Part shown: in pieces, positions 1 through 64,000 of the stretch
Layout: every line of letters begins with the position of its first letter
Position numbering within the stretch: position 1 is the stretch's first letter
DNA from: Pyrinomonadaceae bacterium MAG19_C2-C3
GTDB taxonomy: Bacteria; Acidobacteriota; Blastocatellia; Pyrinomonadales; Pyrinomonadaceae
Direction: 5' to 3'
Length of the DNA: 64,000 bases
NCBI GenBank assembly: GCA_024330265.1
Contig: JANDLT010000013.1
Span: forward strand, 33,937 to 97,936
Translations under genes and position numbers: made by a program
The notes under the pieces: generated by a model
Databases searched by the model: none
Told to the model about the DNA's origin: nothing
What the model saw: the letters and a program-made list of their open reading frames with translations, nothing else

Positions 1-3000
1 AAGCCTTGATCGTTAGTGGTGATGGTCAAGGTGGCTGCTCCGGTAAAGTTTGTGGTCGGCGTAAAGATCAAGCCTTCGAGAGCAGTGTTGATGTTCGTGG
101 TGGAGTCGGTCGCGGTGATGGTCGCCGTGCCGTTGCCGGAGAATGTCGCGCCGCCCGGCGGGTTGGTGATTGAAAGCGTGCCGTTCGTCGCGGTCAACGA
201 AACTTGCACCGGATTGTTTCCGGCATCAAGGTCGGAAACCGTGATGGGGTTGCCGGTCGCGGTCGAAAAGACAAGCGAGTTGTTCGGTCGCGTCATCTGC
301 GCGGCAGGAACGTTGTTGACAGGCGGTTGATTCGCCGGGACTCCCCCTGCTCCGGTCGCGCACGGCGGATTACTTCCGCTAATTTGCAGCGTGTAAGCAA
401 GGGTATTGGTGGATGCCGCGTTCGCTTGATTGACGACGACAACGAGGTTCGTATTGGCGGGTAGGTTGACCGAAAATTGACGAAAACCTCCGGTGAAGCC
501 CGCGTAGTCGCCGAGATAGTTCTGGCTGGGATTCGCCGGATTGAAGCTGCCCGCGTAAGCGACGTACTGAATATCTCCTCCTCCCAGTGCATTTCCGTTC
601 AATGGAGTGTTCAAGGTGACGGTGATACACGCGGGAGCGGTCGAAGCGTTCTGGAATGTATAAGCGTCGTAACGAAACGCGGTGGTGGCAGCAAAAACGC
701 CCGGATTCGGCTTGGCAGTACCACAGACAGAGATTGCGCCGGTGCGCGTGATGCGCCCCGTCTGCGTGCCGCTCGTCGCCGTGTAGCCCTGTCCGCCGGT
801 GGCGGGCGTGGCGTCAACCGTTCCCGCGATAGCCGGAGATGCGGGTGTGGTCGGGACGGTGAAAGTGAGTGTCTCCGGGTTCGGATTACCCGTGTAGTTG
901 ACGGTCAAGGTGAAGCTCAACGCATTAACGCAGGCGGCACTTGATGTGACGACGAATTCAAAAGTGTTGATTGACGTGCCGCCGGGGGCGATGTCGGAAA
1001 AGGAGCGCGTCGCGGGCGGTGTAATCTGGACGCCCGGTGTGTTGCTGGTGAGTGTCGCCGTGATGTTGCTTGCATTGGCGACTCCAATGTTACGCAGTTG
1101 GACGGCAAGCGTTCCGCGCTCACCCGGTTCGATGGATGCGTTGCCGTTGCCGCCGACTTCCGAAGCCGTGACCGTGCCGAGTTCGAGGTTGGCGAAACCC
1201 TGCACGCCGGTGGCTTGTACCGCACGGAATGCATCAACGATGCCAGTCCCGGAGTCACGGTCAACGCCCGGCATTTCGATGTCAATTGAGGCGTTCGTCA
1301 AGTTGGTGCGGACTTCGGATTGCGTCAAAGACGGTCTGGCGGACTTGACCAGTCCGGCGATGGCGGCGGCGTGCGGGGCAGCTGCCGATGTGCCGAAGAA
1401 GGTTGTCGGGAATGCGCCGCCGGAGCCTGTGACCGATACGCCGTCTGCCGCCGTGAGGTCGGGTTTCTGGCGGAGTTCGCCGCCGGTTGACGAGAAGTCG
1501 CCGGGTGTTTTCGGCGAGCCGTCGGAGTTAAAGAAAAGTCGGCGCGGTCCGTCCGAGCTAAAAGTCTCGACCATGTTCGACGGGTTAAAAGCGTTCGGGA
1601 AAGCGTCAAACGAATCCACTGCCGCCGTGCTGTAAGCCAAACGCGCCGTGCTGTGCCCCTTTGTTTGTCCCGGCGTATTGAAAGTCAATCGTCCGCGATT
1701 GGTATTAAGGTGCAGGTAGCGAGGAGCAGTCGCCGTCCCACCTACCGGGTCGAAGCGGGCGATGACGACGCGATTGCCGGTGACGTTTGCGGCGGAGGCA
1801 CTAAATTCAATCGGATCATCGTCTCCGTTTTGACGGCGAGTCGAAGCAGAGACAAGCCGGTTGGTACTGTTGAGAACATAAAGATCGTAGTCGTTAGCCG
1901 AGCCAGCGAGCGGGTCTGACCAGAACAGTGTCACCTGTGCGGCAGGGTTTGGGGACGCGGTGATCGTATTGAATTGCGCGACGACGTTGGGGTCGGGATT
2001 AAAGTCATTGACGGGACCTACCGTCTGCGTGGCGGGAGTGGGAGCTGGCGACGGGAGAGGCGAAGGGGTGGGCGTAGGTGTGATGAACGTGAGGTTGCCG
2101 GCTTCAGTAAAATCGCCTTCCCAGACGCCCGATGTGCCGTCGTTCTTATTACCGGCGTTGCCCGCCGATGAAAAGTAGAGCGCACCGTCGTTGGTGACAT
2201 CTATCACGGCTTGCGCGATGATTGCTCCGTTTGTCTGCGAAGTGATGTTCGGGTCTTGCCCGTCTTGGAAGGGTGTCTCAAAGCTGTAAGACACGTCATC
2301 AACGATGATGTCGCAACCGGCGAGACGCAAATCAATGATGTTCTGCGCGAACGACGCTTGCCCGTTAAAGGCGGTGGCGAAGAAAAGTTGCGCGCCGGGG
2401 GCGAGGTCGTGAATGATTTCAAGCATCGCCGTACCTTCACCGCTATTTGGCGAGGGACCCGCCTGTCCGGGCAGAATCGTTACTTGCGGCAAATCGCCGC
2501 TCGCCTGCGCGTTGGCGAGACCCATCACGCCGTCGGACAGGACGCCGATTCTGATGCCCGCTCCGGTGACGTTGAATGTGCCGCGCGCTTCGTCGGCGCG
2601 GTGGGTGCGGTCGCCTTCGGAGGTGACGCTGCCAACAGTGGGTTGGACGGTGTTCTCGCGCTTTTCAGTGATGGCGGGTAGGGCATTTAGTATTGTTTCG
2701 CGCACGCGGTCGGCGCGTGCGGCGCGGTCGGTTTTTTTTTGACGCGCGGCGGGAGCGACGGGTGAAACAGTGGCTTCATCGTTGACCGTCTCGCCGCTTG
2801 TCCCTTGCGGGGCGTCCGCGCGATTGGTCGTCGGAATCTGTTTCGGCATGATGAAGATGACTTCCGGGAACGCCGCGATTGCCTCTAACTTATCGAGCGG
2901 GACTTCGGCGCGGATGCTGCGAAAGCGCGGAAAGGCACTTTCAATCTCGACTCCAAGAGCGCGAAGATTTTCGAGCAGCGCATCGCTGACATGAGCCGTG

Positions 3001-3425
3001 ATGTCAACGACGGTTCTCCCCGCGTCATCAACTTTCACGTCGGTTAAGAGCGTCGGTACGCCGTCGGCAATCTGTTCGCCGCGTGCCATTTTAACGGCTT
3101 GCAATAATTGCGAATCGAGTTTGTCCTGTTCGGGCGTGCGCGACCTTTTTTCTTGTTGCATCGCCGCGATCTGGTCGAGAACATCGGCACTCAAAGTCTT
3201 CGGCGTATTATCTTGCGGTGCGTCGGCGTTCGGCGGTGTCTTATTTTGCCGAACACTGCCGGTTTGCGCGGACGATGAAGCCGCTACTTTTCCGGTTAGA
3301 TTCGGAAACAGCGTCGTCGCCGTCACAGCGGTGACAAGGCAAAACACCAATACTGTCACGAACAGACGGGGCAATCCCGTCAAGGCGCGAAGCGGGGCGG
3401 GCGAAGGGCATCTTCTATTTTTCAT
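1..3425 (-). CDS. Secreted S8 (subtilisin-like) serine peptidase, C-terminus cut by window edge
   Basis: The frame is open from an ATG at 3425 to the left edge (1141 codons seen), so the C-terminus is missing. A hydrophobic stretch at about residues 20-39 is a signal peptide or anchor. A region at about 130-190 resembles an I9-type propeptide. The triad can be placed as Asp298 (RIGVLSDG), His339 (EIIHDLAPG) and Ser680 (GTSAAAPHAAAIAG). The Asp and His contexts are those of atypical bacterial S8/S53-like peptidases rather than classical subtilisin. A CARDB-like beta domain follows at about 745-850, and the far C-terminal part resembles cadherin-like repeats (TLTITTNDQG). Expected role: an extracellular or surface peptidase. 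A good promoter lies about 270 bp upstream. Several long plus-strand frames over this gene are antisense shadows. Confidence 0.9.
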   Translation of the reverse strand, partial: MKNRRCPSPAPLRALTGLPRLFVTVLVFCLVTAVTATTLFPNLTGKVAASSSAQTGSVRQNKTPPNADAPQDNTPKTLSADVLDQIAAMQQEKRSRTPEQDKLDSQLLQAVKMARGEQIADGVPTLLTDVKVDDAGRTVVDITAHVSDALLENLRALGVEIESAFPRFRSIRAEVPLDKLEAIAAFPEVIFIMPKQIPTTNRADAPQGTSGETVNDEATVSPVAPAARQKKTDRAARADRVRETILNALPAITEKRENTVQPTVGSVTSEGDRTHRADEARGTFNVTGAGIRIGVLSDGVMGLANAQASGDLPQVTILPGQAGPSPNSGEGTAMLEIIHDLAPGAQLFFATAFNGQASFAQNIIDLRLAGCDIIVDDVSYSFETPFQDGQDPNITSQTNGAIIAQAVIDVTNDGALYFSSAGNAGNKNDGTSGVWEGDFTEAGNLTFITPTPTPSPLPSPAPTPATQTVGPVNDFNPDPNVVAQFNTITASPNPAAQVTLFWSDPLAGSANDYDLYVLNSTNRLVSASTRRQNGDDDPIEFSASAANVTGNRVVIARFDPVGGTATAPRYLHLNTNRGRLTFNTPGQTKGHSTARLAYSTAAVDSFDAFPNAFNPSNMVETFSSDGPRRLFFNSDGSPKTPGDFSSTGGELRQKPDLTAADGVSVTGSGGAFPTTFFGTSAAAPHAAAIAGLVKSARPSLTQSEVRTNLTNASIDIEMPGVDRDSGTGIVDAFRAVQATGVQGFANLELGTVTASEVGGNGNASIEPGERGTLAVQLRNIGVANASNITATLTSNTPGVQITPPATRSFSDIAPGGTSINTFEFVVTSSAACVNALSFTLTVNYTGNPNPETLTFTVPTTPASPAIAGTVDATPATGGQGYTATSGTQTGRITRTGAISVCGTAKPNPGVFAATTAFRYDAYTFQNASTAPACITVTLNTPLNGNALGGGDIQYVAYAGSFNPANPSQNYLGDYAGFTGGFRQFSVNLPANTNLVVVVNQANAASTNTLAYTLQISGSNPPCATGAGGVPANQPPVNNVPAAQMTRPNNSLVFSTATGNPITVSDLDAGNNPVQVSLTATNGTLSITNPPGGATFSGNGTATITATDSTTNINTALEGLIFTPTTNFTGAATLTITTNDQG

Positions 3426-3902
3426 GTCAGAGAATCTCCTGTAATCAAAAACGGGTAGGTCAGACTCGTCGAACCGAACGTCACAAGCGTTCTTACGCAA
3501 TTCTTCAAAGCAAGTGTCGAACGTGTCAGTCAGCAATCCGAAATAGAGACGACCGGATGCTTTTCAAGCTTTCGGGTCGTCGGTTGAACGCGCGTCCGAC
3601 CCGTGCGTCGGGTGCGATGCGGAGAGGCGCGAGATTTAGCTGCAAATTTACACAGAGGTAACGGAACAGAAATACGGGCGTGAATGGTCGTCATCATAGT
3701 GAGTTGACAAATGTAGTGTCAACTTGAAAGCCTCGTAATCGAAACTAAATTCGCGCTAAAACTAATACTGGTTCGGTGAGAGTGAAATATAAGGTTGGTG
3801 ACTGATGCAAGATTATCGGGCGGCTATCGCCGTTAAATCTATTTGCGTGGCACAATGGCTTTTGGCTGCTTAAATTTTATAACGGCTACGAAAAGTAACG
3901 GC
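3426..3902. other. Intergenic leader region
   Basis: No convincing gene. It holds the peptidase promoter and a long leader for that gene. An imperfect hairpin lies at about 3549-3580 (arms CGACC and GGTCG with an inner AAGC/GCTT pairing). I see no recognisable riboswitch class. Confidence 0.4.
3693..3722 (-). promoter_or_regulatory. Sigma-70-like promoter of the S8 peptidase, with overlapping dyad
   Basis: On the minus strand TTGACA (3722-3717) and TATGAT (3698-3693) are separated by 18 bp. The -35 box is one arm of an inverted repeat, AGTTGACA-N7-TGTCAACT (3703-3725), which could be an operator. The implied start near 3686 gives a leader of about 260 nt before the ATG at 3425. Confidence 0.5.
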
Positions 3903-4010
3903 ATGAAGAACAACAAACCCAAAACCGACAAAACATCGCTCGCCATTGTAGGCTTCGCCTGTGGCGTACTCACCGTCATACTGCTTGTGCTTGCAATGAA
4001 GGGATGTTGA
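3903..4010 (+). CDS. Possible 35-residue membrane peptide
   Basis: ATG at 3903 opens a 36-codon frame. The product has a charged N-terminus (KNNKPKTDKTS) and one hydrophobic span of about 20 residues ending in a Cys. This is the look of a real small membrane peptide, but there is no clear ribosome binding site and no family that I recognise. Chance occurrence cannot be excluded. Confidence 0.3.
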   Translation: MKNNKPKTDKTSLAIVGFACGVLTVILLVLAMKGC

Positions 4011-4044
4011 ACCTGTGGGCAAAGAGAGTAAGTTAAGAGAGTAA

Positions 4045-4320
4045 CTCACCTTACGCGGTTAAGATTTCACAGCCCGATTCATCGGGCTTTCCGCCACAGG
4101 CGGCACATAGCCACGCGATTTATCGCGTGGTCGCCTTCAAGCACAATCCGCAAGGGCGTTTTAACGTCCTTCTCCGCTTGGCTTAAGCCACCCGATGAGA
4201 AGCCCGGTGAAACGGGCTGAGGAATTATTACCCGGCTGACCACGCGATAAATCGCGTGGCTATCCGCCCTACGGGAAAGCCTCGTGAACGAGGCTGAAAA
4301 CCAAAACCGCGTAAGGTGAG
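4045..4320. mobile_element. MITE-like hairpin-rich element, copy 1 (276 bp)
   Basis: Terminal inverted repeats CTCACCTTACGCGGTT (4045-4060) and its exact complement (4305-4320) bound the element. The 7 bases AGAGTAA occur immediately on both sides (4038-4044 and 4321-4327), as expected of a target-site duplication. Inside are several short perfect palindromes, such as CCACGCGATT/TATCGCGTGG at 4111-4130. There is no coding capacity, so mobilisation would need a transposase in trans. It ends 13 bp before the EamA start and may carry its leader. A second copy is at 7118-7404. Confidence 0.8.
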
Positions 4321-4333
4321 AGAGTAAATCTCC

Positions 4334-5245
4334 ATGCGTCGTTCGCCATTACTTTTCGCCTTGCTTGCCGCCGTGCTGTTTTCGACGGGCGGCGTCGGTA
4401 TCAAACAAGCGACGTTGACGGGTCTGGAGTTGAGCAGTGCGCGCTCACTCGTCGCGTTCGTCGTGCTGTTGACGTGGACGCAACTGATACGGCGCGGCGA
4501 AGCGGAAGCGCACGGGCGGGGTTTGGGTTTTAACCGGACGACGCTGCTGGCGGCGGTGGCTTACGCCGCGACGCTCCTGTTTTTCGTTCAAGCGACGAAA
4601 TGGACGACCGCCGCGAACGCGATTTTCTTGCAATATACCGCACCGCTTTACATGCTCGTCTTCGAGCCGTGGATGTACAAAGAGAAGTATCGCGGGCGTG
4701 ACTTCGTCGTCGTCGTCGCGTGTCTCGCGGGGATGTCGTTGTTCTTCGTCGGTGAACTTCGCGCCGATGATGTGCGCGGCAACATCGCCGCGCTTGCTTC
4801 CGGTGTGAGTTTCGCTCTGTTCAGTTTGCTGTTGCGGCGCAATCTAACTGAACAGAACGGGACGGACGGTGATTTATCGGCGGTGATTTACGGGAATTTA
4901 CTGCTCGGTGTGATGTGCGCGCCGTGGCTTGTCGCGCGCATTATGAGCGATGGCTTGGTCGTGTCGGACGTGTTCATCGTGCTGTATCTCGGAACGATTC
5001 AAATCGGGCTGGCATACACGTTCTACGCGGCGGCACTCGCACGCGGGGCGCGTTCGCTTGATGTCGGCATCGTCGGCTATACGGAAGCGGTGCTAAATCC
5101 CTTGCTCGTACTAATCGTCGTCGGTGAGCGTCCCACGCTTTTCGCAATCTTAGGCGGCGCATGTATTGTCACTGCCGTCATCGCGCACGCGCTTTACAAT
5201 TCACATCGCAACTCACGCCGCACCGCCGAATTGTCGCCCGATTAA
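4334..5245 (+). CDS. EamA/DMT-family transporter
   Basis: A 303-residue protein with about ten hydrophobic segments arranged as two EamA repeats (roughly residues 5-140 and 150-290). It starts with the family-typical LLFALLAAVLFSTGGVGIK and has the AIFLQYTAPLY and EAVLNPLLVLIVVGERPT segments expected at the repeat ends. The family contains inner-membrane metabolite exporters or permeases (amino acids, nucleosides, cofactors); the substrate here cannot be told. Length is normal for the family. The start at 4334 lies just after a MITE-like element. Confidence 0.9.
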   Translation: MRRSPLLFALLAAVLFSTGGVGIKQATLTGLELSSARSLVAFVVLLTWTQLIRRGEAEAHGRGLGFNRTTLLAAVAYAATLLFFVQATKWTTAANAIFLQYTAPLYMLVFEPWMYKEKYRGRDFVVVVACLAGMSLFFVGELRADDVRGNIAALASGVSFALFSLLLRRNLTEQNGTDGDLSAVIYGNLLLGVMCAPWLVARIMSDGLVVSDVFIVLYLGTIQIGLAYTFYAAALARGARSLDVGIVGYTEAVLNPLLVLIVVGERPTLFAILGGACIVTAVIAHALYNSHRNSRRTAELSPD

Positions 5246-5275
5246 ATCTGACGTGGGCGGATACAGAAAGGCTTG

Positions 5276-5284
5276 TGTTAAAAT
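5276..5284 (+). promoter_or_regulatory. Extended -10 promoter for the YggX-like gene
   Basis: TGT followed directly by TAAAAT (5276-5284) fits an extended -10 element. No good -35 is seen. The implied start near 5291 leaves a leader of about 60 nt. Confidence 0.35.
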
Positions 5285-5349
5285 TCGCGCTCAATTTTGA
5301 ATCTACACCAATGCGGGCAAACAATTCATAAGGAGTCTTGAAGTTTCAA

Positions 5350-5628
5350 ATGGCAGAAACCATTACATGTAAGCGATGCTCTCAAAAGCGTCCCGCGCTC
5401 GGCTACGCTCCGCTTCCGACAGAGTTGGGACAGAAAATCGGTGCGGAGATGTGCCAAGTTTGTTGGAGCGAATGGCTCGGCAAACAAACGATGCTGATAA
5501 ACCATTACGGTCTTGATGTTTCAAATCCCGAAACGCACGAATTTTTATTCGACAACATGCGCGCCTTTTTCTATGGCGGCGATGTCTCCGAAATTGACAC
5601 CACCAAACAGGGCAGCGTCAACTGGTGA
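5350..5628 (+). CDS. YggX-like Fe(II)-trafficking / oxidative damage protection protein
   Basis: A 92-residue cytosolic protein. The core P-TELGQKIGAEM...WSEWLGKQTMLINHYGLDV matches the YggX family (Iron_traffic), which helps protect Fe-S clusters from oxidation. Unlike the enteric protein it has two CxxC pairs (Cys7/Cys10 and Cys35/Cys38), which suggests a bound metal. I chose ATG 5350, 14 nt after AGGAG. A TTG at 5338 would sit only 2 nt from that site and would add KFQ upstream. It follows the EamA gene by 104 bp and has its own likely promoter. Confidence 0.8.
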   Translation: MAETITCKRCSQKRPALGYAPLPTELGQKIGAEMCQVCWSEWLGKQTMLINHYGLDVSNPETHEFLFDNMRAFFYGGDVSEIDTTKQGSVNW

Positions 5629-5943
5629 AGTCGTCGGAAGAAGTTTATAAGCGAATCCGTTTCGCCCTATAAAATAAAACAATAAAAACCAATTCGTATT
5701 CCCCGCTTGCCGCTAACACAAATCCCGGACTTAGGCTAGAATGTCGCGCTTCGATTAAAAGGTTCGGCACTCTGTTTGCTTAGTCGCCTGTCAAGACATC
5801 GGCAATGTGTTTTCAGATGATACAGCCGGATTGCGGGGCATTGAACCTGTCGCTTGCTTTCACCGCGCCGGATAAGCGTGGTGCGGATTGAAAACTTGAA
5901 TTTAGATTTACACCATACACAGGAAAGGTAACCACCAAAGATT
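5629..5943. other. Intergenic region of about 315 bp
   Basis: I see no supportable gene or RNA fold here. A TAGAAT box at 5737-5742 could be a -10 element for the following lipoprotein gene, but no matching -35 is at the right spacing. An AGGAAAGG ribosome binding site lies just before the next start. Confidence 0.4.
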
Positions 5944-6339
5944 ATGAAAACCACTACTAAAATTTCCGCCGCCGCGTTCGCCGCCGCGCTTTCGCTTGCG
6001 ACCATCGGTTGCGAGACGACCAACACTAACAACGCCAACGTCAACGCCAACGCAGTTGGAAACGCTGCCGGAAACGTCGGCAACGCGACGGGCAACGCGG
6101 TCAACGCCACCGGAAACGCCATCGGCAATACCGGAAACGCCATCAGTAATATGGGCGCGCCGGGCGTCAACACCAATGTTCCGATGAACGCTAATATGAA
6201 CGGCAACACCTCGCCGTCCAATGTTGCCGTCGTGACCAACAACAACGGCAACGCCAACACCGCCGGAGTCCGTGCGACCAACGGGAACATGATGAACGGC
6301 AACGGAAACATGATGAATACCAACAACCGTAACCGCTAA
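5944..6339 (+). CDS. Asn/Gly-rich low-complexity lipoprotein
   Basis: A 131-residue protein. It has a lysine-containing N-terminus, a hydrophobic Ala-rich signal segment and a Cys at residue 23 after LATIG, so it is probably a lipoprotein. The mature part is almost entirely Asn, Gly, Ala, Thr and Val in short repeating units (NATGNA, NTGNA) and ends in NRNR. No enzymatic domain is seen; it looks disordered and surface or periplasmic. It is followed by a strong terminator, so it is probably monocistronic. The next gene encodes another Thr/Asn-rich lipoprotein. Confidence 0.75.
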   Translation: MKTTTKISAAAFAAALSLATIGCETTNTNNANVNANAVGNAAGNVGNATGNAVNATGNAIGNTGNAISNMGAPGVNTNVPMNANMNGNTSPSNVAVVTNNNGNANTAGVRATNGNMMNGNGNMMNTNNRNR

Positions 6340-6350
6340 GTTGAGCCGGA

Positions 6351-6394
6351 AAGGGCGGTGTTTCAAGTTACACAAAATTTGAAACACCGCCCTT
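6351..6394 (+). terminator. Rho-independent terminator
   Basis: A perfect 16-bp stem (6351-6366 with 6379-6394) around a 12-nt loop is followed by a short T run. It lies 12 bp after the stop of the Asn-rich lipoprotein. Confidence 0.85.
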
Positions 6395-6437
6395 TTCACT
6401 TTTAGCTCTGACTATAAATTGATTTTTAGGAGAACCG

Positions 6438-6953
6438 ATGAAAAACATCACGACCATCACACTTGGCGTCGCGCTTGCGACTTTACTCACCGCCTGTTCG
6501 CGTACCGAAACCACCACGACGACCAACACCAACCGAGCCGTGAACGCTAATGGCAACGCCGTGACGACTACGACGACCACGACTAGGAACTCCAACGGCG
6601 TGACGCGCGAGGAGTTCGACCGTGACCGCGCACGTTACGAAACCGAAGCGAGAACCGCTGGACGCACCATCGGTTCGGGTGCGAACGATTTGTGGATTTT
6701 CACCAAAACCCGCGCCGCATTGCTGGCAACCGACGACCTGCGCCAATCAACCGTCAATGTTGATGTTGACAATAACGTCGTTACCCTGACGGGGACGATT
6801 GAAAGTGCCGCGCAAAGCAACCGGGCGACGCTTGTCGCGCAAGGAATCGAAGGCGTCACGCGCGTCAACAATCAACTCAAAGTCCAACCCGGGGACAGCA
6901 TTACCAACACCAACATGACGACCAACGGCAACATGAACAACCGCAATCGTTAA
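6438..6953 (+). CDS. BON-domain lipoprotein
   Basis: A 171-residue protein. The signal peptide ends in the lipobox LLTAC (Cys20). A Thr/Asn-rich linker follows, then a BON domain at about residues 80-155 (WIFTKTRAALLATDDLRQ, NVDVDNNVVTLTGTI, GIEGVTRVNNQLKV). BON domains (OsmY/Kon type) bind phospholipid surfaces and occur in envelope-stress proteins. AGGAG lies 8 nt upstream of the ATG. It has its own transcription start after the preceding terminator. Confidence 0.85.
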   Translation: MKNITTITLGVALATLLTACSRTETTTTTNTNRAVNANGNAVTTTTTTTRNSNGVTREEFDRDRARYETEARTAGRTIGSGANDLWIFTKTRAALLATDDLRQSTVNVDVDNNVVTLTGTIESAAQSNRATLVAQGIEGVTRVNNQLKVQPGDSITNTNMTTNGNMNNRNR

Positions 6954-6984
6954 GGTGTCATAACTAAACAGGCTTTATCGCAAG

Positions 6985-7110
6985 CTATCTCAAAAATTAG
7001 CCTTTGATTGAAAACTCTGCGTGTCTCTGCGTCAAAGAATTTTCTTAACGCAGAGACACGCAGAGTGCCGACGCAGAGTTCCGCAGAGAGGGAAACCATT
7101 TTTGAGATAG
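6985..7110. repeat. CTCTGCG repeat element with terminal inverted repeats, copy 1
   Basis: CTATCTCAAAAAT (6985-6997) and its exact complement (7098-7110) bound a block of CTCTGCG/CGCAGAG words. A long internal hairpin (about 7015-7062) pairs CTCTGCGTGTCTCTGCGT with its complement. A related sequence lies at 17898-18035. The MITE at 7118 has inserted 7 bp beyond its right end. Confidence 0.65.
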
Positions 7111-7117
7111 GTTCTAA

Positions 7118-7404
7118 CTCACCTTACGCGGTTTTGACTTTAGCCGCGTTCACGCGGCTTCCCGCGAAGCGGCGACTAGCCACGCGATTTATCGCGTGGA
7201 CACAGGGCGTAAGAATTGAAAGGGCGTTTTAACGTCCTTTTGAAAGTTGGCTTTAGCCGGATGCTAAAGCGGGCGCGGGAAGGACGTTAAAACGCCCTCC
7301 AATGTTCAACTTGCTTCACCCAGCCGTCAAACGGAACCTGTCTAAGTGCCGCTTCGCGGAAAGCCCGATGAATCGGGCTAAAAATCAAAACTGCGTAAGG
7401 TGAG
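7118..7404. mobile_element. MITE-like hairpin-rich element, copy 2 (287 bp)
   Basis: The left end CTCACCTTACGCGGTT (7118-7133) pairs with the right end AACTGCGTAAGGTGAG (7389-7404) with one mismatch. GTTCTAA is directly repeated on both sides (7111-7117 and 7405-7411). It shares with copy 1 the palindrome around CCACGCGATTTATCGCGTGG (7180-7199) and the block AGGGCGTTTTAACGTCCTT. It is non-coding. Confidence 0.8.
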
Positions 7405-7428
7405 GTTCTAAGTTAAATGATACTGGAA

Positions 7429-7466
7429 GCGCGTGACTCTTAGATTTGAGAGTCACGCGCTTTTTT
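7429..7466 (+). terminator. Rho-independent terminator
   Basis: GCGCGTGACTCT (7429-7440) pairs with AGAGTCACGCGC (7449-7460) and is followed by six T. It would end transcripts coming through the MITE from the BON-lipoprotein side. The stem would also work in the opposite direction. Confidence 0.8.
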
Positions 7467-7612
7467 CTATTTTTCTTGTTTGTTCTCTGACCAACCGCTG
7501 TGCTAAAAAGTCTGCATATCAAAACCACAAGGAAACTTTGCCCGCGCGCGGTGCGTAACAGCATCACCGTTTCTTGATTTATCTTCCAGCGACAATCGAA
7601 TCAACATAACCA

Positions 7613-9529
7613 ATGGCTGAACACAAACAGGCTTCTTCCTTTTTCGCCAACGCCCTTGCCGTGACACTCAAAACGGCACTCCTTATCGTCGGCTTTACTA
7701 TCACGGCGCAGACTTTCGCCCAACGTCCCGCGACGCAGACTTACGCCATTACCAACGCGCGACTTGTCACCGTCTCCGGCGCGCCCGTTGAGCGCGGCAC
7801 GATTGTCATACGCGACGGACTCATCGAAGCCATCGGCGCGGGCATCACCGCCCCCGCCGACGCGCGTATCATTGACGGAAACGGGCTGACCGTTTATCCC
7901 GGTTTCATAGATGCCAACACCACGCTCGGCATTCCCGCCCCGCCCGCGCCCGCGCGTCCGGCAGGCGCACAAGGCGGAATCGCCGCCCTCTTAAACATCA
8001 GCACGACGCCCGGCGCGACGCCCGCCTCGCCAAATTCATCGCAACCCGTCGGGCTTCAACCCGAACTGCTCGCTTCCGACATCATCCAAGTTGGCGGCGA
8101 CCAAATCGAAAGTTGGCGCAGCGCGGGTTTCACCTCCGCCTTAACCGCCCCGCGCACAGGCATCTTCATAGGGCAATCCGCCGTCATCAATCTCAACGGC
8201 GACACCCCGCAAAGTCTGATTGTGCGCGCCCCCGTCGCGCTTCACATAGGATTTACGCCGCTCGGTTTCGGACAATATCCCAACTCTTTAATGGGCGTGT
8301 TCGCCGCCCTTCGCCAATCGTTTCTCGATGCGCGTCGTTACGAACAGAACAACCAGATTTACGAACGCAACCCGCGCGGTCTGCCGCGCCCCGTGCAGGA
8401 TAAATCCCTCATCGCCCTCTTGCCTTACTTGCGCGGCGAACTGCCCGTCGTGATGAACGCCAACACGGAACGCGAAATCACACGCGCCCTCGACCTCGCG
8501 CGTGAATTTAATTTGAAACTCATCATCGCGGGCGGATTGGAAAGTTATAAAGTCGCCGACCGTCTTCGCACACAGAATGTTCCGGTGCTTCTATCCTTAA
8601 ACTTTCCGCGTCGCACGACCGCGACGCTGCCGGAAGCCGACCCCGAACCTTTGCGCGTCTTGCGCGCCCGCGTGCAAGCACCTAAGACCGCCGCCCAACT
8701 CGCCGCCGCGAACATTCGTTTTGCGTTTCAATCCGGCGGGATGACTGCTGTTTCCGACTTTATCGCAAACGCGCAAAAGTCTGTTGAGAACGGCTTGAAC
8801 CGCGACGAAGCCCTTCGCGCGATGACCTTGCGACCCGCCGAAATGTTCAGTTTAACCGACCGTCTCGGCACGCTCGAAACGGGGAAAATCGCCAACTTAA
8901 CCGTCACGCGCGGCGACGTTTTCACCAAAGGCGCAACCATCGCCCACGTCTTTATTGACGGACGCCAGATTGATTTGAAACCCGCGACACCGCCCGCCAC
9001 CGGCGCACCGCAAGGCATCGGCGGGACGTACTCCTTAAACATCAAAATCGGTCAACAACCCGACATCCAAATCCAAGTCACACTCAATCAACAAGGCGAA
9101 CAACTCTCCGGCTCACTCTCCGGCGCGCTCGGTACAAGTCAAATCGCCAACGCTTCTTACACCGCGCAAACGGGAGCGATAAACTTCACCGCCCCCGTCA
9201 ACTACGACAATCAAACCACCGAAGCGACTTTTAGCGGCACTCTCACGGGCAACACCATGAGCGGCACAATCCAAATCGTCGGGCGCGGGCAAGGCACATT
9301 CACCGGAACACGCGCCGGAACTCCCGCCCCCGCCGCGACGCCCGCATCAGCCACGCCGCCGCGTCCATCAACCGGAACGCCACCGTCCGAAGCACCCACG
9401 ACGCCCGCGACGAATCAGCCCGAAGACGTGCCGCGCACCAACACGCCGCCGAACGAACAGAGCGACCGACCCGCGAATCAACCGCGCCCGACGCCGCCCG
9501 CGTCCGCGACGCCGCCGGAGAAGAATTGA
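7613..9529 (+). CDS. Secreted amidohydrolase-family protein lacking the HxH metal motif
   Basis: A 638-residue protein with an N-terminal signal segment ending near TFAQ (residue 37). An amidohydrolase-like fold covers about residues 45-460: ITNARLVTVSGAPVERGTIVIRDGLIEAIG at the start and RPAEMFSLTDRLGTLETGKIANLTV at the end. The position where the family carries HxH reads GFIDANTT, so the usual metal ligands are absent and hydrolysis is doubtful. A beta-rich module (about 475-570) and a Pro/Thr-rich tail follow. It is the first of three related exported proteins reading in the same direction. Confidence 0.8.
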   Translation: MAEHKQASSFFANALAVTLKTALLIVGFTITAQTFAQRPATQTYAITNARLVTVSGAPVERGTIVIRDGLIEAIGAGITAPADARIIDGNGLTVYPGFIDANTTLGIPAPPAPARPAGAQGGIAALLNISTTPGATPASPNSSQPVGLQPELLASDIIQVGGDQIESWRSAGFTSALTAPRTGIFIGQSAVINLNGDTPQSLIVRAPVALHIGFTPLGFGQYPNSLMGVFAALRQSFLDARRYEQNNQIYERNPRGLPRPVQDKSLIALLPYLRGELPVVMNANTEREITRALDLAREFNLKLIIAGGLESYKVADRLRTQNVPVLLSLNFPRRTTATLPEADPEPLRVLRARVQAPKTAAQLAAANIRFAFQSGGMTAVSDFIANAQKSVENGLNRDEALRAMTLRPAEMFSLTDRLGTLETGKIANLTVTRGDVFTKGATIAHVFIDGRQIDLKPATPPATGAPQGIGGTYSLNIKIGQQPDIQIQVTLNQQGEQLSGSLSGALGTSQIANASYTAQTGAINFTAPVNYDNQTTEATFSGTLTGNTMSGTIQIVGRGQGTFTGTRAGTPAPAATPASATPPRPSTGTPPSEAPTTPATNQPEDVPRTNTPPNEQSDRPANQPRPTPPASATPPEKN

Positions 9530-9626
9530 ATCATTGTTTCATCGGAACCCATTGATTCATTGACCCAATTTAAGAATGAACGATGTAAGGCTTGACAGAA
9601 TTTTCATCCGCACCAAACCTAAAAAC

Positions 9627-11117
9627 ATGAATCGAACGACACGCAAACTTTTATCACTCGCCCTGCTCGCTGCTTTCGGCAACTGGGGTTTTATCGCCCA
9701 CGCTCAAACTCGTCGCCGCGATAATCAACCATCGCCGAACACTACCCAACGCCCCGCGCCGCGCGGTGAAACGCTGATACGCAATGCGACCATCATCACC
9801 GCTTCACGCGGCACGCTGAACAATTCCGATGTGCTTATCCGCGATGGCAAAATCGCCGGAGTCGGTCAGAACTTGAAAGCGTCGAACGATGCGCGCGTGA
9901 TTGACGCTTCCGGCAAGTACGTCATGCCCGGCATCGTTGACGCCCACTCGCACGCGATGATGGATGCCGTCAACGAACTCACATTGTCCGTCACTTCGAT
10001 GGTACGCATCAGCGACGTGCTTGACCCGACCGACGTTGATTTGTATCGCGCTCTCGCGGGCGGCGTCACTGCTCTGAATCTGCTTCACGGTTCGGGCAAT
10101 GCCATCGGCGGGCAAAATACGGTCGTTAAAATCAAGTACGGGCGTCCGGTTGGAGACTTCATCATCGCGGGTGCGAAGCCGGGAATTAAATTCGCGCTCG
10201 GTGAAAATCCGAAACGCTCCAACTTTCCCGCCCTTCCCGGACAAACGCGCCGCTACCCCGCGACCCGCATGGGCGTCGAAGAAGTTATCCGCGAAGCCTT
10301 CACCCGCGCGCAGGATTACAAGCGCACTTTTGACGAACACAACGCCCGCGTTCGTCGCAACGAAAAGAACCTCATCGCCCCGCGCCGCGACCTTCAACTC
10401 GAACCGCTCGTCGAGATTCTCGAAGGCAAACGACTCGTCCACGCACACTGTTATCGCGCCGATGAAATCCTGATGTTGATTGAACTTGCCGATGAGTTCG
10501 GCTTCAAAATCAAGACCTTCCAACACGTCCTCGAAGGCTACAAAGTCGCTCCCGAAATCGCGCGTCACGGCGGCGGCGGTTCACTCTTTGCCGATAACTG
10601 GGGCTACAAAATGGAAGCTTACGATGCGATACCCTACGCCGCCGCGATTATGACGCGCGCCGGAGTTTTGACTTCGCTCAATTCCGACTCGAACGAACGC
10701 GCCCGCCGCCTCAATATCGAAGCCGCGAAGATAATGAAGTACGGCGGTTTGACGGAAGAAGAAGCCGTGCGGCTTATCACCTTAAACCCCGCGCGCCAAC
10801 TCGAAATAGACGACCGCACAGGCTCGATTGACACTGGCAAAGACGCGGACTTGGTGATTTGGACGGGACATCCTCTAAGTACATTATCCCGCGTCGAAAC
10901 GACATTTGTTGACGGCGAAATTTTCTTCGACCGCACCCAAGACCTCGCGCGCCGCGCCGCACTCGCGCAGGAACGCCGCACGCTCGAAGCCGCCGAAGCC
11001 AACAAACCCGCGACCGGCGGCGCGTCGCCCGCCCTCCCGCGCCCGCGTCGCACGATGGGCTACGATTCCGATGATGTCGAAGGCGGCGGTCAACGCGCGG
11101 CGGGAGAAAATCAATGA
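9627..11117 (+). CDS. Secreted amidohydrolase (imidazolonepropionase-like), metal site intact
   Basis: A 496-residue protein. I prefer ATG 9627 over 9576 because it begins a clear signal peptide ending at AHA-QT. The amidohydrolase fold has the metal motif GIVDAHSHAMM (His107, His109), a further His in LVHAHCYRADE, the FQHVLEGYKVAPEI segment, SDSNERARR, and the C-terminal TGSIDTGKDADLVIWTGHPL. The family hydrolyses C-N bonds in cyclic amides or peptides. Location should be periplasmic or extracellular. It is flanked by two relatives without the HxH pair, so the three may act together. Confidence 0.85.
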   Translation: MNRTTRKLLSLALLAAFGNWGFIAHAQTRRRDNQPSPNTTQRPAPRGETLIRNATIITASRGTLNNSDVLIRDGKIAGVGQNLKASNDARVIDASGKYVMPGIVDAHSHAMMDAVNELTLSVTSMVRISDVLDPTDVDLYRALAGGVTALNLLHGSGNAIGGQNTVVKIKYGRPVGDFIIAGAKPGIKFALGENPKRSNFPALPGQTRRYPATRMGVEEVIREAFTRAQDYKRTFDEHNARVRRNEKNLIAPRRDLQLEPLVEILEGKRLVHAHCYRADEILMLIELADEFGFKIKTFQHVLEGYKVAPEIARHGGGGSLFADNWGYKMEAYDAIPYAAAIMTRAGVLTSLNSDSNERARRLNIEAAKIMKYGGLTEEEAVRLITLNPARQLEIDDRTGSIDTGKDADLVIWTGHPLSTLSRVETTFVDGEIFFDRTQDLARRAALAQERRTLEAAEANKPATGGASPALPRPRRTMGYDSDDVEGGGQRAAGENQ

Positions 11118-11135
11118 ATCTCCATCACGCTTTAA

Positions 11136-11322
11136 TACATTGGAAATTAAGTTGTTTGACACTCTTTTTGAATTGCCTCCAGCTTTAGCTGGAGGATAGC
11201 AAGCAAAAATAGTCTCGGCTTTAGCCAAAGGCTTCGGCTAAAGCCGAGCATCTGGTGGCATCCTGTCCACTAGCTAAAGCTAGTGGCAATTCAAAAAATC
11301 CAAAAACTTAATTTCCAATGTA
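11136..11322. mobile_element. Second MITE-like family, 187 bp, with 18-bp terminal inverted repeats
   Basis: TACATTGGAAATTAAGTT (11136-11153) and its exact complement (11305-11322) bound the element, and TTTAA is repeated on both sides (11131-11135 and 11323-11327). Inside are three perfect hairpins, with stems around CCTCCAGCTTTAGCTGGAGG, TCGGCTTTAGCC and CCACTAGCTAAAGCTAGTGG. It is non-coding and lies between two genes of the amidohydrolase run, ending 55 bp before the third. Confidence 0.8.
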
Positions 11323-11377
11323 TTTAACACTAAACATTATTCACCCCACACGCCATCACAAAGCCATCCGAACGACC

Positions 11378-12700
11378 ATGAACCGACTTCTTGCCTTACT
11401 CTCAATCATCGTCTTCATCGCTTCAACCTTCGCCCAACAACCGCCACCACAAGACGCGAACACGACGTACATCATACGCAACGCACGCATCGTCACCGTC
11501 TCCGGCGCGACGATTGAAAACGGCTCGCTCATAATTCGTAACGGGCGCATCGAAGCACTCGGCGCGAACGTCAATGCACCGGGCGGCGCGCAGGAAATCA
11601 ACGCGCAAGGTTTGAGCGTTTATCCCGGCATGATTGACGCCGGAACTTCCATCGGACTCGTCGAAGTCGGAAGCGGCGCGCCCGGCACGGTTGACCTCGC
11701 CGAAGCCGGTGACATGAACCCGAATGCGAACGCGATTGTCTCCGTCAACCCGCACTCCGCGCACATCGGCGTCACGCGCTTTAACGGCATCACGACCGTC
11801 CTCACGATGCCGCAAGGCGGTATGATTTCCGGTCAAGCCGCCGTCATCAATCTCGACGGCGACACGCCGCGCAAAATGGCATTCGTCCCCGATGCCGCCC
11901 TCGTCATCAACTTTCCGCGCCTCACCGGAACGGGCGGCGAATTCGGCTTCAATCGTCCCGGCGCGCCGCCCGACCTCACCGCCGCGATTCGCACGCGCGA
12001 CACGCAACTCGACTCGATTCGCAAAATGCTTCGTGACGCCGAAGCTTACGGCAAAGCCCAAGACGCATACACACGCGACCCGAAACTTCCACGCCCCGCC
12101 CGCGATTTGAAACTCGCCGCCCTCGTGCCGTACACGCGCGGCGAACGTCCCGTAATCTTACGCGCCGACCGCGACCTTGAGATTCGCGCCGCCGTCCGCT
12201 TTGCGGAAGAGATGAAACTTAAACCCATCATCATGGGCGGCAACGACGCATTCATGGCGGCGTCATTCCTAAAAGAAAAGCGCGTCCCCGTCATCCTCAA
12301 CGGCACGCTCGATTTGCCGCTTCGTGAAGACGACGATTACGATGTGCTTTATACCAACGCCGCCAAACTCCAAGCCGCCGGAGTGAACTTCTGCATCTCG
12401 ACCGGCGATGACGGCTCAAACGTCCGCGACCTTCCATATCACGCCGGAATGTCCGCCGCCTTCGGTTTGCCGCCCGTCGAAGCCCTTAAATCCGTGACGC
12501 TCTACCCCGCGCAAATTTTGGGCATTTCAAATCAAGTCGGCTCACTCGAAACGGGTAAAATCGCCAACCTCGTCATCACCGACGGCGACCTGCTCGACGC
12601 CCGCACCAACGTCCGTTATCTATTTATCAACGGTCGCCAAGTCCCGCTCACCTCGCGCCACACGGAACTTTACGACCAATTCAAAAATCGCACCCGGTAA
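11378..12700 (+). CDS. Secreted amidohydrolase-family protein lacking the HxH metal motif
   Basis: A 440-residue protein. ATG 11378 begins a signal peptide (LLALLSIIVFIASTFAQQ); the in-frame ATG at 11318 lies inside the MITE and is unlikely. The fold is recognisable: IIRNARIVTVSGATIENGSL at the start and GSLETGKIANLVITDGDLL at the end. The metal-motif position reads GMIDAGTSIG, without His. It closely parallels the protein at 7613 (shared DGDTP, PVILNGT/PVLLSL and PAQILG/PAEMFS positions) and probably arose by duplication. A catalytic role is doubtful. Confidence 0.8.
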   Translation: MNRLLALLSIIVFIASTFAQQPPPQDANTTYIIRNARIVTVSGATIENGSLIIRNGRIEALGANVNAPGGAQEINAQGLSVYPGMIDAGTSIGLVEVGSGAPGTVDLAEAGDMNPNANAIVSVNPHSAHIGVTRFNGITTVLTMPQGGMISGQAAVINLDGDTPRKMAFVPDAALVINFPRLTGTGGEFGFNRPGAPPDLTAAIRTRDTQLDSIRKMLRDAEAYGKAQDAYTRDPKLPRPARDLKLAALVPYTRGERPVILRADRDLEIRAAVRFAEEMKLKPIIMGGNDAFMAASFLKEKRVPVILNGTLDLPLREDDDYDVLYTNAAKLQAAGVNFCISTGDDGSNVRDLPYHAGMSAAFGLPPVEALKSVTLYPAQILGISNQVGSLETGKIANLVITDGDLLDARTNVRYLFINGRQVPLTSRHTELYDQFKNRTR

Positions 12701-12715
12701 TTTTCGTAAAATAAT

Positions 12716-12746
12716 AAAGGCACGAGTTTCAAAAACTCGTGCCTTT
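12716..12746. terminator. Bidirectional terminator between convergent genes
   Basis: AAAGGCACGAGTTT (12716-12729) pairs with AAACTCGTGCCTTT (12733-12746). It serves the plus-strand amidohydrolase gene and overlaps the 3' end of the minus-strand gene that ends at 12745. Confidence 0.85.
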
Positions 12747-12930
12747 ATCGCTTCCATGCCAAAAGTAATATCGCCGCGCCGACGAGAAGCAAGATGCCGC
12801 CGAGAATGACAAACGGCGTTCGCAAGTTGGCTTGATTCACACCGACAGCAAGCCAAAATAATCCCGCCGCAAAGAGAATCACTCCCGCCGTTCTCACTCT
12901 ATCAAGCACGTTTATCGTCGCGTGTGTCAC
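12745..12930 (-). CDS. Small two-span membrane protein
   Basis: A 61-residue protein with two hydrophobic helices (about residues 15-33 and 38-58) separated by a short loop, ending in AWKR. No family is recognised with certainty. It ends inside the bidirectional terminator and lies 40 bp downstream of the zinc-finger protein gene on the same strand, so the two may be co-transcribed. Confidence 0.6.
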   Translation of the reverse strand: MTHATINVLDRVRTAGVILFAAGLFWLAVGVNQANLRTPFVILGGILLLVGAAILLLAWKR

Positions 12931-12970
12931 CTCTCTTTGGTGACACGCTCAAAAGCCGCGAGTAGTTCCA

Positions 12971-13471
12971 TTAACCACGCAAGACTAACTTCGACGCGGG
13001 CAGCATCGCGCCCTTTCCGCGATGTTGAAAACAACGTCCCACGCCGCGCACGCGCCGCGAACATGGCGTACCTTTTTTCGTCCGCGCTCCGCAAATTGAA
13101 ACCGCTTCGTTCGGGTCTTCGATGTCATCACGACTTTGGTTTGATGTGGCGGCGGACTTGAGACTCGATTCACTGACGCTCGGAGTTTGAGCGACAAGCC
13201 CGCTCGCCATCGTCGCTTCGCCCGCGCCGGAGCGTTCGATGATGAGTGGCGGCGGTGCGTCATGTCGTGTGCTTCCGGCTAAGAATCCGGCGAGGATTAA
13301 CGCGCCCATTATTAGCGGAATTTTAACGAACGCACCGCTTCGCAGACGTGTCGTACACGCCGCACAGAAACGGCGATTCGTCCACCATCGCCAGCTTCGA
13401 CGCTCAATCTTTTCCCCGCAATCATTGCAAAAATTCGGGCGATACATCAGCTTAAATCCCTCAACTTCCAA
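12971..13471 (-). CDS. Membrane protein with N-terminal zinc finger and DUF5763-like C-terminus
   Basis: A 166-residue protein. FCNDCGEKI and RRFCAACTTRL form a four-Cys zinc ribbon at about residues 14-42. One membrane span follows (about 49-65), then a polar linker. The C-terminus CGARTKKGTPCSRRVRGVGR plus CFQHRG is a compact Cys/His motif seen in DUF5763-type proteins. The start may be ATG 13447 instead, which would drop eight residues. Function unknown; probably a membrane-anchored binding protein. Confidence 0.7.
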   Translation of the reverse strand: MEVEGFKLMYRPNFCNDCGEKIERRSWRWWTNRRFCAACTTRLRSGAFVKIPLIMGALILAGFLAGSTRHDAPPPLIIERSGAGEATMASGLVAQTPSVSESSLKSAATSNQSRDDIEDPNEAVSICGARTKKGTPCSRRVRGVGRCFQHRGKGAMLPASKLVLRG

Positions 13472-13611
13472 GTCGCTTCGAGCCTTCCCCGTCTATCATG
13501 TCCGCCGCACTTTATCACCTTCGTGTGTTTCGTGGATAAAGCTTTCTTGCCTTTCAGTGCGCCTGACGCTATACACAGCCCATTTTACCCGTGTTTCGCA
13601 GATGACACTTG

Positions 13612-13641
13612 TTGCACGCACAGAACGCAAAGTGATACTAT
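13612..13641 (+). promoter_or_regulatory. Sigma-70-like promoter
   Basis: TTGCAC (13612-13617) and TACTAT (13636-13641) are separated by 18 bp. The -10 box overlaps the in-frame ATG at 13640, so that codon could not be translated from this promoter. This favours the next ATG, at 13730, as the start. Confidence 0.45.
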
Positions 13642-13729
13642 GTCCCTGCCGTCATTCTCATATTTCGTTTTGCTTGGCGTGTTGAGCGCGAACGCTTTTC
13701 ACGCCTCTTCTCAATTCTATTTATCGCTG

Positions 13730-14344
13730 ATGCGCCTGAAGCTTTATTGCAATCGTTACGCTCATTTCAAAGACGCGCTTGTCTGTTCGGTCAGTTGTGC
13801 GTATCGCACGCGCTGCCGCGACTTCGCGCTTTTTTATGACGCGCACCGCGACGCGACCGACGCGCTTGTCGCGGATTATTACTCGGCGCGTCGCACGGAA
13901 GTCGCGCCCTCTGTTCCGCGTCGCACGGTGCTGCCCGTCGTCGCGCTCAACCAGTTAATCAAGTTGGAGGTTAAAAGAGTGCTTGAAGCCACTTATGTTT
14001 GGGTTGACAAGGATGACCACGCCGAAACCCTTAGCACCGAAGAAGTCATCGCCCGCGCCGAACGCGGTTTGAAGGCAAAACACATTTACAAAGTCGCACA
14101 GGAAATGGAACTCAAATTCCAACTCGTTCCGCGTCGCGGCATAGACAAGGCAAAAAGCGAAGTTAGCCGCGAAGCACACGTTCAAGCCGCGCGTCGCGCC
14201 GCATCGTCATCATCGCGCCCGCGTTTAATCGAACCGGAAAACGTCGCCGCGCCGATTGTCGCCACCGTCCCGACGGGTGAAACAAACGTCGGCGCACCGC
14301 CCGCCCGTCGCCGCCGCGTCGCGCGTGTCGCGGGCGAACGGTAA
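13730..14344 (+). CDS. Hypothetical Cys-rich-N-terminus protein
   Basis: 204 residues from ATG 13730 (longer alternatives begin at 13640 or 13523). The N-terminus has spaced cysteines (LYCNRYAHFKDALVCSVSCA, RTRCRDF) that may bind a metal. The middle is mixed helix and strand (KLEVKRVLEATYVWVDKDD) and the C-terminus is basic (RRRRVARVAGER). I do not recognise its function. The cysteine spacing recalls uncharacterised acidobacterial proteins, but this is only an impression. Confidence 0.6.
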   Translation: MRLKLYCNRYAHFKDALVCSVSCAYRTRCRDFALFYDAHRDATDALVADYYSARRTEVAPSVPRRTVLPVVALNQLIKLEVKRVLEATYVWVDKDDHAETLSTEEVIARAERGLKAKHIYKVAQEMELKFQLVPRRGIDKAKSEVSREAHVQAARRAASSSSRPRLIEPENVAAPIVATVPTGETNVGAPPARRRRVARVAGER

Positions 14345-14412
14345 ATAATTCATCAAGCAAAGGTTGTCGCACTTCACCCTTACATCACTCTCAAAGGGCG
14401 CGGCAACCTTGC

Positions 14413-14442
14413 TTGACACTCTTTGACCGCGTTCCGTATATT
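14413..14442 (+). promoter_or_regulatory. Strong promoter for tRNA-Arg
   Basis: A perfect TTGACA (14413-14418), an 18-bp spacer and TATATT (14437-14442) lie 22 bp upstream of the tRNA. Confidence 0.75.
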
Positions 14443-14464
14443 CTTCGCTCACGCCTCAAGACAT

Positions 14465-14538
14465 GCACCCGTAGCTCAGTTGGATAGAGTGCTTGACTAC
14501 GAATCAAGAAGTCGCAAGTTCGAATCTTGCCGGGTGCA
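14465..14538 (+). tRNA. tRNA-Arg (anticodon ACG)
   Basis: The cloverleaf is complete. Acceptor strand GCACCCG pairs with CGGGTGC, the D arm is AGCTC...GAGT, and the anticodon stem CTTGA/TCAAG holds loop CTACGAA (anticodon ACG). The T arm is GCAAG-TTCGAAT-CTTGC, with discriminator A. CCA is not encoded. Confidence 0.95.
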
Positions 14539-14596
14539 TCATCATCATGTTTCAACGCTCTGCGCGCGTAATGCCGCCAAGCAAATAAATTATTCA

Positions 14597-14626
14597 AAAG
14601 CCACAGCCGCATCGCTGTGGCTTTTT
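14597..14626 (+). terminator. Rho-independent terminator after tRNA-Arg
   Basis: AAAAGCCACAGC pairs with GCTGTGGCTTTT across a short loop, followed by T residues. It lies 58 bp after the tRNA and just before the nuclease gene. Confidence 0.85.
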
Positions 14627-14647
14627 ATTTTCGAGGTCACAATAAAC

Positions 14648-15526
14648 ATGAAAAACTTTACGCTCAACCTGTTCAAAGCCGCGTCTCTGTGTCTGGTGTT
14701 CATCTTGACGGCAAACGTCGCTTCGGCGTGGGATGACACAGGGCATATGCTGGTTTCCACCGTCGCGTATAAACGCCTAAATCCGCGCGCCCGCGCACGG
14801 GTTGACGCTTTGACGAAAACGATTCGCTTTTGCGGAAAGACGTATGACCCGATTACCGTCTCGACGTGGATGGATGATTTGCGCGCCGATTCGATGCACG
14901 ACGATATGCGCGAATGGCATTACATCAACATCCCTGTTTTCGACGGCGTTCCGGTTGACCCGAAAAACGTGGCGGCGACCAACAACGCCGCGTCGCGTCT
15001 CAAGTGGGGCATCTCGACGCTCACGCTCGGCACGGGTTCAGACCAGAAAGACGCGGAAGTTTTAGGTTTTCTGTATCACCTGACCGGAGACATTCATCAA
15101 CCTTTGCACGCCGCGACGCGCTACACGGCGGCGAACGCGGGCGGCGACGCGGGCGGAAACTTTTTCAAGCTGACGGGGATAGAACAAGCCGACAACCTTC
15201 ATCATTTGTGGGACACCGCCGCCGGAGCGTTCGATTTTTGGAGCACTCCACGACCGCTCGAAGCCGCGACGCGCACGCGATTGGATGAGTATGCGCGGGG
15301 TATCGAAGCCGAGTTTCCAGCGGACACAATGCCGGAAGCGCGCGAGATAAACCCCGACAAATGGGCGCAAGAAAGCCACGCCCTCGCGCGTCAGTACGCA
15401 TACAATCTGAAAGAAAATTCGACGCCAAGCACAGCATATCTCACGCAAGCCCAAGCGGTCGCGCGCCGTCGCATTGCCCTCGCGGGGTATCGTCTCGCCA
15501 ATATGATGAACGCGATTTACCCGTAA
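14648..15526 (+). CDS. Secreted S1/P1-family nuclease
   Basis: A 292-residue protein. The signal peptide is cleaved after ANVASA, which leaves Trp28 as the N-terminal residue, as in P1 nuclease, where it binds zinc. Ligand motifs follow: TGHML (His33), STWMDDLR (Asp76), EWHYIN (His91), YHLTGDIHQPLH (His144, Asp148, His154) and LHHLWD (His186, Asp189). This is the complete trinuclear zinc set. It degrades single-stranded nucleic acids extracellularly or in the periplasm. A GAGGT site precedes ATG 14648; the longer frame from 14423 runs back through the tRNA and is not real. Confidence 0.92.
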   Translation: MKNFTLNLFKAASLCLVFILTANVASAWDDTGHMLVSTVAYKRLNPRARARVDALTKTIRFCGKTYDPITVSTWMDDLRADSMHDDMREWHYINIPVFDGVPVDPKNVAATNNAASRLKWGISTLTLGTGSDQKDAEVLGFLYHLTGDIHQPLHAATRYTAANAGGDAGGNFFKLTGIEQADNLHHLWDTAAGAFDFWSTPRPLEAATRTRLDEYARGIEAEFPADTMPEAREINPDKWAQESHALARQYAYNLKENSTPSTAYLTQAQAVARRRIALAGYRLANMMNAIYP

Positions 15527-15614
15527 AACTTTTTCTAAAATCTCGTCGGTTTGACGCAAGCCGTGCGTATATCAGGCGTTCTTACTTTGTCGCTTAACCT
15601 TTGGAGACATTGCC

Positions 15615-16154
15615 ATGAGTACACCGTCACGCAAAATCATCGGCGTCGTCGCGTTCGTCGTCGCCCTCATCACTGCCATTGCCCTCACACGCTTCGCCGT
15701 TACACGACTCGCACAACCTGAAAATGTCGCGCCGCCCGTCGCCACAACCACGCGCACCGCGCCCGTCGGCTTCGTCGTTCAACAATCAATCATAGATTTC
15801 AAACGGCGCACGACGTACACGACGCTGCGGCTTGAGCGCAATAGTGACTCGCCCACGCGGGTTTGGGTTTGGACTCACTACTTTTCACCGGACAAAGCGG
15901 GTGTCAGTTGGTCTGCCGCGCCTGTCACAATCAATGCGCCGTTTGCGGATGCCGACCGCCGCATCGTCACCGTAACGGGCGAATGCCCGCGCGCAATGTG
16001 CGACCGCGTGCCGCAGGACAAGACCGCGTATTACGCCCGCGTGTTCGTCACGGATGAATCGCCGGAAGCGTCTCAACCCACTTTCACATCACGCGACTTC
16101 GACATCATGACCGCGACGCCCGTGCTTCTGCAAGGCATTGACGCGCGGCGTTAA
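15615..16154 (+). CDS. Membrane-anchored hypothetical protein
   Basis: A 179-residue protein with a single N-terminal span (about residues 8-28) and an extracytoplasmic, probably beta-rich, domain of about 140 residues. Two Cys (GECPRAMCDR) could form a disulfide. GGAGA precedes the ATG. No known family is recognised. The nuclease gene is 88 bp upstream on the same strand and the vWA lipoprotein gene follows. Confidence 0.65.
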   Translation: MSTPSRKIIGVVAFVVALITAIALTRFAVTRLAQPENVAPPVATTTRTAPVGFVVQQSIIDFKRRTTYTTLRLERNSDSPTRVWVWTHYFSPDKAGVSWSAAPVTINAPFADADRRIVTVTGECPRAMCDRVPQDKTAYYARVFVTDESPEASQPTFTSRDFDIMTATPVLLQGIDARR

Positions 16155-16235
16155 ATCTTGCTTCGGGTTCACATTACATTGTCTCTGTTTCACCTAATCG
16201 CCGGTGCATGGCGCGAATACACGCGAAGGATTTTT

Positions 16236-17900
16236 ATGAACCACACTCAACCTCAATCCCGCCGGAAACAATCAATCATCGCTTTTGCTCTCATCGCCGT
16301 CATCGTGTTGACGGGCGCGTGTGACACCGCGCGCAATAACAACACGACCACAGCATCGCAGAACGCCGCGAATATGATGAGTATGAACGGCAACATGAAC
16401 TCAAACATGAATGCGATGACGGTTGGACGCTTGGAAACTTTCTACGAGCATCAATCAGGATATGAACCGGAGCAGAACGTGCGCGGTGAAAATTACGAGC
16501 GCGTCGCGGAAAATCCTTTCCTTGAAGCCGCGCGCACGCCGCTTTCGACATTTTCGATTGATGTTGATACCGCGTCGTACAGCAACACGCGCCGCTTCAT
16601 CGGAGAAGGTACGAAGCCGCCGCCCGATGCGGTTCGTATCGAAGAATTCATCAACTATTTTACTTATGACTATCCGCAGCCCGTCGGAGATGCGCCGTTC
16701 TCCGTGACGACGGAAACGGCGCAGTGTCCATGGAATCCGCGCCATCGTCTCGTCCACATCGGTTTGCAAGGCAGACGGATTCAAAACGAAAACTTGCCGC
16801 CCGCGAACCTCGTTTTCCTGCTTGACGTTTCCGGCTCGATGCAGGACGCCGCGAAACTCCCGTTAGTCCAACGCGCCTTGAAAATCCTAGTTGAACAAAT
16901 GACCGCGCGTGACCGCATCAGCATCGTCGTTTATGCCGGAGCGAGTGGTCTGGCTTTGCCTTCCACATCCGGCGAACGGAAGCGCGACATCATCAACGCG
17001 ATTGATAATCTCGAAGCGGGCGGTTCGACCAACGGCGGCGAAGGCATCGAACTCGCTTACCGCATCGCAAGTCAAAACTTCATACAGGGCGGCACGAACC
17101 GCGTCATACTCGCCACCGACGGTGATTTCAATGTCGGCGTGACAAGCGAAAACGAACTCGTCCGGCTCATCGAAGAAAAACGGAAAGGCGGGGTGTTTCT
17201 TTCCGTCTTGGGATTCGGCACGGGCAATCTCAACGACGCGACGATGGAGAAACTCGCGGACAAGGGCAACGGCAATTACGCTTATATTGATTCTTTTGAA
17301 GAAGCCCGCAAAGTCTTCGGGCAGGAAATCGGCGGCACGCTCGTGGCGATTGCGAAGGACGTGAAAATTCAAGTCGAGTTTAATCCGTCGGCAGCCGCCG
17401 CGTATCGCCTTATCGGTTATGAAAACCGTTTGCTTGCCGACCGTGATTTTAACGACGACACGAAAGACGCGGGCGAAATCGGGGCGGGTAAAACCGTGAC
17501 CGCGCTCTACGAAGTCGTCCCTTACGGTGAACGTGTGGACGGAACGGACACCACGCCGCTCAAGTATCAACCAAACACCGGAAGCGGCGCGATGCGTGGC
17601 GGCGGTGAACTGATGACCGTGCAGTTGCGCTATAAAGAACCGGAGGGCGAGCAGAGCAAACTCCTGAGCATCGGGGTCGCGGACACAAATCAGGCGACGG
17701 ACACGGCATCGGAAAACTTCCGTTTCGCGGCGGCGGTCGCGGCTTTCGGGATGTTGCTCAAGGATTCACGTCATAAAGGCGCGGCGAATCTCAACAACGT
17801 CCGCCTCCTCGCGCAAAACTCAATCGGCGCGGATTTACACGGGCAGCGCGCCGAATTCGTCCGCCTCGTCGGAGAGGCTTCGCGCTTGAATGGCTTCTGA
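16236..17900 (+). CDS. vWA-domain lipoprotein, YfbK-like
   Basis: 554 residues from ATG 16236, which has GAAGGA 7 nt upstream. The signal peptide ends in lipobox LTGAC (Cys29), followed by an Asn/Met-rich linker. A YfbK-type N-terminal region covers about 95-180 (PLSTFSIDVDTASYSNTRRF). The vWA domain covers about 190-370 with a complete MIDAS: DVSGS (Asp197, Ser199, Ser201), GGSTNGG (Thr265) and ATDGD (Asp295). A DUF3520-like C-terminal region follows (ALYEVVPYGE). Such proteins bind partner proteins through a divalent metal at the envelope; the partner is unknown. Confidence 0.88.
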   Translation: MNHTQPQSRRKQSIIAFALIAVIVLTGACDTARNNNTTTASQNAANMMSMNGNMNSNMNAMTVGRLETFYEHQSGYEPEQNVRGENYERVAENPFLEAARTPLSTFSIDVDTASYSNTRRFIGEGTKPPPDAVRIEEFINYFTYDYPQPVGDAPFSVTTETAQCPWNPRHRLVHIGLQGRRIQNENLPPANLVFLLDVSGSMQDAAKLPLVQRALKILVEQMTARDRISIVVYAGASGLALPSTSGERKRDIINAIDNLEAGGSTNGGEGIELAYRIASQNFIQGGTNRVILATDGDFNVGVTSENELVRLIEEKRKGGVFLSVLGFGTGNLNDATMEKLADKGNGNYAYIDSFEEARKVFGQEIGGTLVAIAKDVKIQVEFNPSAAAAYRLIGYENRLLADRDFNDDTKDAGEIGAGKTVTALYEVVPYGERVDGTDTTPLKYQPNTGSGAMRGGGELMTVQLRYKEPEGEQSKLLSIGVADTNQATDTASENFRFAAAVAAFGMLLKDSRHKGAANLNNVRLLAQNSIGADLHGQRAEFVRLVGEASRLNGF

Positions 17901-18035
17901 TTGAAAACTCTGCGGTACTTCGGCGTCCGCCCTCAGCGCGTCTCTGCGTCAAAGAACTTTTTTAACGCAGAGTTCCGCAGAGTGAAGACGCAGAGTTCCG
18001 CAGAGAGGAAAGCCATTTTTTGAGATGGCTTCTAA
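17898..18035. repeat. CTCTGCG repeat element, copy 2
   Basis: It shares with 6985-7110 the start TTGAAAACTCTGCG, the middle TCTGCGTCAAAGAA...AACGCAGAG and the end CGCAGAGTTCCGCAGAG, then CCATTTTTTGAGAT. The left terminal repeat of copy 1 is missing, so this copy looks left-truncated. It begins on the stop codon of the vWA gene. ATGGCTTCT occurs at both ends (17890-17898 and 18025-18033). Confidence 0.6.
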
Positions 18036-18288
18036 CTTCGTCCCCACTTCTGCCAACTCATTCCACCGCTTTGACTTAACTACCGTTATGATGGTAGTTT
18101 AGCTGCATCCCAGACATCTGAATCAGGCTCGGTAGTAACACTCAAACGATTTTCTTCGACGCCGGTTCAAGCAGTTTGTATCGCTCAAGCGGTCATTGCT
18201 TTCGTCGTCAAAGATGCGTCGTGGCGCGTCCGTGCGTTTTGAGTGTGGGTTTGAGGCGCAAGGGATGTATTCAAGTAAAGGGCAAAAA
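18036..18288. other. Intergenic region upstream of the polysaccharide cluster
   Basis: It contains TTGACT (18071-18076) and the dyad AACTACC-N8-GGTAGTT (18078-18099), a possible operator next to a weak promoter. Otherwise I see nothing. Confidence 0.3.
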
Positions 18289-19503
18289 ATGAGTGAGACG
18301 GAACAACATAAGGACGAAGACCTGACGGCGGGGCGGCACGCGGGCGGACAGAAGTTCGATTTAGTGTGCCTTTCGCATTTGCGCTGGGACTTCGTTTATC
18401 AGCGTCCGCAACATCTTTTAGGTCGCGCCGCGCAAGCGGGTAATCGCGTCTTCTTTTTTGAGGAGCCGATTTTCGATGCCGACGAAGCCCGCCTCAACAC
18501 CGGAGCGCGCGATGAAGGCGTGATTGTCGCCGTCCCGCATCTGCCGCACGGCATGAGCGCGGAAGAAATCAATCGCACACTCGCCCGTCTGCTTGATGAA
18601 ATGCTGGCGGCGCACAAGGTTGACGATTTCGCCCTGTGGTATTACACGCCGATGGCACTTCAGTTTTCGTCGCATCTGCGCCCGCGCGTCACGATTTACG
18701 ATTGCATGGACGAGCTTTCGATGTTCAAAGGTGCTTCGCCGGAATTGCGCGACTACGAAAACAAACTTTTCAAACGCGCCGATTTGGTTTTCACCGGCGG
18801 GCAAAGCCTGTACGAAGCCAAGCGCGAACAGCATCCCGAACATGGAGCGATACACTGTTTTCCGAGCAGTGTGGATGTCGCGCATTTCGCGGTGGCACGC
18901 GGGGCGGTCGAAGAACCCGCCGACCAAGCCGGGATTCCCCGTCCGCGCTTCGGTTTTTTCGGCGTCGTGGATGAACGCTTCGACGTTGAATTATTGGGCG
19001 GATTGGCGAAGGCGCGCCCTGATTGGCAGTTCGTCATCATCGGTCCCGTCGTCAAAATTGACGAAGCGAGTTTGCCGCGCGAGGCGAACATTCATTATCT
19101 CGGCGGCAAAACTTACGCCGAACTCCCTTCATACATCGGCGGTTGGGACGTGGCAACGCTGCTTTTCGCGCGCAATGAATCCACGCGCTTTATCTCACCG
19201 ACGAAAACCCCCGAATACCTCGCCGCCGGACGCAACGTGATTTCGACTTCGATTCGTGATGTGGTGCGTCCTTACGGGGAGCAAAACTTAGTCAGTATCG
19301 CCGACACGGTTGATGATTTCACGCGCGCCGCCGATGTCGTTTTGCGTACAGACTTCGACCGCGCCGCGTGGTTAAATCGCGTTGATAATCAACTTAAACA
19401 AAATTCGTGGGATCGTACATGGCAGCGCATGAACGATTTGATTGGTGACCGTTTTGCGGCACACGATGAATCGGATACATCGCAAAACAGGCTGCATCGT
19501 TAG
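18289..19503 (+). CDS. Glycosyltransferase, GT-B fold
   Basis: 404 residues from ATG 18289, preceded by AAAGGG. The N-terminal half begins DLVCLSHLRWDFVYQRPQHL, typical of GT-B glycosyltransferases of exopolysaccharide clusters. The C-terminal half has RFGFFGVVDERFDVELL, WQFVIIGP, the acceptor-side IHYLGGKTYAELPSYI and KTPEYLAAGRNVIST, the sugar-nucleotide-binding region. It probably transfers a sugar to a lipid-linked or surface glycan at the cytoplasmic face of the membrane. It is followed by glf, which suggests galactofuranose-containing polysaccharide. Confidence 0.85.
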   Translation: MSETEQHKDEDLTAGRHAGGQKFDLVCLSHLRWDFVYQRPQHLLGRAAQAGNRVFFFEEPIFDADEARLNTGARDEGVIVAVPHLPHGMSAEEINRTLARLLDEMLAAHKVDDFALWYYTPMALQFSSHLRPRVTIYDCMDELSMFKGASPELRDYENKLFKRADLVFTGGQSLYEAKREQHPEHGAIHCFPSSVDVAHFAVARGAVEEPADQAGIPRPRFGFFGVVDERFDVELLGGLAKARPDWQFVIIGPVVKIDEASLPREANIHYLGGKTYAELPSYIGGWDVATLLFARNESTRFISPTKTPEYLAAGRNVISTSIRDVVRPYGEQNLVSIADTVDDFTRAADVVLRTDFDRAAWLNRVDNQLKQNSWDRTWQRMNDLIGDRFAAHDESDTSQNRLHR

Positions 19504-19668
19504 GTGGAACTTGGGCGAAAACCGGCTTGCGTGATTATCAAACACGCATAAAGAGGTTCGCGGTGGTGGTGAAAAATTGTGCGACGCCTCGCGTCACGGC
19601 TTAGAAATTGCCATGTTCAGGGCGCACTTGGGACTTACCGTACTAAAATCAAAGGGAGAGAACTTTAG

Positions 19669-20916
19669 ATGTTTGATTATTTAATTGTCGGTGCAGGGTT
19701 TGCGGGTAGTGTATTGGCAGAGCGTTTAGCGAACGGCTCGAACAAGCGGGTTTTGATTTGCGACAAGCGTTCGCACATCGGCGGCAATGCTTACGACGAG
19801 TATAACGAACACGGAATACTGATTCATCGCTACGGACCTCATATCTTCCACACCAATTCGCGCGACGTGTTCGAGTATCTTTCGCGCTTTACCGACTGGC
19901 GCAGTTATGAGCATCGTGTGCAGGCGAGCGTGGACGGGCAGTTAGTTCCGATGCCGATAAACCTTGACACGATAAATCAACTCTACGGTCTCAAACTCAC
20001 GTCTTTTGAACTGGAACAGTTTTTTGCCAACGTCGCCGAACCCGTCGAAAAACTTCGCACGTCGGAAGATGTCGTGGTTTCTAAAATCGGCAGGGAACTC
20101 TACGAAAAATTCTTCCGTAACTACACGCGCAAACAGTGGGACTTAGACCCTTCGGAACTCGATGCGTCGGTCACTTCGCGCGTCCCGACCAGAACCAACC
20201 GCGACAATCGTTACTTTACCGATTCGTATCAAGCGATGCCGCTTCACGGTTTTACGCGCATGTTCGAGCGTCTGCTTGACCACCCGAACATCTCCGTCAT
20301 GCTCAACACGGACTACCGCGACATCGAAGCGGTGATTCCGTACAAGCAGATGATTTACACGGGTCCCGTTGATTCTTATTTCGATTATCGCTACGGCAAA
20401 CTTCCGTATCGCTCATTGGAGTTCAAGCACGAAACGCACAACGTGGAAGTTTATCAACCCGCTCCGGTCGTCAATTTTCCGAACGAGCATCTATACACGC
20501 GCATCACCGAGTTCAAATACCTGACGGGTCAGGAACACGCCAAGACTTCGATTGTTTATGAATATCCGCGCGCCGAAGGCGACCCGTACTACCCGATTCC
20601 GCGCCCGGAAAATGCCGAAGTTTATAAGAAATACAAAGCCCTCGCCGATGCCACACAAGATGTACAGTTCGTCGGCAGACTCGCCACCTATCGCTATTAC
20701 AACATGGATCAAGTCGTCGCACAGGCTTTGACGACGTATGCCAAAATCATCGGCACGAAGCGTCAGGAAGCGACCGCCGCCATTGCCGCCAGCGCGACGA
20801 AGATGCCGACCATCGTTACGAAAACATATTCGTTGCCGTCGCCCATGACCATCAGCACCAACGGCGCGGCAACCGCCGCCGCCCGCGCGAAAGGTGCTTC
20901 AAGCGAAGCGGCGTAA
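19669..20916 (+). CDS. glf: UDP-galactopyranose mutase
   Basis: A 415-residue protein. It has the FAD-binding GxGxxG motif (LIVGAGFAGSVLAERL, residues 5-20), ICDKRSHIGGNAYD, and the Glf signature region YGPHIFHTNSRDVFEYLSRF. The KLPYRSLEFKHE and RLATYRYYNMDQVV segments close the active site. It converts UDP-galactopyranose to UDP-galactofuranose with reduced FAD. The last 35 residues are a low-complexity Ala/Thr tail not needed for the fold. AAAGGGAGAG gives a good ribosome binding site. Confidence 0.93.
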   Translation: MFDYLIVGAGFAGSVLAERLANGSNKRVLICDKRSHIGGNAYDEYNEHGILIHRYGPHIFHTNSRDVFEYLSRFTDWRSYEHRVQASVDGQLVPMPINLDTINQLYGLKLTSFELEQFFANVAEPVEKLRTSEDVVVSKIGRELYEKFFRNYTRKQWDLDPSELDASVTSRVPTRTNRDNRYFTDSYQAMPLHGFTRMFERLLDHPNISVMLNTDYRDIEAVIPYKQMIYTGPVDSYFDYRYGKLPYRSLEFKHETHNVEVYQPAPVVNFPNEHLYTRITEFKYLTGQEHAKTSIVYEYPRAEGDPYYPIPRPENAEVYKKYKALADATQDVQFVGRLATYRYYNMDQVVAQALTTYAKIIGTKRQEATAAIAASATKMPTIVTKTYSLPSPMTISTNGAATAAARAKGASSEAA

Positions 20917-21250
20917 TGCACTGTGCGGTGTTGTGAGTGCGAACACCGAAAATCCCAATCGCGCATGGGTCGTCACTTTTGAACTTCGACGACCCATGCG
21001 CGAGACATTTAACTTGAAAGATTTTTACCGGAAAGCGTGCTATCAATCGCTTCTCCGGCACGGCGTGCATCGTGTCTTTATCGTCGGCACGCGGATTGTC
21101 TCTGACCGCGAAACACAAATTAACTTGAGCCGTTTCCGAACAGGCGGTTGTCTGTAACCGATGAACGGCACAACCGGAAATCAACCAAGCACGGGTCAAC
21201 CACTTAGCCTAATTATTTCAGCCTAAGTTATCTAACAAGGAGAAATCGGG
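20917..21250. other. Intergenic region with a strong hairpin
   Basis: There is no convincing gene. A perfect 15-bp stem (20960-20974 with 20988-21002, arm CGCGCATGGGTCGTC) with a 13-nt loop lies 43 bp after glf. It lacks a T run, so it may be an mRNA 3'-end stabiliser or a weak terminator. An AAGGAGAA ribosome binding site for the next gene ends the region. Confidence 0.5.
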
Positions 21251-22039
21251 ATGTCATCACCAGCAACCAGCATCACAAACGTCGGAACTCGCTCCGACGA
21301 CAAAACGGACGCGACGCGCAACAAATCGTCGCGCAAACCATCGGTCAACGTCGGTAGCACAGAGCGCACGATTTCAACCGTCGGCGGCGCGGCACTCGCG
21401 CTTTACGGTTTGTCGCGCGGCAGTCTGGCTGGCATCGCCATCGCTGCCATCGGCGGCGGGCTTATCTATCGCGGCACAACCGGACACTGCAATGTCTATG
21501 AAGCCATCAACGTAGATACCGCGCACGGCAAACACGGCGGCGTCAGTGTGCCGGGAAACAGCGGCATTAAAGTCGAGAAAAGCATTACCATCAATAAACC
21601 GGCGAGCGAACTTTATAAATATTGGCGCAACTTCGAGAACTTGCCGCGCTTTATGGATCACCTCGAATCGGTCACTGTGTCGGGCGAGAAAAACTCTCAC
21701 TGGGTGGCGAAAGCTCCGGCGGGTACGACCGTCGAATGGGATGCCGAGATTATCAACGAAAAAGAGAACGAACTTATCGCGTGGCGTTCTTTGGAAGGCG
21801 CGGACGTGGACAATGCGGGCAGCGTGCGCTTTGAAGAAGCGACGGGCGGACGCGGCACAGTCGTCAAAGTCTCCATCGAATATAACCCGCCGGGCGGCAT
21901 CGTCGGCGCGACCATCGCCAAGCTGTTCGGTGAAGAACCAAACCAACAAGTTCAAGAAGATTTGCGCCGCTTCAAACAGGTCATGGAAACAGGCGCACGC
22001 TCCACAACCGAAGGACAATCGGCGGGCGCGGGACGGTAG
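21251..22039 (+). CDS. SRPBCC-domain membrane protein with DUF2892-like segment
   Basis: A 262-residue protein. A polar N-terminus is followed by a hydrophobic pair with GSTERTISTVGGAALALYGL and GSLAGIAIAAIGGGLIYRG, which resembles DUF2892. From about residue 110 there is an SRPBCC/START-like domain (VEKSITINKPASELYKYWRN, LPRFMDHLESV, TVEWDAEII, NPPGGIVGATIAKLFGEEP) of the polyketide-cyclase/coenzyme-Q-binding type. It probably binds a hydrophobic ligand at the membrane. This fusion is often found near stress-related dehydrogenases, as here. Confidence 0.85.
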   Translation: MSSPATSITNVGTRSDDKTDATRNKSSRKPSVNVGSTERTISTVGGAALALYGLSRGSLAGIAIAAIGGGLIYRGTTGHCNVYEAINVDTAHGKHGGVSVPGNSGIKVEKSITINKPASELYKYWRNFENLPRFMDHLESVTVSGEKNSHWVAKAPAGTTVEWDAEIINEKENELIAWRSLEGADVDNAGSVRFEEATGGRGTVVKVSIEYNPPGGIVGATIAKLFGEEPNQQVQEDLRRFKQVMETGARSTTEGQSAGAGR

Positions 22040-22160
22040 AAGGAAAGTAGAAAGTAGAAAGTAGAAAGTTCAGGACAGATTTTCGTACTTTCACCTTTCA
22101 CCTTTCACCTTTCACCTTTCACCTTTCACCTTTCACCTTTCACCTTTCTACTTTCTACTT
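22040..22160. repeat. Heptad tandem repeat CTTTCAC with flanking AAAGTAG/CTACTTT arms
   Basis: Eight perfect CTTTCAC units (22088-22143) are followed by variant CTTTCTA units. Upstream, GAAAGTA-type heptads (22043-22069) are complementary to the variant units, so the RNA could fold into a hairpin. It lies between the SRPBCC and alcohol dehydrogenase genes and ends 20 bp before the latter. Confidence 0.85.
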
Positions 22161-22180
22161 TATTAAGGGGGACACGTTAA

Positions 22181-23380
22181 ATGAAAGCGATATGTTGGTA
22201 CGGTAAAGACGATGTGCGTGTGGACACCGTTCCTGACCCGAAGATTCTCAATCAGAGCGACGCCGTTATTAAAATCACCTCGACCGCGATTTGCGGTTCT
22301 GATTTGCACCTTCTCAACGGCTACATTCCGACAATGCAAAAGGGTGACATACTCGGTCACGAGTTTATGGGCATCGTCGAAGAAACAGGCAGCGAAGTTA
22401 AAAACCTGAAGCGCGGCGACCGTGTAGTCGTGCCGTTCACCATCTCATGTGGTAATTGTTTCTTCTGTCAGAAAGAGATGTTCAGCCTTTGCGACAACTC
22501 GAACCCGAACGCATGGATGGCAGAAAAACTTTACGGTTATTCGCCGTCAGGATTATTTGGTTTCTCACATATGATGGGCGGTTATGCGGGCGGGCAAGCG
22601 GAGTATGCGCGCGTCCCGTTTGCCGATGTCGGACCTATCAAAGTTCCCGATGAACTCGAAGACGAACAGGTTCTGTTTCTATCGGACATTTTCCCGACCG
22701 CATACATGGCGGCGGAGAATTGCCGTATCGAACCCGGCGATACGGTGGCGATCTGGGGCGCGGGTCCCGTTGGACTTCTCGCTATCAAATCCGCGTTTAT
22801 GCTCGGCGCGGGGCGCGTCATCTCGATTGATTCGGTCGAAGAACGCATGGCTCTCGCGCGTCAGGCGGGCGCGGAAACGCTCGACTTCAATGATGAAGAG
22901 GGCGTGCTTGAATTATTGAAACAGAAGACGGGCGGGCGCGGACCAGATTCATGTCTCGATGCCGTCGGACTCGAAGCGCACGGCACGAGTATGGGGGCGA
23001 TTTACGACCGTATCAAAGCGACGGCGTTTTTGGCGACTGACCGCCCGAACGCTTTGCGACAAGCGATTGTGGGATGTCGCAAAGGCGGAACGGTTTCCGT
23101 TCCCGGTGTCTATGGCGGCTTGTTGGACAAGATGCCGATAGGGGCGGCGTTCAATAAAGCCTTGACGATAAAAATGGGACAAACGCACGTTCAGCATTAT
23201 CTCAAGCCGCTTCTCGCGCGCATTAAAGGCGGCGAGATTGACCCGTCGTTTATCATCACGCACCGTATGCGTCTCGAAGATGCGCCCGAAGGCTATGCGA
23301 GTTTCAAACATAAGCAGGACAACTGCATCAAGATTGTCTTGAAGCCGGGTCAATCGGCAGCAACAACCAACGGTCACTAA
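22181..23380 (+). CDS. Zinc-dependent alcohol dehydrogenase (MDR family)
   Basis: A 399-residue protein. Catalytic zinc ligands are Cys38 (AICGSDLH) and His60/Glu61 (GHEFMG). Structural zinc cysteines are 90, 93, 96 and 104 ([15 protein letters not shown]). The Rossmann motif is [14 protein letters not shown]. Length and insertions resemble glutathione-independent formaldehyde dehydrogenase-like enzymes, but the substrate is not determined. It oxidises an alcohol or aldehyde with NAD(P) in the cytosol. It precedes a small acidic protein and an SDR, which suggests a general stress module. Confidence 0.9.
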
Positions 23381-23402
23381 ACTTCACGGAGGTTAAACCT
23401 AA

Positions 23403-23564
23403 ATGACACAAAGCGAAGAAGACAAAGAACAAGTAACGACCGCGCACGACACCACCGCAACGCAAGCGGGCGATCCGGGCAGAACGCCGGGCAGTGCCGA
23501 AGGCGACGAAGCGACGGTTGACGAAGCACTGGAGCAGCATGAGGCGAAAGAATCAAAAGACTAA
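23403..23564 (+). CDS. Small acidic hydrophilic protein (53 aa)
   Basis: ATG 23403 with a strong GGAGGTT site 10 nt upstream, 22 bp after the alcohol dehydrogenase gene. The product is very acidic and polar (MTQSEEDKEQ at the start, ALEQHEAKESKD at the end), with no hydrophobic core, so it is probably disordered. The excellent ribosome binding site and the tight spacing argue that it is real and co-transcribed. Function unknown. Confidence 0.6.
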   Translation: MTQSEEDKEQVTTAHDTTATQAGDPGRTPGSAEGDEATVDEALEQHEAKESKD

Positions 23565-23588
23565 ATCGTTTCTCTAAAAACTTAAATT

Positions 23589-23628
23589 CAATCGCTCCCG
23601 ATTCTCACACCAAAGACGGGAGCGATTG
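23589..23628 (+). terminator. Probable terminator
   Basis: A 12-bp perfect stem, CAATCGCTCCCG (23589-23600) with CGGGAGCGATTG (23617-23628), is followed by only AGTTT. It ends the alcohol dehydrogenase and small protein transcript. Confidence 0.55.
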
Positions 23629-23680
23629 AGTTTCCAACTGACACAAAATCTTAACTCTCTCGAACAAGGGGTCAAAAATA

Positions 23681-24556
23681 ATGCCGGAAGAAAAAGATGA
23701 CGCACAGGAACAACTCCAGCCACCACAACATCAAGACCATCAGCCGGGTATTGAGAGCGAGATGACGCCGCGCCCTGACGCCGTTGACGAAACGCGACGG
23801 GCAAGCGGAAAACTCGCGGGCAAAGTCGCGCTTATCACCGGCGGCGATAGCGGCATAGGGCGCGCCGTCGCCGCGCTGTTTGCTAAGGAAGGTGCGGATG
23901 TCGCCATCAGTTATCTTAACGAAGACGCGGACGCCGAAGAAACCAAACATCTTGTTGAAGCCGAAGGGCGCAAGTGCATACTTATCGCGGGCGACATCGG
24001 TGATGAACAAGTTTGCCGTGACGCGGTTGAGCGCACGGCGAAGGAACTCGGCGCGCTCGACATTCTCGTCAATAACGCCGCCGAACAACACCCGCAAGAT
24101 TCCATCGAAGACATCACCGCCGAACAGCTTGAGCGCACGTTTCGCACAAACATTTTCTCAATGTTCTTTATGACCAAAGCCGCTTTGAAACACTTCAAAG
24201 AAGGCAGTGCGATTATCAACACCGCTTCGGTCACGGCGTTCAAAGGCAGCCCGTCGCTGCTCGATTACTCGGCAACGAAAGGTGCGATTGTCGCCTTCAC
24301 GCGCTCGCTCTCGCAGTCACTGGTTGAGAAAGGGATTCGCGTTAATTCCGTCGCTCCGGGTCCGGTGTGGACGCCTCTGATTCCTTCGACGTTTCCCGAA
24401 GAGAAGGTGGCGCAGTTCGGTAAAGACGTACCTATGAAACGTCCCGGTCAGCCCGAAGAAATCGCACCCGCATACCTCTATCTGGCGTCGAAAGATTCGG
24501 CGTACATGAGCGGTCAAACCTTACACTTAAACGGCGGCGAAATCGTCAATGGTTGA
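23681..24556 (+). CDS. Short-chain dehydrogenase/reductase, YghA-like
   Basis: A 291-residue protein. A polar N-terminal extension of about 43 residues precedes the SDR core. The core has cofactor motif TGGDSGIG (53-60), DILVNNAAE (127-135), catalytic Ser183 (NTASVTAF) and Tyr196/Lys200 (DYSATKGA). The extension and the sequence around PSLLDYSATK place it with the YghA-type SDRs of stress regulons. It reduces a carbonyl with NAD(P)H; the substrate is unknown. Confidence 0.9.
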   Translation: MPEEKDDAQEQLQPPQHQDHQPGIESEMTPRPDAVDETRRASGKLAGKVALITGGDSGIGRAVAALFAKEGADVAISYLNEDADAEETKHLVEAEGRKCILIAGDIGDEQVCRDAVERTAKELGALDILVNNAAEQHPQDSIEDITAEQLERTFRTNIFSMFFMTKAALKHFKEGSAIINTASVTAFKGSPSLLDYSATKGAIVAFTRSLSQSLVEKGIRVNSVAPGPVWTPLIPSTFPEEKVAQFGKDVPMKRPGQPEEIAPAYLYLASKDSAYMSGQTLHLNGGEIVNG

Positions 24557-24609
24557 TAACCGCGACCGTGACAGTAAGGCATGGCACAGGCGACCGGAGA
24601 ACGAAATCT

Positions 24610-26988
24610 ATGTCCAAGTACGAAGCGCAGTACGAAGCGCAACACGCGACTCTTGATAGCGCGTTCGCACCCACGCCGTTGTTCACGGCTTCCACTCAAC
24701 CGCCACTGGAAATTTGGGCGGGAGTCGAATGCACGGTCAATCGCGTCAAGGATTATTACCACGACCAACTCGAACTCTCCGGTCACGCCGCTCGCCTCCC
24801 AGACCTCGAAGCCTTCGCCGCGCTCGGCGTTAAAACCGTGCGCTATCCGGTATTGTGGGAGCGAAGCGTCGAACGCGCGGATGATAAAACATGTCGCCCG
24901 GATGCGGTACGGTGGACGAATGAACGTCTCGCGCGCCTTCGTGAGTTAGACATAAATCCGATTGGCGGGCTTGTGCATCACGGCAGCGGAGCGCGCGGTA
25001 CGAATTTAATGGACGAGCGTTTTCCCGAACTGCTCGCCGCTTACGCGCGCCGCGTTGCCGAAAGATACCCTTGGGTTTCGGCTTATACACCCATCAACGA
25101 ACCGCTCACGACCGCGCGCTTTTCCGGTCTTTACGGCTTGTGGTATCCGCACAAACACAACGCGCGTTCGTTCGTGCGCGCGTTGCTCGTGCAGTGTCGC
25201 GCGACGGTGTTGGCGATGCGCGAGATTCGTCAAGTTAATTCAGCCGCGCAGTTGATTCAGACCGAAGACTTGAGCAAGACGTGGAGTACGCCGCCGCTTC
25301 GTTATCAAGCCGAATTTGAAAACGAACGTCGCTGGCTGACCTTCGATTTACTATGTGGCAGAGTCACACGCGCGCACCCGCTCTGGAAGTTTTTGCGCGA
25401 CGTGGGCGGAGCGACCGAAGCCGAACTCTGGTGGTTTGCGGAAAATCCATGCCCGCCCGATGTTTTCGGTTTTAATTATTACTTGGGAAGTGAACGCTTC
25501 CTCGACCATCAATCAGGACGCTACCCCGCGCACGCACGCGGAGGCAACGGGCGTCACGTTTATGCCGACACCGCCGCGACGCGCGTGCGTGCCGAAGGCT
25601 TCGCGGGCGTCGGCGGCTTGCTTAGTGAAGCGTGGCAAAGATACGAACGCCCGCTTGCCTTAACCGAAGTTCACAACGGATGCACGCGCGAGGAACAGTT
25701 GCGCTGGTTCGTCGAAACTCATGGTGAAGTGCAAAAACTCCGCCGCGCACAGGTTGACGTGCGCGCGATAACCGCATGGTCATGGCTCGGTTCGTTCAAC
25801 TGGAACGTGCTTCTAACCCATCAAACAGACCATTACGAACCCGGTGTTTTTGACGTGCGTGCTTCGTGTCCGCGCCCGACGATTGTCGCCCGCGCCGTCG
25901 AACATCTCGCACACGGGCGGGCGTTTAATCATCCGGTCTTGGACGTTAAAGGTTGGTGGCATCGCCCTCTGCGCTTCAAATATAACTTCGCGGTGTCCGA
26001 CACGGGCAAGCGCATCGAAGCACCCGCGAACGCCGATTGGCGCACGACCACGGAGACTTGGAAATCTGCCCGTCCGCTTCTCATCACCGGCGCGAGCGGT
26101 ACATTGGGACGCGCATTCGCCAAGCTGTGCCAACAACGCGGCTTGGCTTATCGCCTCGTGTCGCGCCGTGAAATGGACATCGCCGACCCGCATTCAGTTG
26201 AGCGGATGATTACGGAAACAAAACCTTGGGCAATCATCAACACCGCCGGATTCGTGCGCGTTGACGACGCCGAATTTGAAAGCGACGCTTGCTTTCGTGA
26301 AAACACCGACGGCGCGGCGACGCTTGCCGCGATGTGTCGCGCGCATAACACACGTCTCGTCACCTTCTCATCCGACCTTGTTTTCGACGGCGAACAGACC
26401 GCGCCTTACATTGAGAGCGACACGCCGCGCCCGCTTAACGTTTACGGAGAAAGTAAATTGCTTGCCGAACGTCGCGTGTTGGAGATTCTGCCCTCTGCGC
26501 TGGTGATTCGCACAAGTGCTTTTTTCGGTTTGTGGGACGAACACAATTTCTTAATTCATGCCTTGCGCCACGTCGCCAAAGGGCAGACCTTCGCCGCCCC
26601 CGACGATGTGCGAATCACGCCGACCTTCGTTCCCGACCTCGTTCACGCCACGCTCGATTTATTGATTGACGGCGAACGCGGCATCTGGCATTTGACCAAC
26701 AGCGACGGGGACATGACGTGGGCGGAATTTGCGCGTCGCGCCGTTGAAGCCGCGAACATGGACGCGGCTTTAATTGAACCGCGACCCGTCGCCACCTTCG
26801 ACTTCGCGGCACGCCGACCCGTCAACACCGCGCTTGCGAGTGAGCGCGGCTTTAATCTTTTACCGAAACTCGATGCCTCGATTGCGCGCTTCTTAAACGA
26901 ATGCGAAATCCAGTGGCAACCTGCTTCCGCAACTGAACCCGTCATCGCCCTACCCCGCGCGCTGGCGGCGGCAAACGCTTCGACGTAG
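24610..26988 (+). CDS. Fusion of GH1-like glycosidase and RmlD-like sugar reductase
   Basis: 792 residues from ATG 24610. Residues about 33-440 form a glycoside hydrolase family 1-like barrel with acid/base Glu164 (TPINEPLT) and nucleophile candidate Glu353 (LTEVHNG). Residues about 488-780 form an SDR of the dTDP-4-dehydrorhamnose reductase type: TGASGTLG (493-500), NTAGFVRVDDAE, FSSDLVFDG and YGESK (Tyr612, Lys616). The protein may couple trimming of a glycan with nucleotide-sugar reduction, but whether both domains are active is inference. It ends the polysaccharide and stress run. Confidence 0.88.
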   Translation: MSKYEAQYEAQHATLDSAFAPTPLFTASTQPPLEIWAGVECTVNRVKDYYHDQLELSGHAARLPDLEAFAALGVKTVRYPVLWERSVERADDKTCRPDAVRWTNERLARLRELDINPIGGLVHHGSGARGTNLMDERFPELLAAYARRVAERYPWVSAYTPINEPLTTARFSGLYGLWYPHKHNARSFVRALLVQCRATVLAMREIRQVNSAAQLIQTEDLSKTWSTPPLRYQAEFENERRWLTFDLLCGRVTRAHPLWKFLRDVGGATEAELWWFAENPCPPDVFGFNYYLGSERFLDHQSGRYPAHARGGNGRHVYADTAATRVRAEGFAGVGGLLSEAWQRYERPLALTEVHNGCTREEQLRWFVETHGEVQKLRRAQVDVRAITAWSWLGSFNWNVLLTHQTDHYEPGVFDVRASCPRPTIVARAVEHLAHGRAFNHPVLDVKGWWHRPLRFKYNFAVSDTGKRIEAPANADWRTTTETWKSARPLLITGASGTLGRAFAKLCQQRGLAYRLVSRREMDIADPHSVERMITETKPWAIINTAGFVRVDDAEFESDACFRENTDGAATLAAMCRAHNTRLVTFSSDLVFDGEQTAPYIESDTPRPLNVYGESKLLAERRVLEILPSALVIRTSAFFGLWDEHNFLIHALRHVAKGQTFAAPDDVRITPTFVPDLVHATLDLLIDGERGIWHLTNSDGDMTWAEFARRAVEAANMDAALIEPRPVATFDFAARRPVNTALASERGFNLLPKLDASIARFLNECEIQWQPASATEPVIALPRALAAANAST

Positions 26989-27039
26989 AAAATGAAATTG
27001 TCACCTGACAAGTAATAGCCATGCAAAAGCCCGCGCTGC

Positions 27040-27069
27040 TTGACGCTATCACGAACCGTTTGCTATAAA
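27040..27069 (+). promoter_or_regulatory. Promoter for tRNA-Asn
   Basis: TTGACG (27040-27045), an 18-bp spacer and TATAAA (27064-27069) lie 52 bp upstream of the tRNA. Confidence 0.7.
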
Positions 27070-27121
27070 AACCGTCCGCGTTGATTTGCTTTTAACTTGA
27101 GTCCAAATTAACGCGGTTCAT

Positions 27122-27193
27122 TCCGCAGTAGCTCAATGGCAGAGCACCCGGCTGTTAACCGGGGGGTTGTAAGTTCGAGTCTTACCTGCGGAG
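27122..27193 (+). tRNA. tRNA-Asn (anticodon GTT), likely phage integration site
   Basis: Acceptor TCCGCAG pairs with CTGCGGA. The anticodon stem CCCGG/CCGGG holds loop CTGTTAA (anticodon GTT). The T arm is GTAAG-TTCGAGT-CTTAC, with discriminator G. A tyrosine integrase gene begins 135 bp downstream and reads toward the tRNA, the classic arrangement for integration into a tRNA 3' end. The att core cannot be fixed because the other prophage end is outside the window. Confidence 0.95.
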
Positions 27194-27201
27194 TTCTAAG
27201 T

Positions 27202-27242
27202 AAAAAGCCCTAACCCAATGTTTATATGGGTCAGGGCTTTTT
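27202..27242 (+). terminator. Rho-independent terminator after tRNA-Asn
   Basis: AAAAAGCCCTAACCCA (27202-27217) pairs with TGGGTCAGGGCTTTTT (27227-27242) with one mismatch. It ends tRNA transcription and would also stop integrase transcription from the other side. Confidence 0.85.
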
Positions 27243-27274
27243 CTTTAAGTAAATCGAAAATTTTATTCGTAGCA

Positions 27275-27312
27275 GGATTGCACCAAGTTGCACCGGATTG
27301 CACGATTGGCAC
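27275..27312. repeat. 10-bp-phased TTGCAC repeats beside the integrase
   Basis: TTGCAC occurs at 27278, 27288 and 27298, exactly 10 bp apart, followed by TTGGCAC at 27306. Two of the units are within the larger repeat GGATTGCAC. The position between tRNA-Asn and the integrase 3' end fits arm-type integrase or excisionase binding sites of an attachment site, which is inference. Confidence 0.45.
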
Positions 27313-27327
27313 TAATGGAGTCACAAA

Positions 27328-28500
27328 TTAGTCACTTAAATCCATAGCGCGGTTTATTAAAGATGCTGAAGCCTGCGCCGCTAATAGCCGGCTTGAGTCT
27401 GTCGCGTGGACATAGCGGGATGTTTCAGTTATCGAAGCGTGTCCCGCAAAATCCCGTACAGTCGCGATATCTACGCCTGAATGTAATAAAAATGATAAGC
27501 AGGTGTGCCGAAGGTCATGTGGCGACCATCCGCCTTCAACTTTGCGCCCGTAAGGAATGCCGCATTCGGTTGAAATTGTTTCAAGCGTTTTACGGATATT
27601 ATGATCCCTTATCGCAAAAGCGTGAGTGGCAGAACCTAACCCTTCGGCCTTTCGCTTCATCAATAATTCAACGACTGCGGGTACAAGAATCGTGCGCCAC
27701 TTTTTAGTTTTGTAAGCGTAGAGATCTATCGTACCGGCTTTAATGTGAATGCGATTCCACATGATTCCAGATGTTTGTTGCTTTCTAACAACGGTCGATA
27801 CGATTTCATCAAAGCGCCCCCCCGCGCCTAAAGCTATTAAAAAGAAGTCGAGTACATCACGGTTAGCGGGATTGGCAGCAAGCGCAGTCGTTAAAAGCTT
27901 AATTTCTTCTGGCGTTAAAATACGCATGCGCCCGGCACTCACATCTTTGCCTAGCGGTCGTTTCGGCGAACGATAGCCGGCAAGCGCATCCACGTTTGTA
28001 TCCCGCGCATGATTGATTGCAGCGATAATCGAATTTATACGCCGCGCGATTGACGATTTAGATACGCTGCGTTTCGTTTCGCTAAGCACGTATGCGGTAA
28101 GGTCATCCCGCGTTATCGTGGTTAGCAAACGGTCGCGCCCGGCTTGATCTGCCCAATCACGAATCGGATTCAACTGCGCTTTGTTTCGGTGTAGATAGTC
28201 GGCACCGTAATCGGATTCCCATTGCGCTTCCTTCTGGCGAATATACGCATCCGTAGCTTCTCCAACCGTCGGTGATTTCAAAGGCTTAGATACTTCAATC
28301 CCATGCTTACGCGCCCGCGTGTCAAGCGTTAAACGCGCTACCGCCGCGTCCGCTTCCGCTTTCGTCGCAAAGCCGCTTGCCGCCTTGCGTTTTAATACAC
28401 CGTCACTATCCGCAACCCTTATGCGGTAACACCAGCACTTCCCGAACCGTGCGGTTTCTTCTTGCCAAACGCCATAACGAGTGATTTGCTTTTTAGCCAT
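27328..28500 (-). CDS. int: Tyrosine-recombinase phage integrase
   Basis: A 390-residue protein. An N-terminal arm-binding part (about 1-75) is followed by a core-binding SAM-like helix bundle (about 78-180). The catalytic domain carries Arg229 (GAGGRFDEI), Lys266/267 in the beta hairpin (KTKKWR), His328 and Arg331 (SPHDLRHTCL), His354 (GHASITETSRYV) and nucleophile Tyr363. All catalytic residues are present. It reads toward tRNA-Asn. A small dyad (TCTAGC-N6-GCTAGA, 28510-28527) lies just upstream of the start and may be an operator. Confidence 0.95.
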   Translation of the reverse strand: MAKKQITRYGVWQEETARFGKCWCYRIRVADSDGVLKRKAASGFATKAEADAAVARLTLDTRARKHGIEVSKPLKSPTVGEATDAYIRQKEAQWESDYGADYLHRNKAQLNPIRDWADQAGRDRLLTTITRDDLTAYVLSETKRSVSKSSIARRINSIIAAINHARDTNVDALAGYRSPKRPLGKDVSAGRMRILTPEEIKLLTTALAANPANRDVLDFFLIALGAGGRFDEIVSTVVRKQQTSGIMWNRIHIKAGTIDLYAYKTKKWRTILVPAVVELLMKRKAEGLGSATHAFAIRDHNIRKTLETISTECGIPYGRKVEGGWSPHDLRHTCLSFLLHSGVDIATVRDFAGHASITETSRYVHATDSSRLLAAQASASLINRAMDLSD

Positions 28501-28547
28501 AAAGCTTAGTCTAGCGTGAAAGCTAGAATCTTTTCCAGCGTATATTT

Positions 28548-28580
28548 ACTCTCAAGCGCGTGAGAGTTAATGTCACGCGC
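28548..28580. promoter_or_regulatory. Overlapping dyads between integrase and gene 28583
   Basis: ACTCTCA-N6-TGAGAGT (28548-28567, 20 bp, perfect arms) overlaps a second inverted repeat, GCGCGTGA-N9-TCACGCGC (28556-28580). The pair ends 2 bp before the ATG at 28583. A near copy of the first dyad precedes the next gene at 28928-28947. These are probably repressor operators. Confidence 0.5.
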
Positions 28581-28582
28581 CT

Positions 28583-28906
28583 ATGGCTACAAGCATCAAA
28601 CCCTACCACGATATTCCCAATGATGAGTTACACAAAACGCGCGGTTTAGTAATCGTAGTTCGCGGTACGCCACGCGAAGATCGACCCGAACTTTTGGATT
28701 CTGAACCGATAACGATATGCCGGTACGGATGGCTCGCATTCGTATTACCGGTACTAATTCGTGATGCACTCGACATCCCAGGCGCGCAGTTTCAGTGGTA
28801 TGAATTGAGTACCGCAAGTAACCATGTTTTGGATTCCGTAAAAGCCCGTATGCGGGAATCCGAGGAGATTAATCTTTATCTTTTCCGCTTGGAAAATAAG
28901 TTTTGA
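28583..28906 (+). CDS. Hypothetical phage protein near the integrase
   Basis: 107 residues, soluble, mixed alpha/beta (GLVIVVRGTPREDRPE, GWLAFVLPVLIRDALDIPGA, ESEEINLYLFRLENKF). No known domain is recognised. It lies on the plus strand, opposite to the virion and replication genes, directly behind a dyad that could autoregulate it. Position next to int suggests expression in the lysogen. Confidence 0.6.
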   Translation: MATSIKPYHDIPNDELHKTRGLVIVVRGTPREDRPELLDSEPITICRYGWLAFVLPVLIRDALDIPGAQFQWYELSTASNHVLDSVKARMRESEEINLYLFRLENKF

Positions 28907-28927
28907 TAGATGTGAAAATAGTCCTGG

Positions 28928-28947
28928 ACTCTTACGCTGTTTAGAGT
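28928..28947. promoter_or_regulatory. Second 20-bp dyad of the ACTCT...AGAGT type
   Basis: ACTCTTA-N6-TTAGAGT (6 of 7 arm pairs) has the same length and spacing as the dyad at 28548. It lies 13 bp before the ATG at 28961. Confidence 0.45.
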
Positions 28948-28960
28948 TACATGTGTACCC

Positions 28961-29440
28961 ATGAATACACAATCAAACACTCCAAACCCAATCACGTTTT
29001 TAGGTATCGAAGAAGTACCGCCGGCTAAGAAATTCGTTGTTTACGCGACTACGGAAGCGGTCGATATCGACGGCGTACCGTTAAAGAAAATTCCTTTATG
29101 TTTAGTCGAAGATGTTGATACCAATCTCACCGATGCGCTAATCGCAGGTGGGAACATTTACCATGCCGATGATTGGTTTATTGAATATGAAGATGCGCGT
29201 GGTGTATCCGAGCGAGATCTTGCGATTCTTAAAATCGGAATGCCGGAAGGTAGCGCATGGAACATTTTTATGCCGACACCGCCGCCAGCTACCGAATGGG
29301 CAGAGTTCATTTGTTTGCCGGAAGGCGTCTGCACGGCTTGTGGTGGGCTAGGCTACTTAACTATGGACTGCTGCGCTGGTGGTGAAAAGTACGAACTACA
29401 CGGCGATTGTGATGCGTGCGAGGGCGATGGAACTATATGA
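28961..29440 (+). CDS. Hypothetical protein with C-terminal DnaJ-like zinc-binding motif
   Basis: A 159-residue protein. The N-terminal 110 residues show no known domain. The C-terminus has CTACGGLGY, DCC and CDACEGDG, a pair of CxxCxGxG-like knuckles as in the DnaJ cysteine-rich region. This suggests a small zinc fold for protein or nucleic-acid contact. It shares a putative operator type with gene 28583 and may be co-regulated with it in the lysogen. It converges on the tail gene that ends at 29494. Confidence 0.6.
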   Translation: MNTQSNTPNPITFLGIEEVPPAKKFVVYATTEAVDIDGVPLKKIPLCLVEDVDTNLTDALIAGGNIYHADDWFIEYEDARGVSERDLAILKIGMPEGSAWNIFMPTPPPATEWAEFICLPEGVCTACGGLGYLTMDCCAGGEKYELHGDCDACEGDGTI

Positions 29441-29493
29441 TTTGCGATTCGCATGTCGTAATCTAAAACCCGAACCGATTCACTAATCGGTGA

Positions 29494-31152
29494 TTAGAAC
29501 GGGTAACTGGCACTGTAGTTATCGCGGTTATAGTCGGCGTTAGCCCGCGACTGCGCCGCCACACGCCAGACGTAGAACACTTCGCTACCCTGCTGAATGA
29601 TCGCACACAGTGCGCCGGCAGGTGTTGTCGTCGGCGGGAATATATCCATAACCTTGACGTTAGGATCAAGAGTACCGGTACCGAGATTAGTTCCGGCTAT
29701 ATTACGAATACGCGGGTCAGATCCCATCTGTGCAATGATATTATCGCTGCCGGTTCTTGCGTTTGAATCGAGCGTTGATTCGGCAGTTGCAAGGGGAAGC
29801 GATGTCCCGGCAGCGGGCATTGTTGCGGACGTGAATATACCGAATGCTTCAAAGCCATTATCGATTGATTGATGTCTCGGTTGTGGATTGACTTGCTCAA
29901 CCCACCACTTTTGGTAGCCGGCAGTGCGGCGAGTAACCGGTGTTATCCACTTAGCATGTGGCATCACGATAGTAGCGTTGCTTGAGTTAAACGCCGCTTC
30001 ACGATGTCCCGGCAAATCATACGCACCACTCGTGGCATCCCATACCGAATCCCATCCATAAGAAGTCGGGCGTAAGATAACCGGCACACGACCGGCAAGC
30101 ATCCCGGTACGTAACATAACGGTCGTGCCGATTGTTCCAACCTTCGGTGCCCATATCGGATTGCCGTCACCATCGAAGTGCTCAAACGGTTCGCCACCAT
30201 CACTAAAGAAGTAAGTCTCGTATGAAAAGTTACGTACCCAGTTCCATGTTCGGTACGGTGCGATCACCGACCACTGTGGCTTTAGGAAAACACGGGTTTT
30301 CTTTCTACCGTTTAAGGTAAACTCCGCCGTAGCAGAAGTGAAGCTTGGTTCATTAGTTACCTTAAAAGCATCTGTATCGCTTGTATCAAACGGCTCGTAG
30401 TACATGCGGCTTTCGATAGCTAACTGCCAAACACCGCCGAATTCTTTTAAGGTTAAATAACCACGTCCTGCTTTATTCTTCCAGTGCGGGTTAGTAACCG
30501 ATTCATACCGACCATCGCCAATCTCCTCGACCGTTTTGCGCTCGGGAGCAGCAATTAGTATCCCGGAAAAACCATCGCGTTTTAAGTTAATGTCGGCGAG
30601 TAAAAAGCCTATGAAGTTCGGCGGCTGCCCGCCGTCGCCGTCGTAAGGAAGTTGCAGGCAGTTCGGGAGTTTTGTACCGCCAGTAAGCGTGGTTATATCA
30701 AGCGGGTCAAGTGGGTCAGTAGCAGATGGTTTACGGCTACCTAAAGCCGCGGCGTCGAAGGCTTGCTGGTTAACATCAGGAATTACTGCGTTCCAGCCTT
30801 GAGCACTAAAGTTCGCGGGATGCCCGTAATCGGTTTGATACGCATTGGTGGCTTCAGCGTCGAAATTGATTTCAACGTACTGATTGTTAGCTACCGCATT
30901 CGGTACGGATACCGCGTTTGTAGCCCGAGCATTATCTCGTGGATCGCTGCTCGATGCTAATTCAATCAAGCGTGTACCTAAATCGAAAAGTTCTATCAGT
31001 CCACCGCGTCTCCTTCGCCCATCCATCATCTCATCTTCTTCAACCGGTATAATTCCATTTTCAAGCACGCCTTTTCGCGGCGCCGGCTGCCTGCTACCGC
31101 GCGTAATGCGAATTTCTTTTCGCTCACCAAGCTTGATTGTAAACTTCTTCAT
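29494..31152 (-). CDS. Virion-associated protein downstream of the tail tip
   Basis: A 552-residue protein. After a basic N-terminus and an acidic linker it is rich in aromatic and Gly/Asn residues (e.g. WKNKAGRGYLTLKEFGGVWQ, TRVFLKPQWSVIAPYRTWNW), the look of a beta-structured virion protein. No domain is recognised. Its start overlaps the stop of the tail gene upstream (TAATG), so the two are translationally coupled. It is the last gene of the late tail operon, a usual place for receptor-binding or adsorption proteins. Confidence 0.6.
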   Translation of the reverse strand: MKKFTIKLGERKEIRITRGSRQPAPRKGVLENGIIPVEEDEMMDGRRRRGGLIELFDLGTRLIELASSSDPRDNARATNAVSVPNAVANNQYVEINFDAEATNAYQTDYGHPANFSAQGWNAVIPDVNQQAFDAAALGSRKPSATDPLDPLDITTLTGGTKLPNCLQLPYDGDGGQPPNFIGFLLADINLKRDGFSGILIAAPERKTVEEIGDGRYESVTNPHWKNKAGRGYLTLKEFGGVWQLAIESRMYYEPFDTSDTDAFKVTNEPSFTSATAEFTLNGRKKTRVFLKPQWSVIAPYRTWNWVRNFSYETYFFSDGGEPFEHFDGDGNPIWAPKVGTIGTTVMLRTGMLAGRVPVILRPTSYGWDSVWDATSGAYDLPGHREAAFNSSNATIVMPHAKWITPVTRRTAGYQKWWVEQVNPQPRHQSIDNGFEAFGIFTSATMPAAGTSLPLATAESTLDSNARTGSDNIIAQMGSDPRIRNIAGTNLGTGTLDPNVKVMDIFPPTTTPAGALCAIIQQGSEVFYVWRVAAQSRANADYNRDNYSASYPF

Positions 31153-33017
31153 TAGGTTAACGCTGGCGGCAGCTTAGCGCCTGTAACCGCCATCGTGATG
31201 CGCCCGCCGCGCGATAGGTTCGTGCATGAAATCGTTCGCGCGTGAACGATGAATTCGTTCCGCAAGCCATCGCGATCATCGAGTGCGATGATCGTGCCTT
31301 TGCGTATAGAAGTATCGAAATTCACTAGCGATAGCGCGTATTTGAATTGCGGATCGTTGCGTAAAGCTAATTCCTGCTGCCCCAGTTGTTTTGCAAGCGC
31401 TGCGGGTACTTCGCCGGCGTCGAATGCTTGTACGGGGCGATTCACGCCCGGTAGCCGTAATCGAATCTTGCGTTGAAGCGTTTTACGATTCGATACCCGC
31501 ACGTAGCCCTGCCGCTCAATCCATTTGCTTGAAACTACAACGCCGGCTAGTAGGTTTGTTATGGTTTGGTGTACACCTACCTGCCCGGGACTTCTAATCT
31601 TAAATTCTTCCAAAGTCGCGCGCAGTGGGACTTGCACAATCGCGTTATCCTCATCCGGATCGAGGTAGCCATTCACATGCGCTTTCGGCAACTCGGTTTG
31701 TAACGCTTCGCCAAGATACGTCTGATCGTTTTGCTGCAAGGCTGCGCCTGTCACGCGGGTTGTCATTCGAAGTTGAACAGTTTCATCGGGGTTGATTGGA
31801 TTGAGTCCGTATCGAATTTCACATATTTCAGTTTCCGATTCTTGAAGGGTTAGTACGCCAGCCGTATTAGGTAAAAGCTTTTGTACGACGCGGTAATGCC
31901 CGCTCTTACGCCCCAGGCTATCGTATTGCTCCTCAAGATTGTCAATCTCGATTACAACGTCATTTGCGTTACGGGTTTCGGAAACAACGCCGGTGATACG
32001 CTCTTCGACTAACTCGCCTGTAACGGCGCGTGTGCGCCTTGCGTAAGCGGTACGTGTTTGGGTCGATGTGAAAGTCGCATCTCCCGGCTCACCGTTAGCG
32101 ATTGTTTCGGTATAGTACCCGGTGATGATGATGTCATCCGGCTCATACGCGGGCGTGGTATGGCTAACTGTAAGTTGATTCGTTTTAGTACCATCGTACA
32201 TACGCGATTCGGTCATCGCCGGGTAGCCGTTAACGCCGACCGTGCGCGTTGTGTAGCCCGCCGGCAAGCTTGCACCCGCCCAAACGATCCATAAGTTATC
32301 TTCGGTATCGCAAAAGTATAGTGGGCGGAACATGCCGACTAATGGCGCAATGCCCGCGTGGTAGCCGGCGGTATCGCTAAAATCAACGCGACTGATCGGG
32401 TAATTCGGGATGTTGGTTTTTACACTCGCGAAACCACATCCATCGACATACGCGAGTTCAAGCGCGTCGTATAGTTTAAGATTCGGGTGATTGGTTAGCG
32501 TGGGAAGAATAGGCTGAAACGTTACCGCGTCAACTTCGCTATCGGGAGATGCGACTGCCGGCTCAAGTTCGATTTTAAGCGCATCGTAGTAGGTGGTTGT
32601 TACCGAAGGCGCTCGCTCCCATCGATCCGCAAGCGGGTCAATCGCGTTGAACATAAGCGTATCTGCGGGGCTTTGATTCGCGCGTGCTACGGTTGATTCC
32701 CATCCTCCGAAACTACCGCCACCGACAAGTGTTTCCCATTCCCATGCGCCGTTTCGGTAGTATCCAATTTGAAAAACATACGCTCCTGCGATTGGCAGTT
32801 GCGCAGTACTTGGATTCGCTAAAGTTACCGAAAGCGTTGCGCCAAGCCGTCCGTCAGGCTCGTTATAGTTAAACGCGGCAATGGGCACTGGTGCGCCATT
32901 AACAAGCAAACGTGCGGTAACGTAAAGGTACGGGTCTACTGGTGTACCGCCTAGGAATGGCTCGACGGTTTGTACGCCCAATTCGCCGCCATAGCCGAAA
33001 GGCATAAATATACTCAT
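31152..33017 (-). CDS. Putative tail tip / hub protein
   Basis: A 621-residue, largely beta-structured protein. The N-terminus has PFGYGGELGVQTVEPF and TARLLVNGAPVPIAAFNYNE; the C-terminus has YVRVSNRKTLQRKIRLRLPG and RKGTIIALDDRDGLRNEF. It lies after the tape measure, a small tail protein and the fibre gene, as tail-associated hub proteins of siphophages do. I infer a hub function from size, order and beta content, not from a recognised catalytic motif. Confidence 0.55.
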   Translation of the reverse strand: MSIFMPFGYGGELGVQTVEPFLGGTPVDPYLYVTARLLVNGAPVPIAAFNYNEPDGRLGATLSVTLANPSTAQLPIAGAYVFQIGYYRNGAWEWETLVGGGSFGGWESTVARANQSPADTLMFNAIDPLADRWERAPSVTTTYYDALKIELEPAVASPDSEVDAVTFQPILPTLTNHPNLKLYDALELAYVDGCGFASVKTNIPNYPISRVDFSDTAGYHAGIAPLVGMFRPLYFCDTEDNLWIVWAGASLPAGYTTRTVGVNGYPAMTESRMYDGTKTNQLTVSHTTPAYEPDDIIITGYYTETIANGEPGDATFTSTQTRTAYARRTRAVTGELVEERITGVVSETRNANDVVIEIDNLEEQYDSLGRKSGHYRVVQKLLPNTAGVLTLQESETEICEIRYGLNPINPDETVQLRMTTRVTGAALQQNDQTYLGEALQTELPKAHVNGYLDPDEDNAIVQVPLRATLEEFKIRSPGQVGVHQTITNLLAGVVVSSKWIERQGYVRVSNRKTLQRKIRLRLPGVNRPVQAFDAGEVPAALAKQLGQQELALRNDPQFKYALSLVNFDTSIRKGTIIALDDRDGLRNEFIVHARTISCTNLSRGGRITMAVTGAKLPPALT

Positions 33018-33034
33018 CGGTTTATACCCCTCCT

Positions 33035-34372
33035 TTAGATCTCGCCGCCGAATTCAGTCGTGCCCGCCGGATACAACCTGAAATAATCGAACATCACAAC
33101 TGCGGTTTTAGCGGTTAGTGTATTCGCTACAAACAAACCGATCTGCTGCGGTGTGAAAAACGCACTGGCGGCTAACGTGCCATATGTAAACCAATAAATG
33201 CCGTCATACGAATAGTAAAACGTATAATTCGTTCCTACTTTATCGATGCGCTGATACATCATTTGCGATTTTTCAATTACTAAATCTGCAAATGGCGCGC
33301 TTAAAAACGTTGTGTAATCCGAAAACCGTGCAAGCGAAATTAAATGCGAATCGGCGGCAGGCTGATCCCACCGTCCATCTTGGAAAATCATCAGATCGCT
33401 TGTGTTCGGGTTGTTAACCGCATCTTCTAGCAACATCAAGCCTGCCGAAATATACGCTTTGAAAGGCGAAAGATGGCGCAGCTTTGTAATCGCAATCCAA
33501 TCGCCGGATGGAATTGGTTGAAAGATTCCGTTGATACCATCAGATGATTGCGACGCCATCGTTAATCGTAGGTGGGAGTTGTTTACTGCTAACGTGTGAA
33601 ACGCCGCCTGGTACTCCGTCCACTTCACATCCAACGCTCCGGTGTTGAAATTATCATCGAGCGCAGATGGAACTACCGGCGTAGCATCTGGCGTGTAAAC
33701 ACCGTGACTGCCACCACCGCTACCAATCGGCGCGTAAAGTACGTCGCCTTCCGCTGGTGTTAGATACTGCGGATGCGGGTTACTTGCGGCTTCGTGCGCG
33801 GTTACAGCTGCAGCTACTTCCGTGTCACGCGCGATGCTTGCGGGCAAGCGGTTATCCGCGATTAACCCGTTTTCATCTAACGCGGCATAGCCACCTGCGT
33901 TATTCTTTTCGATTGCTAGCTGGTACTGCGGATGATCGTTATCTGCTAAGCCGGTTAGCGCGCCGTGATCGGTAACACCGCCGCCACCTTCAATTCCATC
34001 ATCGAATATCGCAACGCATTTTGTACCGGCAGGGATACCGCCAACTGGCAATGTAACCGCTAGGAAACTAATCTCCTCAAACGTTTCAATCGTCGCGGGA
34101 TTACCATTCAACGTCATATCGATATCAAGTAACTCGAGAATCGTGCTGCTACTCACATCGAATGTTTGCGGAGCTAAAAAGATTGAACCGCCCTGCCAAA
34201 AGATGTCGTATTGAAAATCTTCGTACGCAGTTTCCTTGTACGGCAGCGCAATCAAAACGCCATAAAGCTTAGCATCGGGAAAATCCGTAGCTTGAAATGG
34301 CGAAAAGCATTTGAAGAATTCACCGGGCGAAGTGATCGCGCGATTAACTGTTGCTGCTGCAAAATGAAACAT
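33035..34372 (-). CDS. Tail fibre protein with concanavalin-like C-terminal domain
   Basis: A 445-residue protein. The middle has two fibre-type linkers, ADNDHPQYQLA and SNPHPQYLTPAEGDVLYAP, common in phage fibres. The C-terminal 190 residues (DDNFNTGALDVKWTEYQAAF, GDWIAITKLRHLS, YTFYYSYDGIYWFTYG, VVMFDYFRLY) form a DUF1349/laminin-G-like sandwich that usually binds carbohydrate. It is probably a receptor-binding fibre. No diversity-generating template repeat or reverse transcriptase is seen. Confidence 0.75.
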   Translation of the reverse strand: MFHFAAATVNRAITSPGEFFKCFSPFQATDFPDAKLYGVLIALPYKETAYEDFQYDIFWQGGSIFLAPQTFDVSSSTILELLDIDMTLNGNPATIETFEEISFLAVTLPVGGIPAGTKCVAIFDDGIEGGGGVTDHGALTGLADNDHPQYQLAIEKNNAGGYAALDENGLIADNRLPASIARDTEVAAAVTAHEAASNPHPQYLTPAEGDVLYAPIGSGGGSHGVYTPDATPVVPSALDDNFNTGALDVKWTEYQAAFHTLAVNNSHLRLTMASQSSDGINGIFQPIPSGDWIAITKLRHLSPFKAYISAGLMLLEDAVNNPNTSDLMIFQDGRWDQPAADSHLISLARFSDYTTFLSAPFADLVIEKSQMMYQRIDKVGTNYTFYYSYDGIYWFTYGTLAASAFFTPQQIGLFVANTLTAKTAVVMFDYFRLYPAGTTEFGGEI

Positions 34373-34374
34373 AA

Positions 34375-34818
34375 TTAAATCCCACCAAGTCCATAAGTTC
34401 GTAGCCTTATAACCACATCGTTTACCTGCCCCGCACTAAAACTTTTAAAACTCATTACCTTCATATCGCCTTTAACATTACGATCAATCGTTCCGGGAGT
34501 ACCGGTTGCTATGAAACGCGCGACGTTCGCAGGATCGTTATCGCGTGTAGCTTTAAGCAACGCACGTAGCGCGTTGAAAACCGCAGTAGTAAGTGCTACT
34601 AATTGAATCTCGAAAGCGATGCCGTAGCTATCTGCAACCACCACCTGATAGTTCGGTACGCCGCCCGCGCCTTCAACGATATTCACCGCAACATCATCAT
34701 CCAAAAGTTCATCGGCGGTAGGGATTACAACCTTGCAAGGCACACCGGTTATTAAGCCGTTGTGCGTAAGGTAGGTGTTACCAATCTTTACTGATGTCCA
34801 GTTTCTTTCGCTTGCCAT
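34375..34818 (-). CDS. Small tail protein downstream of the tape measure
   Basis: 147 residues, beta-rich, starting ERNWTSVKIGNTYLTHNGLI and ending VVIRLRTYGLGGI. Position directly after the tape measure (3 bp gap) and before the fibre and tip genes is that of small distal-tail proteins. The family is not recognised, so the role is by position only. Confidence 0.55.
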   Translation of the reverse strand: MASERNWTSVKIGNTYLTHNGLITGVPCKVVIPTADELLDDDVAVNIVEGAGGVPNYQVVVADSYGIAFEIQLVALTTAVFNALRALLKATRDNDPANVARFIATGTPGTIDRNVKGDMKVMSFKSFSAGQVNDVVIRLRTYGLGGI

Positions 34819-34821
34819 TAC

Positions 34822-37548
34822 TTAAAGCCCCATCATCGTGCTGCGATCCCGCGTTGAAACACTAACGTCTATTGGTGTAGGTGCTGCGCCTAACTGCCGC
34901 TGGCGCGCGTTTACGTTTTCGTCAATCGTCACATCAAGCCCGATGTTGCTATCGCCAGCGTTGAGTTTTACGCCTTTGTCGGTAATCGCCGCATCGAGTT
35001 TCGTTATCATCTTGTCCAAACGATCTGCGCGCGCTTCCGCTACGGCACGCTGCTGCGAGTCAAGTACTGCACTTGCTTCCAACGCTCGCGCCCGACCTTC
35101 GCGTAAGCCGCCCACAAGCTCTTTATCGCCAAGCGTGCCGGTTATCGCTAGGAACTGCTTTACTTTTTGATCGTCGGTTAGTCCACTGCGGTTTAGTAAA
35201 TTTAATTGTTCAACTGCACGGCGCTGGATGTTTTCGCCGGCTTGCTGGCGAGCGATTTCATCCTGCAAGTTGCGCTCGAATTTACCTGCACCATCGCGCT
35301 GCGCTTGCTGGCGGCGCAGTCGGATGTCGGCTAGCTGCGGAGATTTTAGAAGTACAGCCGGATCGATTTTATCGGTTAGCGCGATTATCTGATCGTTAAC
35401 CGCTTCGCGTGTTGCGTCGCCCAAACGCCCGCTGCCGCCGGTTATTTCGCCAAGCTGCGCGAGTTGTCGTCGAAGTAGCGCAACCGCATCGGTTGCCGGT
35501 TTATCGCCACCAAGTTGCCCCGGCAAACGACCGAGAATTCCATCTATCGTTTCGGATTGGATACGCGGTAAGTCAACCGCAGCCGCTACACGCGCGTTGA
35601 TAACCGCGAGTGCGCGATCTTCGGGTCCGGTTAGCCCGATAAAGTTTTCGCGTAGCTGTGCGGCTTCCTGACGCTTGCGTAGCGCGCCAAGATCAACGTC
35701 AAAGCTAGCGTTAGCCAGTTGCGCGCGTAATGCTGCTTTTTCGATATTCGTAAACGCTTTAACCGCATCGTCGCCTAACGCACCGAATTGCTTTTGCATG
35801 CGCTCCGCCGCGCTGCCCATCTGCGATAGAAGGGATGTAAATGGGTTTTCGCGTGCATCCGGCAGACCATCGAATAAACCGCGAATTTCGTCTTTTGCTT
35901 TTCGCATCGGATCGATGATCGCTTTAGTGTTGGCTTCAATCTGCGCTTGGATTTGATCGAGCAGTGGTAAGCGTTCTTTGTAATCGATACCCGCGCCAAA
36001 CTGCTCAATCTCTTTACGTGCGAGTACCAGAACCGAGTTCGTGGTCTCCTTATCGGATAGTACCGCTTCTACACGCTTCTTAAGATCTTCAAAGAATTCA
36101 GTCGCTTCCTTGGTCGCATCCTTGATAAGCTTTTCCTGCTCCTCAGGATCCATGTTGAATTTGAATTTAGGCGACGCAAGTTTTATTGCAAGATTATCTA
36201 CGCTCGCGTACGGCTTGCTTAATGCTTCCGCAACACGCGCATCAAGCTTAGCGCGCTGTTCGGTAGCAAGCTTAAACGTTTCATCAACATCCTTCTGAAT
36301 CCTGCGCTTTTGATCTTCGTTACGCCCTTTGTTTGTAAATCCATCACCGCCATAGTCGAATGCCGCCTGAACTGCCGCATCATTAAGCGTAAGGATGCCA
36401 GTGCCAAAAGCGGTTATGCGGCTCGCGATGTCGCCGGCACCAAATAAAAGTTTAAGTGCGTCGAGTTCAACCACTGCTGCGACTTCACCAAGCTTGGCTT
36501 TAATATCGGATAAGCGGTTTTTATAAACTTCGAGTTGCCCGGTTGTTGATTTCAAACGCTCGGCGGCACTGCCATCGAAGAAGGCGCCACGCTTTATAAT
36601 TTGATCGAACACGGCAGCGCGTTTACCCGCGTCATCAAGCTTAACTGCCGTCGTATCGATACTTTTCGCATATTCATCGTAAAAAGCAGATGGGTTAGCG
36701 AATAAAAGCTTATCGGTAGCTTCATCGATTAACTGGTTTAGCTGCTGTACCCGCTGTGCCTGATCTTCCGGTTTGATACCGCGAGCCGCAGATAAATCCG
36801 CAAACGCTTTTGAAAACTGGTCAACCTTATCGATACGACCAGCTGCCTTGGCGAAGTTCAAAATCGCAGCAGTAGATTCGTTTGACTGCTGCGCAGTTTG
36901 TCCGGTAATATCTTTAAATGCTTGCGCTTTCCCTTTTGCGATATCGAATCCGATACCCGCTTCTTTCGCAGCAGATGATAGTAAGCGGTAAGAATCTTCG
37001 ACCTTACCTGCCGCCTGCGCTAAGTCATCGACGATATCAAAGCCTTGTTTGGCAAGGAATAAGCCGGCACCAACACCGCCTGCAGTAGCGGCTAAACTAC
37101 CACCGCCAAGTAATCCGGCTACTGGTTTAGATATACCTCCAGTGCCGAGTAGACCGGCTATACCGCCGGCACCAGCAGCCGGCGTACCGCCCGGTAAAGC
37201 TTGGCGCGATTGAAACGAATCACGCTGCCGGTTCAAGGTAGTAAGCCGGCGGCTAGATTCTGCGATTTGTCGGTTTAGCTTATCGAATTGATCGGTGCCA
37301 ACACCGCCCGCAACCACGCGCTGTAAGGCTACAATCTGCTGGCGTACTGCAAAGGTTTCCTTATTAACTGCATTCGCATTTTTACCCAAAGCGGAGAATG
37401 GATCTTTCGACGCGACGCTATTCAGCCCCCTTTGAACGCTCAACGCTTCCCGCGCAAGCTTCCCTAACGACGCTGTTACCGCATTAGCGTTATTGGTAGC
37501 CGCCCCATTTTCATCGATTAGGATTCGTAGTCGCGTTGTTTCAGCCAT
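34822..37548 (-). CDS. Tail tape measure protein
   Basis: A 908-residue protein, mainly helical with long coiled-coil stretches (residues about 20-120 and 480-880). An Ala/Gly-rich hydrophobic segment (GGSLAATAGGVGAGLFLAK, about 150-170) is typical of tape measures. It is the longest gene of the tail block and follows the chaperone pair, overlapping it by 8 nt. It sets tail length; by length the tail should be roughly 130 nm or more. Confidence 0.9.
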   Translation of the reverse strand: MAETTRLRILIDENGAATNNANAVTASLGKLAREALSVQRGLNSVASKDPFSALGKNANAVNKETFAVRQQIVALQRVVAGGVGTDQFDKLNRQIAESSRRLTTLNRQRDSFQSRQALPGGTPAAGAGGIAGLLGTGGISKPVAGLLGGGSLAATAGGVGAGLFLAKQGFDIVDDLAQAAGKVEDSYRLLSSAAKEAGIGFDIAKGKAQAFKDITGQTAQQSNESTAAILNFAKAAGRIDKVDQFSKAFADLSAARGIKPEDQAQRVQQLNQLIDEATDKLLFANPSAFYDEYAKSIDTTAVKLDDAGKRAAVFDQIIKRGAFFDGSAAERLKSTTGQLEVYKNRLSDIKAKLGEVAAVVELDALKLLFGAGDIASRITAFGTGILTLNDAAVQAAFDYGGDGFTNKGRNEDQKRRIQKDVDETFKLATEQRAKLDARVAEALSKPYASVDNLAIKLASPKFKFNMDPEEQEKLIKDATKEATEFFEDLKKRVEAVLSDKETTNSVLVLARKEIEQFGAGIDYKERLPLLDQIQAQIEANTKAIIDPMRKAKDEIRGLFDGLPDARENPFTSLLSQMGSAAERMQKQFGALGDDAVKAFTNIEKAALRAQLANASFDVDLGALRKRQEAAQLRENFIGLTGPEDRALAVINARVAAAVDLPRIQSETIDGILGRLPGQLGGDKPATDAVALLRRQLAQLGEITGGSGRLGDATREAVNDQIIALTDKIDPAVLLKSPQLADIRLRRQQAQRDGAGKFERNLQDEIARQQAGENIQRRAVEQLNLLNRSGLTDDQKVKQFLAITGTLGDKELVGGLREGRARALEASAVLDSQQRAVAEARADRLDKMITKLDAAITDKGVKLNAGDSNIGLDVTIDENVNARQRQLGAAPTPIDVSVSTRDRSTMMGL

Positions 37549-37924
37549 TGTTTGCCGCCTTCTGCATATCTTCCCAATTCTTCATCCGTTCAGGGCGTCG
37601 TTCTTCCTGCCGTAAAATATCCAAACACCGCGCTGCTAACATCGTGCATCCTGCCGGATAACCTTCGCCATCAACCGACCGATTCGCTTTATGTGCGGTT
37701 AGTAAATCGGAATACAAAGTTTGAAAAGACCATTTCAACTTCGACTTTTCTTCGCCGAATCGGATGTCCATCTGCCGGCTGTAGCCTTCGGTAAAAAACC
37801 GCCACTGATGCCGTACTTCACAATCACCACAAAGATCATTGTTATCTTCATCCGCTTGCCGGCATGGTGATGGGCAATCATCAAAATCAGGATGAAGGCG
37901 TGCTAAGCCCATCTGAAAATGCAC
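37541..37924 (-). CDS. Tail assembly chaperone, second frame (T-like), probably made by frameshifting
   Basis: A 127-residue frame from a GTG at 37924. It has CPSPC and CGDCEVRHQW cysteine pairs. This frame is open upstream to 38008, and the 28 extra codons read ...FKILAREWVHFQMGLARLHP, which continues smoothly into the annotated part. It overlaps the first chaperone frame by 38 nt and lies in the +1 (equivalently -2) phase. The G/GT-type chaperone extension made by ribosomal frameshifting is the natural explanation; an independent GTG start is the alternative. It ends 8 nt inside the tape measure gene. Confidence 0.65.
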   Translation of the reverse strand: MHFQMGLARLHPDFDDCPSPCRQADEDNNDLCGDCEVRHQWRFFTEGYSRQMDIRFGEEKSKLKWSFQTLYSDLLTAHKANRSVDGEGYPAGCTMLAARCLDILRQEERRPERMKNWEDMQKAANNG

Positions 37925-38321
37925 CCACTCCCGCGCTAATATCTTGAACGCTTTTAAGATAGACAGTGGGAACGCCCACTGCCATATAGTCCTCCCATAA
38001 GTACCGGATCATGCCGGGAAACTCCGCGACATCCGGATTACTGAAGTATTCAACGAACCGCGTTTCGAGCGGGCGATCATCTTCGGGGAAGCCATCGAAG
38101 CCTTCCGGTGCGCGGCTAACAAGCTTACCGACTGCGGCGATTAGCGCGGCTTGTTTAACTTCTACCGCTTCTTCATCAGGCAAACCGATATAAACTAGCT
38201 GCGCTTCGACTGCATCCTGCGATGCGCGTTTTACGATATGGAATGTGAATATCTCGCCGGGATGCCGGGCATCGATGACGTCGAAACTCAAATCCTTCTG
38301 ATAGTTTTTACCGAAAGCCAT
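37887..38321 (-). CDS. Tail assembly chaperone, first frame (G-like)
   Basis: 144 residues from ATG 38321, with AAGGAG 8 nt upstream. The ATG at 38363 lies in a terminator stem and is rejected. The protein (GKNYQKDLSFDVIDARHPGE, a helical middle, acidic C-terminal half) has no clear domain. Its place between the major tail protein and tape measure, and the overlap with a second out-of-phase frame, are those of G/GT tail chaperones. Confidence 0.65.
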   Translation of the reverse strand: MAFGKNYQKDLSFDVIDARHPGEIFTFHIVKRASQDAVEAQLVYIGLPDEEAVEVKQAALIAAVGKLVSRAPEGFDGFPEDDRPLETRFVEYFSNPDVAEFPGMIRYLWEDYMAVGVPTVYLKSVQDISAGVGAFSDGLSTPSS

Positions 38322-38339
38322 ACTTAACTCCTTACTTAA

Positions 38340-38374
38340 AAGCGGGACAGTCGCGCTATACAACTGTCCCGCTT
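38340..38374 (-). terminator. Terminator between major tail protein and chaperones
   Basis: A perfect 12-bp stem (38340-38351 with 38363-38374, AAGCGGGACAGT) is followed on the minus strand by TTTTAAG. It probably trims the very high transcription needed for the tail tube protein. Confidence 0.75.
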
Positions 38375-38408
38375 ACTTACTAGCCGCTACTGCGCCTTGC
38401 TGTGCGGG

Positions 38409-39725
38409 TTATACACCGACCTGCAGGTATGCAACGGTTTGATCGTTATACATAATCACGTAGTCAGGCGTTGTGCCCGCGTTATCAACATCGAACAAAG
38501 GTACTGCTTCGATTTGAATCGCGCTCTTACTTGCATCGCCCGTAAAGCTTAGTGGCGAATCGGAAAGTCTTACTTGGCAGCGTGGTGCGATAATTGAAAT
38601 ACGGTCGCCAGCGGGTCCAAAATCAAACCGTACCGGTACAATCGATTCCGCTAACGCCAATGCGTAAAGCGCATCGCCTTGGCTGCCGTAAATCGAAAAC
38701 TTGAATCCGCTGGTGCGGTCGCCGTGCTCAAGCGCGTAAACATCGATGTCGTCAAACGGAAACGCGCTATCACCGCTAAGAATGTTCGCTGATGCGGTGT
38801 ATTCCGCGCTATCTAAATCTTCGGTATAGATCGTTCCATCAATCGTAACGCGGCAATCTTCCGCGTAAATCGGTACTGGTAGGTAACAAGCGGGAAGCGC
38901 AAAGCCGTCTGCGGCTTCCACGTCCATCGAGCCAATCCACTCCGCTGTTGCAGTCGCCTTCTGTCGGCGCGCAACACTTAGCGTTAAGCTATTCAACGCC
39001 ATATCGCGGTAAATTTGCGGCGGATTCGCATCGCCTTCAAAGCCGATGATCATCGACGTTACCGCCATTTGATCTGCGGTTTGGCGAGTAACCGTATGCG
39101 CGTTGTTAGCACCTGCAACGGTCGTAGCGACAACTGCGCTTTGTGCGCCGCCAGTCAAGCTTGCTGCGTTCGTAACCAAAAGCGGTACGTTGGCTTTTGC
39201 TAACTTACCGGTAAAGGTAACGGTAAATACGCTGCCAACTTTACCGACTGTAACGTTACCGGTTTTGATCGAGCGCAAACCTTCGAGTGCGGTCTTCAGT
39301 TGCGCGGCAGTCGCGTTGTAAGCGATAGCTGCGGTCGTGCCCGTCAAACCTTCAAACGTGAAAGCAGCAGTAAACGTACCGCCCGTAGCATCAACCGTAA
39401 TCGTTTGCTGCTCGTTCGCAGGTACGCCAACTGGTGCGGCAGCAACGCCAAACAAATACGGAAGGATCGCCGCTAAAATCGAAGGCGTTAAATCGAATGG
39501 CGTTGAATAACGCGCTAAACGCGATGTGATCTTCGTTCCAACAATGTACTCGCCACCACAGTCGCGTGTTTCATCGCGGGTAATCGTGCGTCCCGGCACG
39601 GCGCGGGTGGTAAGCGGAAAAGCTTTGTCATGCGCAGCGTTTGGCATGGGTACGCCCATTGCCGATTGACGTGCGCCGGAGGATGAAAACGCTAGCCGTA
39701 ATTTTCTATCGCGGAATGAAGTCAT
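38409..39725 (-). CDS. Major tail (tube) protein with inserted Ig-like domain
   Basis: A 438-residue protein. Flanking parts form the tube protein (VGTKITSRLARYSTPFDLTP at the N-terminal side; YTEDLDSAEYTASANILSGD, EHGDRTSGFKFSIYGSQGDA and SIIAPRCQVRLSD towards the C-terminus). A beta-sandwich decoration domain is inserted at about residues 105-205 (QQTITVDATGGTFTAAFTFE, AIAYNATAAQLKTALEGL, VFTVTFTGKLAKANVPLL), a repeat module common in phage structural proteins. AGGAG lies 10 nt upstream of the ATG. Confidence 0.75.
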   Translation of the reverse strand: MTSFRDRKLRLAFSSSGARQSAMGVPMPNAAHDKAFPLTTRAVPGRTITRDETRDCGGEYIVGTKITSRLARYSTPFDLTPSILAAILPYLFGVAAAPVGVPANEQQTITVDATGGTFTAAFTFEGLTGTTAAIAYNATAAQLKTALEGLRSIKTGNVTVGKVGSVFTVTFTGKLAKANVPLLVTNAASLTGGAQSAVVATTVAGANNAHTVTRQTADQMAVTSMIIGFEGDANPPQIYRDMALNSLTLSVARRQKATATAEWIGSMDVEAADGFALPACYLPVPIYAEDCRVTIDGTIYTEDLDSAEYTASANILSGDSAFPFDDIDVYALEHGDRTSGFKFSIYGSQGDALYALALAESIVPVRFDFGPAGDRISIIAPRCQVRLSDSPLSFTGDASKSAIQIEAVPLFDVDNAGTTPDYVIMYNDQTVAYLQVGV

Positions 39726-39757
39726 GATTGTTTGCTCCTAAAACCAAAAACTTATGA

Positions 39758-39994
39758 TTACTTAACTTTGACTACCTGCTTGTACTGATTGGGGAATAAT
39801 CGAATGATCTCGATTGCATCGTCGTGATAAAAGCCTGCACGCTGCGTTTCCGCATCCGGTAGCTTGATCGCTTTCATCCCGTGATTGATTGATTTGAATG
39901 GTTCAGCGGCAACCATCTTGCCGTTAACTTCTTCATCCTTACCGATGAACTTGATGTTCACATTCGATTCTTGATTCTCTTTTTTGTTAGCCAT
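39758..39994 (-). CDS. Small hypothetical structural-region protein
   Basis: 78 residues, polar, with IKFIGKDEEVNGKMVAAEPF and ETQRAGFYHDDAIEIIRLFP. Its start overlaps the stop of the tail-terminator-like gene (TAATG), so it is translated with it. Family not recognised; position suggests a head-tail joining or tail accessory role. Confidence 0.55.
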   Translation of the reverse strand: MANKKENQESNVNIKFIGKDEEVNGKMVAAEPFKSINHGMKAIKLPDAETQRAGFYHDDAIEIIRLFPNQYKQVVKVK

Positions 39995-40491
39995 TAGCGT
40001 TCCACCTCAACTGTTAGTCCAAGTGTTGTAACGTGCGCGACCGTGCCGTCGTACACTCTCAATTCCGCGTTTTCAATCGTTTCAAGTCCATCATGATTTA
40101 CCTCATTGAAACCTAGCTCATGGCTGTTCTCGAAACTGTCAAACGCGCGCATAATTAAAGCGTTAAAGCCGGATGCGCTATCCGGTATCGTTGCGCTACC
40201 ATCATCGAATCCATAAACAATCTCGATAGCGTAGAAAAGCCTTAGCGGGTTACGGCACATACCGCCGTCGTTACGTCGCGGTTCAAAGCCTAAAAGCGTT
40301 ACCATCATCCCGCGCACTACTTTTCGCCCACGAGGTCCCGGTACGGTCATAAGCCGAATCCACTCCGCGAGATTGGGAACATACCGCTCCCTTTCATGGA
40401 TAACGCCGCAGTCGGGCAGTGCGCGGAATCTATCCGCTACCGTCGTGCGTATCGCGGCTTCCATCGCTCCATATTCAACGGGTAATTCCAT
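39994..40491 (-). CDS. Putative tail terminator / neck protein
   Basis: A 165-residue protein of mixed fold (MEAAIRTTVADRFRALPDCG, RNPLRLFYAIEIVYGF, ENAELRVYDGTVAHVTTLGL). Its length and place between the HK97 gp10-like gene and the major tail gene fit tail terminator proteins. Assigned by position rather than by motif. Confidence 0.5.
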   Translation of the reverse strand: MELPVEYGAMEAAIRTTVADRFRALPDCGVIHERERYVPNLAEWIRLMTVPGPRGRKVVRGMMVTLLGFEPRRNDGGMCRNPLRLFYAIEIVYGFDDGSATIPDSASGFNALIMRAFDSFENSHELGFNEVNHDGLETIENAELRVYDGTVAHVTTLGLTVEVER

Positions 40492-40968
40492 TTAAGCTCC
40501 ACCATTCAATCTGTTACCTGCGCGGTTTAAGCCGGCTTGTACCGAGCGCGTCATAAGCGAGCGCTCTTCTTTTTGCGTACGTGCGAAGGGGCGATTCGCC
40601 CTGATACCCTTCTTACCGATAGATCTTGCTAAAACGAAAGTGTTGGTAAAGCCTTTGCGCCTTGCCCATGACACTAGCCTTGCGGCTTGGCTTGGTGGCA
40701 TCGGCGCGCCCGGTCGCCTGCCTTCTTCATCTACCGCTACCTGCACTAACTTGCTTTCAACATCCAAACGCTTGCGTAAGCCGCGCCCGGTAACCTTCGC
40801 TTTAACGCTTGCTTGCCCGCGACCGGTATCGCGGCGCATCTTCGAGCGAACTTTGTCCACAAGCTTATCGCCGAGATCATCAAGCGATTTATCAAGTTCT
40901 TCGTTTAGGATTTGCGGTAAGCGAAGTAGATCTTTTGCGATTACCGTTTGTAGATTTACAAGTCCCAT
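40492..40968 (-). CDS. HK97 gp10-like head-tail joining protein
   Basis: A 158-residue protein. A helical N-terminus (LPQILNEELDKSLDDLGDKL) is followed by a basic beta part with KMRRDTGRGQASVKAKVTGR and a late basic segment (RANRPFARTQKEERSLMTRS), as in HK97 gp10 family proteins. The start overlaps the stop of the upstream connector (TAATG). Confidence 0.7.
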   Translation of the reverse strand: MGLVNLQTVIAKDLLRLPQILNEELDKSLDDLGDKLVDKVRSKMRRDTGRGQASVKAKVTGRGLRKRLDVESKLVQVAVDEEGRRPGAPMPPSQAARLVSWARRKGFTNTFVLARSIGKKGIRANRPFARTQKEERSLMTRSVQAGLNRAGNRLNGGA

Positions 40969-41615
40969 TATCGAATTCCTTGTGATAATTTAGCTTTCCA
41001 AGTATCGAGCGTAAGCTTGATGAATGGTGGTAGGCTTAGTGTGATAATCGTGCCGTCATCGCGTTGTATGTCGCCGATGACGCCTTTGGATTCCGCATCG
41101 CGTGTACGCCATAGCCTTTGAACTAAACGCCTGCAAGCTAACTCGATATCGTCGGGTACGGCTTCGTATCCCCATCGTGCGGTAACTAGAATCGGTGTAC
41201 CTTGTGCCCATCCCGTATTAGCGTAGTGCGGTACGCGCCCGACGAATCGATTCCATCGGTCAACGTCCATTAACGTGAATGAGCCTTGATATTCCGGTGT
41301 GTAGATTCGGACTAGAAAACCGTTGCGTACTTCGAGATCTTCCGCGACATAACCGCTTGGTAGGGTTACTTCGAAGTTTTCATCGTCGACGTAAATTGGA
41401 AGTTTGATAAAGTCAGTACCATCACCGTAAAAAGCCTTTTGCGTTGGTGTAGTACCTGCCGGTTTGAAGTGCCCGCTTTTAACGCCAAGGTAGTTATCAA
41501 TGAATGCGGAAGCGGGCGCGATGTAACTTTCGACGACATCGAGATCTTCAGTCGATAAATTATCAGAATCCATATCGCCGATTACTAAATCAGTCGTGGT
41601 GTAGTCGTAGGTCAT
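40968..41615 (-). CDS. Head-tail connector (gp6-like)
   Basis: A 215-residue protein. The acidic N-terminal helix region (TEDLDVVESYIAPASAFIDN YLG) and the late segment PDDIELACRRLVQRLWRTRD are typical of gp6-type connector proteins that dock on the portal. A beta insertion (FIKLPIYVDDENFEVTLPSG) lies between. It is the first connector gene after the capsid and a small protein. Confidence 0.65.
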   Translation of the reverse strand: MTYDYTTTDLVIGDMDSDNLSTEDLDVVESYIAPASAFIDNYLGVKSGHFKPAGTTPTQKAFYGDGTDFIKLPIYVDDENFEVTLPSGYVAEDLEVRNGFLVRIYTPEYQGSFTLMDVDRWNRFVGRVPHYANTGWAQGTPILVTARWGYEAVPDDIELACRRLVQRLWRTRDAESKGVIGDIQRDDGTIITLSLPPFIKLTLDTWKAKLSQGIR

Positions 41616-41642
41616 TCGCGCCCTCCGCTTTTCGGTTACCGC

Positions 41643-41888
41643 TTACTTCGTTTCCGCTGGTGCAGTCGGTGTTTGGTTTTTAACTAAGCCCAATTCAACT
41701 GCATGTGCGCGGGTGAACTTTTGACCTTTGCGCGCTACCAACACTTCGCGCCCATCTTCCAAAACTTCGGTTTGGTCGCTAGGCGCGGTATAAAAACGCT
41801 CGTCCTTAGCTACCGCCGGTGCAGATGTAACGCCTTCAGTGGATGTTGGTGCAGTCGTTTTCACTTTCGTATCTTTTGTTTCAGCCAT
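41643..41888 (-). CDS. Small Thr/Ala-rich hypothetical protein
   Basis: 81 residues with disordered Thr/Ala/Val ends and a central GREVLVARKGQKFTRAHAVE that could fold as a small beta unit. It sits between the capsid terminator and the connectors. It may be a capsid decoration or accessory protein; this is inferred from place only. Confidence 0.55.
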   Translation of the reverse strand: MAETKDTKVKTTAPTSTEGVTSAPAVAKDERFYTAPSDQTEVLEDGREVLVARKGQKFTRAHAVELGLVKNQTPTAPAETK

Positions 41889-41923
41889 GATTAGCCTCCG
41901 TATTTACTTCTACTTTTAAGTTA

Positions 41924-41957
41924 AGAAGGCTGCCGCCTTAACTAGCACGGCAGCCTT
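41924..41957 (-). terminator. Terminator after the major capsid gene
   Basis: GAAGGCTGCCG pairs with CGGCAGCCTTC (41924-41934 with 41947-41957). On the minus strand the stem is followed by TTAACTTAAAAG. It lies 50 bp after the capsid stop. Confidence 0.65.
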
Positions 41958-42006
41958 CGGTTTCCCCTTGCTATATGCCCGTCAGTGCGCTTTGTAGCGC
42001 AGTGGT

Positions 42007-43248
42007 TTAGGCATCCAGTCCGGTCACATACTCCAAAGCATCGCCGCGTGTTACCGCGAAAGCCAAACGACGCTCTTCGAGAATCCGCAGCGCGTTACGA
42101 ATGAAATCATCCGCAACGTTTTCCGAAACGCGAATCTCGGATTGCAGGCGATCCCAAACCGTAGCTGCGAGTTTGAATGAACCGACAATCGCTTCACCTG
42201 CGGTTAACGCAAACGATTCGACTACCGGACGACGCCAAATGGTCAGGCGAACCGGATCGAAAACATTCAAGTAACGACCCTGATCATCCTTTTCAAGTTC
42301 CATACCTTCAGCCGCCTGCGGGCTAATGGCAATCGCATCCACAACGTAAAATGCGAGATGAATGTCGGTGATTGATTTACGCAAGGTATCCGCGATTTTG
42401 TCATCAGCACTAAAAGCGCGTCCGCTTACCCTGTGGGTGCGGAGTTGAATTCCGGCGGAGTTGATCATTCCTAAGAAGTTCGTCGTACCGACTCCGCTAC
42501 CACGAACGATCTGGTTTTCTTCAACGATATCGCCCATGTACTCAAGTTCGGTATCGATGGTATCGCGTAAACGTGGCGCATCTTGCAGGATTGTGCGGCT
42601 AGCGCGAATCCAATGCGCGATTGTTTTTACGGTCGTCTCTTCTTCGCTGAAAGCCAAGTTCGACTCGGGTTTCAACGCGAAGTTCGTGCCCGCAACATCG
42701 CGCTCCGGTACAACCGCAGCGCCGTTCGTGCGAACGCTTTGCTTGATGTACTGAATCGCTGAGCTGTTCGTTTCCGCGCGGTTAACGAGGTCACGAATCG
42801 AAAGCGGGCGGCGTCCTAACTCGGAAACACCGGGTACAACTTGCGGACGAACCAGCAAGCCACCTGCAGTGCCGGTTGCACCGTAAAGTTCCTTAACTTG
42901 AACCGCATCGGTTGTTTCGCGGCTTGCTTTAACCGCATCCGTAAACTGATCCGATGTGATGAATTGTGCGCCTTTTGATTGGCGTTGTGTTTTGCGTCCG
43001 CCGTCTTTTGCTTGCTGCCCGTCACCGGAAGCATCCAAAAGAGCGTCAGTATCAACGATGCCTTTTAAGCGCGTTACTTCGGCGACCATCGCCTTGCCCG
43101 CTTCTTCCATCGTGTCGAGTTTGCCAAGTTCGGTCGCATCGACCGTCTCGGATTTTGAACGCTTGGCTTCAAGCGTTTCGTAGTAAGCTTTGTACTCGCC
43201 TTGGTGCTTGGCGAGTTCAGCCGCTTTTTTCTTTAATAATTCCCTCAT
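42007..43248 (-). CDS. HK97-fold major capsid protein
   Basis: A 413-residue protein. The N-terminal ~100 residues are a helical delta/scaffold domain (MRELLKKKAAELAKHQGEYK) removed by the prohead protease. The HK97 fold follows: VRPQVVPGVSELGRRPLSIR, IQYIKQSVRTNGAAVVPERD, NLAFSEEETTVKTIAHWIRA, ENQIVRGSGVGTTNFLGMIN and AISPQAAEGMELEKDDQGRY, ending VTRGDALEYVTGL. Order protease-capsid-connectors is standard. It has its own strong terminator. Confidence 0.93.
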   Translation of the reverse strand: MRELLKKKAAELAKHQGEYKAYYETLEAKRSKSETVDATELGKLDTMEEAGKAMVAEVTRLKGIVDTDALLDASGDGQQAKDGGRKTQRQSKGAQFITSDQFTDAVKASRETTDAVQVKELYGATGTAGGLLVRPQVVPGVSELGRRPLSIRDLVNRAETNSSAIQYIKQSVRTNGAAVVPERDVAGTNFALKPESNLAFSEEETTVKTIAHWIRASRTILQDAPRLRDTIDTELEYMGDIVEENQIVRGSGVGTTNFLGMINSAGIQLRTHRVSGRAFSADDKIADTLRKSITDIHLAFYVVDAIAISPQAAEGMELEKDDQGRYLNVFDPVRLTIWRRPVVESFALTAGEAIVGSFKLAATVWDRLQSEIRVSENVADDFIRNALRILEERRLAFAVTRGDALEYVTGLDA

Positions 43249-43259
43249 TGTTTTGCTCC

Positions 43260-44180
43260 TTAGAAGTTGAGTAAAGTTTCCATTTCAGAAAGCAGTACCC
43301 GGTGCTTCGCTAGAGTGAGTGCGTCGACCACTGTTGGTTCGTTAGCGGCTCGGCTCGTTTCAGCCTCGGTGGTTGCTTGTTTGCCATTGTCCGTAACACC
43401 GCATACCGCCGGCTCGATCTCGAGTAGCAGTTGATGGATGTCCTGCATCGCCTTGATATCCTTATCGGAATTCCGGCGACCTTCTTTTCCTTCTGCAGTA
43501 AGAAGATTCTTAAATGCCACGAGCAGTGCTTCGAGTGGCAGGTCTTTTTCATCTAACGCTTTACCGCTTGCTGCGACCGTCGCGTAGTTCATTCCCCACA
43601 ACACATCGCTTGTGTCGTAAAGCTTGACCTCTCGTAAATTACGAACGCGCAATTCGTTTACGGTATCGGCGTTAAGCGTTTCAAAATCGTATTTGATAGC
43701 GGCATACCCGTAGCTCATCTCGCTAATAGCGCTACTTACAATGCCTTCGAGAATCTCATCGCCGCGTTGTGTTTTCAGATATTGCCGCTTGACGTATAAG
43801 CCGCCAGTAGCTTCGGGCGCGTAATCGAAAATCTCTTTTGGTAGGTCAGCTGCGGTTACTTCTTTTAAGTCCAAAATCGCTGCGGTCGGTGGGTTGCTGA
43901 ATGAGTGATTCCAAAGATGCTTCGCGCGGTTACGACCTTCGGTAATCGTTTTCGTAAAAGCACCGGGAAAACTTCGATCTGCGCCATCATCAACATTACC
44001 GTGTACAGCGACGATGCCTTCAACGGTGCGCGAATCAGCAACGGCTTTGGTAGCGTCAACTGCGGTTTTGCCGGCAGTACCGGGCGCGGTTAAAAAGATT
44101 GGTGTTGACTTGAACTCGCGTTCAACGCCATCTGCTTTTAATACCGCGCGTACGAACTCGGTGTAATTTTTGAAATTCAT
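43260..44180 (-). CDS. HK97-family prohead protease (S78-like)
   Basis: A 306-residue protein. The protease core covers about residues 20-200: RTVEGIVAVHGNVDDGADRS, the catalytic His region KHLWNHSF (His92) and catalytic Ser156 in AISEMSYGYA. The C-terminal third is a charged helical extension, perhaps a scaffold. It cleaves the delta domain of the capsid protein. The ribosome binding site (AGAGG) is in one arm of the inverted repeat TTAAGAGG/CCTCTTAA (44192-44199 and 44236-44243). Confidence 0.88.
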   Translation of the reverse strand: MNFKNYTEFVRAVLKADGVEREFKSTPIFLTAPGTAGKTAVDATKAVADSRTVEGIVAVHGNVDDGADRSFPGAFTKTITEGRNRAKHLWNHSFSNPPTAAILDLKEVTAADLPKEIFDYAPEATGGLYVKRQYLKTQRGDEILEGIVSSAISEMSYGYAAIKYDFETLNADTVNELRVRNLREVKLYDTSDVLWGMNYATVAASGKALDEKDLPLEALLVAFKNLLTAEGKEGRRNSDKDIKAMQDIHQLLLEIEPAVCGVTDNGKQATTEAETSRAANEPTVVDALTLAKHRVLLSEMETLLNF

Positions 44181-44265
44181 GTCTAACTTCGCCTCTTAAC
44201 TTTGGTTGCAACCCGTGAAAACTATACAGTGCGTTTTAAGAGGTGATCCGACGTGTAAACGCAGA

Positions 44266-44293
44266 AAAGCCCGATGATTAATCATCGGGCTTT
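44266..44293 (-). terminator. Terminator after the phage tRNA
   Basis: A perfect 28-bp palindrome (AAAGCCCGATGATT and its complement). It begins 9 bp after the tRNA 3' end on the minus strand and should also work on the plus strand. Confidence 0.8.
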
Positions 44294-44301
44294 CAATACT
44301 G

Positions 44302-44391
44302 TAAGGCGGATAGGAATCGAACCTACGACCTGCCCCGTCCCAAAGTCCTTTCGGGGTTAGGGGCTGCTCTACCATCTGAGCTACGCACCTT
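44302..44391 (-). tRNA. Phage tRNA with enlarged anticodon region (identity uncertain)
   Basis: On the minus strand the D arm (AGCTCAGATGGTAGAGC) and T arm (GTAGG-TTCGATT-CCTAT) are canonical. The acceptor is AAGGTGC with CCGCCTT: five Watson-Crick pairs, one G-U and one mismatch. Discriminator is A. Between D and T arms, GCCCC and GGGGC can pair but enclose 23 nt instead of 7. CCCCG/CGGGG is an alternative stem, with TTTGGGA (anticodon TGG, Pro) at the 3' side of its loop. Total length is 90 nt. The anticodon cannot be assigned safely; it may hold an insertion or be decaying. Confidence 0.65.
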
Positions 44392-44447
44392 ACAGGCTAC
44401 CACTACATTTTTAACATTCGTCTATTCTAACGCCACTGTCCAGTCTT

Positions 44448-45821
44448 TTATTCCGCAGGCGGCGCTTCCGGCGCTACTTGCCCGCCACGCGCGTTACCAA
44501 TCTCTTTAGCCGGTACAACGCTAAATTTAGCAGGCAGATAATAAACGTCGCCATTGTCATCTGCTGGTTGGTTAACCTGCGCGCGGTACTGATTCAACGT
44601 AATAGCACCCGATTGTAAGGCTTCTAAAGCGCGTTTATGCCGGTCATTCGAATCCTCTTGCAACGCCATAACCGTTGACATATCCCATGCACAACGTATT
44701 TTACCCGCGACGATGGCTTCACTGCCTTCGAATTCGGAAAGCAACCTATGGGATAGGAAGCTTCTCCAGCGCGTAAACAACGGCGACATCTTATTAACCC
44801 AAAAGTCCTCTTGCGCCGCCTTCGCGGATGCGCGGTTATTCGATTGTTTCAAGCCGACGTACGCGCCGACTAATACCGGTGGTACGCCGAATACACCGCA
44901 GATTCGCGCTTCAAACTGCTGCCTTAATTCACTCGAATCGATTTCATCAAGGTTAGCACCGATCTTTTGGTAGGTACTGCCGTTTTGAAGTACCGCGGGT
45001 CCGGCGCCGGCACCACGCCGGCTATACCGGTTAGTCCACTGCTGGCGCGTTTGTTCCATCTGGTCGTCGCCCATCTGAGTGGGTACGCTAATAATACCGC
45101 TTGGCTGCCCGCCGCCAGCGAAGAATGAGCGTATGTAATCGGTTTGCGCCGCGTCCGCGTCAACGCTACCTAAAGCTACTAATAACGGTGGTAATCCGCC
45201 ATGTGGATTCGTAATATCGTGCGCTTTACGCACCAGCATATTCTCCGGCGGAATCGGGCGCGCTAAGCTACGACCGTTATTGATAAAATCATATCCCGTT
45301 AACTCGCCTTCAGCGGTTACTAGCGGTACTACTTTTGCGGGATTCAATGGATATAGCGCAATCGGCAAACCAAGATTGTTACGAACTATTTCAGCGTAGA
45401 ACACTCCCGCGATATGTTCGCTTACAACCCATGCGCGGCGGAATTCAATTTCATCTTGGAATTCATTCGGATGTGCTAGTAGGCTTGCAAGCGGATGTGG
45501 TGCGCGGTGTGTCGCGTTATACGGTTGATAGTTACCATCCGCGTCGAGTTCTTGAATGACCAATACCGGATCCATGGCGGCATCAGCGATTTTTTCGACA
45601 CATCCGAATACAAGCTCGCTTCGACGCTGCCATTCCATTAGCGTTACAACATCATGTGCAGGTCGTTTCGCGCGACCTTGTACGCCAGTACGTTGCAACG
45701 ACGCTAACGGCGATTGCGTTTCGCGCGCTAAAGCTTGCTGCATCCCATCGCGTACCGCTTTGAAAAATTCAAATTGGCGTTCGGTACGCTCCGCTCTTGA
45801 TAAAGACATGATATCCGCCAT
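44448..45821 (-). CDS. Portal protein (HK97 type)
   Basis: A 457-residue protein with the family core: MEWQRRSELVFGCVEKIADA near the N-terminus, then DYIRSFFAGGGQPSGIISVP, GPAVLQNGSTYQKIGANLDE, ELRQQFEARICGVFGVPPVL and a C-terminal helical part (DSNDRHKRALEALQSGAITL NQYR). It forms the dodecameric DNA channel at the capsid vertex. It follows the large terminase by 15 bp. Confidence 0.92.
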   Translation of the reverse strand: MADIMSLSRAERTERQFEFFKAVRDGMQQALARETQSPLASLQRTGVQGRAKRPAHDVVTLMEWQRRSELVFGCVEKIADAAMDPVLVIQELDADGNYQPYNATHRAPHPLASLLAHPNEFQDEIEFRRAWVVSEHIAGVFYAEIVRNNLGLPIALYPLNPAKVVPLVTAEGELTGYDFINNGRSLARPIPPENMLVRKAHDITNPHGGLPPLLVALGSVDADAAQTDYIRSFFAGGGQPSGIISVPTQMGDDQMEQTRQQWTNRYSRRGAGAGPAVLQNGSTYQKIGANLDEIDSSELRQQFEARICGVFGVPPVLVGAYVGLKQSNNRASAKAAQEDFWVNKMSPLFTRWRSFLSHRLLSEFEGSEAIVAGKIRCAWDMSTVMALQEDSNDRHKRALEALQSGAITLNQYRAQVNQPADDNGDVYYLPAKFSVVPAKEIGNARGGQVAPEAPPAE

Positions 45822-45836
45822 AGTTAAACTCCTTGA

Positions 45837-47300
45837 TTAAAACCTGACCCACTGCACAACTAACGCTGCTAAATAGTTATATGCGCCAGCAGCCGCATCC
45901 ACCTGGTCATCATGTCGCCCAGTAGGGAAGCTGGTATGCTCCGAAGTGAATAATGCATTCCATAAGCCGGCTATAAGCCTTACGTTACCTGCTTGCTGCT
46001 GCGAGCTATACGCTGCCGCGCGTACCTTCTTTTCACCGGATTCCCTTTCGGTATCAACGCTAAAGCCGTTTAGAAGCCGAATAAACGCCGCTGCCGCATC
46101 CACACCGGCGCTACCCGGATCTTGAACACCGCGCACATGGACGAATCCATATTTAATCTTGTCAAGTTCCGCAGTCTGTTGAATGATTTCATCCCGCGCA
46201 TTACCCGCCCATTGCCCACGAACTACATCGCAAACGTAGTAAGTAAAGTCGGGCGCTAGTGCCATTAAAACGCCCGCAGTGTAATCACCGCCGCCTTCCG
46301 TTGCCGCGTTATCCCATCGACGAATAAACTTACATCCCGCAGGTAGCGCATGCGCGATCTTGAATTTATCGCGTAAGAACATCGTGCCACCTGCGGGTTG
46401 CGGATTACCTTGATAAAGCGCGTCCCATGCACGGGGACCCTCCGTTGCGGTTAGCACGGTCTTGATTCGCATCAAATCCGGCACATCGAAACGTCGCGGC
46501 TCTAAAGCTTCACCTACTGCGCGTTTAAGCGGATCATTTACACTATCAACGCAAATAGCGGGAAGGTTGACCACATCCCAATGTTCGCCGCCCGCGCTCA
46601 TTTCTTCGATAAGCGTTCCGACCAAATCATCTTCATGCCATCTGGTCATGATGATAATGATCGCCGCGCCCGGCTGTAAGCGCGTATATATCGATTCGCG
46701 GTATGCAGCTATTATTTGTTTCCGAATCGTTTCACTGTCGGCTTCTGCGCGATCTTTTACCGGATCATCGATGATTACCAAGTCCCCCGGCTTACCCGTA
46801 ATACCAGCCCGTATGCCGCGAGCGCGAAACACTCCGCCCGCAAGCGTTGACCAGTTGCTCATCGCCTTCGAATCGGCAGCTAAAGGCATTAACTCTTGCG
46901 CTACATTCCGCGCCTGCCGGCTGAATTCCGTTGCGTGCTCTTGGTTATAGCCAGTAACAAGCACTCTAAGCTTTGGGTTAGCTTGTAAGCGGTATGTTGG
47001 ATAGCGCACAGTAACCATATTCGACTTACCATGTTGCGGTGGTGTCGAAATGATTAGGCGTGTTATTTCGCCGCTCGTAACTTTATCTAATTTTTCTTGA
47101 AGTAATTCGAGATGCCGCCATGACCAATCGAATTCGGGAGAGTTAGCTTCTAACCACTGGCGAAAACTTTTAGAAGGTCGGAGTACGGGTGCAGCGCGCG
47201 CAGTACGCTTCGCATGTTCAATCTGATCCGCTATCGGCCATAGGTGCGTCATCCGCACCGAAGGCGGCAGCGAGCTGGCTAATGTCGAGCTTAATCCCAT
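45837..47300 (-). CDS. Terminase large subunit
   Basis: 487 residues from ATG 47300; ATG 47252 would reduce the overlap with the small subunit. Walker A STPPQHGKSN (Lys92), Walker B DLVIIDDP (174-180) and the MTRWHEDD coupling motif (218-225) form the ATPase. The RNase-H-like nuclease has Asp330 (RRWDNAA) and HDDQVDA (463-469). It packages DNA into the prohead and cuts it. Headful or cos mode cannot be decided from the sequence alone. Confidence 0.93.
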   Translation of the reverse strand: MGLSSTLASSLPPSVRMTHLWPIADQIEHAKRTARAAPVLRPSKSFRQWLEANSPEFDWSWRHLELLQEKLDKVTSGEITRLIISTPPQHGKSNMVTVRYPTYRLQANPKLRVLVTGYNQEHATEFSRQARNVAQELMPLAADSKAMSNWSTLAGGVFRARGIRAGITGKPGDLVIIDDPVKDRAEADSETIRKQIIAAYRESIYTRLQPGAAIIIIMTRWHEDDLVGTLIEEMSAGGEHWDVVNLPAICVDSVNDPLKRAVGEALEPRRFDVPDLMRIKTVLTATEGPRAWDALYQGNPQPAGGTMFLRDKFKIAHALPAGCKFIRRWDNAATEGGGDYTAGVLMALAPDFTYYVCDVVRGQWAGNARDEIIQQTAELDKIKYGFVHVRGVQDPGSAGVDAAAAFIRLLNGFSVDTERESGEKKVRAAAYSSQQQAGNVRLIAGLWNALFTSEHTSFPTGRHDDQVDAAAGAYNYLAALVVQWVRF

Positions 47301-47604
47301 CTGTTTCAGCCTGCGCGAACTTCATCCATTCCAAAGTATCTTTGTTAGTAAGAATGGTTCCGTCATCCTCCACCATCTGCCGTATAACGCGCTTTGCTAA
47401 ACGCAATCTTTCAGCGCGACTTGCAATGCCCATCATCAGGGTTAGTCGGTCAACTTCAGCGGAAAACTCGACATCCGCCATCCATAGCCGGATAGTCCGG
47501 TCGCTAACGCCGACTTCTTTCGCAACTGCTACCTGCGTGTGCCCGTCGGCTAACATGATTGCAGCCTGCGTTTTATTTTCAGTCCACTTAAAACCGGAAC
47601 TCAT
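47218..47604 (-). CDS. Terminase small subunit
   Basis: A 128-residue protein with an N-terminal helix-turn-helix (TQVAVAKEVGVSDRTIRLWM, residues about 23-42) and a helical C-terminal part. This is the usual layout of phage small terminases that recognise the packaging site. Its start overlaps the stop of the upstream gene (ATGA) and its end overlaps the large subunit by 83 nt. Confidence 0.8.
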   Translation of the reverse strand: MSSGFKWTENKTQAAIMLADGHTQVAVAKEVGVSDRTIRLWMADVEFSAEVDRLTLMMGIASRAERLRLAKRVIRQMVEDDGTILTNKDTLEWMKFAQAETDGIKLDISQLAAAFGADDAPMADSGSD

Positions 47605-47804
47605 CTGGAAACTCCTTGCTGATCTTTCAGTGCTTGCTTAGCGCGCTCCATTTCAATACTTGCTTCCTTGATTACGATCACTTCACCGCTAGTAGCAGCA
47701 TCGGCTTCCAACACGCCTTGATTGATAAGTTGCATGACGTCATCCGTCGTGCATTCCAACATTCGCGCTATAAAACCTATGCTGTAGTAGCGTTCGTAAG
47801 CCAT
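47601..47804 (-). CDS. Small helix-turn-helix protein
   Basis: 67 residues with a MerR/excisionase-type winged-helix N-terminus (YSIGFIARMLECTTDDVMQL INQG) and a charged C-terminal helix. It may be an accessory DNA-binding factor for packaging or regulation. It overlaps the small terminase start by 4 nt. Confidence 0.6.
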   Translation of the reverse strand: MAYERYYSIGFIARMLECTTDDVMQLINQGVLEADAATSGEVIVIKEASIEMERAKQALKDQQGVSR

Positions 47805-47808
47805 CTTG

Positions 47809-48132
47809 TTACCTACATCCTAAAGATTCGCGGGTTAAATCCATCAAACCATCCGCATTCTCGCCTAAAAATTCTTCACAAATTACGCATAGCCGTATAG
47901 CGGTTTTGCATAGCTCGCGTACCGATTCAACATCCATACCGCTTACAACCGACCGTGCCGCATTTTCATCATCGCGGTACAACGCGAGTAATGCGGCGAC
48001 TGGCGGCGTTAGCGGTGCTTCTTCGCGCGTTTCAACGGTTTCCGTTACCGTTGTTTCGGGATGCGCTTTCGCTTCCGCCGCCGTTACGAATTCGCCGGAT
48101 ACCGCGCTTCGATTAATTTTTCTTTTACCCAT
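47809..48132 (-). CDS. Hypothetical protein
   Basis: 107 residues from ATG 48132, with TAGGAG 6 nt upstream; the longer frame to 48261 runs back into the preceding gene. The protein has a basic N-terminus, a Thr/Val/Glu-rich linker and a helical C-terminus with two Cys (CKTAIRLCVICEEFLGENAD). Function unknown. It is part of the tightly packed operon leading to the terminase. Confidence 0.6.
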   Translation of the reverse strand: MGKRKINRSAVSGEFVTAAEAKAHPETTVTETVETREEAPLTPPVAALLALYRDDENAARSVVSGMDVESVRELCKTAIRLCVICEEFLGENADGLMDLTRESLGCR

Positions 48133-48140
48133 AAAAACTC

Positions 48141-48428
48141 CTAAAACTGAAATCTGAAAACCAACAGATGCATCGCTATTACGAGTGCGTAAACCGCGAT
48201 TCCGATGTTTAGCGTGCGGTACGCTGCCTTCGTGTGGCGTGCTGCGTATAGGCTTAAGCAAACAATGAAACCAATCGCTACTTTAATGGTCATGAACGTA
48301 ACTGCTCCGTGCGCTAGTAAATACGCCATGATTGGATTAGCTTCGGTACTACCGCCGGTTGATAGCCATAACAAGGTCATAAGTCCGTCTAGCGCGTTTA
48401 GTAGGAATAGAATTCGTAGGTTGCTCAT
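48141..48428 (-). CDS. DUF5658-like small membrane protein
   Basis: 95 residues with three hydrophobic spans. The N-terminal LNALDGLMTLLWLSTGGSTE ANPIMAYLL matches the DUF5658 pattern. Its start overlaps the stop of the upstream Zn-ribbon gene by 4 nt. It is an inner-membrane protein of unknown role; near a lysis block it could assist holin function, but that is speculative. Confidence 0.65.
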   Translation of the reverse strand: MSNLRILFLLNALDGLMTLLWLSTGGSTEANPIMAYLLAHGAVTFMTIKVAIGFIVCLSLYAARHTKAAYRTLNIGIAVYALVIAMHLLVFRFQF

Positions 48429-48649
48429 CGTGGGTAAAATCCCCGTTGTCTAAATGCGTTTCGTAACCAATCCATCATGACAAGATGTTCGCTAATCCTT
48501 GCGTTGCTATCGATTGCAATTAGGTGATCTGCGAGTAACTTGTTCTGCGCCCGTAAAGCTAGATTCTGTTCAACCAACGCTGGTACGCATGTACATCCCG
48601 CATATATGTAGCCACACGCCGCGCAGTGCAACATTTCGTAAGTGATCAT
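48425..48649 (-). CDS. Small protein with N-terminal zinc ribbon
   Basis: 74 residues: HCAACGYIYAGCTC gives four cysteines in a ribbon-like spacing, followed by an amphipathic helix. It overlaps neighbours at both ends by 4 nt, so it is translationally coupled with the receiver protein upstream. Function unknown. Confidence 0.6.
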   Translation of the reverse strand: MITYEMLHCAACGYIYAGCTCVPALVEQNLALRAQNKLLADHLIAIDSNARISEHLVMMDWLRNAFRQRGFYPR

Positions 48650-49104
48650 GGGTAAGACCGTCCCATATCTCGAAAACGTTCATCTTCAAATTCACTACAA
48701 TCGCTAGGTTCACCTGATAATTTCTTCTCGATACACTCGGCTAAAGTCCAAATTCTTTCCTTCGGTACAAGCACCGCGCCGTACATTTGCGCGCTCATTT
48801 GTGCTATCGGTTCGTTAGAATACCCGGTGAAAATAATGATCGGTGTTTCCGTGTCCCCATCCTCATCACGTACAGCGCGTAACACCGAGAACCCATCAAG
48901 GATGGGCATCGCACCGTCTAAAACTAATAGGTCGTAAGGATGCCCGGCGGCGCGGCTAGCGCGGATCATTCTTAGTGCCATCTCGCCGTCATCGGCGAAC
49001 GATGCTTCAAACGCGACAGTACGAAAACGCGCTTCCATGAGCGCAGATAATTCCTCATTATCTTCGGCTACGAGTACTCGGGATTTACGTTTTGGTGATT
49101 GCAT
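48646..49104 (-). CDS. Stand-alone response-regulator receiver domain protein
   Basis: A 152-residue protein that is a complete CheY-like receiver without an output domain. The acidic pair is Glu14-Asp15 (VAEDNEE), the phospho-acceptor Asp63 (LLVLDGAMP), the switch Thr93 (IIFTGYS) and the conserved Lys115 (VLVPKE). All phosphorylation residues are present. It overlaps the upstream coiled-coil membrane protein by 20 nt and the downstream gene by 4 nt, so it belongs to the phage late operon. It may intercept a host phosphorelay; no partner kinase is encoded nearby. Confidence 0.88.
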   Translation of the reverse strand: MQSPKRKSRVLVAEDNEELSALMEARFRTVAFEASFADDGEMALRMIRASRAAGHPYDLLVLDGAMPILDGFSVLRAVRDEDGDTETPIIIFTGYSNEPIAQMSAQMYGAVLVPKERIWTLAECIEKKLSGEPSDCSEFEDERFRDMGRSYP

Positions 49105-49636
49105 TTTGTATTGCCGCTCCTAACCACCCGATGATCTTTTCAACGAATCCCGCGAGTAAAACGATAGTTGCCCAGATGTACCAATTATCCTGTAACCGCT
49201 TTTTGAATGTCCGTGCTTCCGCAAGCTTTTCAGCCGCTTCTGCCCGCGCCTGCTCGACTTTTAACGCCGCATCATGTTGAATCCGCTGCTGGATGCACTT
49301 CTCTTCAAAAAGTTGTTCTTGGTGCGCTAAGCGGGCGTTGTGTTCTTGTTTTTCCTGCTCGCCGCGTTGAATCATCAGCGATGAATATCCCGTTTGGGTA
49401 TCCTTTACAGAGCTTGCCATCTCAGAAAAACGCGCAGATGTTTGCTCCATGAAATGCGAGAAAGTGCTTTCCATTTTGATCATGGAATCTGATAGCCGGC
49501 GGATCTCCTGCCCGTGATTGGTTTGCCCGGGCGCGAGTGCTTGCAAACGCTCATCGATGCGGGTGAGCCGCTCATCCATGCGCGTGCATCGCCCATCCAT
49601 ATCAACGATTCGTTTTGTTAGTTCCGAGTTTTCCAT
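49085..49636 (-). CDS. Coiled-coil protein with C-terminal membrane anchor
   Basis: A 183-residue protein. A long coiled coil covers about residues 1-150, including the repeat-like MDERLTRIDERLQAL. A single membrane span follows (IWATIVLLAGFVEKIIGWLG) near the C-terminus. The orientation would be tail-anchored, with the coil in the cytoplasm. Its gene overlaps the receiver gene, so it may be the membrane partner of that protein. Confidence 0.6.
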   Translation of the reverse strand: MENSELTKRIVDMDGRCTRMDERLTRIDERLQALAPGQTNHGQEIRRLSDSMIKMESTFSHFMEQTSARFSEMASSVKDTQTGYSSLMIQRGEQEKQEHNARLAHQEQLFEEKCIQQRIQHDAALKVEQARAEAAEKLAEARTFKKRLQDNWYIWATIVLLAGFVEKIIGWLGAAIQNAITKT

Positions 49637-49662
49637 TCGCGATGATTCCCTTGTTCATTGAT

Positions 49663-49917
49663 TTACGCGGACGTTTGCTGCGACTGTCGCGCATCGTTTA
49701 CCGCTTGCTCCACTTGCGCGTTAGTGAATTGCCCTAAGCCATGCTTCTTCCGCAGATGCTTATTCATCTTGCCGCTAATGCGCCGCACACTACCGTCAGC
49801 AAGCCGTTTATAAGCCGCACCGGTAATACTTCGTAGCGTACCGTCATCAGCTTGTGCTAGCCGGTATGCGCGTTTGTTTACCGGAATTTCCATTACTACT
49901 TTTCGTCTATCTTCCAT
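49663..49917 (-). CDS. Small basic hypothetical protein
   Basis: 84 residues from ATG 49917, which has GGGAG 6 nt upstream (ATG 49893 is the alternative). The protein is basic, with SITGAAYKRLADGSVRRISG KMNKHLRK, which might bind nucleic acid. No family recognised. Confidence 0.55.
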   Translation of the reverse strand: MEDRRKVVMEIPVNKRAYRLAQADDGTLRSITGAAYKRLADGSVRRISGKMNKHLRKKHGLGQFTNAQVEQAVNDARQSQQTSA

Positions 49918-49927
49918 AAAAACTCCC

Positions 49928-50404
49928 TTAAAGCTTGCCCGCTATGACAACGCCTGCCACCACACCCACTACCGTTCCAACGGCAGCGACCTTCTTCCAA
50001 AACGAGACTTTGCTTTTCTGCCGGACTACTTCAACTTCGGCTTTATCCGCCCGCTTAACCGCGTTGTTAGCCAATTCCGTTACCGCAGCTAATTCACGTT
50101 CCGCCGCCGCCTTCTCGCGTTCAATCGCCGATATAACCCGCTCCGCTGCCACACGTTCCCGCACTGCCGCATCACGCTCCGCTATCGATGCTTGTTCAGT
50201 CGCTTGCAACGCTTTTATCGCGGTATCAGCCACCGATAACTTTTCCCGCGCATCGACTAACTCATCGGATAAATCAATGATCGTGCGCCGCAGTTGCGTT
50301 TGCGTTAGCGGCGCGTGCCCGTTCGATTGCTGCGCGAATATCGTCATCGGTAATATCGCCAGTAATAACAGTGCGACGCATAGGGCGTTTTTTAGCTTGC
50401 TCAT
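49928..50404 (-). CDS. Spanin-like exported coiled-coil protein
   Basis: 158 residues from ATG 50404; the frame to 50485 lies wholly within the upstream gene. A signal peptide (LCVALLLLAILPMTIFAQ) is followed by a periplasmic coiled coil (about 35-135) and a C-terminal hydrophobic span (VAAVGTVVGVVAGVVIAGKL). The first 131 nt overlap the 3' end of the other spanin-like gene in a different frame, as in Rz/Rz1. No lipobox Cys is seen, so it is not a classical o-spanin. Confidence 0.55.
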   Translation of the reverse strand: MSKLKNALCVALLLLAILPMTIFAQQSNGHAPLTQTQLRRTIIDLSDELVDAREKLSVADTAIKALQATEQASIAERDAAVRERVAAERVISAIEREKAAAERELAAVTELANNAVKRADKAEVEVVRQKSKVSFWKKVAAVGTVVGVVAGVVIAGKL

Positions 50405-50747
50405 AAGCCCGCACGCTTTGGGTGCTAAGGGCGCGTAGCCTGTCGGTTTCAGCCCGTAAATTTTCAAGTTCTTGATTCGCTTCATTTAATTCCTCTTTCG
50501 CGTTTGCCGCTTCCAACTTCGCCGCAGCTACTTCGCCTTGCGCTTTAGCTTGTTCAAGCCTTGCTGCCTGCTCATTGGCTTTAAGCTTGTCTATGGTGCT
50601 GCGGTAGTTCCCATCGTGGATGCTGCCCGCAACATTCCAGATCAGAATCGTTAATAGCGTGATAATAACGGCAATCGTTATCAACTTAGCTTTCAACGAC
50701 ATCCCATTCCATCGCGCTATTGCGGCATCTTTACTTTGCTTGAGCAT
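50274..50747 (-). CDS. i-spanin-like membrane-anchored coiled-coil protein
   Basis: A 157-residue protein. One N-terminal span (LITIAVIITLLTILIWNVAG) is followed by a periplasmic coiled coil rich in Ala, Glu and Lys (about 50-120). This is the layout of inner-membrane spanin subunits. It starts 17 nt inside the endolysin gene and overlaps the following spanin-like gene, so the three form a lysis cassette. Confidence 0.6.
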   Translation of the reverse strand: MLKQSKDAAIARWNGMSLKAKLITIAVIITLLTILIWNVAGSIHDGNYRSTIDKLKANEQAARLEQAKAQGEVAAAKLEAANAKEELNEANQELENLRAETDRLRALSTQSVRAYEQAKKRPMRRTVITGDITDDDIRAAIERARAANANATAAHDH

Positions 50748-51834
50748 GGTTATCCTCCGCCGATTTCACTTCCGCCGGTCGCAAAACAACATCATGTAAA
50801 CCGGGATTCGACTTGATTCGCGCTAGCTCAAGCGTTAAGGCGTTAGCGCGCTTTTCCCGCGCATTCGTTAAGATCACTTTTGAAATTTGGTAGGAGATAT
50901 AGGCGATGCCGGTTAGCGCAACGCCAGCGATGATAATGAGCGCGAGATATGGCTTTATGGGGTCGGGAATTGTTACGCCGGTAAACGATGCGGTAATCGT
51001 CGATAAGCTTATGCCTGCGCCCGTCAGTGCCGCGTACTTCGTCGCCAGCCAACCTTTAGGCGTTGTGGAATCAGCAGGTGCTATTGATTCAACGAATTTA
51101 GTTTCCAAGGGGATACTTGGCATAGGCGGAGCAGGTGTAACTTCGACAACCGGAATCGAAGTCACTTCCTGCTCCACAACCTGCACTGGCGTTGTCTGCT
51201 CCGGAGCTTCATCCGCCGCCAGTTCGTTGCGTGGTGCATCTTGTGGAATTAATGCGGTACGTAATGCCAACTCAAACTTCTTAGCGTAACCATCGATCAG
51301 ATCGGCTTCATCGGTACCGTTAATAATTTTGCGGGCGTTGAAGTAATCCCGTTTAGCACCGCTGATATAATGGCTCAGCCGCCTGCCCGTGAACCATCCA
51401 CCACGCATGCCTGCGCTCATCACTTTGTACGAATCGGATGGTGCGAGTACGGAATCAGGATCAGCAACAAAGTTACCGCCGATCTCCCGTGCCGCGCGGG
51501 TATAGTTAGCGCGACCGGTTAGTTGAACGTAGCCTCTACCGCGAAAACGGTAGCCATCGCCAGGCTGTGTGTTGCCCAGATTCCGCCCTTTGCGAGTTCC
51601 GGTTTCGTATTGGTTGAAATAGCTTCTGCTTCCGTATTCATGGATTGGCAGGTATGTATCCGCGCATTCGCGTTTAACCGTAGCGAGCATGTACGCAAAC
51701 CAACGCACATCGGTAATGTGCGGATCGGCTTCCATAAAATCGAGCAGGTCTTCCAGCGCGGACACCTGACTTTGAGTCAGACCGCCGAACTGTTGTCGGT
51801 ATAAATCGAAGAATTTTTTGCGACTAAATTCCAT
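50731..51834 (-). CDS. GH19-type endolysin with C-terminal membrane segments
   Basis: A 367-residue protein. The GH19 chitinase-like lysozyme domain covers about residues 1-200: WFAYMLATVKRECADTYLPI (catalytic Glu56), SYFNQYETGTRKGRNLGN and GDGYRFRGRGYVQLTGRANY. A Pro/Thr/Val linker follows. About residues 265-320 hold two hydrophobic stretches (LTGAGISLSTITASFTGVTI, PYLALIIIAGVALTGIAYIS). The membrane anchor is unusual for GH19 endolysins and suggests an enzyme held in the membrane until holin triggering. Confidence 0.85.
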   Translation of the reverse strand: MEFSRKKFFDLYRQQFGGLTQSQVSALEDLLDFMEADPHITDVRWFAYMLATVKRECADTYLPIHEYGSRSYFNQYETGTRKGRNLGNTQPGDGYRFRGRGYVQLTGRANYTRAAREIGGNFVADPDSVLAPSDSYKVMSAGMRGGWFTGRRLSHYISGAKRDYFNARKIINGTDEADLIDGYAKKFELALRTALIPQDAPRNELAADEAPEQTTPVQVVEQEVTSIPVVEVTPAPPMPSIPLETKFVESIAPADSTTPKGWLATKYAALTGAGISLSTITASFTGVTIPDPIKPYLALIIIAGVALTGIAYISYQISKVILTNAREKRANALTLELARIKSNPGLHDVVLRPAEVKSAEDNHAQAK

Positions 51835-51865
51835 AGTAAATGGAATCTAGCGCATGGACGGAGAG

Positions 51866-51901
51866 GTGCTCGGCGTGGATTTCAAGCCCCACACCGAGCA
51901 C
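51866..51901 (-). terminator. Hairpin before the endolysin gene
   Basis: A 13-bp arm pair with one G-U pair (GTGCTCGGCGTGG with CCACACCGAGCAC), with its near edge 31 bp upstream of the endolysin start. It lacks a T run, so it may attenuate rather than end transcription. Confidence 0.5.
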
Positions 51902-51955
51902 TCGTTAGGAAGGAAACATGAACGGACTGCAGATTAACCTGCGCTTGCATAGCTG

Positions 51956-52261
51956 CTAACTTCTCGTCGCAAGCCCATCGCGCTGCAACTGATAATTCTT
52001 ACGTGCGCGAAAGTAGCGTCCAACGCCAACTAACACGAGCACTGCCGCGCCAAACACATAGTAAACCGACGGCGTAAACACGAATAGCGCGAAACCTAAA
52101 CCGATGATCGCGCTGACGATTACATTCTTTTTCGCGAGGTACTTTTTGTTTTCATCGCGAAACCATCGGTTAGCCTCTTTCCATCCGATGGATGATTTCA
52201 CATCCGCATAAACGCCGAATGCGTAAACCGCGATTGCAATTAACATGATGATAAATTTCAT
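51956..52261 (-). CDS. Multi-span small membrane protein, holin candidate
   Basis: 101 residues with an N-terminal span (IIMLIAIAVYAFGVYAD) and two more (NVIVSAIIGLGFALFVFTPS, YYVFGAAVLVLVGVGRYF), then a basic tail. Size, spans and place directly before the endolysin fit a holin. The ribosome binding site GGAGG (52269-52273) is inside a 13-bp hairpin ending 2 nt before the ATG, so translation should depend on opening that stem. Confidence 0.6.
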   Translation of the reverse strand: MKFIIMLIAIAVYAFGVYADVKSSIGWKEANRWFRDENKKYLAKKNVIVSAIIGLGFALFVFTPSVYYVFGAAVLVLVGVGRYFRARKNYQLQRDGLATRS

Positions 52262-52263
52262 TT

Positions 52264-52300
52264 CGATTCCTCCGAGATTGAAAGTAACTCGGAGGAATCG
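52264..52300 (-). promoter_or_regulatory. Hairpin that sequesters the ribosome binding site of gene 52261
   Basis: A perfect 13-bp stem (CGATTCCTCCGAG at 52264-52276 with its complement at 52288-52300) has an 11-nt loop. The 3' arm on the minus strand contains the GGAGG of the next gene. The upstream gene stops at 52306, only 5 nt before the stem, so ribosomes finishing it could melt the hairpin. Confidence 0.65.
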
Positions 52301-52305
52301 AGGTG

Positions 52306-52497
52306 CTAGCGGATGTTGTCCCGCAATGAATCGTAGTGATGATGTGCTGGGTCACTAAGCTTTATAAGCTTTGCCATATCCTCTTTCGCTTTTTGGTCTT
52401 CGCGCTTAACAACGTACCGAACCCCCAGCGCAAATAAAACCGCAGATATAATTAAAAGAATCACTACCGCTATCAAGATTGCAAATTCCATAATCAT
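52306..52497 (-). CDS. Single-span small membrane protein, holin or antiholin candidate
   Basis: 63 residues with one hydrophobic helix (ILIAVVILLIISAVLFALGV) and a charged cytoplasmic tail (KREDQKAKEDMAKLIK). It overlaps the preceding stop by 4 nt and its stop lies at the foot of the hairpin controlling the next gene. The pair may be a holin/antiholin couple, which is inference from size and order. Confidence 0.55.
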   Translation of the reverse strand: MIMEFAILIAVVILLIISAVLFALGVRYVVKREDQKAKEDMAKLIKLSDPAHHHYDSLRDNIR

Positions 52498-52793
52498 TTA
52501 TCCAATCCCGTTATCTTTTCGCACGCAGCCGGGCGAGTGCGAATGTAGTTCTCCCATTCCGCCGGATCGATGATGTTACGGACGTCATCGGGCATTTCAG
52601 GCGGATCGCCAACCCTAAACGGATAAGTGTTTTCTTTCGCCGCTTTGAGCAAACGCTCAAGGGTAATTATCAAATCTTTCCGGTTACACGGATTAATTAG
52701 AATGCAATCTGCCGCGTTCGATTCAACGGCAAAGCCAATATCGCCGCGCGGTGATAAATGAATTTTTACGAATGTTGTTTCGGTCATAGTCAA
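52494..52793 (-). CDS. Hypothetical phage protein
   Basis: 99 residues, soluble, with FVKIHLSPRGDIGFAVESNA and PPEMPDDVRNIIDPAEWENY. AAGGAG lies upstream; ATG 52787 is an alternative start. No family recognised. Confidence 0.55.
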   Translation of the reverse strand: MTMTETTFVKIHLSPRGDIGFAVESNAADCILINPCNRKDLIITLERLLKAAKENTYPFRVGDPPEMPDDVRNIIDPAEWENYIRTRPAACEKITGLDK

Positions 52794-52807
52794 CTCCTTG
52801 CTTAAAT

Positions 52808-52842
52808 ACTAAGGGCGAATGTTAAGTACATTCGCCCTTAGT
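52808..52842 (-). terminator. Strong hairpin terminator
   Basis: A perfect 15-bp stem (ACTAAGGGCGAATGT) with a 5-nt loop lies 2 bp after the stop of gene 52845. On the minus strand it is followed by ATTTAAG rather than a clean T run. Confidence 0.65.
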
Positions 52843-52844
52843 AT

Positions 52845-53174
52845 TTACTTACCGCCGTTGTGGATACGCTCGACGGTTGCTATCACATGATTTATATCCG
52901 CCGGTGCATCCTTATAGATTTCCTGCAGGTCAACGACTGGCGCTTCTACCGCTAGCATTACCGGTTGTACAGGCGCGTAATAATTCAACTGGCAAAGATA
53001 AATACTGCGAGTGCGGGTGATATTTTCGATTTCGTCATCGGTTAACTCCCACCGCGAAAGAAACGCTTGATCATCAACGCGAATCGCCGGTAGCACACCA
53101 TGTACGTCTTGATTTTCACCTACATTTATTTCACTTAATTCCAACCCCGGAATCACAGGTGATACTGGTCGCAT
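52845..53174 (-). CDS. Hypothetical phage protein
   Basis: 109 residues from ATG 53174, with AAGGAG 9 nt upstream; the longer frame to 53261 overlaps the regulator gene. Acidic, mixed fold (LELSEINVGENQDVHGVLPA, FLSRWELTDDEIENITRTRS IYL). No family recognised. Confidence 0.55.
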   Translation of the reverse strand: MRPVSPVIPGLELSEINVGENQDVHGVLPAIRVDDQAFLSRWELTDDEIENITRTRSIYLCQLNYYAPVQPVMLAVEAPVVDLQEIYKDAPADINHVIATVERIHNGGK

Positions 53175-53187
53175 AATTTCAAACTCC

Positions 53188-54015
53188 TTATTTAACCGCG
53201 TTACGCGCATCGCTGCGCCGCTTGCTGACACCCCGCCCATCCCCATCCCACGCAATATCAATAGCGCGCTCGATAGCCAATCCCAATGTTGGCAGGTTTT
53301 CTTTCTCCTGCAGCTTGATCAACTTGGCTTTCGATTCGTATGCGATGGATGCCGATATAAATTCCGTGCGAGTAACTACAGGGCGCACTACCGCCGGTGT
53401 ACCGCTTGATTCGGCTAAAGCCGGCTCGATGTCCGTTCCTTCTTCCCGTTTACGATCAGCAAGCGATTGGCAGAATTGTTGAATTTGAACCGTTGATTTG
53501 TCATGCAAAATATCCAAAGCAACATCGTAAGCGCGATCAGGATCGCGTTCTTTTGAAATCAATTCCGCGACCGACCAATCGATTCCATCTGGCAACATGA
53601 CAGCCACGGAGCCAACCTCCGCGCCTGTCATTCTTTCAGCTACGATTGGTGCAAGTACTCGTACTACCGCAACATCGTTACGAAGCGTGCGCTCGCTTAC
53701 ACCGGTTTGCGCGGCGATCTGGCGCATAGCTTTACCGCGCTCCGCTTGTAGGTTCGTGTGTGTGCCGGCAAGCCGTGATGCTTCGGCGCGGTCATCGATG
53801 CGCGTTTGTATTTCAAGTCCACATAGCCCGCGCAGCCAGCCGGCACGCTTTTCGACTTGTGAAACGTAAACGATAGTTTCGATTAACTCTTCGTCGGTCA
53901 TATCACCGACCCGCTTTGCGATATCAGAATAGCTTTCAGCCGCTATCCGGCTAACGTCTAACATCTCGCCAAGTTCAGCACTAACCACTCTTTGAATTTG
54001 TAATTGTTCGCTCAT
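53188..54015 (-). CDS. Helix-turn-helix DNA-binding protein, ParB/KorB-like
   Basis: A 275-residue protein. The central part (RGKAMRQIAAQTGVSERTLR NDV, about residues 93-115) is a clear helix-turn-helix, with flanking helices as in ParB/KorB-type proteins. A polar, partly disordered C-terminal region follows. No ParA or recognisable parS is nearby, so a transcriptional role in the phage is more likely than partition. Good ribosome binding site AGGAAG. Confidence 0.65.
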   Translation of the reverse strand: MSEQLQIQRVVSAELGEMLDVSRIAAESYSDIAKRVGDMTDEELIETIVYVSQVEKRAGWLRGLCGLEIQTRIDDRAEASRLAGTHTNLQAERGKAMRQIAAQTGVSERTLRNDVAVVRVLAPIVAERMTGAEVGSVAVMLPDGIDWSVAELISKERDPDRAYDVALDILHDKSTVQIQQFCQSLADRKREEGTDIEPALAESSGTPAVVRPVVTRTEFISASIAYESKAKLIKLQEKENLPTLGLAIERAIDIAWDGDGRGVSKRRSDARNAVK

Positions 54016-54341
54016 AATTTCACTTCCTTAATCAAAAAATAATTTCTTTCCTCGACGGTACATCTCGCACCGTACGAATAAACCTCCCGCCCCGTATGCC
54101 GGTAATCGATAATTTTCGATTCGCGCAAATGCGATATCGCGTTGATGAATCCCGTATCTTCACTCGAATACCCGCACGCATCCGCAATTCCATCGTGCGT
54201 GATAGTACCGCCTGCTATTACCACGACGATTTCACCACGTAGTTTTTCGTGGTGAATCGTAGGTGCAACCCGCCGTTTTTCCGCCGGCGTTTCCGAAAGC
54301 TTGCGCCGTGCATAATCCGAATTGAGATATCTATTTTGCAT
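54012..54341 (-). CDS. Putative winged-helix protein
   Basis: A 109-residue protein. ITHDGIADACGYSSEDTGFI and INAISHLRESKIIDYRHTGR look like a winged helix with the YRHTGR wing. It may be a small regulator. It overlaps the next gene by 4 nt and the preceding gene by 11 nt. Confidence 0.55.
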   Translation of the reverse strand: MQNRYLNSDYARRKLSETPAEKRRVAPTIHHEKLRGEIVVVIAGGTITHDGIADACGYSSEDTGFINAISHLRESKIIDYRHTGREVYSYGARCTVEERNYFLIKEVKL

Positions 54342-54564
54342 TCGGGTTTACCTCATTCGGATTTACCTCATTCGTTAAACCACAAGCTTGTGATGAAAAC
54401 GAGACTGATGTGTTTCGCTCCTTCGCCATCAACCGCCGGGACCACCACTCAATCGAATTCGCTAATATCGAAAACAATTCTCCATACGTCAAATCGTGCT
54501 TTTCTATGATCGCGGTAATCGCCCGTCGGATTTCAATTGATGCGGCTTTCGTACATTTTGTCAT
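54331..54564 (-). CDS. Small hypothetical protein with repeated C-terminus
   Basis: 77 residues, mainly helical (SIEIRRAITAIIEKHDLTYG). The last residues repeat NEVNPNEVNPN because two copies of the DNA word TTTACCTCAT (54347-54356 and 54362-54371) lie in frame. The repeat may exist for its DNA role rather than for the protein. Confidence 0.5.
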   Translation of the reverse strand: MTKCTKAASIEIRRAITAIIEKHDLTYGELFSILANSIEWWSRRLMAKERNTSVSFSSQACGLTNEVNPNEVNPNAK

Positions 54565-54944
54565 AATGTTTTCACTGCCCTCTTTCGTGGTACTTTCGGG
54601 CGCACTGGCGTTGCGCGTAATTCCAAAATATCGATATTGTAAAGTGCTTTCAAAAGCTTTTTACGAAGCGGATAATCGCGCGACACCCACCCACCCTTGG
54701 CATCGGCTACAACCGATTTACCGTTTTCGGTATAACGAAAATCACCGGTGTACCTACCGATTTTTACACCGTTAATTTCAAAATCGAATCGTGGTTGCAA
54801 CTCCAAATCACTAATCTCGCCAGCTAGTTGCCGCATTTTTAATTCGTTGTAGAATACCGCTTCGAGTTTTGAATCGAATGTGATCCCGTCGATGACAGTT
54901 TTAACGGCGCCGGATTTACCCCGGCGCCGTCTTAACCCTGCCAT
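54561..54944 (-). CDS. DUF1064 family protein, PD-(D/E)XK nuclease-like
   Basis: 127 residues from ATG 54944, with AAGGGG 7 nt upstream. The core FDSKLEAVFYNELKMRQLAG, LQPRFDFEINGVKIGRYTGD and SVVADAKGGWVSRDYPLRKK LL fits DUF1064. The D...(V)xDAKG pair gives a PD-(D/E)XK-like active site. Such proteins are common in phage replication regions, where a Holliday-junction or single-strand nuclease role is suspected. Confidence 0.75.
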   Translation of the reverse strand: MAGLRRRRGKSGAVKTVIDGITFDSKLEAVFYNELKMRQLAGEISDLELQPRFDFEINGVKIGRYTGDFRYTENGKSVVADAKGGWVSRDYPLRKKLLKALYNIDILELRATPVRPKVPRKRAVKTL

Positions 54945-55028
54945 CCCAAAACCCCTTGTGCTTTTCATGTAAATACACACAAGAACATTTTTAGGGCAGT
55001 GTCAATTTTTATTTTCACAGTCAAAACG

Positions 55029-55063
55029 AAAACCGCCACCTGCGTTATGCAAGTGACGGTTTT
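55029..55063 (-). terminator. Terminator after gene 55091
   Basis: A 15-bp stem with two G-U pairs (55029-55043 with 55049-55063) on the minus strand, followed by CGTTTTG. Confidence 0.7.
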
Positions 55064-55085
55064 ACCTCATCGTCGAATGAGGTAA
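55062..55085. promoter_or_regulatory. Dyad TTACCTCAT-N6-ATGAGGTAA
   Basis: Perfect 9-bp arms. The same word recurs at 54347, 54362, 56994-57011 and 57026. This site lies upstream of the DUF1064 gene, near a TTGACA box on the minus strand (55005-55000), and is a candidate operator. Confidence 0.5.
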
Positions 55086-55090
55086 TTCAA

Positions 55091-55462
55091 CTATGATTCA
55101 TCGCCAAACCGATTTCCTTGGTGTTCCCACAAATCCAACATCGCATTTTGTAAATTCGATGACATGTTTTGCGGTGTAAAAATCATAGCGTCGTTAGCGG
55201 AAAATGTTAGCGATGCTACGCTTTCGTAATCCACGTAACCTTCCATTTTCCATTCGTCGTGATAATCGAATCCCCGCAAAATCCATATCCCGATTCCCTT
55301 AAAACCGTTACATACCGCGTAGTGTGTAAAATCGTCGCTACCAAAATCGATTTTAGTTTGATCGATTACATCGCCAATTAAATAGAATTCGGGCGATTCA
55401 AGATTAGGATCGTCGATATCGTAGTTTGGTTTGTTTCGTTTGTATGTAGGTTCGATGCTCAT
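55091..55462 (-). CDS. Hypothetical phage protein
   Basis: 123 residues from ATG 55462. The protein is acidic, with YDIDDPNLESPEFYLIGDVI, GFKGIGIWILRGFDYHDEWK and a helical C-terminus (NLQNAMLDLWEHQGN). No family recognised. It has its own terminator and lies back to back with the plus-strand cargo genes. Confidence 0.5.
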   Translation of the reverse strand: MSIEPTYKRNKPNYDIDDPNLESPEFYLIGDVIDQTKIDFGSDDFTHYAVCNGFKGIGIWILRGFDYHDEWKMEGYVDYESVASLTFSANDAMIFTPQNMSSNLQNAMLDLWEHQGNRFGDES

Positions 55463-55789
55463 AGGTACTACCGACTGCCTTGCACACTTCGCTACTGCGC
55501 TATTTGTTTTAGTAAATGGTATGCATGGGTAACTGCGTTGATATGTCGGGTTTTGCGTAAAGCTTTTATACGCCTGCACATTAACTGAATTTTATCCGGT
55601 TTCAGTGGGAAATACCGACACATGTATTTTGCACGTTATTTACTTGCGCGACGATAGCTTGTGCGTCGGTTTTAGCGCGATATCAGCAGTGTAAATAAAA
55701 ATCTTTACCCGCAAAATTAACCTCGCATTTTGTCATGTTCGGTGGTAGTGTGCGTCCGCTTTTTCATCCTCACGATCAAGGTTTTAGGT

Positions 55790-56479
55790 ATGAATCCAAA
55801 CTACGTCCCACCACAACCTATTTACTCCGCACCACCACCGCAACAACAAACATCAGGATTCGCGGTTGCTAGTTTGGTTTTAGGAATTCTAACGTGGCTT
55901 GGTGGCGCAATATGCGGCGCGGGGATTGCCGCCGTTATTTGCGGGCACATCGCGCTCTCCGCGATCAAGCATGGTGGTGGGCGCGTAGGTGGTCGCGGTG
56001 TTGCATTAGCAGGTTTGGTTCTAGGATATATTTCGGTCGTGGTTGGTGGTGTAATTCTCGCGTTTTTCTTAGGGCTTGTGGGGTTAGGCGCAAAGATTTC
56101 AAGCGATGAGCAGGCGCGTCTCATGGGCGAAATCGCAGTCGATCAGCAAGTCGCAAATGATCGAGCGGTGAAGGATGCCGATGATTTGAAGCAGAGAAAT
56201 GCGGCAATCGGCGGGCTTGAACAGTTTGTTGGGACTTATCAAGACGTTTCATCGACTATTAGCATCGCGATAGAGAATGATGTTTTGAAAACATCGACAA
56301 CATACAACGATCAAACGTGCGTATTACAAATAATCGAAAAAGATCGTTTTGTGTACAAACGATGTAAGACGGGCGTTGCAAATGCGAAGATGGAATTTAA
56401 CCGAAATCAAGCGGGCGACATTATTGGGATGACGTTACAAGTTCCAAGTAAAAACGTATTCTGCAAAAAACTTTATTAA
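55790..56479 (+). CDS. DUF4190-containing membrane protein (phage cargo)
   Basis: 229 residues from ATG 55790. A Pro/Gln-rich N-terminus is followed by two membrane spans of DUF4190 type (SGFAVASLVLGILTWLGGAI and GVALAGLVLGYISVVVGGVI, about 25-110). A periplasmic or cytosolic domain of about 110 residues contains VLQIIEKDRFVYKRCKTG. Plus-strand orientation, opposite to all neighbouring phage genes, marks it as a lysogenic cargo gene. Confidence 0.75.
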   Translation: MNPNYVPPQPIYSAPPPQQQTSGFAVASLVLGILTWLGGAICGAGIAAVICGHIALSAIKHGGGRVGGRGVALAGLVLGYISVVVGGVILAFFLGLVGLGAKISSDEQARLMGEIAVDQQVANDRAVKDADDLKQRNAAIGGLEQFVGTYQDVSSTISIAIENDVLKTSTTYNDQTCVLQIIEKDRFVYKRCKTGVANAKMEFNRNQAGDIIGMTLQVPSKNVFCKKLY

Positions 56480-56497
56480 GCGTTATGGAGATTAACT

Positions 56498-56932
56498 ATG
56501 AAAACTAAATTTGTTCTTCTTGTCATAGCGGTTATAAGCATGTTGCCCGTAGCATCCGCGCAACGTCGCGCAGCGGCAGTTGATCCGTCCGGCGTATATA
56601 TGACACGCGAAGGAAACGGTCAGCTAGCAACTGCAGGGCAGTTTGGTAGTCTCGAGCTAACTAAAAACGGCTCTAAATACACTGGCGCGGTGCATATAAC
56701 ATCAAAGGGAATTAGACCGCCGGTCGGGTATAAATTTACTCAAACATCAGTTGTTTCTAACCGGCTAATCGCTACTACAGAAACGCAAGGCGGCAAGTAT
56801 TACAAATTTGATGGCGTGATCCGGGGGCAGGGCTACAATTTGACTATTGATGGCGATCTTACAGAATTTAGATCGGGAAAACTTTTCAAGAAAACGCGAT
56901 TGAAGTTATCGTTGGAAAATGCCGTAGACTAA
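56498..56932 (+). CDS. Secreted hypothetical protein (phage cargo)
   Basis: A 144-residue protein. The signal peptide LLVIAVISMLPVASAQ is followed by a small beta-rich domain (LELTKNGSKYTGAVHITSKG, NRLIATTETQGGKYYKFDGV). It starts 18 bp after the DUF4190 gene and shares its terminator, so the two form an operon. Its role is unknown; envelope modification of the lysogen is a reasonable guess. Confidence 0.7.
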   Translation: MKTKFVLLVIAVISMLPVASAQRRAAAVDPSGVYMTREGNGQLATAGQFGSLELTKNGSKYTGAVHITSKGIRPPVGYKFTQTSVVSNRLIATTETQGGKYYKFDGVIRGQGYNLTIDGDLTEFRSGKLFKKTRLKLSLENAVD

Positions 56933-56947
56933 TACCTTACAACGGGA

Positions 56948-56983
56948 AAAGGGCGGATGTTCATGCATGAACATCCGCCCTTT
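56948..56983. terminator. 36-bp perfect palindrome, terminator of the cargo operon
   Basis: AAAGGGCGGATGTTCATG and its exact complement abut without a loop. It lies 15 bp after the secreted protein's stop and would work from both directions. Confidence 0.8.
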
Positions 56984-56993
56984 GTGTTTTGGT

Positions 56994-57035
56994 TTTACCT
57001 CATGAGGTAAACCCACGCCCTTCGGTTTACCTCAT
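56994..57035. promoter_or_regulatory. Perfect palindrome TTTACCTCATGAGGTAAA plus third half-site
   Basis: An 18-bp palindrome (56994-57011) is followed by GGTTTACCTCAT (57024-57035), which forms a 12-bp inverted repeat with the right half of the palindrome. It lies between convergent genes, just after the primase-helicase stop, so it may act as a binding site or as a hairpin. Confidence 0.5.
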
Positions 57036-57040
57036 CTGCG

Positions 57041-59296
57041 TTAGAATCCAGGATACGCAGGGTCAAGTTCTATTATCGGGGTCGGGATTGGTTCCGACGT
57101 GTAAGGTTCACAACCCGCGAAATAATCACTAAGCGCATCGCCTTCTGACTCCGGCGCATGTGCCGGAGCAGCTACAGGTACTGGTACTGGTGCTGGCGGT
57201 AACACTACCGCTACAGGCTTAGGTTCAACGGCGGTTGCGTTTTTAGCAACCGCCCGTCGCCCGCGATACTTGTCATCCGGCAAGCCGGTTTCCCATCCCC
57301 ACTCCTTCGATAACGAATCATTTTCCGAAACCGGCGCGAAGCGCATCGACTTGTAATCAAAACTGAGATACACGTCCACGAATTTTGCACCGCCACGCGC
57401 TTTGCAAATCGAAAGGGAAGCGTCCGAGTCCACTAAATTTTGTAGCTCCGGTATGCCTGGAGTCTTCGCGAGTTTTGCAGCGGCATCATCTTTAACCGGT
57501 TGCGGGATGCGCCATAACTGCAAAACGTTTTGCACCCATGCCGTGACTTCCGTCGATCCTTTGATCGAATCAAGCGTGGGTTTTTTCATCGTATTTGCAA
57601 ATTCCCCTTTGAGATTATTGTGTGCAACCAAAATAATATGCACACCAAAATGCTCGGCGAAGTCGTGGGCGAGCCGGGCGATTTGAATTTGTTCCGATAT
57701 TTGCTCGAATAATGATCCCTTGATTCCGCAAAGCGACATGATATTATCAACCACAAAAAACCGAACATCGTGCCGTGCTACCGCTATCTCGAGGACTTTG
57801 AAAAAATCCGTAACCGAAGTGCGCCGCTCCGCAAACGCGAAAAAATTATCGCGATACCAGTTGCGTATCGTAGGTACGATATCCAAACGTGCGCGATAGA
57901 TAAGTTTTCCAGAATCGGCATCCGCTTCCTCGCTAAGGTATGCAGCGCCCGCCATTATGTTTTCAAAGCTATCCTGCAATTCAACGTAAGTTTCTTCAAA
58001 ACTTGCGTAGAGTACCCGCAGTCCTTTTTTCATCGCTGACACGCTCAGGTTCTGCGCCGTTTTGCTTTTACCACCGCCGGTAAATCCGGCGAGGAGCGTT
58101 ACATGCCCGGGCATCAAACTTCCAAGCTCCCTATCAAGCTCCGCCCATGAGGATGCGACCGCCGATTTTTTAACTTCATCGGAAATTACCGGTCGCTGGT
58201 AATCCGCCATTCGCACAATTCCGATGTCCGGGAAGCTTGCCGACTCCAGCGCAAGCTTAACCGCAGCGACGCCTTTGGCATCGGCTAAATCAGTAATATC
58301 GTTGAATGCGGTATCGAAGTTTGCGATTTTCACTTTGCCGGGAATTCGCTTGATCAAGACATCGACCATCGCGCGTCCGCCATCGTCGTTGTCGCCGATA
58401 ACAACTACGGAGTCGAACGCTTTCAGGGTTTCCCACTGCGTATCAATCCAATCGTGCGCGCATGCGCCGGTCGGTACGCTCAGGCAGTTGTACCCGATGG
58501 CTTCGTAGCCAATCATTGCCTTAATTTCGCCCTCGAAAATGAAAATTTCATCTTTTGAAAAATCGATTAAGTGTGTGCCGATTAGTAGTGGCTTGCCCAC
58601 CTGCTCACCGCTCGCGTTTTTACGATCTTTCCAGTTTTTGAGGATTGGCTTGCCGGTTGTAATGTCGATCTCGCCCTTTTTCACGTCCTTCGCAACGCGA
58701 TATTTGGTCATCGCCCGCCGCAGTTTGCCGTCGATTTCTTCCAGCGCGGGTACAGCGATGTTCCCGCTGCCGTCGCTGCAGATTTTGTAAGCATCCTGCG
58801 TAGCGGTCGAAACACCGCGCTTGATTAAATAATCAGTTGCGGCTTGCGACCGGGGGTGTAATTTTTCAGTCGGCAGAATATATTTTTTATCTTCTGTTCG
58901 AAGATTTTCAGATTCGACGATTCGAGCGACCGCCGACGATTCTTTCCGTTGCCAATTAAAATCCGTTTCCATTTTTGTTTCCTTCTTTTGCGCCGACGTT
59001 CGCGTATGCGCGGTTTTTTCCATAAACTCGCGTGGATCTAGCCCCGCGAGTTCAAACAGTTGCCAGTGGTTGCCTGTGGCGGCGCATTTACCGCGATAGC
59101 ATTTATACGCACCGTAGTATTTATCGCCGCGCGAGTTATTAACGAAAAACGTGCCTTCATCGTGGTTACTACCACCACCACAGGCAGGGCATCGCGCCAA
59201 AGTTATTTTTCTACCAGCCTGCTGGCGGGTTTTTTTCCACCCGGCATGGCGAACAATTTCTTCGACAGACATCGTGAAAGTGATGGGTTCGTTCAT
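57041..59296 (-). CDS. Primase-helicase (T7 gp4 / DnaB-like)
   Basis: A 751-residue protein. The N-terminal zinc-binding module has CPACGGG (Cys36, Cys39) and CYRGKC (Cys66, Cys71). The TOPRIM domain has EGEIKA (255-260) and VVIGDNDDGG (298-307). A RecA/DnaB-like helicase follows with Walker A GFTGGGKSKT (404-413), LYASFEETYVELQDSF and FFVVDNIMSL as Walker B, and VAHNNLKGEF. It primes and unwinds at the phage fork. It overlaps the O-like gene by 4 nt. Confidence 0.9.
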   Translation of the reverse strand: MNEPITFTMSVEEIVRHAGWKKTRQQAGRKITLARCPACGGGSNHDEGTFFVNNSRGDKYYGAYKCYRGKCAATGNHWQLFELAGLDPREFMEKTAHTRTSAQKKETKMETDFNWQRKESSAVARIVESENLRTEDKKYILPTEKLHPRSQAATDYLIKRGVSTATQDAYKICSDGSGNIAVPALEEIDGKLRRAMTKYRVAKDVKKGEIDITTGKPILKNWKDRKNASGEQVGKPLLIGTHLIDFSKDEIFIFEGEIKAMIGYEAIGYNCLSVPTGACAHDWIDTQWETLKAFDSVVVIGDNDDGGRAMVDVLIKRIPGKVKIANFDTAFNDITDLADAKGVAAVKLALESASFPDIGIVRMADYQRPVISDEVKKSAVASSWAELDRELGSLMPGHVTLLAGFTGGGKSKTAQNLSVSAMKKGLRVLYASFEETYVELQDSFENIMAGAAYLSEEADADSGKLIYRARLDIVPTIRNWYRDNFFAFAERRTSVTDFFKVLEIAVARHDVRFFVVDNIMSLCGIKGSLFEQISEQIQIARLAHDFAEHFGVHIILVAHNNLKGEFANTMKKPTLDSIKGSTEVTAWVQNVLQLWRIPQPVKDDAAAKLAKTPGIPELQNLVDSDASLSICKARGGAKFVDVYLSFDYKSMRFAPVSENDSLSKEWGWETGLPDDKYRGRRAVAKNATAVEPKPVAVVLPPAPVPVPVAAPAHAPESEGDALSDYFAGCEPYTSEPIPTPIIELDPAYPGF

Positions 59297-60306
59297 CGTG
59301 CACCTCCCTGCGGTTGCACATAAAAAACGTTACCGCCGACCTCAACGCGCGTTAAGCCGTTACCGGTTGTAGTGCCCGTTGCGGTTGGCGCAGCTACCTG
59401 CCGGCTTTCAAAATCACGTTCGGTAACCAATTCCGAAAACTGGCGTACCGCAGAATCAACTCCTGCCGGATTCCATCGCTTTTGACCGGTTTGTAGATTC
59501 GCGTTATGGAGTAGCGCGATTTCCCGATAATCTTTTAGTGCCTGTTCCCACGTTTCCAAATCTTCCGGTTTATCACCGACCGCTGCGATTATCATTTCCA
59601 TTTCCGATGGTTCGCCGTCCTTACCGGTTTTTTTCGGGAACAAGCGATGAATCGATTGGTAGGAAAGTACCGCCGGATGTTTGGAAGGATTCGTTAATCC
59701 TTCGGCGGTGTTTTGTACCGGTAAAGCGGAAGGAAGTGGCGTGGCTTTAGCCGCGTTTCCTTCTTCCTTTATTTCTTTTTCTTTACCTTTCTTTTGTGTA
59801 CCCGGAATCACTACCAGTACCGTCCCGGAATCACTACTGGTTACTGGTAGTGATTCACTACTGGTAGTGTTTTCGTACTGGTAGCGATTCCGGGCTGGTT
59901 CATCTGTTTCACTAGCGGTTTTGTTGGTTGTTTTTGCGGCAAGGTTTAGGCGGTACATGTAGTCCTGCCTGCCTTTTTTCCGGCGTAGAATCGTGCCGCG
60001 TTTCATGCCCGCAACAATACCTTCATACACGCTTGTACGCGCCATTCCGGTTAGGTCGGCTAAACGGCTAAGCGATAATTGATCTTCTAGTTTTCGCCCG
60101 CCGTTTTTATCGCACCAGCCGAAGGTTTGTCGAATGATGATTAAGGTAACTTTCAACTCCGACATCGAATTGATTTGCGGTAGTAACCGGTCGTAAAACG
60201 AATTCGGTGTTTGGGTAAAATTGGGAACTTCCGCCGGCGTACTACCGGTAATGTTGGTTTTAGTGCTGGACATTCCAGCACTATTTTGATATTTTGTAGT
60301 TGACAT
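59293..60306 (-). CDS. Replication initiator, lambda O-like
   Basis: A 337-residue protein. The N-terminal part (NFTQTPNSFYDRLLPQINSM, VTLIIIRQTFGWCDKNGGRK, SLSRLADLTGMARTSVYEGI) is the winged-helix origin-binding domain of phage replication proteins. A low-complexity middle (about 130-195) is encoded by a row of iterons and a purine tract. The C-terminal part has a helical helicase-loading look. It is followed directly by the primase-helicase, as initiator and helicase genes often are. Confidence 0.8.
   Translation of the reverse strand: MSTTKYQNSAGMSSTKTNITGSTPAEVPNFTQTPNSFYDRLLPQINSMSELKVTLIIIRQTFGWCDKNGGRKLEDQLSLSRLADLTGMARTSVYEGIVAGMKRGTILRRKKGRQDYMYRLNLAAKTTNKTASETDEPARNRYQYENTTSSESLPVTSSDSGTVLVVIPGTQKKGKEKEIKEEGNAAKATPLPSALPVQNTAEGLTNPSKHPAVLSYQSIHRLFPKKTGKDGEPSEMEMIIAAVGDKPEDLETWEQALKDYREIALLHNANLQTGQKRWNPAGVDSAVRQFSELVTERDFESRQVAAPTATGTTTGNGLTRVEVGGNVFYVQPQGGAR
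59759..59890. other. Candidate phage replication origin inside the O-like gene
   Basis: Three direct TACTGGTAGYG-type units start at 59842, 59859 and 59876 (exact 17-bp period), with an inverted exact copy at 59805-59819. Next to them, 59759-59796 is almost pure C/T on the plus strand and AT-rich. Iterons plus an AT-rich strand-biased tract inside the initiator gene is the lambda origin layout. Confidence 0.65.
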
Positions 60307-60365
60307 TTAATTCCTTTCAACGCGCCGCCAGTGCTACTAACACTGGCGGCGCTTTTCTTTTATGG

Positions 60366-60797
60366 TTACTTTTCGGAGGGATACAATGACGGGATACTTT
60401 TCATCCCATCCTCTATTTTTTTCACTACGGCTAGCGTGGACTCGTCGAGATCGCGTAAAAAGGTTTCCTCGATTACGACGCCTTCGCATTTCGATATTCC
60501 CGCATGGAATCCGCGCCAGTATCGTCGTGCGAATTCTTCTCCCATCAGGTTTTGTAATGCGGTATCCGTGGTACCGGGCGGGTAAATGTGTACTTCGGCA
60601 GGGAATGACAGTTCGCCCTGCGCAGGGTTAGGAATCTCGATACTCTGCCGGTACATTGCCGCACGGCGGTATGCGTACTCATCCGGTGTTTCGTGATGTA
60701 CCGCCCGTCCGGTTTTATCTGCGGTAAAACCGGCTTTGTATGCCTGCTCGATAGCGTTTTCGATTGCTTCTTTTAGAATGCTGTGCTCAAAATTCAT
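60366..60797 (-). CDS. Hypothetical early phage protein
   Basis: 143 residues, largely helical (ILKEAIENAIEQAYKAGFTA, EEFARRYWRGFHAGISKCEG, DESTLAVVKKIEDGMKSI). No family recognised. It lies between a promoter/terminator unit and the replication genes. Confidence 0.6.
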   Translation of the reverse strand: MNFEHSILKEAIENAIEQAYKAGFTADKTGRAVHHETPDEYAYRRAAMYRQSIEIPNPAQGELSFPAEVHIYPPGTTDTALQNLMGEEFARRYWRGFHAGISKCEGVVIEETFLRDLDESTLAVVKKIEDGMKSIPSLYPSEK

Positions 60798-60842
60798 AAT
60801 TTTTAATCCTTTACTTTTAGTGTTACGAAAACGATCTGCTAA

Positions 60843-61097
60843 CTAGAAAAGCCATGCTCCGGTAACCGGTGTGCATGGCTTTTCTAAAGTTTTAGCGCAT
60901 GCTTCGTCTTCAAATGGCGGAGGAACGATCTCCGCCCGAAGTCGAAAACATGCGCCAAATTTATAATTGCGTATGTTTCGTATTAAATTTTTACCCTGCT
61001 TGTTTTCGTAACCTATGCGGTTACTCCGTACAACACCGTTCGATGTATGGTTGGCGACTTTAAGCCTGCCTGTGTGCTGCGCGGTAACGCCAGCCAT
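60843..61097 (-). CDS. Doubtful 84-residue frame inside a possible short RNA unit
   Basis: The ATG at 61097 is only 7 nt from a strong -10 box, so translation would be leaderless. The stop codon lies at the far edge of a terminator hairpin (60845-60885), so the expected transcript would hardly include it. The protein is basic (GYENKQGKNLIRNIRNYKF) with no recognised domain. Either a leaderless small protein or a non-coding transcript of about 250 nt. Confidence 0.35.
   Translation of the reverse strand: MAGVTAQHTGRLKVANHTSNGVVRSNRIGYENKQGKNLIRNIRNYKFGACFRLRAEIVPPPFEDEACAKTLEKPCTPVTGAWLF
60845..60885 (-). terminator. Rho-independent terminator
   Basis: AGAAAAGCCATGC (60845-60857) pairs with GCATGGCTTTTCT (60873-60885). 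On the minus strand the 3' arm ends in CTTTTCT. Confidence 0.75.
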
Positions 61098-61103
61098 GAA
61101 ATT

Positions 61104-61132
61104 ATTAAACAGCGTTTGAAGCGCAGTGTCAA
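61104..61132 (-). promoter_or_regulatory. Strong early phage promoter
   Basis: A perfect TTGACA (61132-61127), 17-bp spacer and TTTAAT (61109-61104) on the minus strand. A closely similar upstream block (AAATAAAA-N2-TTGACACTGC) is present near 55000. The expected start coincides with the ATG at 61097. Confidence 0.7.
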
Positions 61133-61271
61133 CTCTTTTATTTACAGTAACTTAGGGTAGGTTTTACCACAACCCTTATGGTACTTTTAACCCAAAGTAA
61201 CAAGTCGTGTGTTAGGTTGGTTTAGGTGTTAAAAGTCGCGCAGTCGGGAAGTGTGCGCGGCAGTCGTAACG

Positions 61272-61309
61272 CTAAAAAGCCTACACCGCGATGGATGTAG
61301 GCTTTTTAG
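61272..61309 (-). terminator. Terminator after gene 61331
   Basis: A perfect 14-bp stem, CTAAAAAGCCTACA with TGTAGGCTTTTTAG. It is able to act in both directions. Confidence 0.8.
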
Positions 61310-61330
61310 TTTCGGGATTCGAGTTGTGAA

Positions 61331-61606
61331 TTACAAAATCGCAGCGCGTGTAACTCCCCATGTTGGGTCGCTACGCCATATGGCATTTATTGTGATGGCA
61401 TATTCAACGCATTCAAGAATACCGTTACCGGTGCGGTTGCTTTCCATATCAAGCATTTTCTTCGCGTGGGCGGCGATAGCATCCACTTCGTCCGTCGCGG
61501 TTTTATAGCCAAGAATTTTAGCGATATTGATTACTGCAGCGCGTAAATCAACATTTACGCGCTCGGCGGCATGTATCTCCGTAAACATATCGATTTGTGT
61601 ACTCAT
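61331..61606 (-). CDS. Hypothetical early phage protein
   Basis: 91 residues, helical (IHAAERVNVDLRAAVINIAK, TDEVDAIAAHAKKMLDMESN, GILECVEYAITINAIWR). No family recognised. It is followed by a clear terminator, so it ends an early transcript. Confidence 0.6.
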   Translation of the reverse strand: MSTQIDMFTEIHAAERVNVDLRAAVINIAKILGYKTATDEVDAIAAHAKKMLDMESNRTGNGILECVEYAITINAIWRSDPTWGVTRAAIL

Positions 61607-61666
61607 ATCCGTTCGTTCCTATTCCATTTTATAAAATTTATGTAAGGGAGTGATGGTGCGTGGGGT

Positions 61667-61981
61667 TTAGGCGGTCATAGGGAATCGCCGCCGGCAGTAT
61701 TCGGTATTAGGGCGCGGGATGATCTCGAATTCAATCGTGCTTTTAACGCGCATGAAAAAGTACGCTCCGGCAGGCTGTACGCGCTCGCCATACGCGCCCA
61801 CTTCCCATCCGCGCGAAAAAACTACGTATGTTTTACCGATAGCCAATTCAAACCTGCGCTTATCCCGTCCGGGTTTACCGCTTAGCACGTTACCGGGGTT
61901 AATGCTCCCCGTAAGCTCCTCGACCCACGGTTTTCCGCCGGAATCACCCATCGCTATATTTAATGTAAATGTCTTGCTCAT
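61667..61981 (-). CDS. Hypothetical early phage protein
   Basis: 104 residues, beta-rich (FTLNIAMGDSGGKPWVEELT, RRFELAIGKTYVVFSRGWEV, AGAYFFMRVKSTIEFEIIPR). AGGAG precedes the ATG. No family recognised. Confidence 0.6.
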   Translation of the reverse strand: MSKTFTLNIAMGDSGGKPWVEELTGSINPGNVLSGKPGRDKRRFELAIGKTYVVFSRGWEVGAYGERVQPAGAYFFMRVKSTIEFEIIPRPNTEYCRRRFPMTA

Positions 61982-61999
61982 AAAAATACTCCTTACAAG

Positions 62000-62275
62000 T
62001 TAAATTCCTAATTCTAAAAAGTGCAATTCGTATATGTAATCACGATCAAACTGCTCGGGAGCGATTCCGTTCGCGCGGCAAAATTGATCAGCTGTGGCGA
62101 ATCCCGCGTTGTTGGTTTCGGTTTGTGCCATCAACCGCGCGTATAGGTCAGCGCGCCATTCAGGATTCTTTTCCGCATCCCAAACCCCATCTAGCTCGCA
62201 TGCGCGTTGTGTTCCGGCGGCTAAAGATTCAACTATCGTTTTGTATTCATCGTTGTTATATATAGTCATTCCCAT
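62000..62275 (-). CDS. Hypothetical early phage protein
   Basis: 91 residues, helical and acidic (NDEYKTIVESLAAGTQRACE, EWRADLYARLMAQTETNNAG). No family recognised. It lies in a run of small early genes. Confidence 0.55.
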   Translation of the reverse strand: MGMTIYNNDEYKTIVESLAAGTQRACELDGVWDAEKNPEWRADLYARLMAQTETNNAGFATADQFCRANGIAPEQFDRDYIYELHFLELGI

Positions 62276-62297
62276 TTTCGTTTACTTCCTTTATTGA

Positions 62298-62588
62298 TTA
62301 AGCGTTGCGGATTGTTACGGTATTGATAGTGCCGCCAGTCTTTGTGCGCTCGGTTACGATGTCGCCCCCGTTACCCTCGCATAATGGCGCCACATCGAAG
62401 ATTCTTCCATTTTCAACGTAGTAATAGCTGCAGCTAATCGGTTTGCGCGTTTCGATGGAAAGTCCCGTGCGCGTCGGTGCTAGGAATACCCGTTTACCGC
62501 CCGCGTTATTCGATACTAATAATGCCACCTGTATCATTCCGCCAACATCGTTTCGTTTAGTTACTTTTCGTTTAGTTACTTTTGCCAT
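62298..62588 (-). CDS. Small beta-rich hypothetical protein
   Basis: 96 residues from ATG 62588, with GGAGC upstream. The N-terminus repeats KVTKR (KVTKRKVTKR), reflecting a duplicated TTTCGTTTAGTTAC word. The rest is beta-rich (MIQVALLVSNNAGGKRVFLA, GGDIVTERTKTGGTINTVTI). First gene behind the promoter at 62647-62675. Confidence 0.6.
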   Translation of the reverse strand: MAKVTKRKVTKRNDVGGMIQVALLVSNNAGGKRVFLAPTRTGLSIETRKPISCSYYYVENGRIFDVAPLCEGNGGDIVTERTKTGGTINTVTIRNA

Positions 62589-62619
62589 CGTCGTGCTCCG
62601 TTTCAATCTTGTTTCGCTG

Positions 62620-62636
62620 CCGATACAATGTATCGG
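62620..62636. promoter_or_regulatory. Palindrome CCGATACA-A-TGTATCGG at the start of an early transcript
   Basis: Perfect 8-bp arms around one base. The position matches the first transcribed bases downstream of the promoter at 62647-62675, as expected of an operator. Confidence 0.45.
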
Positions 62637-62646
62637 GCGTGAATTG

Positions 62647-62675
62647 ATTAAACATCGTTCACGCCAGCATTGCAA
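62647..62675 (-). promoter_or_regulatory. Early phage promoter
   Basis: TTGCAA (62675-62670), 17-bp spacer and TTTAAT (62652-62647) on the minus strand. The dyad ATTTTACA-N4-TGTAAAAT (62681-62700) lies just upstream, so the promoter is framed by two inverted repeats. Confidence 0.6.
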
Positions 62676-62700
62676 GCTTTATTTTACATTTGTGTAAAAT

Positions 62701-63003
62701 TTATTTTGATGGTGGATTTAATAGCCGGCGGGTTTTCGGACAGGCACCGTAATGGGCGAAAATCTTAGGAATTCCGGGAGGCGCGCAGTGCATACCGGCT
62801 GATAAATCTTTTAGGGTAAAATCCGGATCGGTTAGGAATAACGCGATCTGCCGACATTCCTGCGCCGCAGTGCGTTTATCGGAAAACGGTTTCGGTTGGC
62901 GTTTGATTAAAACTGCATACACTTCGCCAGTGTCGGGCGCGTAGCCGGCTAACCCCGATTCCGCGCGAAGCACGCGCCGCGTGGTTAGATTTTTACTGCT
63001 CAT
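62701..63003 (-). CDS. Hypothetical early phage protein
   Basis: 100 residues from ATG 63003 with GAAGGTG upstream. It overlaps the stop of the Xis-like gene by 4 nt, so it is translationally coupled with it. Basic N-terminus, then YAPDTGEVYAVLIKRQPKPF and FTLKDLSAGMHCAPPGIPKI. No family recognised. Confidence 0.55.
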   Translation of the reverse strand: MSSKNLTTRRVLRAESGLAGYAPDTGEVYAVLIKRQPKPFSDKRTAAQECRQIALFLTDPDFTLKDLSAGMHCAPPGIPKIFAHYGACPKTRRLLNPPSK

Positions 63004-63200
63004 TTTTTCACCTTCTTCGGTGCGCCGCGTCGCGGTAGTTTGAAAGCTTTCACGTCGGTAGCTGAAATCACGTACGCATTCCCGAATCGATGTGCGGGAA
63101 GTAGTCCTGCGCGTATCCAATTCCGTACCGCATGGTGTGTTACACCGAAGTGCGTTGCGACGTCGGTCGCAGTCAAGTTTTTATTTTTAGTTGATGTCAT
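63000..63200 (-). CDS. Excisionase/MerR-type helix-turn-helix protein
   Basis: 66 residues. LTATDVATHFGVTHHAVRNW IRAGLLPAHRFGNAYVISATD is a typical winged helix of excisionases and helix-turn-helix domain-17 proteins, with a basic tail (PRRGAPKKVKK). It could be the phage Xis or an early regulator. It is far from int, so the Xis role is only a possibility. Confidence 0.7.
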   Translation of the reverse strand: MTSTKNKNLTATDVATHFGVTHHAVRNWIRAGLLPAHRFGNAYVISATDVKAFKLPRRGAPKKVKK

Positions 63201-63663
63201 TACTTACCTCATCTTTCATTTTCCATGCAGGTTGAAAAGTTTGTACTAGCGGGTAAAGCTTCTCGAAAAGTTTATGTACGCGGCTACATTCTTCGCTTTG
63301 CGAGCAGGATGTACATCCGGCTCGATGCTCGGCTATCTCGCGCTGGCGAATTTCAATTAAAGTTTTCAATCCGGCGGTATATATGTAGTGCGCTCTCGTA
63401 GTGCAAAATGAATATGCCCATTCACCTACTTCGCGCTTGCGTAAATCGGCAGCTACAACGTGATAACAAAGCGCCGCTTTGCGATTCATGCGGCATTCGC
63501 AGCCGTAGGAATCATTATGCAGGAATACATGATAGGAATTACCGCCTGAGCCTTCTACGGTAAATTGAAACTTGTCAGTCTGCCGGATTTTAGGCTGCAC
63601 TTCGACGATCTTTTCAACTGCACGCGCGTACGATTCGGATGCGCGATCTATTTGGTTGCTCAT
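63187..63663 (-). CDS. SWIM zinc-finger protein
   Basis: A 158-residue protein. CECRMNRKAALCYHVVA gives the CxC...CxH pattern of the SWIM finger after a beta hairpin (FTVEGSGGNSYHVFLHNDS). A second Cys group (CTSCSQSEEC) is near residue 120. SWIM fingers bind DNA or proteins and are uncommon in phages. It overlaps the Xis-like gene by 14 nt. Confidence 0.7.
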   Translation of the reverse strand: MSNQIDRASESYARAVEKIVEVQPKIRQTDKFQFTVEGSGGNSYHVFLHNDSYGCECRMNRKAALCYHVVAADLRKREVGEWAYSFCTTRAHYIYTAGLKTLIEIRQREIAEHRAGCTSCSQSEECSRVHKLFEKLYPLVQTFQPAWKMKDEVSNDIN

Positions 63664-63686
63664 AGCGGTATTTCCTAATTAAAATT

Positions 63687-63718
63687 CCACGATGTATCCG
63701 CTGCCGGATACATCGTGG
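63687..63718 (-). terminator. Perfect hairpin after gene 63731
   Basis: CCACGATGTATCCG (63687-63700) pairs with CGGATACATCGTGG (63705-63718) across loop CTGC. No T run follows directly on the minus strand (AATTTTAATT), but the stem is very stable. Confidence 0.6.
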
Positions 63719-63730
63719 TAAATGGTGGTT

Positions 63731-63952
63731 TTAAGCGGATGTCGCGTTGGCGAGCATCCATTCCAAATGATCGGGCGGTATGATCGCGAGCCTGCAGCGG
63801 CAATCATCCATACCGCAGAGTGCTTTATCCGCTCGCGCATATTGCCGCTCGGTGATGATTCTGTTTTTAATGCGCAGGGTAACGCTGGTGCCGTGGAACT
63901 CGTTGGTTAGTGTAATTTTGATTGTTTTATTTTTACTCATTTTCATTTTCAT
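63731..63952 (-). CDS. Small hypothetical early protein
   Basis: 73 residues, basic, with IKITLTNEFHGTSVTLRIKN and CGMDDCRCRLAIIPPDHLEW (three clustered Cys). No family recognised. ATG 63940 is an alternative start. Confidence 0.5.
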   Translation of the reverse strand: MKMKMSKNKTIKITLTNEFHGTSVTLRIKNRIITERQYARADKALCGMDDCRCRLAIIPPDHLEWMLANATSA

Positions 63953-64000
63953 TGTTCCAGCACGCTAGTTGAAACTATGCGCTTTCAGCGCAAGACTTTA

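Follow-up and report, generated by a model that had tools for sequence, protein, structure and literature searches.

A predicted lambda-type replication origin inside the O-like initiator gene of a putative prophage from a host far from model bacteria

A predicted origin and how it may open

The window (the whole stretch of 64,000 nucleotides that was analysed) contains a segment that is very probably the replication origin of a predicted prophage, with a probability of roughly 0.8 in our estimate. At this origin, five iterons (59801-59894) would be the binding sites of the O-like protein encoded by the same gene, and the AT-rich tract (59759-59798) would be the region that it opens. A layout like that of the lambda origin had been proposed in a preliminary description of this DNA, and it is borne out here, as the parts lie in the order of those in lambda and the script used here also detects the iterons annotated in lambda and phi80. 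The segment is a well-supported addition to the predicted lambda-type origins, from a host distant from the model bacteria.

In the mechanism that we propose, the winged-helix domain of the initiator would bind the iterons, and this binding together with negative supercoiling would melt the adjacent AT-rich tract. Opening would start at the word CACAAAAGAAA, which the initiator probably recognises on a single exposed strand, and the primase-helicase from the next gene would then be loaded at the opened tract. Published passages on lambda describe a comparable process, in which O occupies the iterons and the adjoining AT-rich region of 40 bp opens when the DNA is supercoiled; unwinding requires at least two iterons plus the AT-rich region, and O binds the single-stranded DNA of that region (PMC7466680, PMC5043065). 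Plasmid Rep proteins are likewise described as binding one strand of the AT-rich region in a sequence-specific manner (in passages of PMC4081077). By analogy, the word is likely a strand-opening or strand-capture site. A broader proposal is tentative, and we hold it at slightly below even odds: CACAAAAGAAA may be a widespread, frame-independent strand-opening code, held across distant phages and helicase systems while the iterons and the specificity of the initiator change, with either the initiator or the incoming helicase reading the exposed strand. The word is possibly a general rule of lambda-type origins. As it is also found in lambda's own tract, where it can be broken without changing the protein, it offers a cheap handle on how a lambda-type origin opens.

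The prophage and its host

The element is predicted from its gene content to be a prophage, with an integrase gene by a tRNA-Asn gene, an endolysin-like gene, and matches to genes for the capsid, protease, portal, terminase and tail. The integrase beside tRNA-Asn and the structural-gene matches agree with the earlier assignment of this region to a prophage.

27121-27194, tRNA-Asn gene, adjoining the integrase gene
27328-28500, minus strand, phage integrase gene, beside tRNA-Asn

On its left side, the prophage is likely attached at the junction of tRNA-Asn and integrase (27121-28500). At the right edge of the window (64000) the contig stops, so the right end of the prophage is missing from the contig. 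Outside the prophage, period-7 tandem arrays were detected at 22043-22155 (GAAAGTA, 3.9 copies; CTTTCAC, 8.7 copies). The host lies far from E. coli, and its 16S fragment is 73% identical to that of E. coli over 982 alignment columns. Matches to the initiator protein were obtained from three of the 119 order-level genomes, and matches to the O-like profile from seven of the 396 genomes of the host phylum (the host's own genome is counted in both).

The initiator gene and its neighbours

The predicted origin lies within the initiator gene, which slightly overlaps the gene of a primase-helicase.

59293-60306, minus strand, O-like replication initiator gene, 337 aa (PHROG 678; Pfam PF04492 sub-threshold; AlphaFold2 model)
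59947-60219, minus strand, predicted winged-helix DNA-binding domain, residues 30-120 (Pfam match 30-97; helices and strands between 35 and 120, pLDDT mostly >70)
59689-59931, minus strand, predicted disordered linker, residues 126-206, which carries the origin DNA (pLDDT <50)
57041-59296, minus strand, primase-helicase gene, with a 4-bp overlap with the initiator gene (PHROG 239 'DNA primase/helicase', E 1e-58; DnaB_C and Toprim_2 matches)

The initiator protein matches PHROG 678 'replication initiation O-like' (E 2.3e-14), and its match to Pfam PF04492 (Phage_rep_O) scores 21 bits against a curated cut-off of 28.7, short of membership in that family. The AlphaFold2 model (20-row alignment; mean pLDDT 60.8, pTM 0.36) has a winged helix at residues 35-120 and a C-terminal part that is helical with low confidence. 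The iterons fall in the predicted disordered linker between these two structured parts. This position and the PHROG matches fit the setting given earlier for the repeats, the middle of an O-like gene followed by a primase-helicase. Searches with the initiator returned no solved structure by sequence at E<=0.1 and nothing by fold at E<=0.001, and a RepA_N domain was not among its Pfam matches at E<=0.1.

Two further inverted repeats lie upstream of the initiator gene. One (60319-60355; 18-nt arms, 89% complementary, 1 nt apart) occupies the gap just upstream of the start codon, and the other is a perfect 14-bp inverted repeat with a 15-nt loop (60844-60886) at the 3' end of a short minus-strand ORF (60843-61097).

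The iteron array

Five iterons were identified within the linker.

59876-59890, minus strand, iteron R1, 1 mismatch to GAATCACTACCAGTA
59859-59873, minus strand, iteron R2, 2 mismatches to GAATCACTACCAGTA, with an internal dyad
59842-59856, minus strand, iteron R3, exact match to GAATCACTACCAGTA
59828-59842, plus strand, iteron R4, inverted and degenerate, 3 mismatches to GAATCACTACCAGTA
59805-59819, plus strand, iteron R5, inverted, exact 15-mer
59801-59894, whole iteron array, a nested palindrome with outer arms of 20 nt, 95% complementary

The preliminary description had reported three direct repeats and one inverted exact 15-mer. In the window sequence, the direct copies of TACTGGTAGYG start at 59842, 59859 and 59876 in exact 17-bp steps, Tandem Repeats Finder independently returned the same array (59842-59890, period 17, score 63), and the inverted 15-mer was found at 59805-59819. 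All four of these units thus stand, and a fifth, the degenerate inverted copy R4, had been overlooked. The repeats far exceed what the encoded protein would produce: the initiator gene gives 47 repeat-pair hits, while 100 synonymous-codon shuffles, in which codons are permuted among positions of the same amino acid so that the protein is unchanged, average 1.7 hits and never exceed 7. Furthermore, each of the three direct cores is read in a different frame (2, 1 and 0, giving RYQY, TTSS and LPV), which rules out a protein-level repeat as the source of the iterons and indicates that the constraint acts on DNA. On the coding (minus) strand, the order of parts is the winged helix, R1-R3 in direct orientation, R4, R5, CACAAAAGAAA, the AT-rich purine tract, the C-terminal part and the primase-helicase gene.

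The outer arms of the array (59801-59820 and 59875-59894) are 95% complementary, and the 98-nt block at 59799-59896 folds as a strong nested palindrome of -52.3 kcal/mol (shuffles -24, sd 3.24; z -8.7, 200 shuffles). Such a fold would also be expected if a stem in the initiator mRNA or a DNA cruciform controlled expression or processing, with the direct repeats as a by-product. We consider this very improbable, because such palindromes are not a general feature (of the 31 relatives passing the repeat test described below, 14 show one inverted-match hit at most) and because a hairpin leaves the adjacent word and the 17-bp direct spacing unexplained. An intrinsic terminator at the hairpin was rejected, as no T-run follows the hairpin on the coding strand (by eye).

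Repeats in the linkers of related genes

O-like genes were collected from IMG/VR contigs and from genomes on the basis of homology, without regard to repeats. In the first set, 31 of the 38 non-duplicate genes of sufficient length for the test exceeded their synonymous-codon shuffles at p<=0.01, and 27 of the 38 passed when only out-of-frame and inverted matches were counted. Among 103 other ORFs of 600-1300 nt, chosen mechanically from the same loci as controls, three passed, one of which is the O gene L008. The second set gave 24 passes among 29 genes (12 of 16 named phages and 12 of 13 further contigs), and it includes similar pairs that were not de-duplicated (L217 and L218, Highwayman and APEC). 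Twelve relatives failed the test (L005, L011, L021, L032, L039, L043, L053, L201, Morganella phage IME1369_01, Bacillus 031MP003, Paenibacillus Fitz and Pseudomonas PSA04). For phi80, the repeats are all in frame, and this phage consequently fails the out-of-frame measure.

In distant relatives, the repeats remain in the linker, and both the iteron sequence and the encoded residues differ between lineages. Repeats in the linker of the initiator are thus the usual plan among the sampled O-like genes, so that origins can be located in many uncultured phages. The DNA of two close homologues of the initiator (79% and 59% identical proteins) was not found in genome contigs, in the order, class and phylum genomes or in the viral scan.

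The AT-rich tract

The region in which the strands would separate lies next to the array.

59759-59798, minus strand, AT-rich and purine-rich tract (pyrimidine-rich on the plus strand), the gene's least stable part and likely the strand-opening region

The stretch 59759-59800 is 88% pyrimidine and 71% AT; this composition and its low stability bear out an AT-rich pyrimidine tract beside the repeats, as noted before. It holds the only 38-bp windows with at least 33 pyrimidines (or purines) between 27 and 64 kb, and it contains the least stable 40 bp of the gene, within the top 0.5% of the 27-64 kb stretch. Among the 31 relatives passing the repeat test, the best purine-AT window was close to the repeat block in only 16, so the tract is less constant in position than the repeats. 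The third-position GC skew of minus-strand genes is -0.03 to the left of the site and -0.15 to the right, where only about 4 kb is available; its direction fits a bidirectional origin, as a weak signal with little sequence to the right of the site.

Repeated and partly inverted sites of a winged-helix protein also look like an operator, and the helicase gene lies directly downstream of the initiator gene. The O-like protein or another phage regulator could in this case control transcription of the helicase gene from the repeats, with replication starting elsewhere. This reading appears quite improbable to us: the repeats adjoin the least stable 40 bp of the gene, the plan recurs in O-like linkers with different downstream genes, and the equivalent sites in lambda and phi80, with which the repeat blocks detected by the same script coincide, are annotated as initiator sites.

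Comparison with known origins

Origins inside initiator genes are already known, as described for lambda, phi80, SPP1 (in passages of PMC6316719) and RepA_N plasmids (in passages of PMC5703833). The window shows the features of the lambda type, namely an O-like winged-helix initiator (PHROG, AlphaFold2), iterons between its two domains and an adjoining strand-biased AT-rich tract. The lambda origin in gene O, like those in phi80 gene 15 and P22 gene 18, resembles the window in its N-terminal DNA-binding domain, its iterons in mid-gene, the AT-rich tract directly after them and the helicase function in the next gene. However, the iteron sequence differs, lambda has four copies, and the window has 17-bp steps and two inverted copies; phi80 differs from the window in having no copy of the word. 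Moreover, the gene after O in lambda, which we take to encode a P-type loader, is replaced in the window by that of a primase-helicase, so the window is not a strict lambda O-P module.

For SPP1, oriL is described as lying in gene 38, with direct repeats and an AT-rich unwinding region inside the initiator gene (PMC6316719). SPP1 differs from the window in that it has two origins and that its helicase loader is a separate protein. In Bacillus phage 031MP003, the 'replisome organizer' gave p 0.25 in the repeat test and carries the word only in a one-mismatch form.

The best fold matches of the window model, which are weak, include 4pql, 4pt7 and 5kbj (E 0.0024-0.025), presumably structures of pSK41-type Rep. 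In the RepA_N plasmid pSK41, as passages of PMC5703833 describe it, the N-terminal domain is a winged helix, four Rep boxes lie centrally in the rep gene, and the origin encodes the linker. RepA_N origins differ from the window in their repeats and in the phage setting of the latter, and the window protein has no RepA_N sequence match. The RK2 and F plasmids, with strand-specific binding of Rep to single-stranded AT-rich repeats, illustrate how an AT-rich word beside iterons can act (passages of PMC4081077); they differ from the window in a Rep with two winged helices and in their words (RK2 consensus TAAACnTTnTTTT).

A word shared at the iteron edge

Between the last iteron and the AT-rich tract, the coding strand carries a word that recurs in many O-like genes.

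59788-59798, minus strand, word CACAAAAGAAA, on the coding strand, read as T-Q-K-K, directly after the last iteron

In k-mer counts over 40 O-like genes, CACAAAAGAAA was present in 21 (20 shuffles, mean 1.2, maximum 3). The form CACAAAAGA[AC]A, which covers lambda and P22 too, occurs in 35 of 66 non-redundant O-like genes, which were not picked by the word but include the 40-gene discovery set; in 500 rounds of shuffling, the number of genes with the word averaged 3.0 and never exceeded 8. Among the genes added after discovery, the word was present in 3 of 16 named phages and 10 of 13 contigs. Both lambda and P22 carry it as CACAAAAGACA, one base different from that of the window, at the iteron edge. 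The loci around the O genes, 764,416 strand-bases in all, contain no copy of CACAAAAGA[AC]A, and neither does the opposite strand of these genes. The word is not universal among O-like genes, being absent from 31 of the 66, including phi80, 13 of the 16 named phages and L014, the sole other O-like gene from the host's own family. Of the five remaining O-like genes from other genomes of the host phylum, L015 has the word, L017 and L018 lack it, L019 has ACAAAAGA and not the full word, and L016 is too short. A report of a frame-independent word across O-like genes was not found among the titles and abstract openings of the papers listed in literature searches; PMC4081077 cites a source on repeats in the lambda AT-rich region.

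The first occurrences in the 35 genes are distributed over frame 2 (T-K-E/D, 25 genes), frame 1 (mostly T-Q-K-K, 7 genes) and frame 0 (H-K-R, 3 genes); the frame-1 case in L043 sits outside the linker, which has a second copy in frame 2. Since 25 of the 35 holders share one frame and peptide, and A-rich words are common in O-like genes, the word could reflect a peptide (T-K-E, T-Q-K-K) and A-rich codon use instead of a signal in DNA. We regard this as highly improbable, because the shuffles given above preserve both the protein and codon usage and reach at most 8 genes against 35 observed, and because frames 0 and 1 each exceed their own shuffles (3 vs 0.34 and 7 vs 0.3).

In most genes, the word also lies close to the repeats. 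The distance from the last upstream repeat to the word has a median of 1 nt and is within 10 nt in 44 of 50 measurable genes, a sample that includes 19 motif-selected genes; without these 19, 28 of 35 first occurrences are no more than 10 nt away, 3 lie at a greater distance, and for the other 4 no upstream repeat could be detected. In a tree of 58 winged-helix domains, in which many deeper forks are unresolved, the branches with good support cannot be reconciled with fewer than three changes for frame 0, and the same holds for frame 1. Well-supported sisters in different frames are L037 and L040 (0 and 1) and phiES15 and P22 (0 and 2), which indicates that the word stayed while the reading frame moved. 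A DNA-only scan of viral contigs for two word copies 15 bp apart matched at least 120 stretches. Among the 80 loci listed, the pattern lies within an O-like frame in 78, as judged by a profile that was built on the N-terminal domains of ten O-like proteins; for the remaining two, the available sequence starts immediately ahead of the word. By local peptide, 52 of the scan loci are distinct, many of them lambda-like, and all but L128 (disturbed frame) are in one frame. The scan thus shows specificity, not independence.

Several named phages match lambda O (L054) in one half only, either the first part (19-157, 1-155, 13-156, 19-152) or the last (156-299, 177-297), a pattern of domain swapping at the origin. 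The breaks fall just after the word, at about residues 145-149, and CACAAAAGAAA might accordingly be a recombination joint that swaps the iteron-binding and C-terminal halves of O, and not an opening signal. We consider this unlikely. A swap needs local identity only and not one word across very diverged genes in three frames, and the start of the word coincides with the iteron edge regardless of the iteron sequence.

The genes downstream of the word or of its lambda/P22 variant encode a P-type protein in lambda and phiES15, a helicase in P22, a DnaC-type protein in a Morganella phage and the primase-helicase in the window. As the word precedes different helicase partners, it is more likely to be read by the initiator or in the opening step than by any one loader. 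An internal translation start after the word was rejected, as there is no ATG, GTG or TTG within 25 nt in the window or lambda (by eye).

In the 31 genes without the exact word, a weight matrix found a degenerate form in only 4 at p<=0.05, and the best de novo words were too weak to claim (CACACA, 2.9 vs shuffle maxima of 2.3-2.7; TTTAGAC, 3.0 vs up to 2.9). Several named phages show ACACACAA-like starts at the position of the word (by eye). In addition, a second word, TTCAAATAAT, recurs in 13 of 40 O-like genes (L007, L010, L024, L028 and others; shuffle mean 1.2), where it shortly precedes the iterons. By eye it is tied to SNN-encoding genes, and it may be a protein-level feature.
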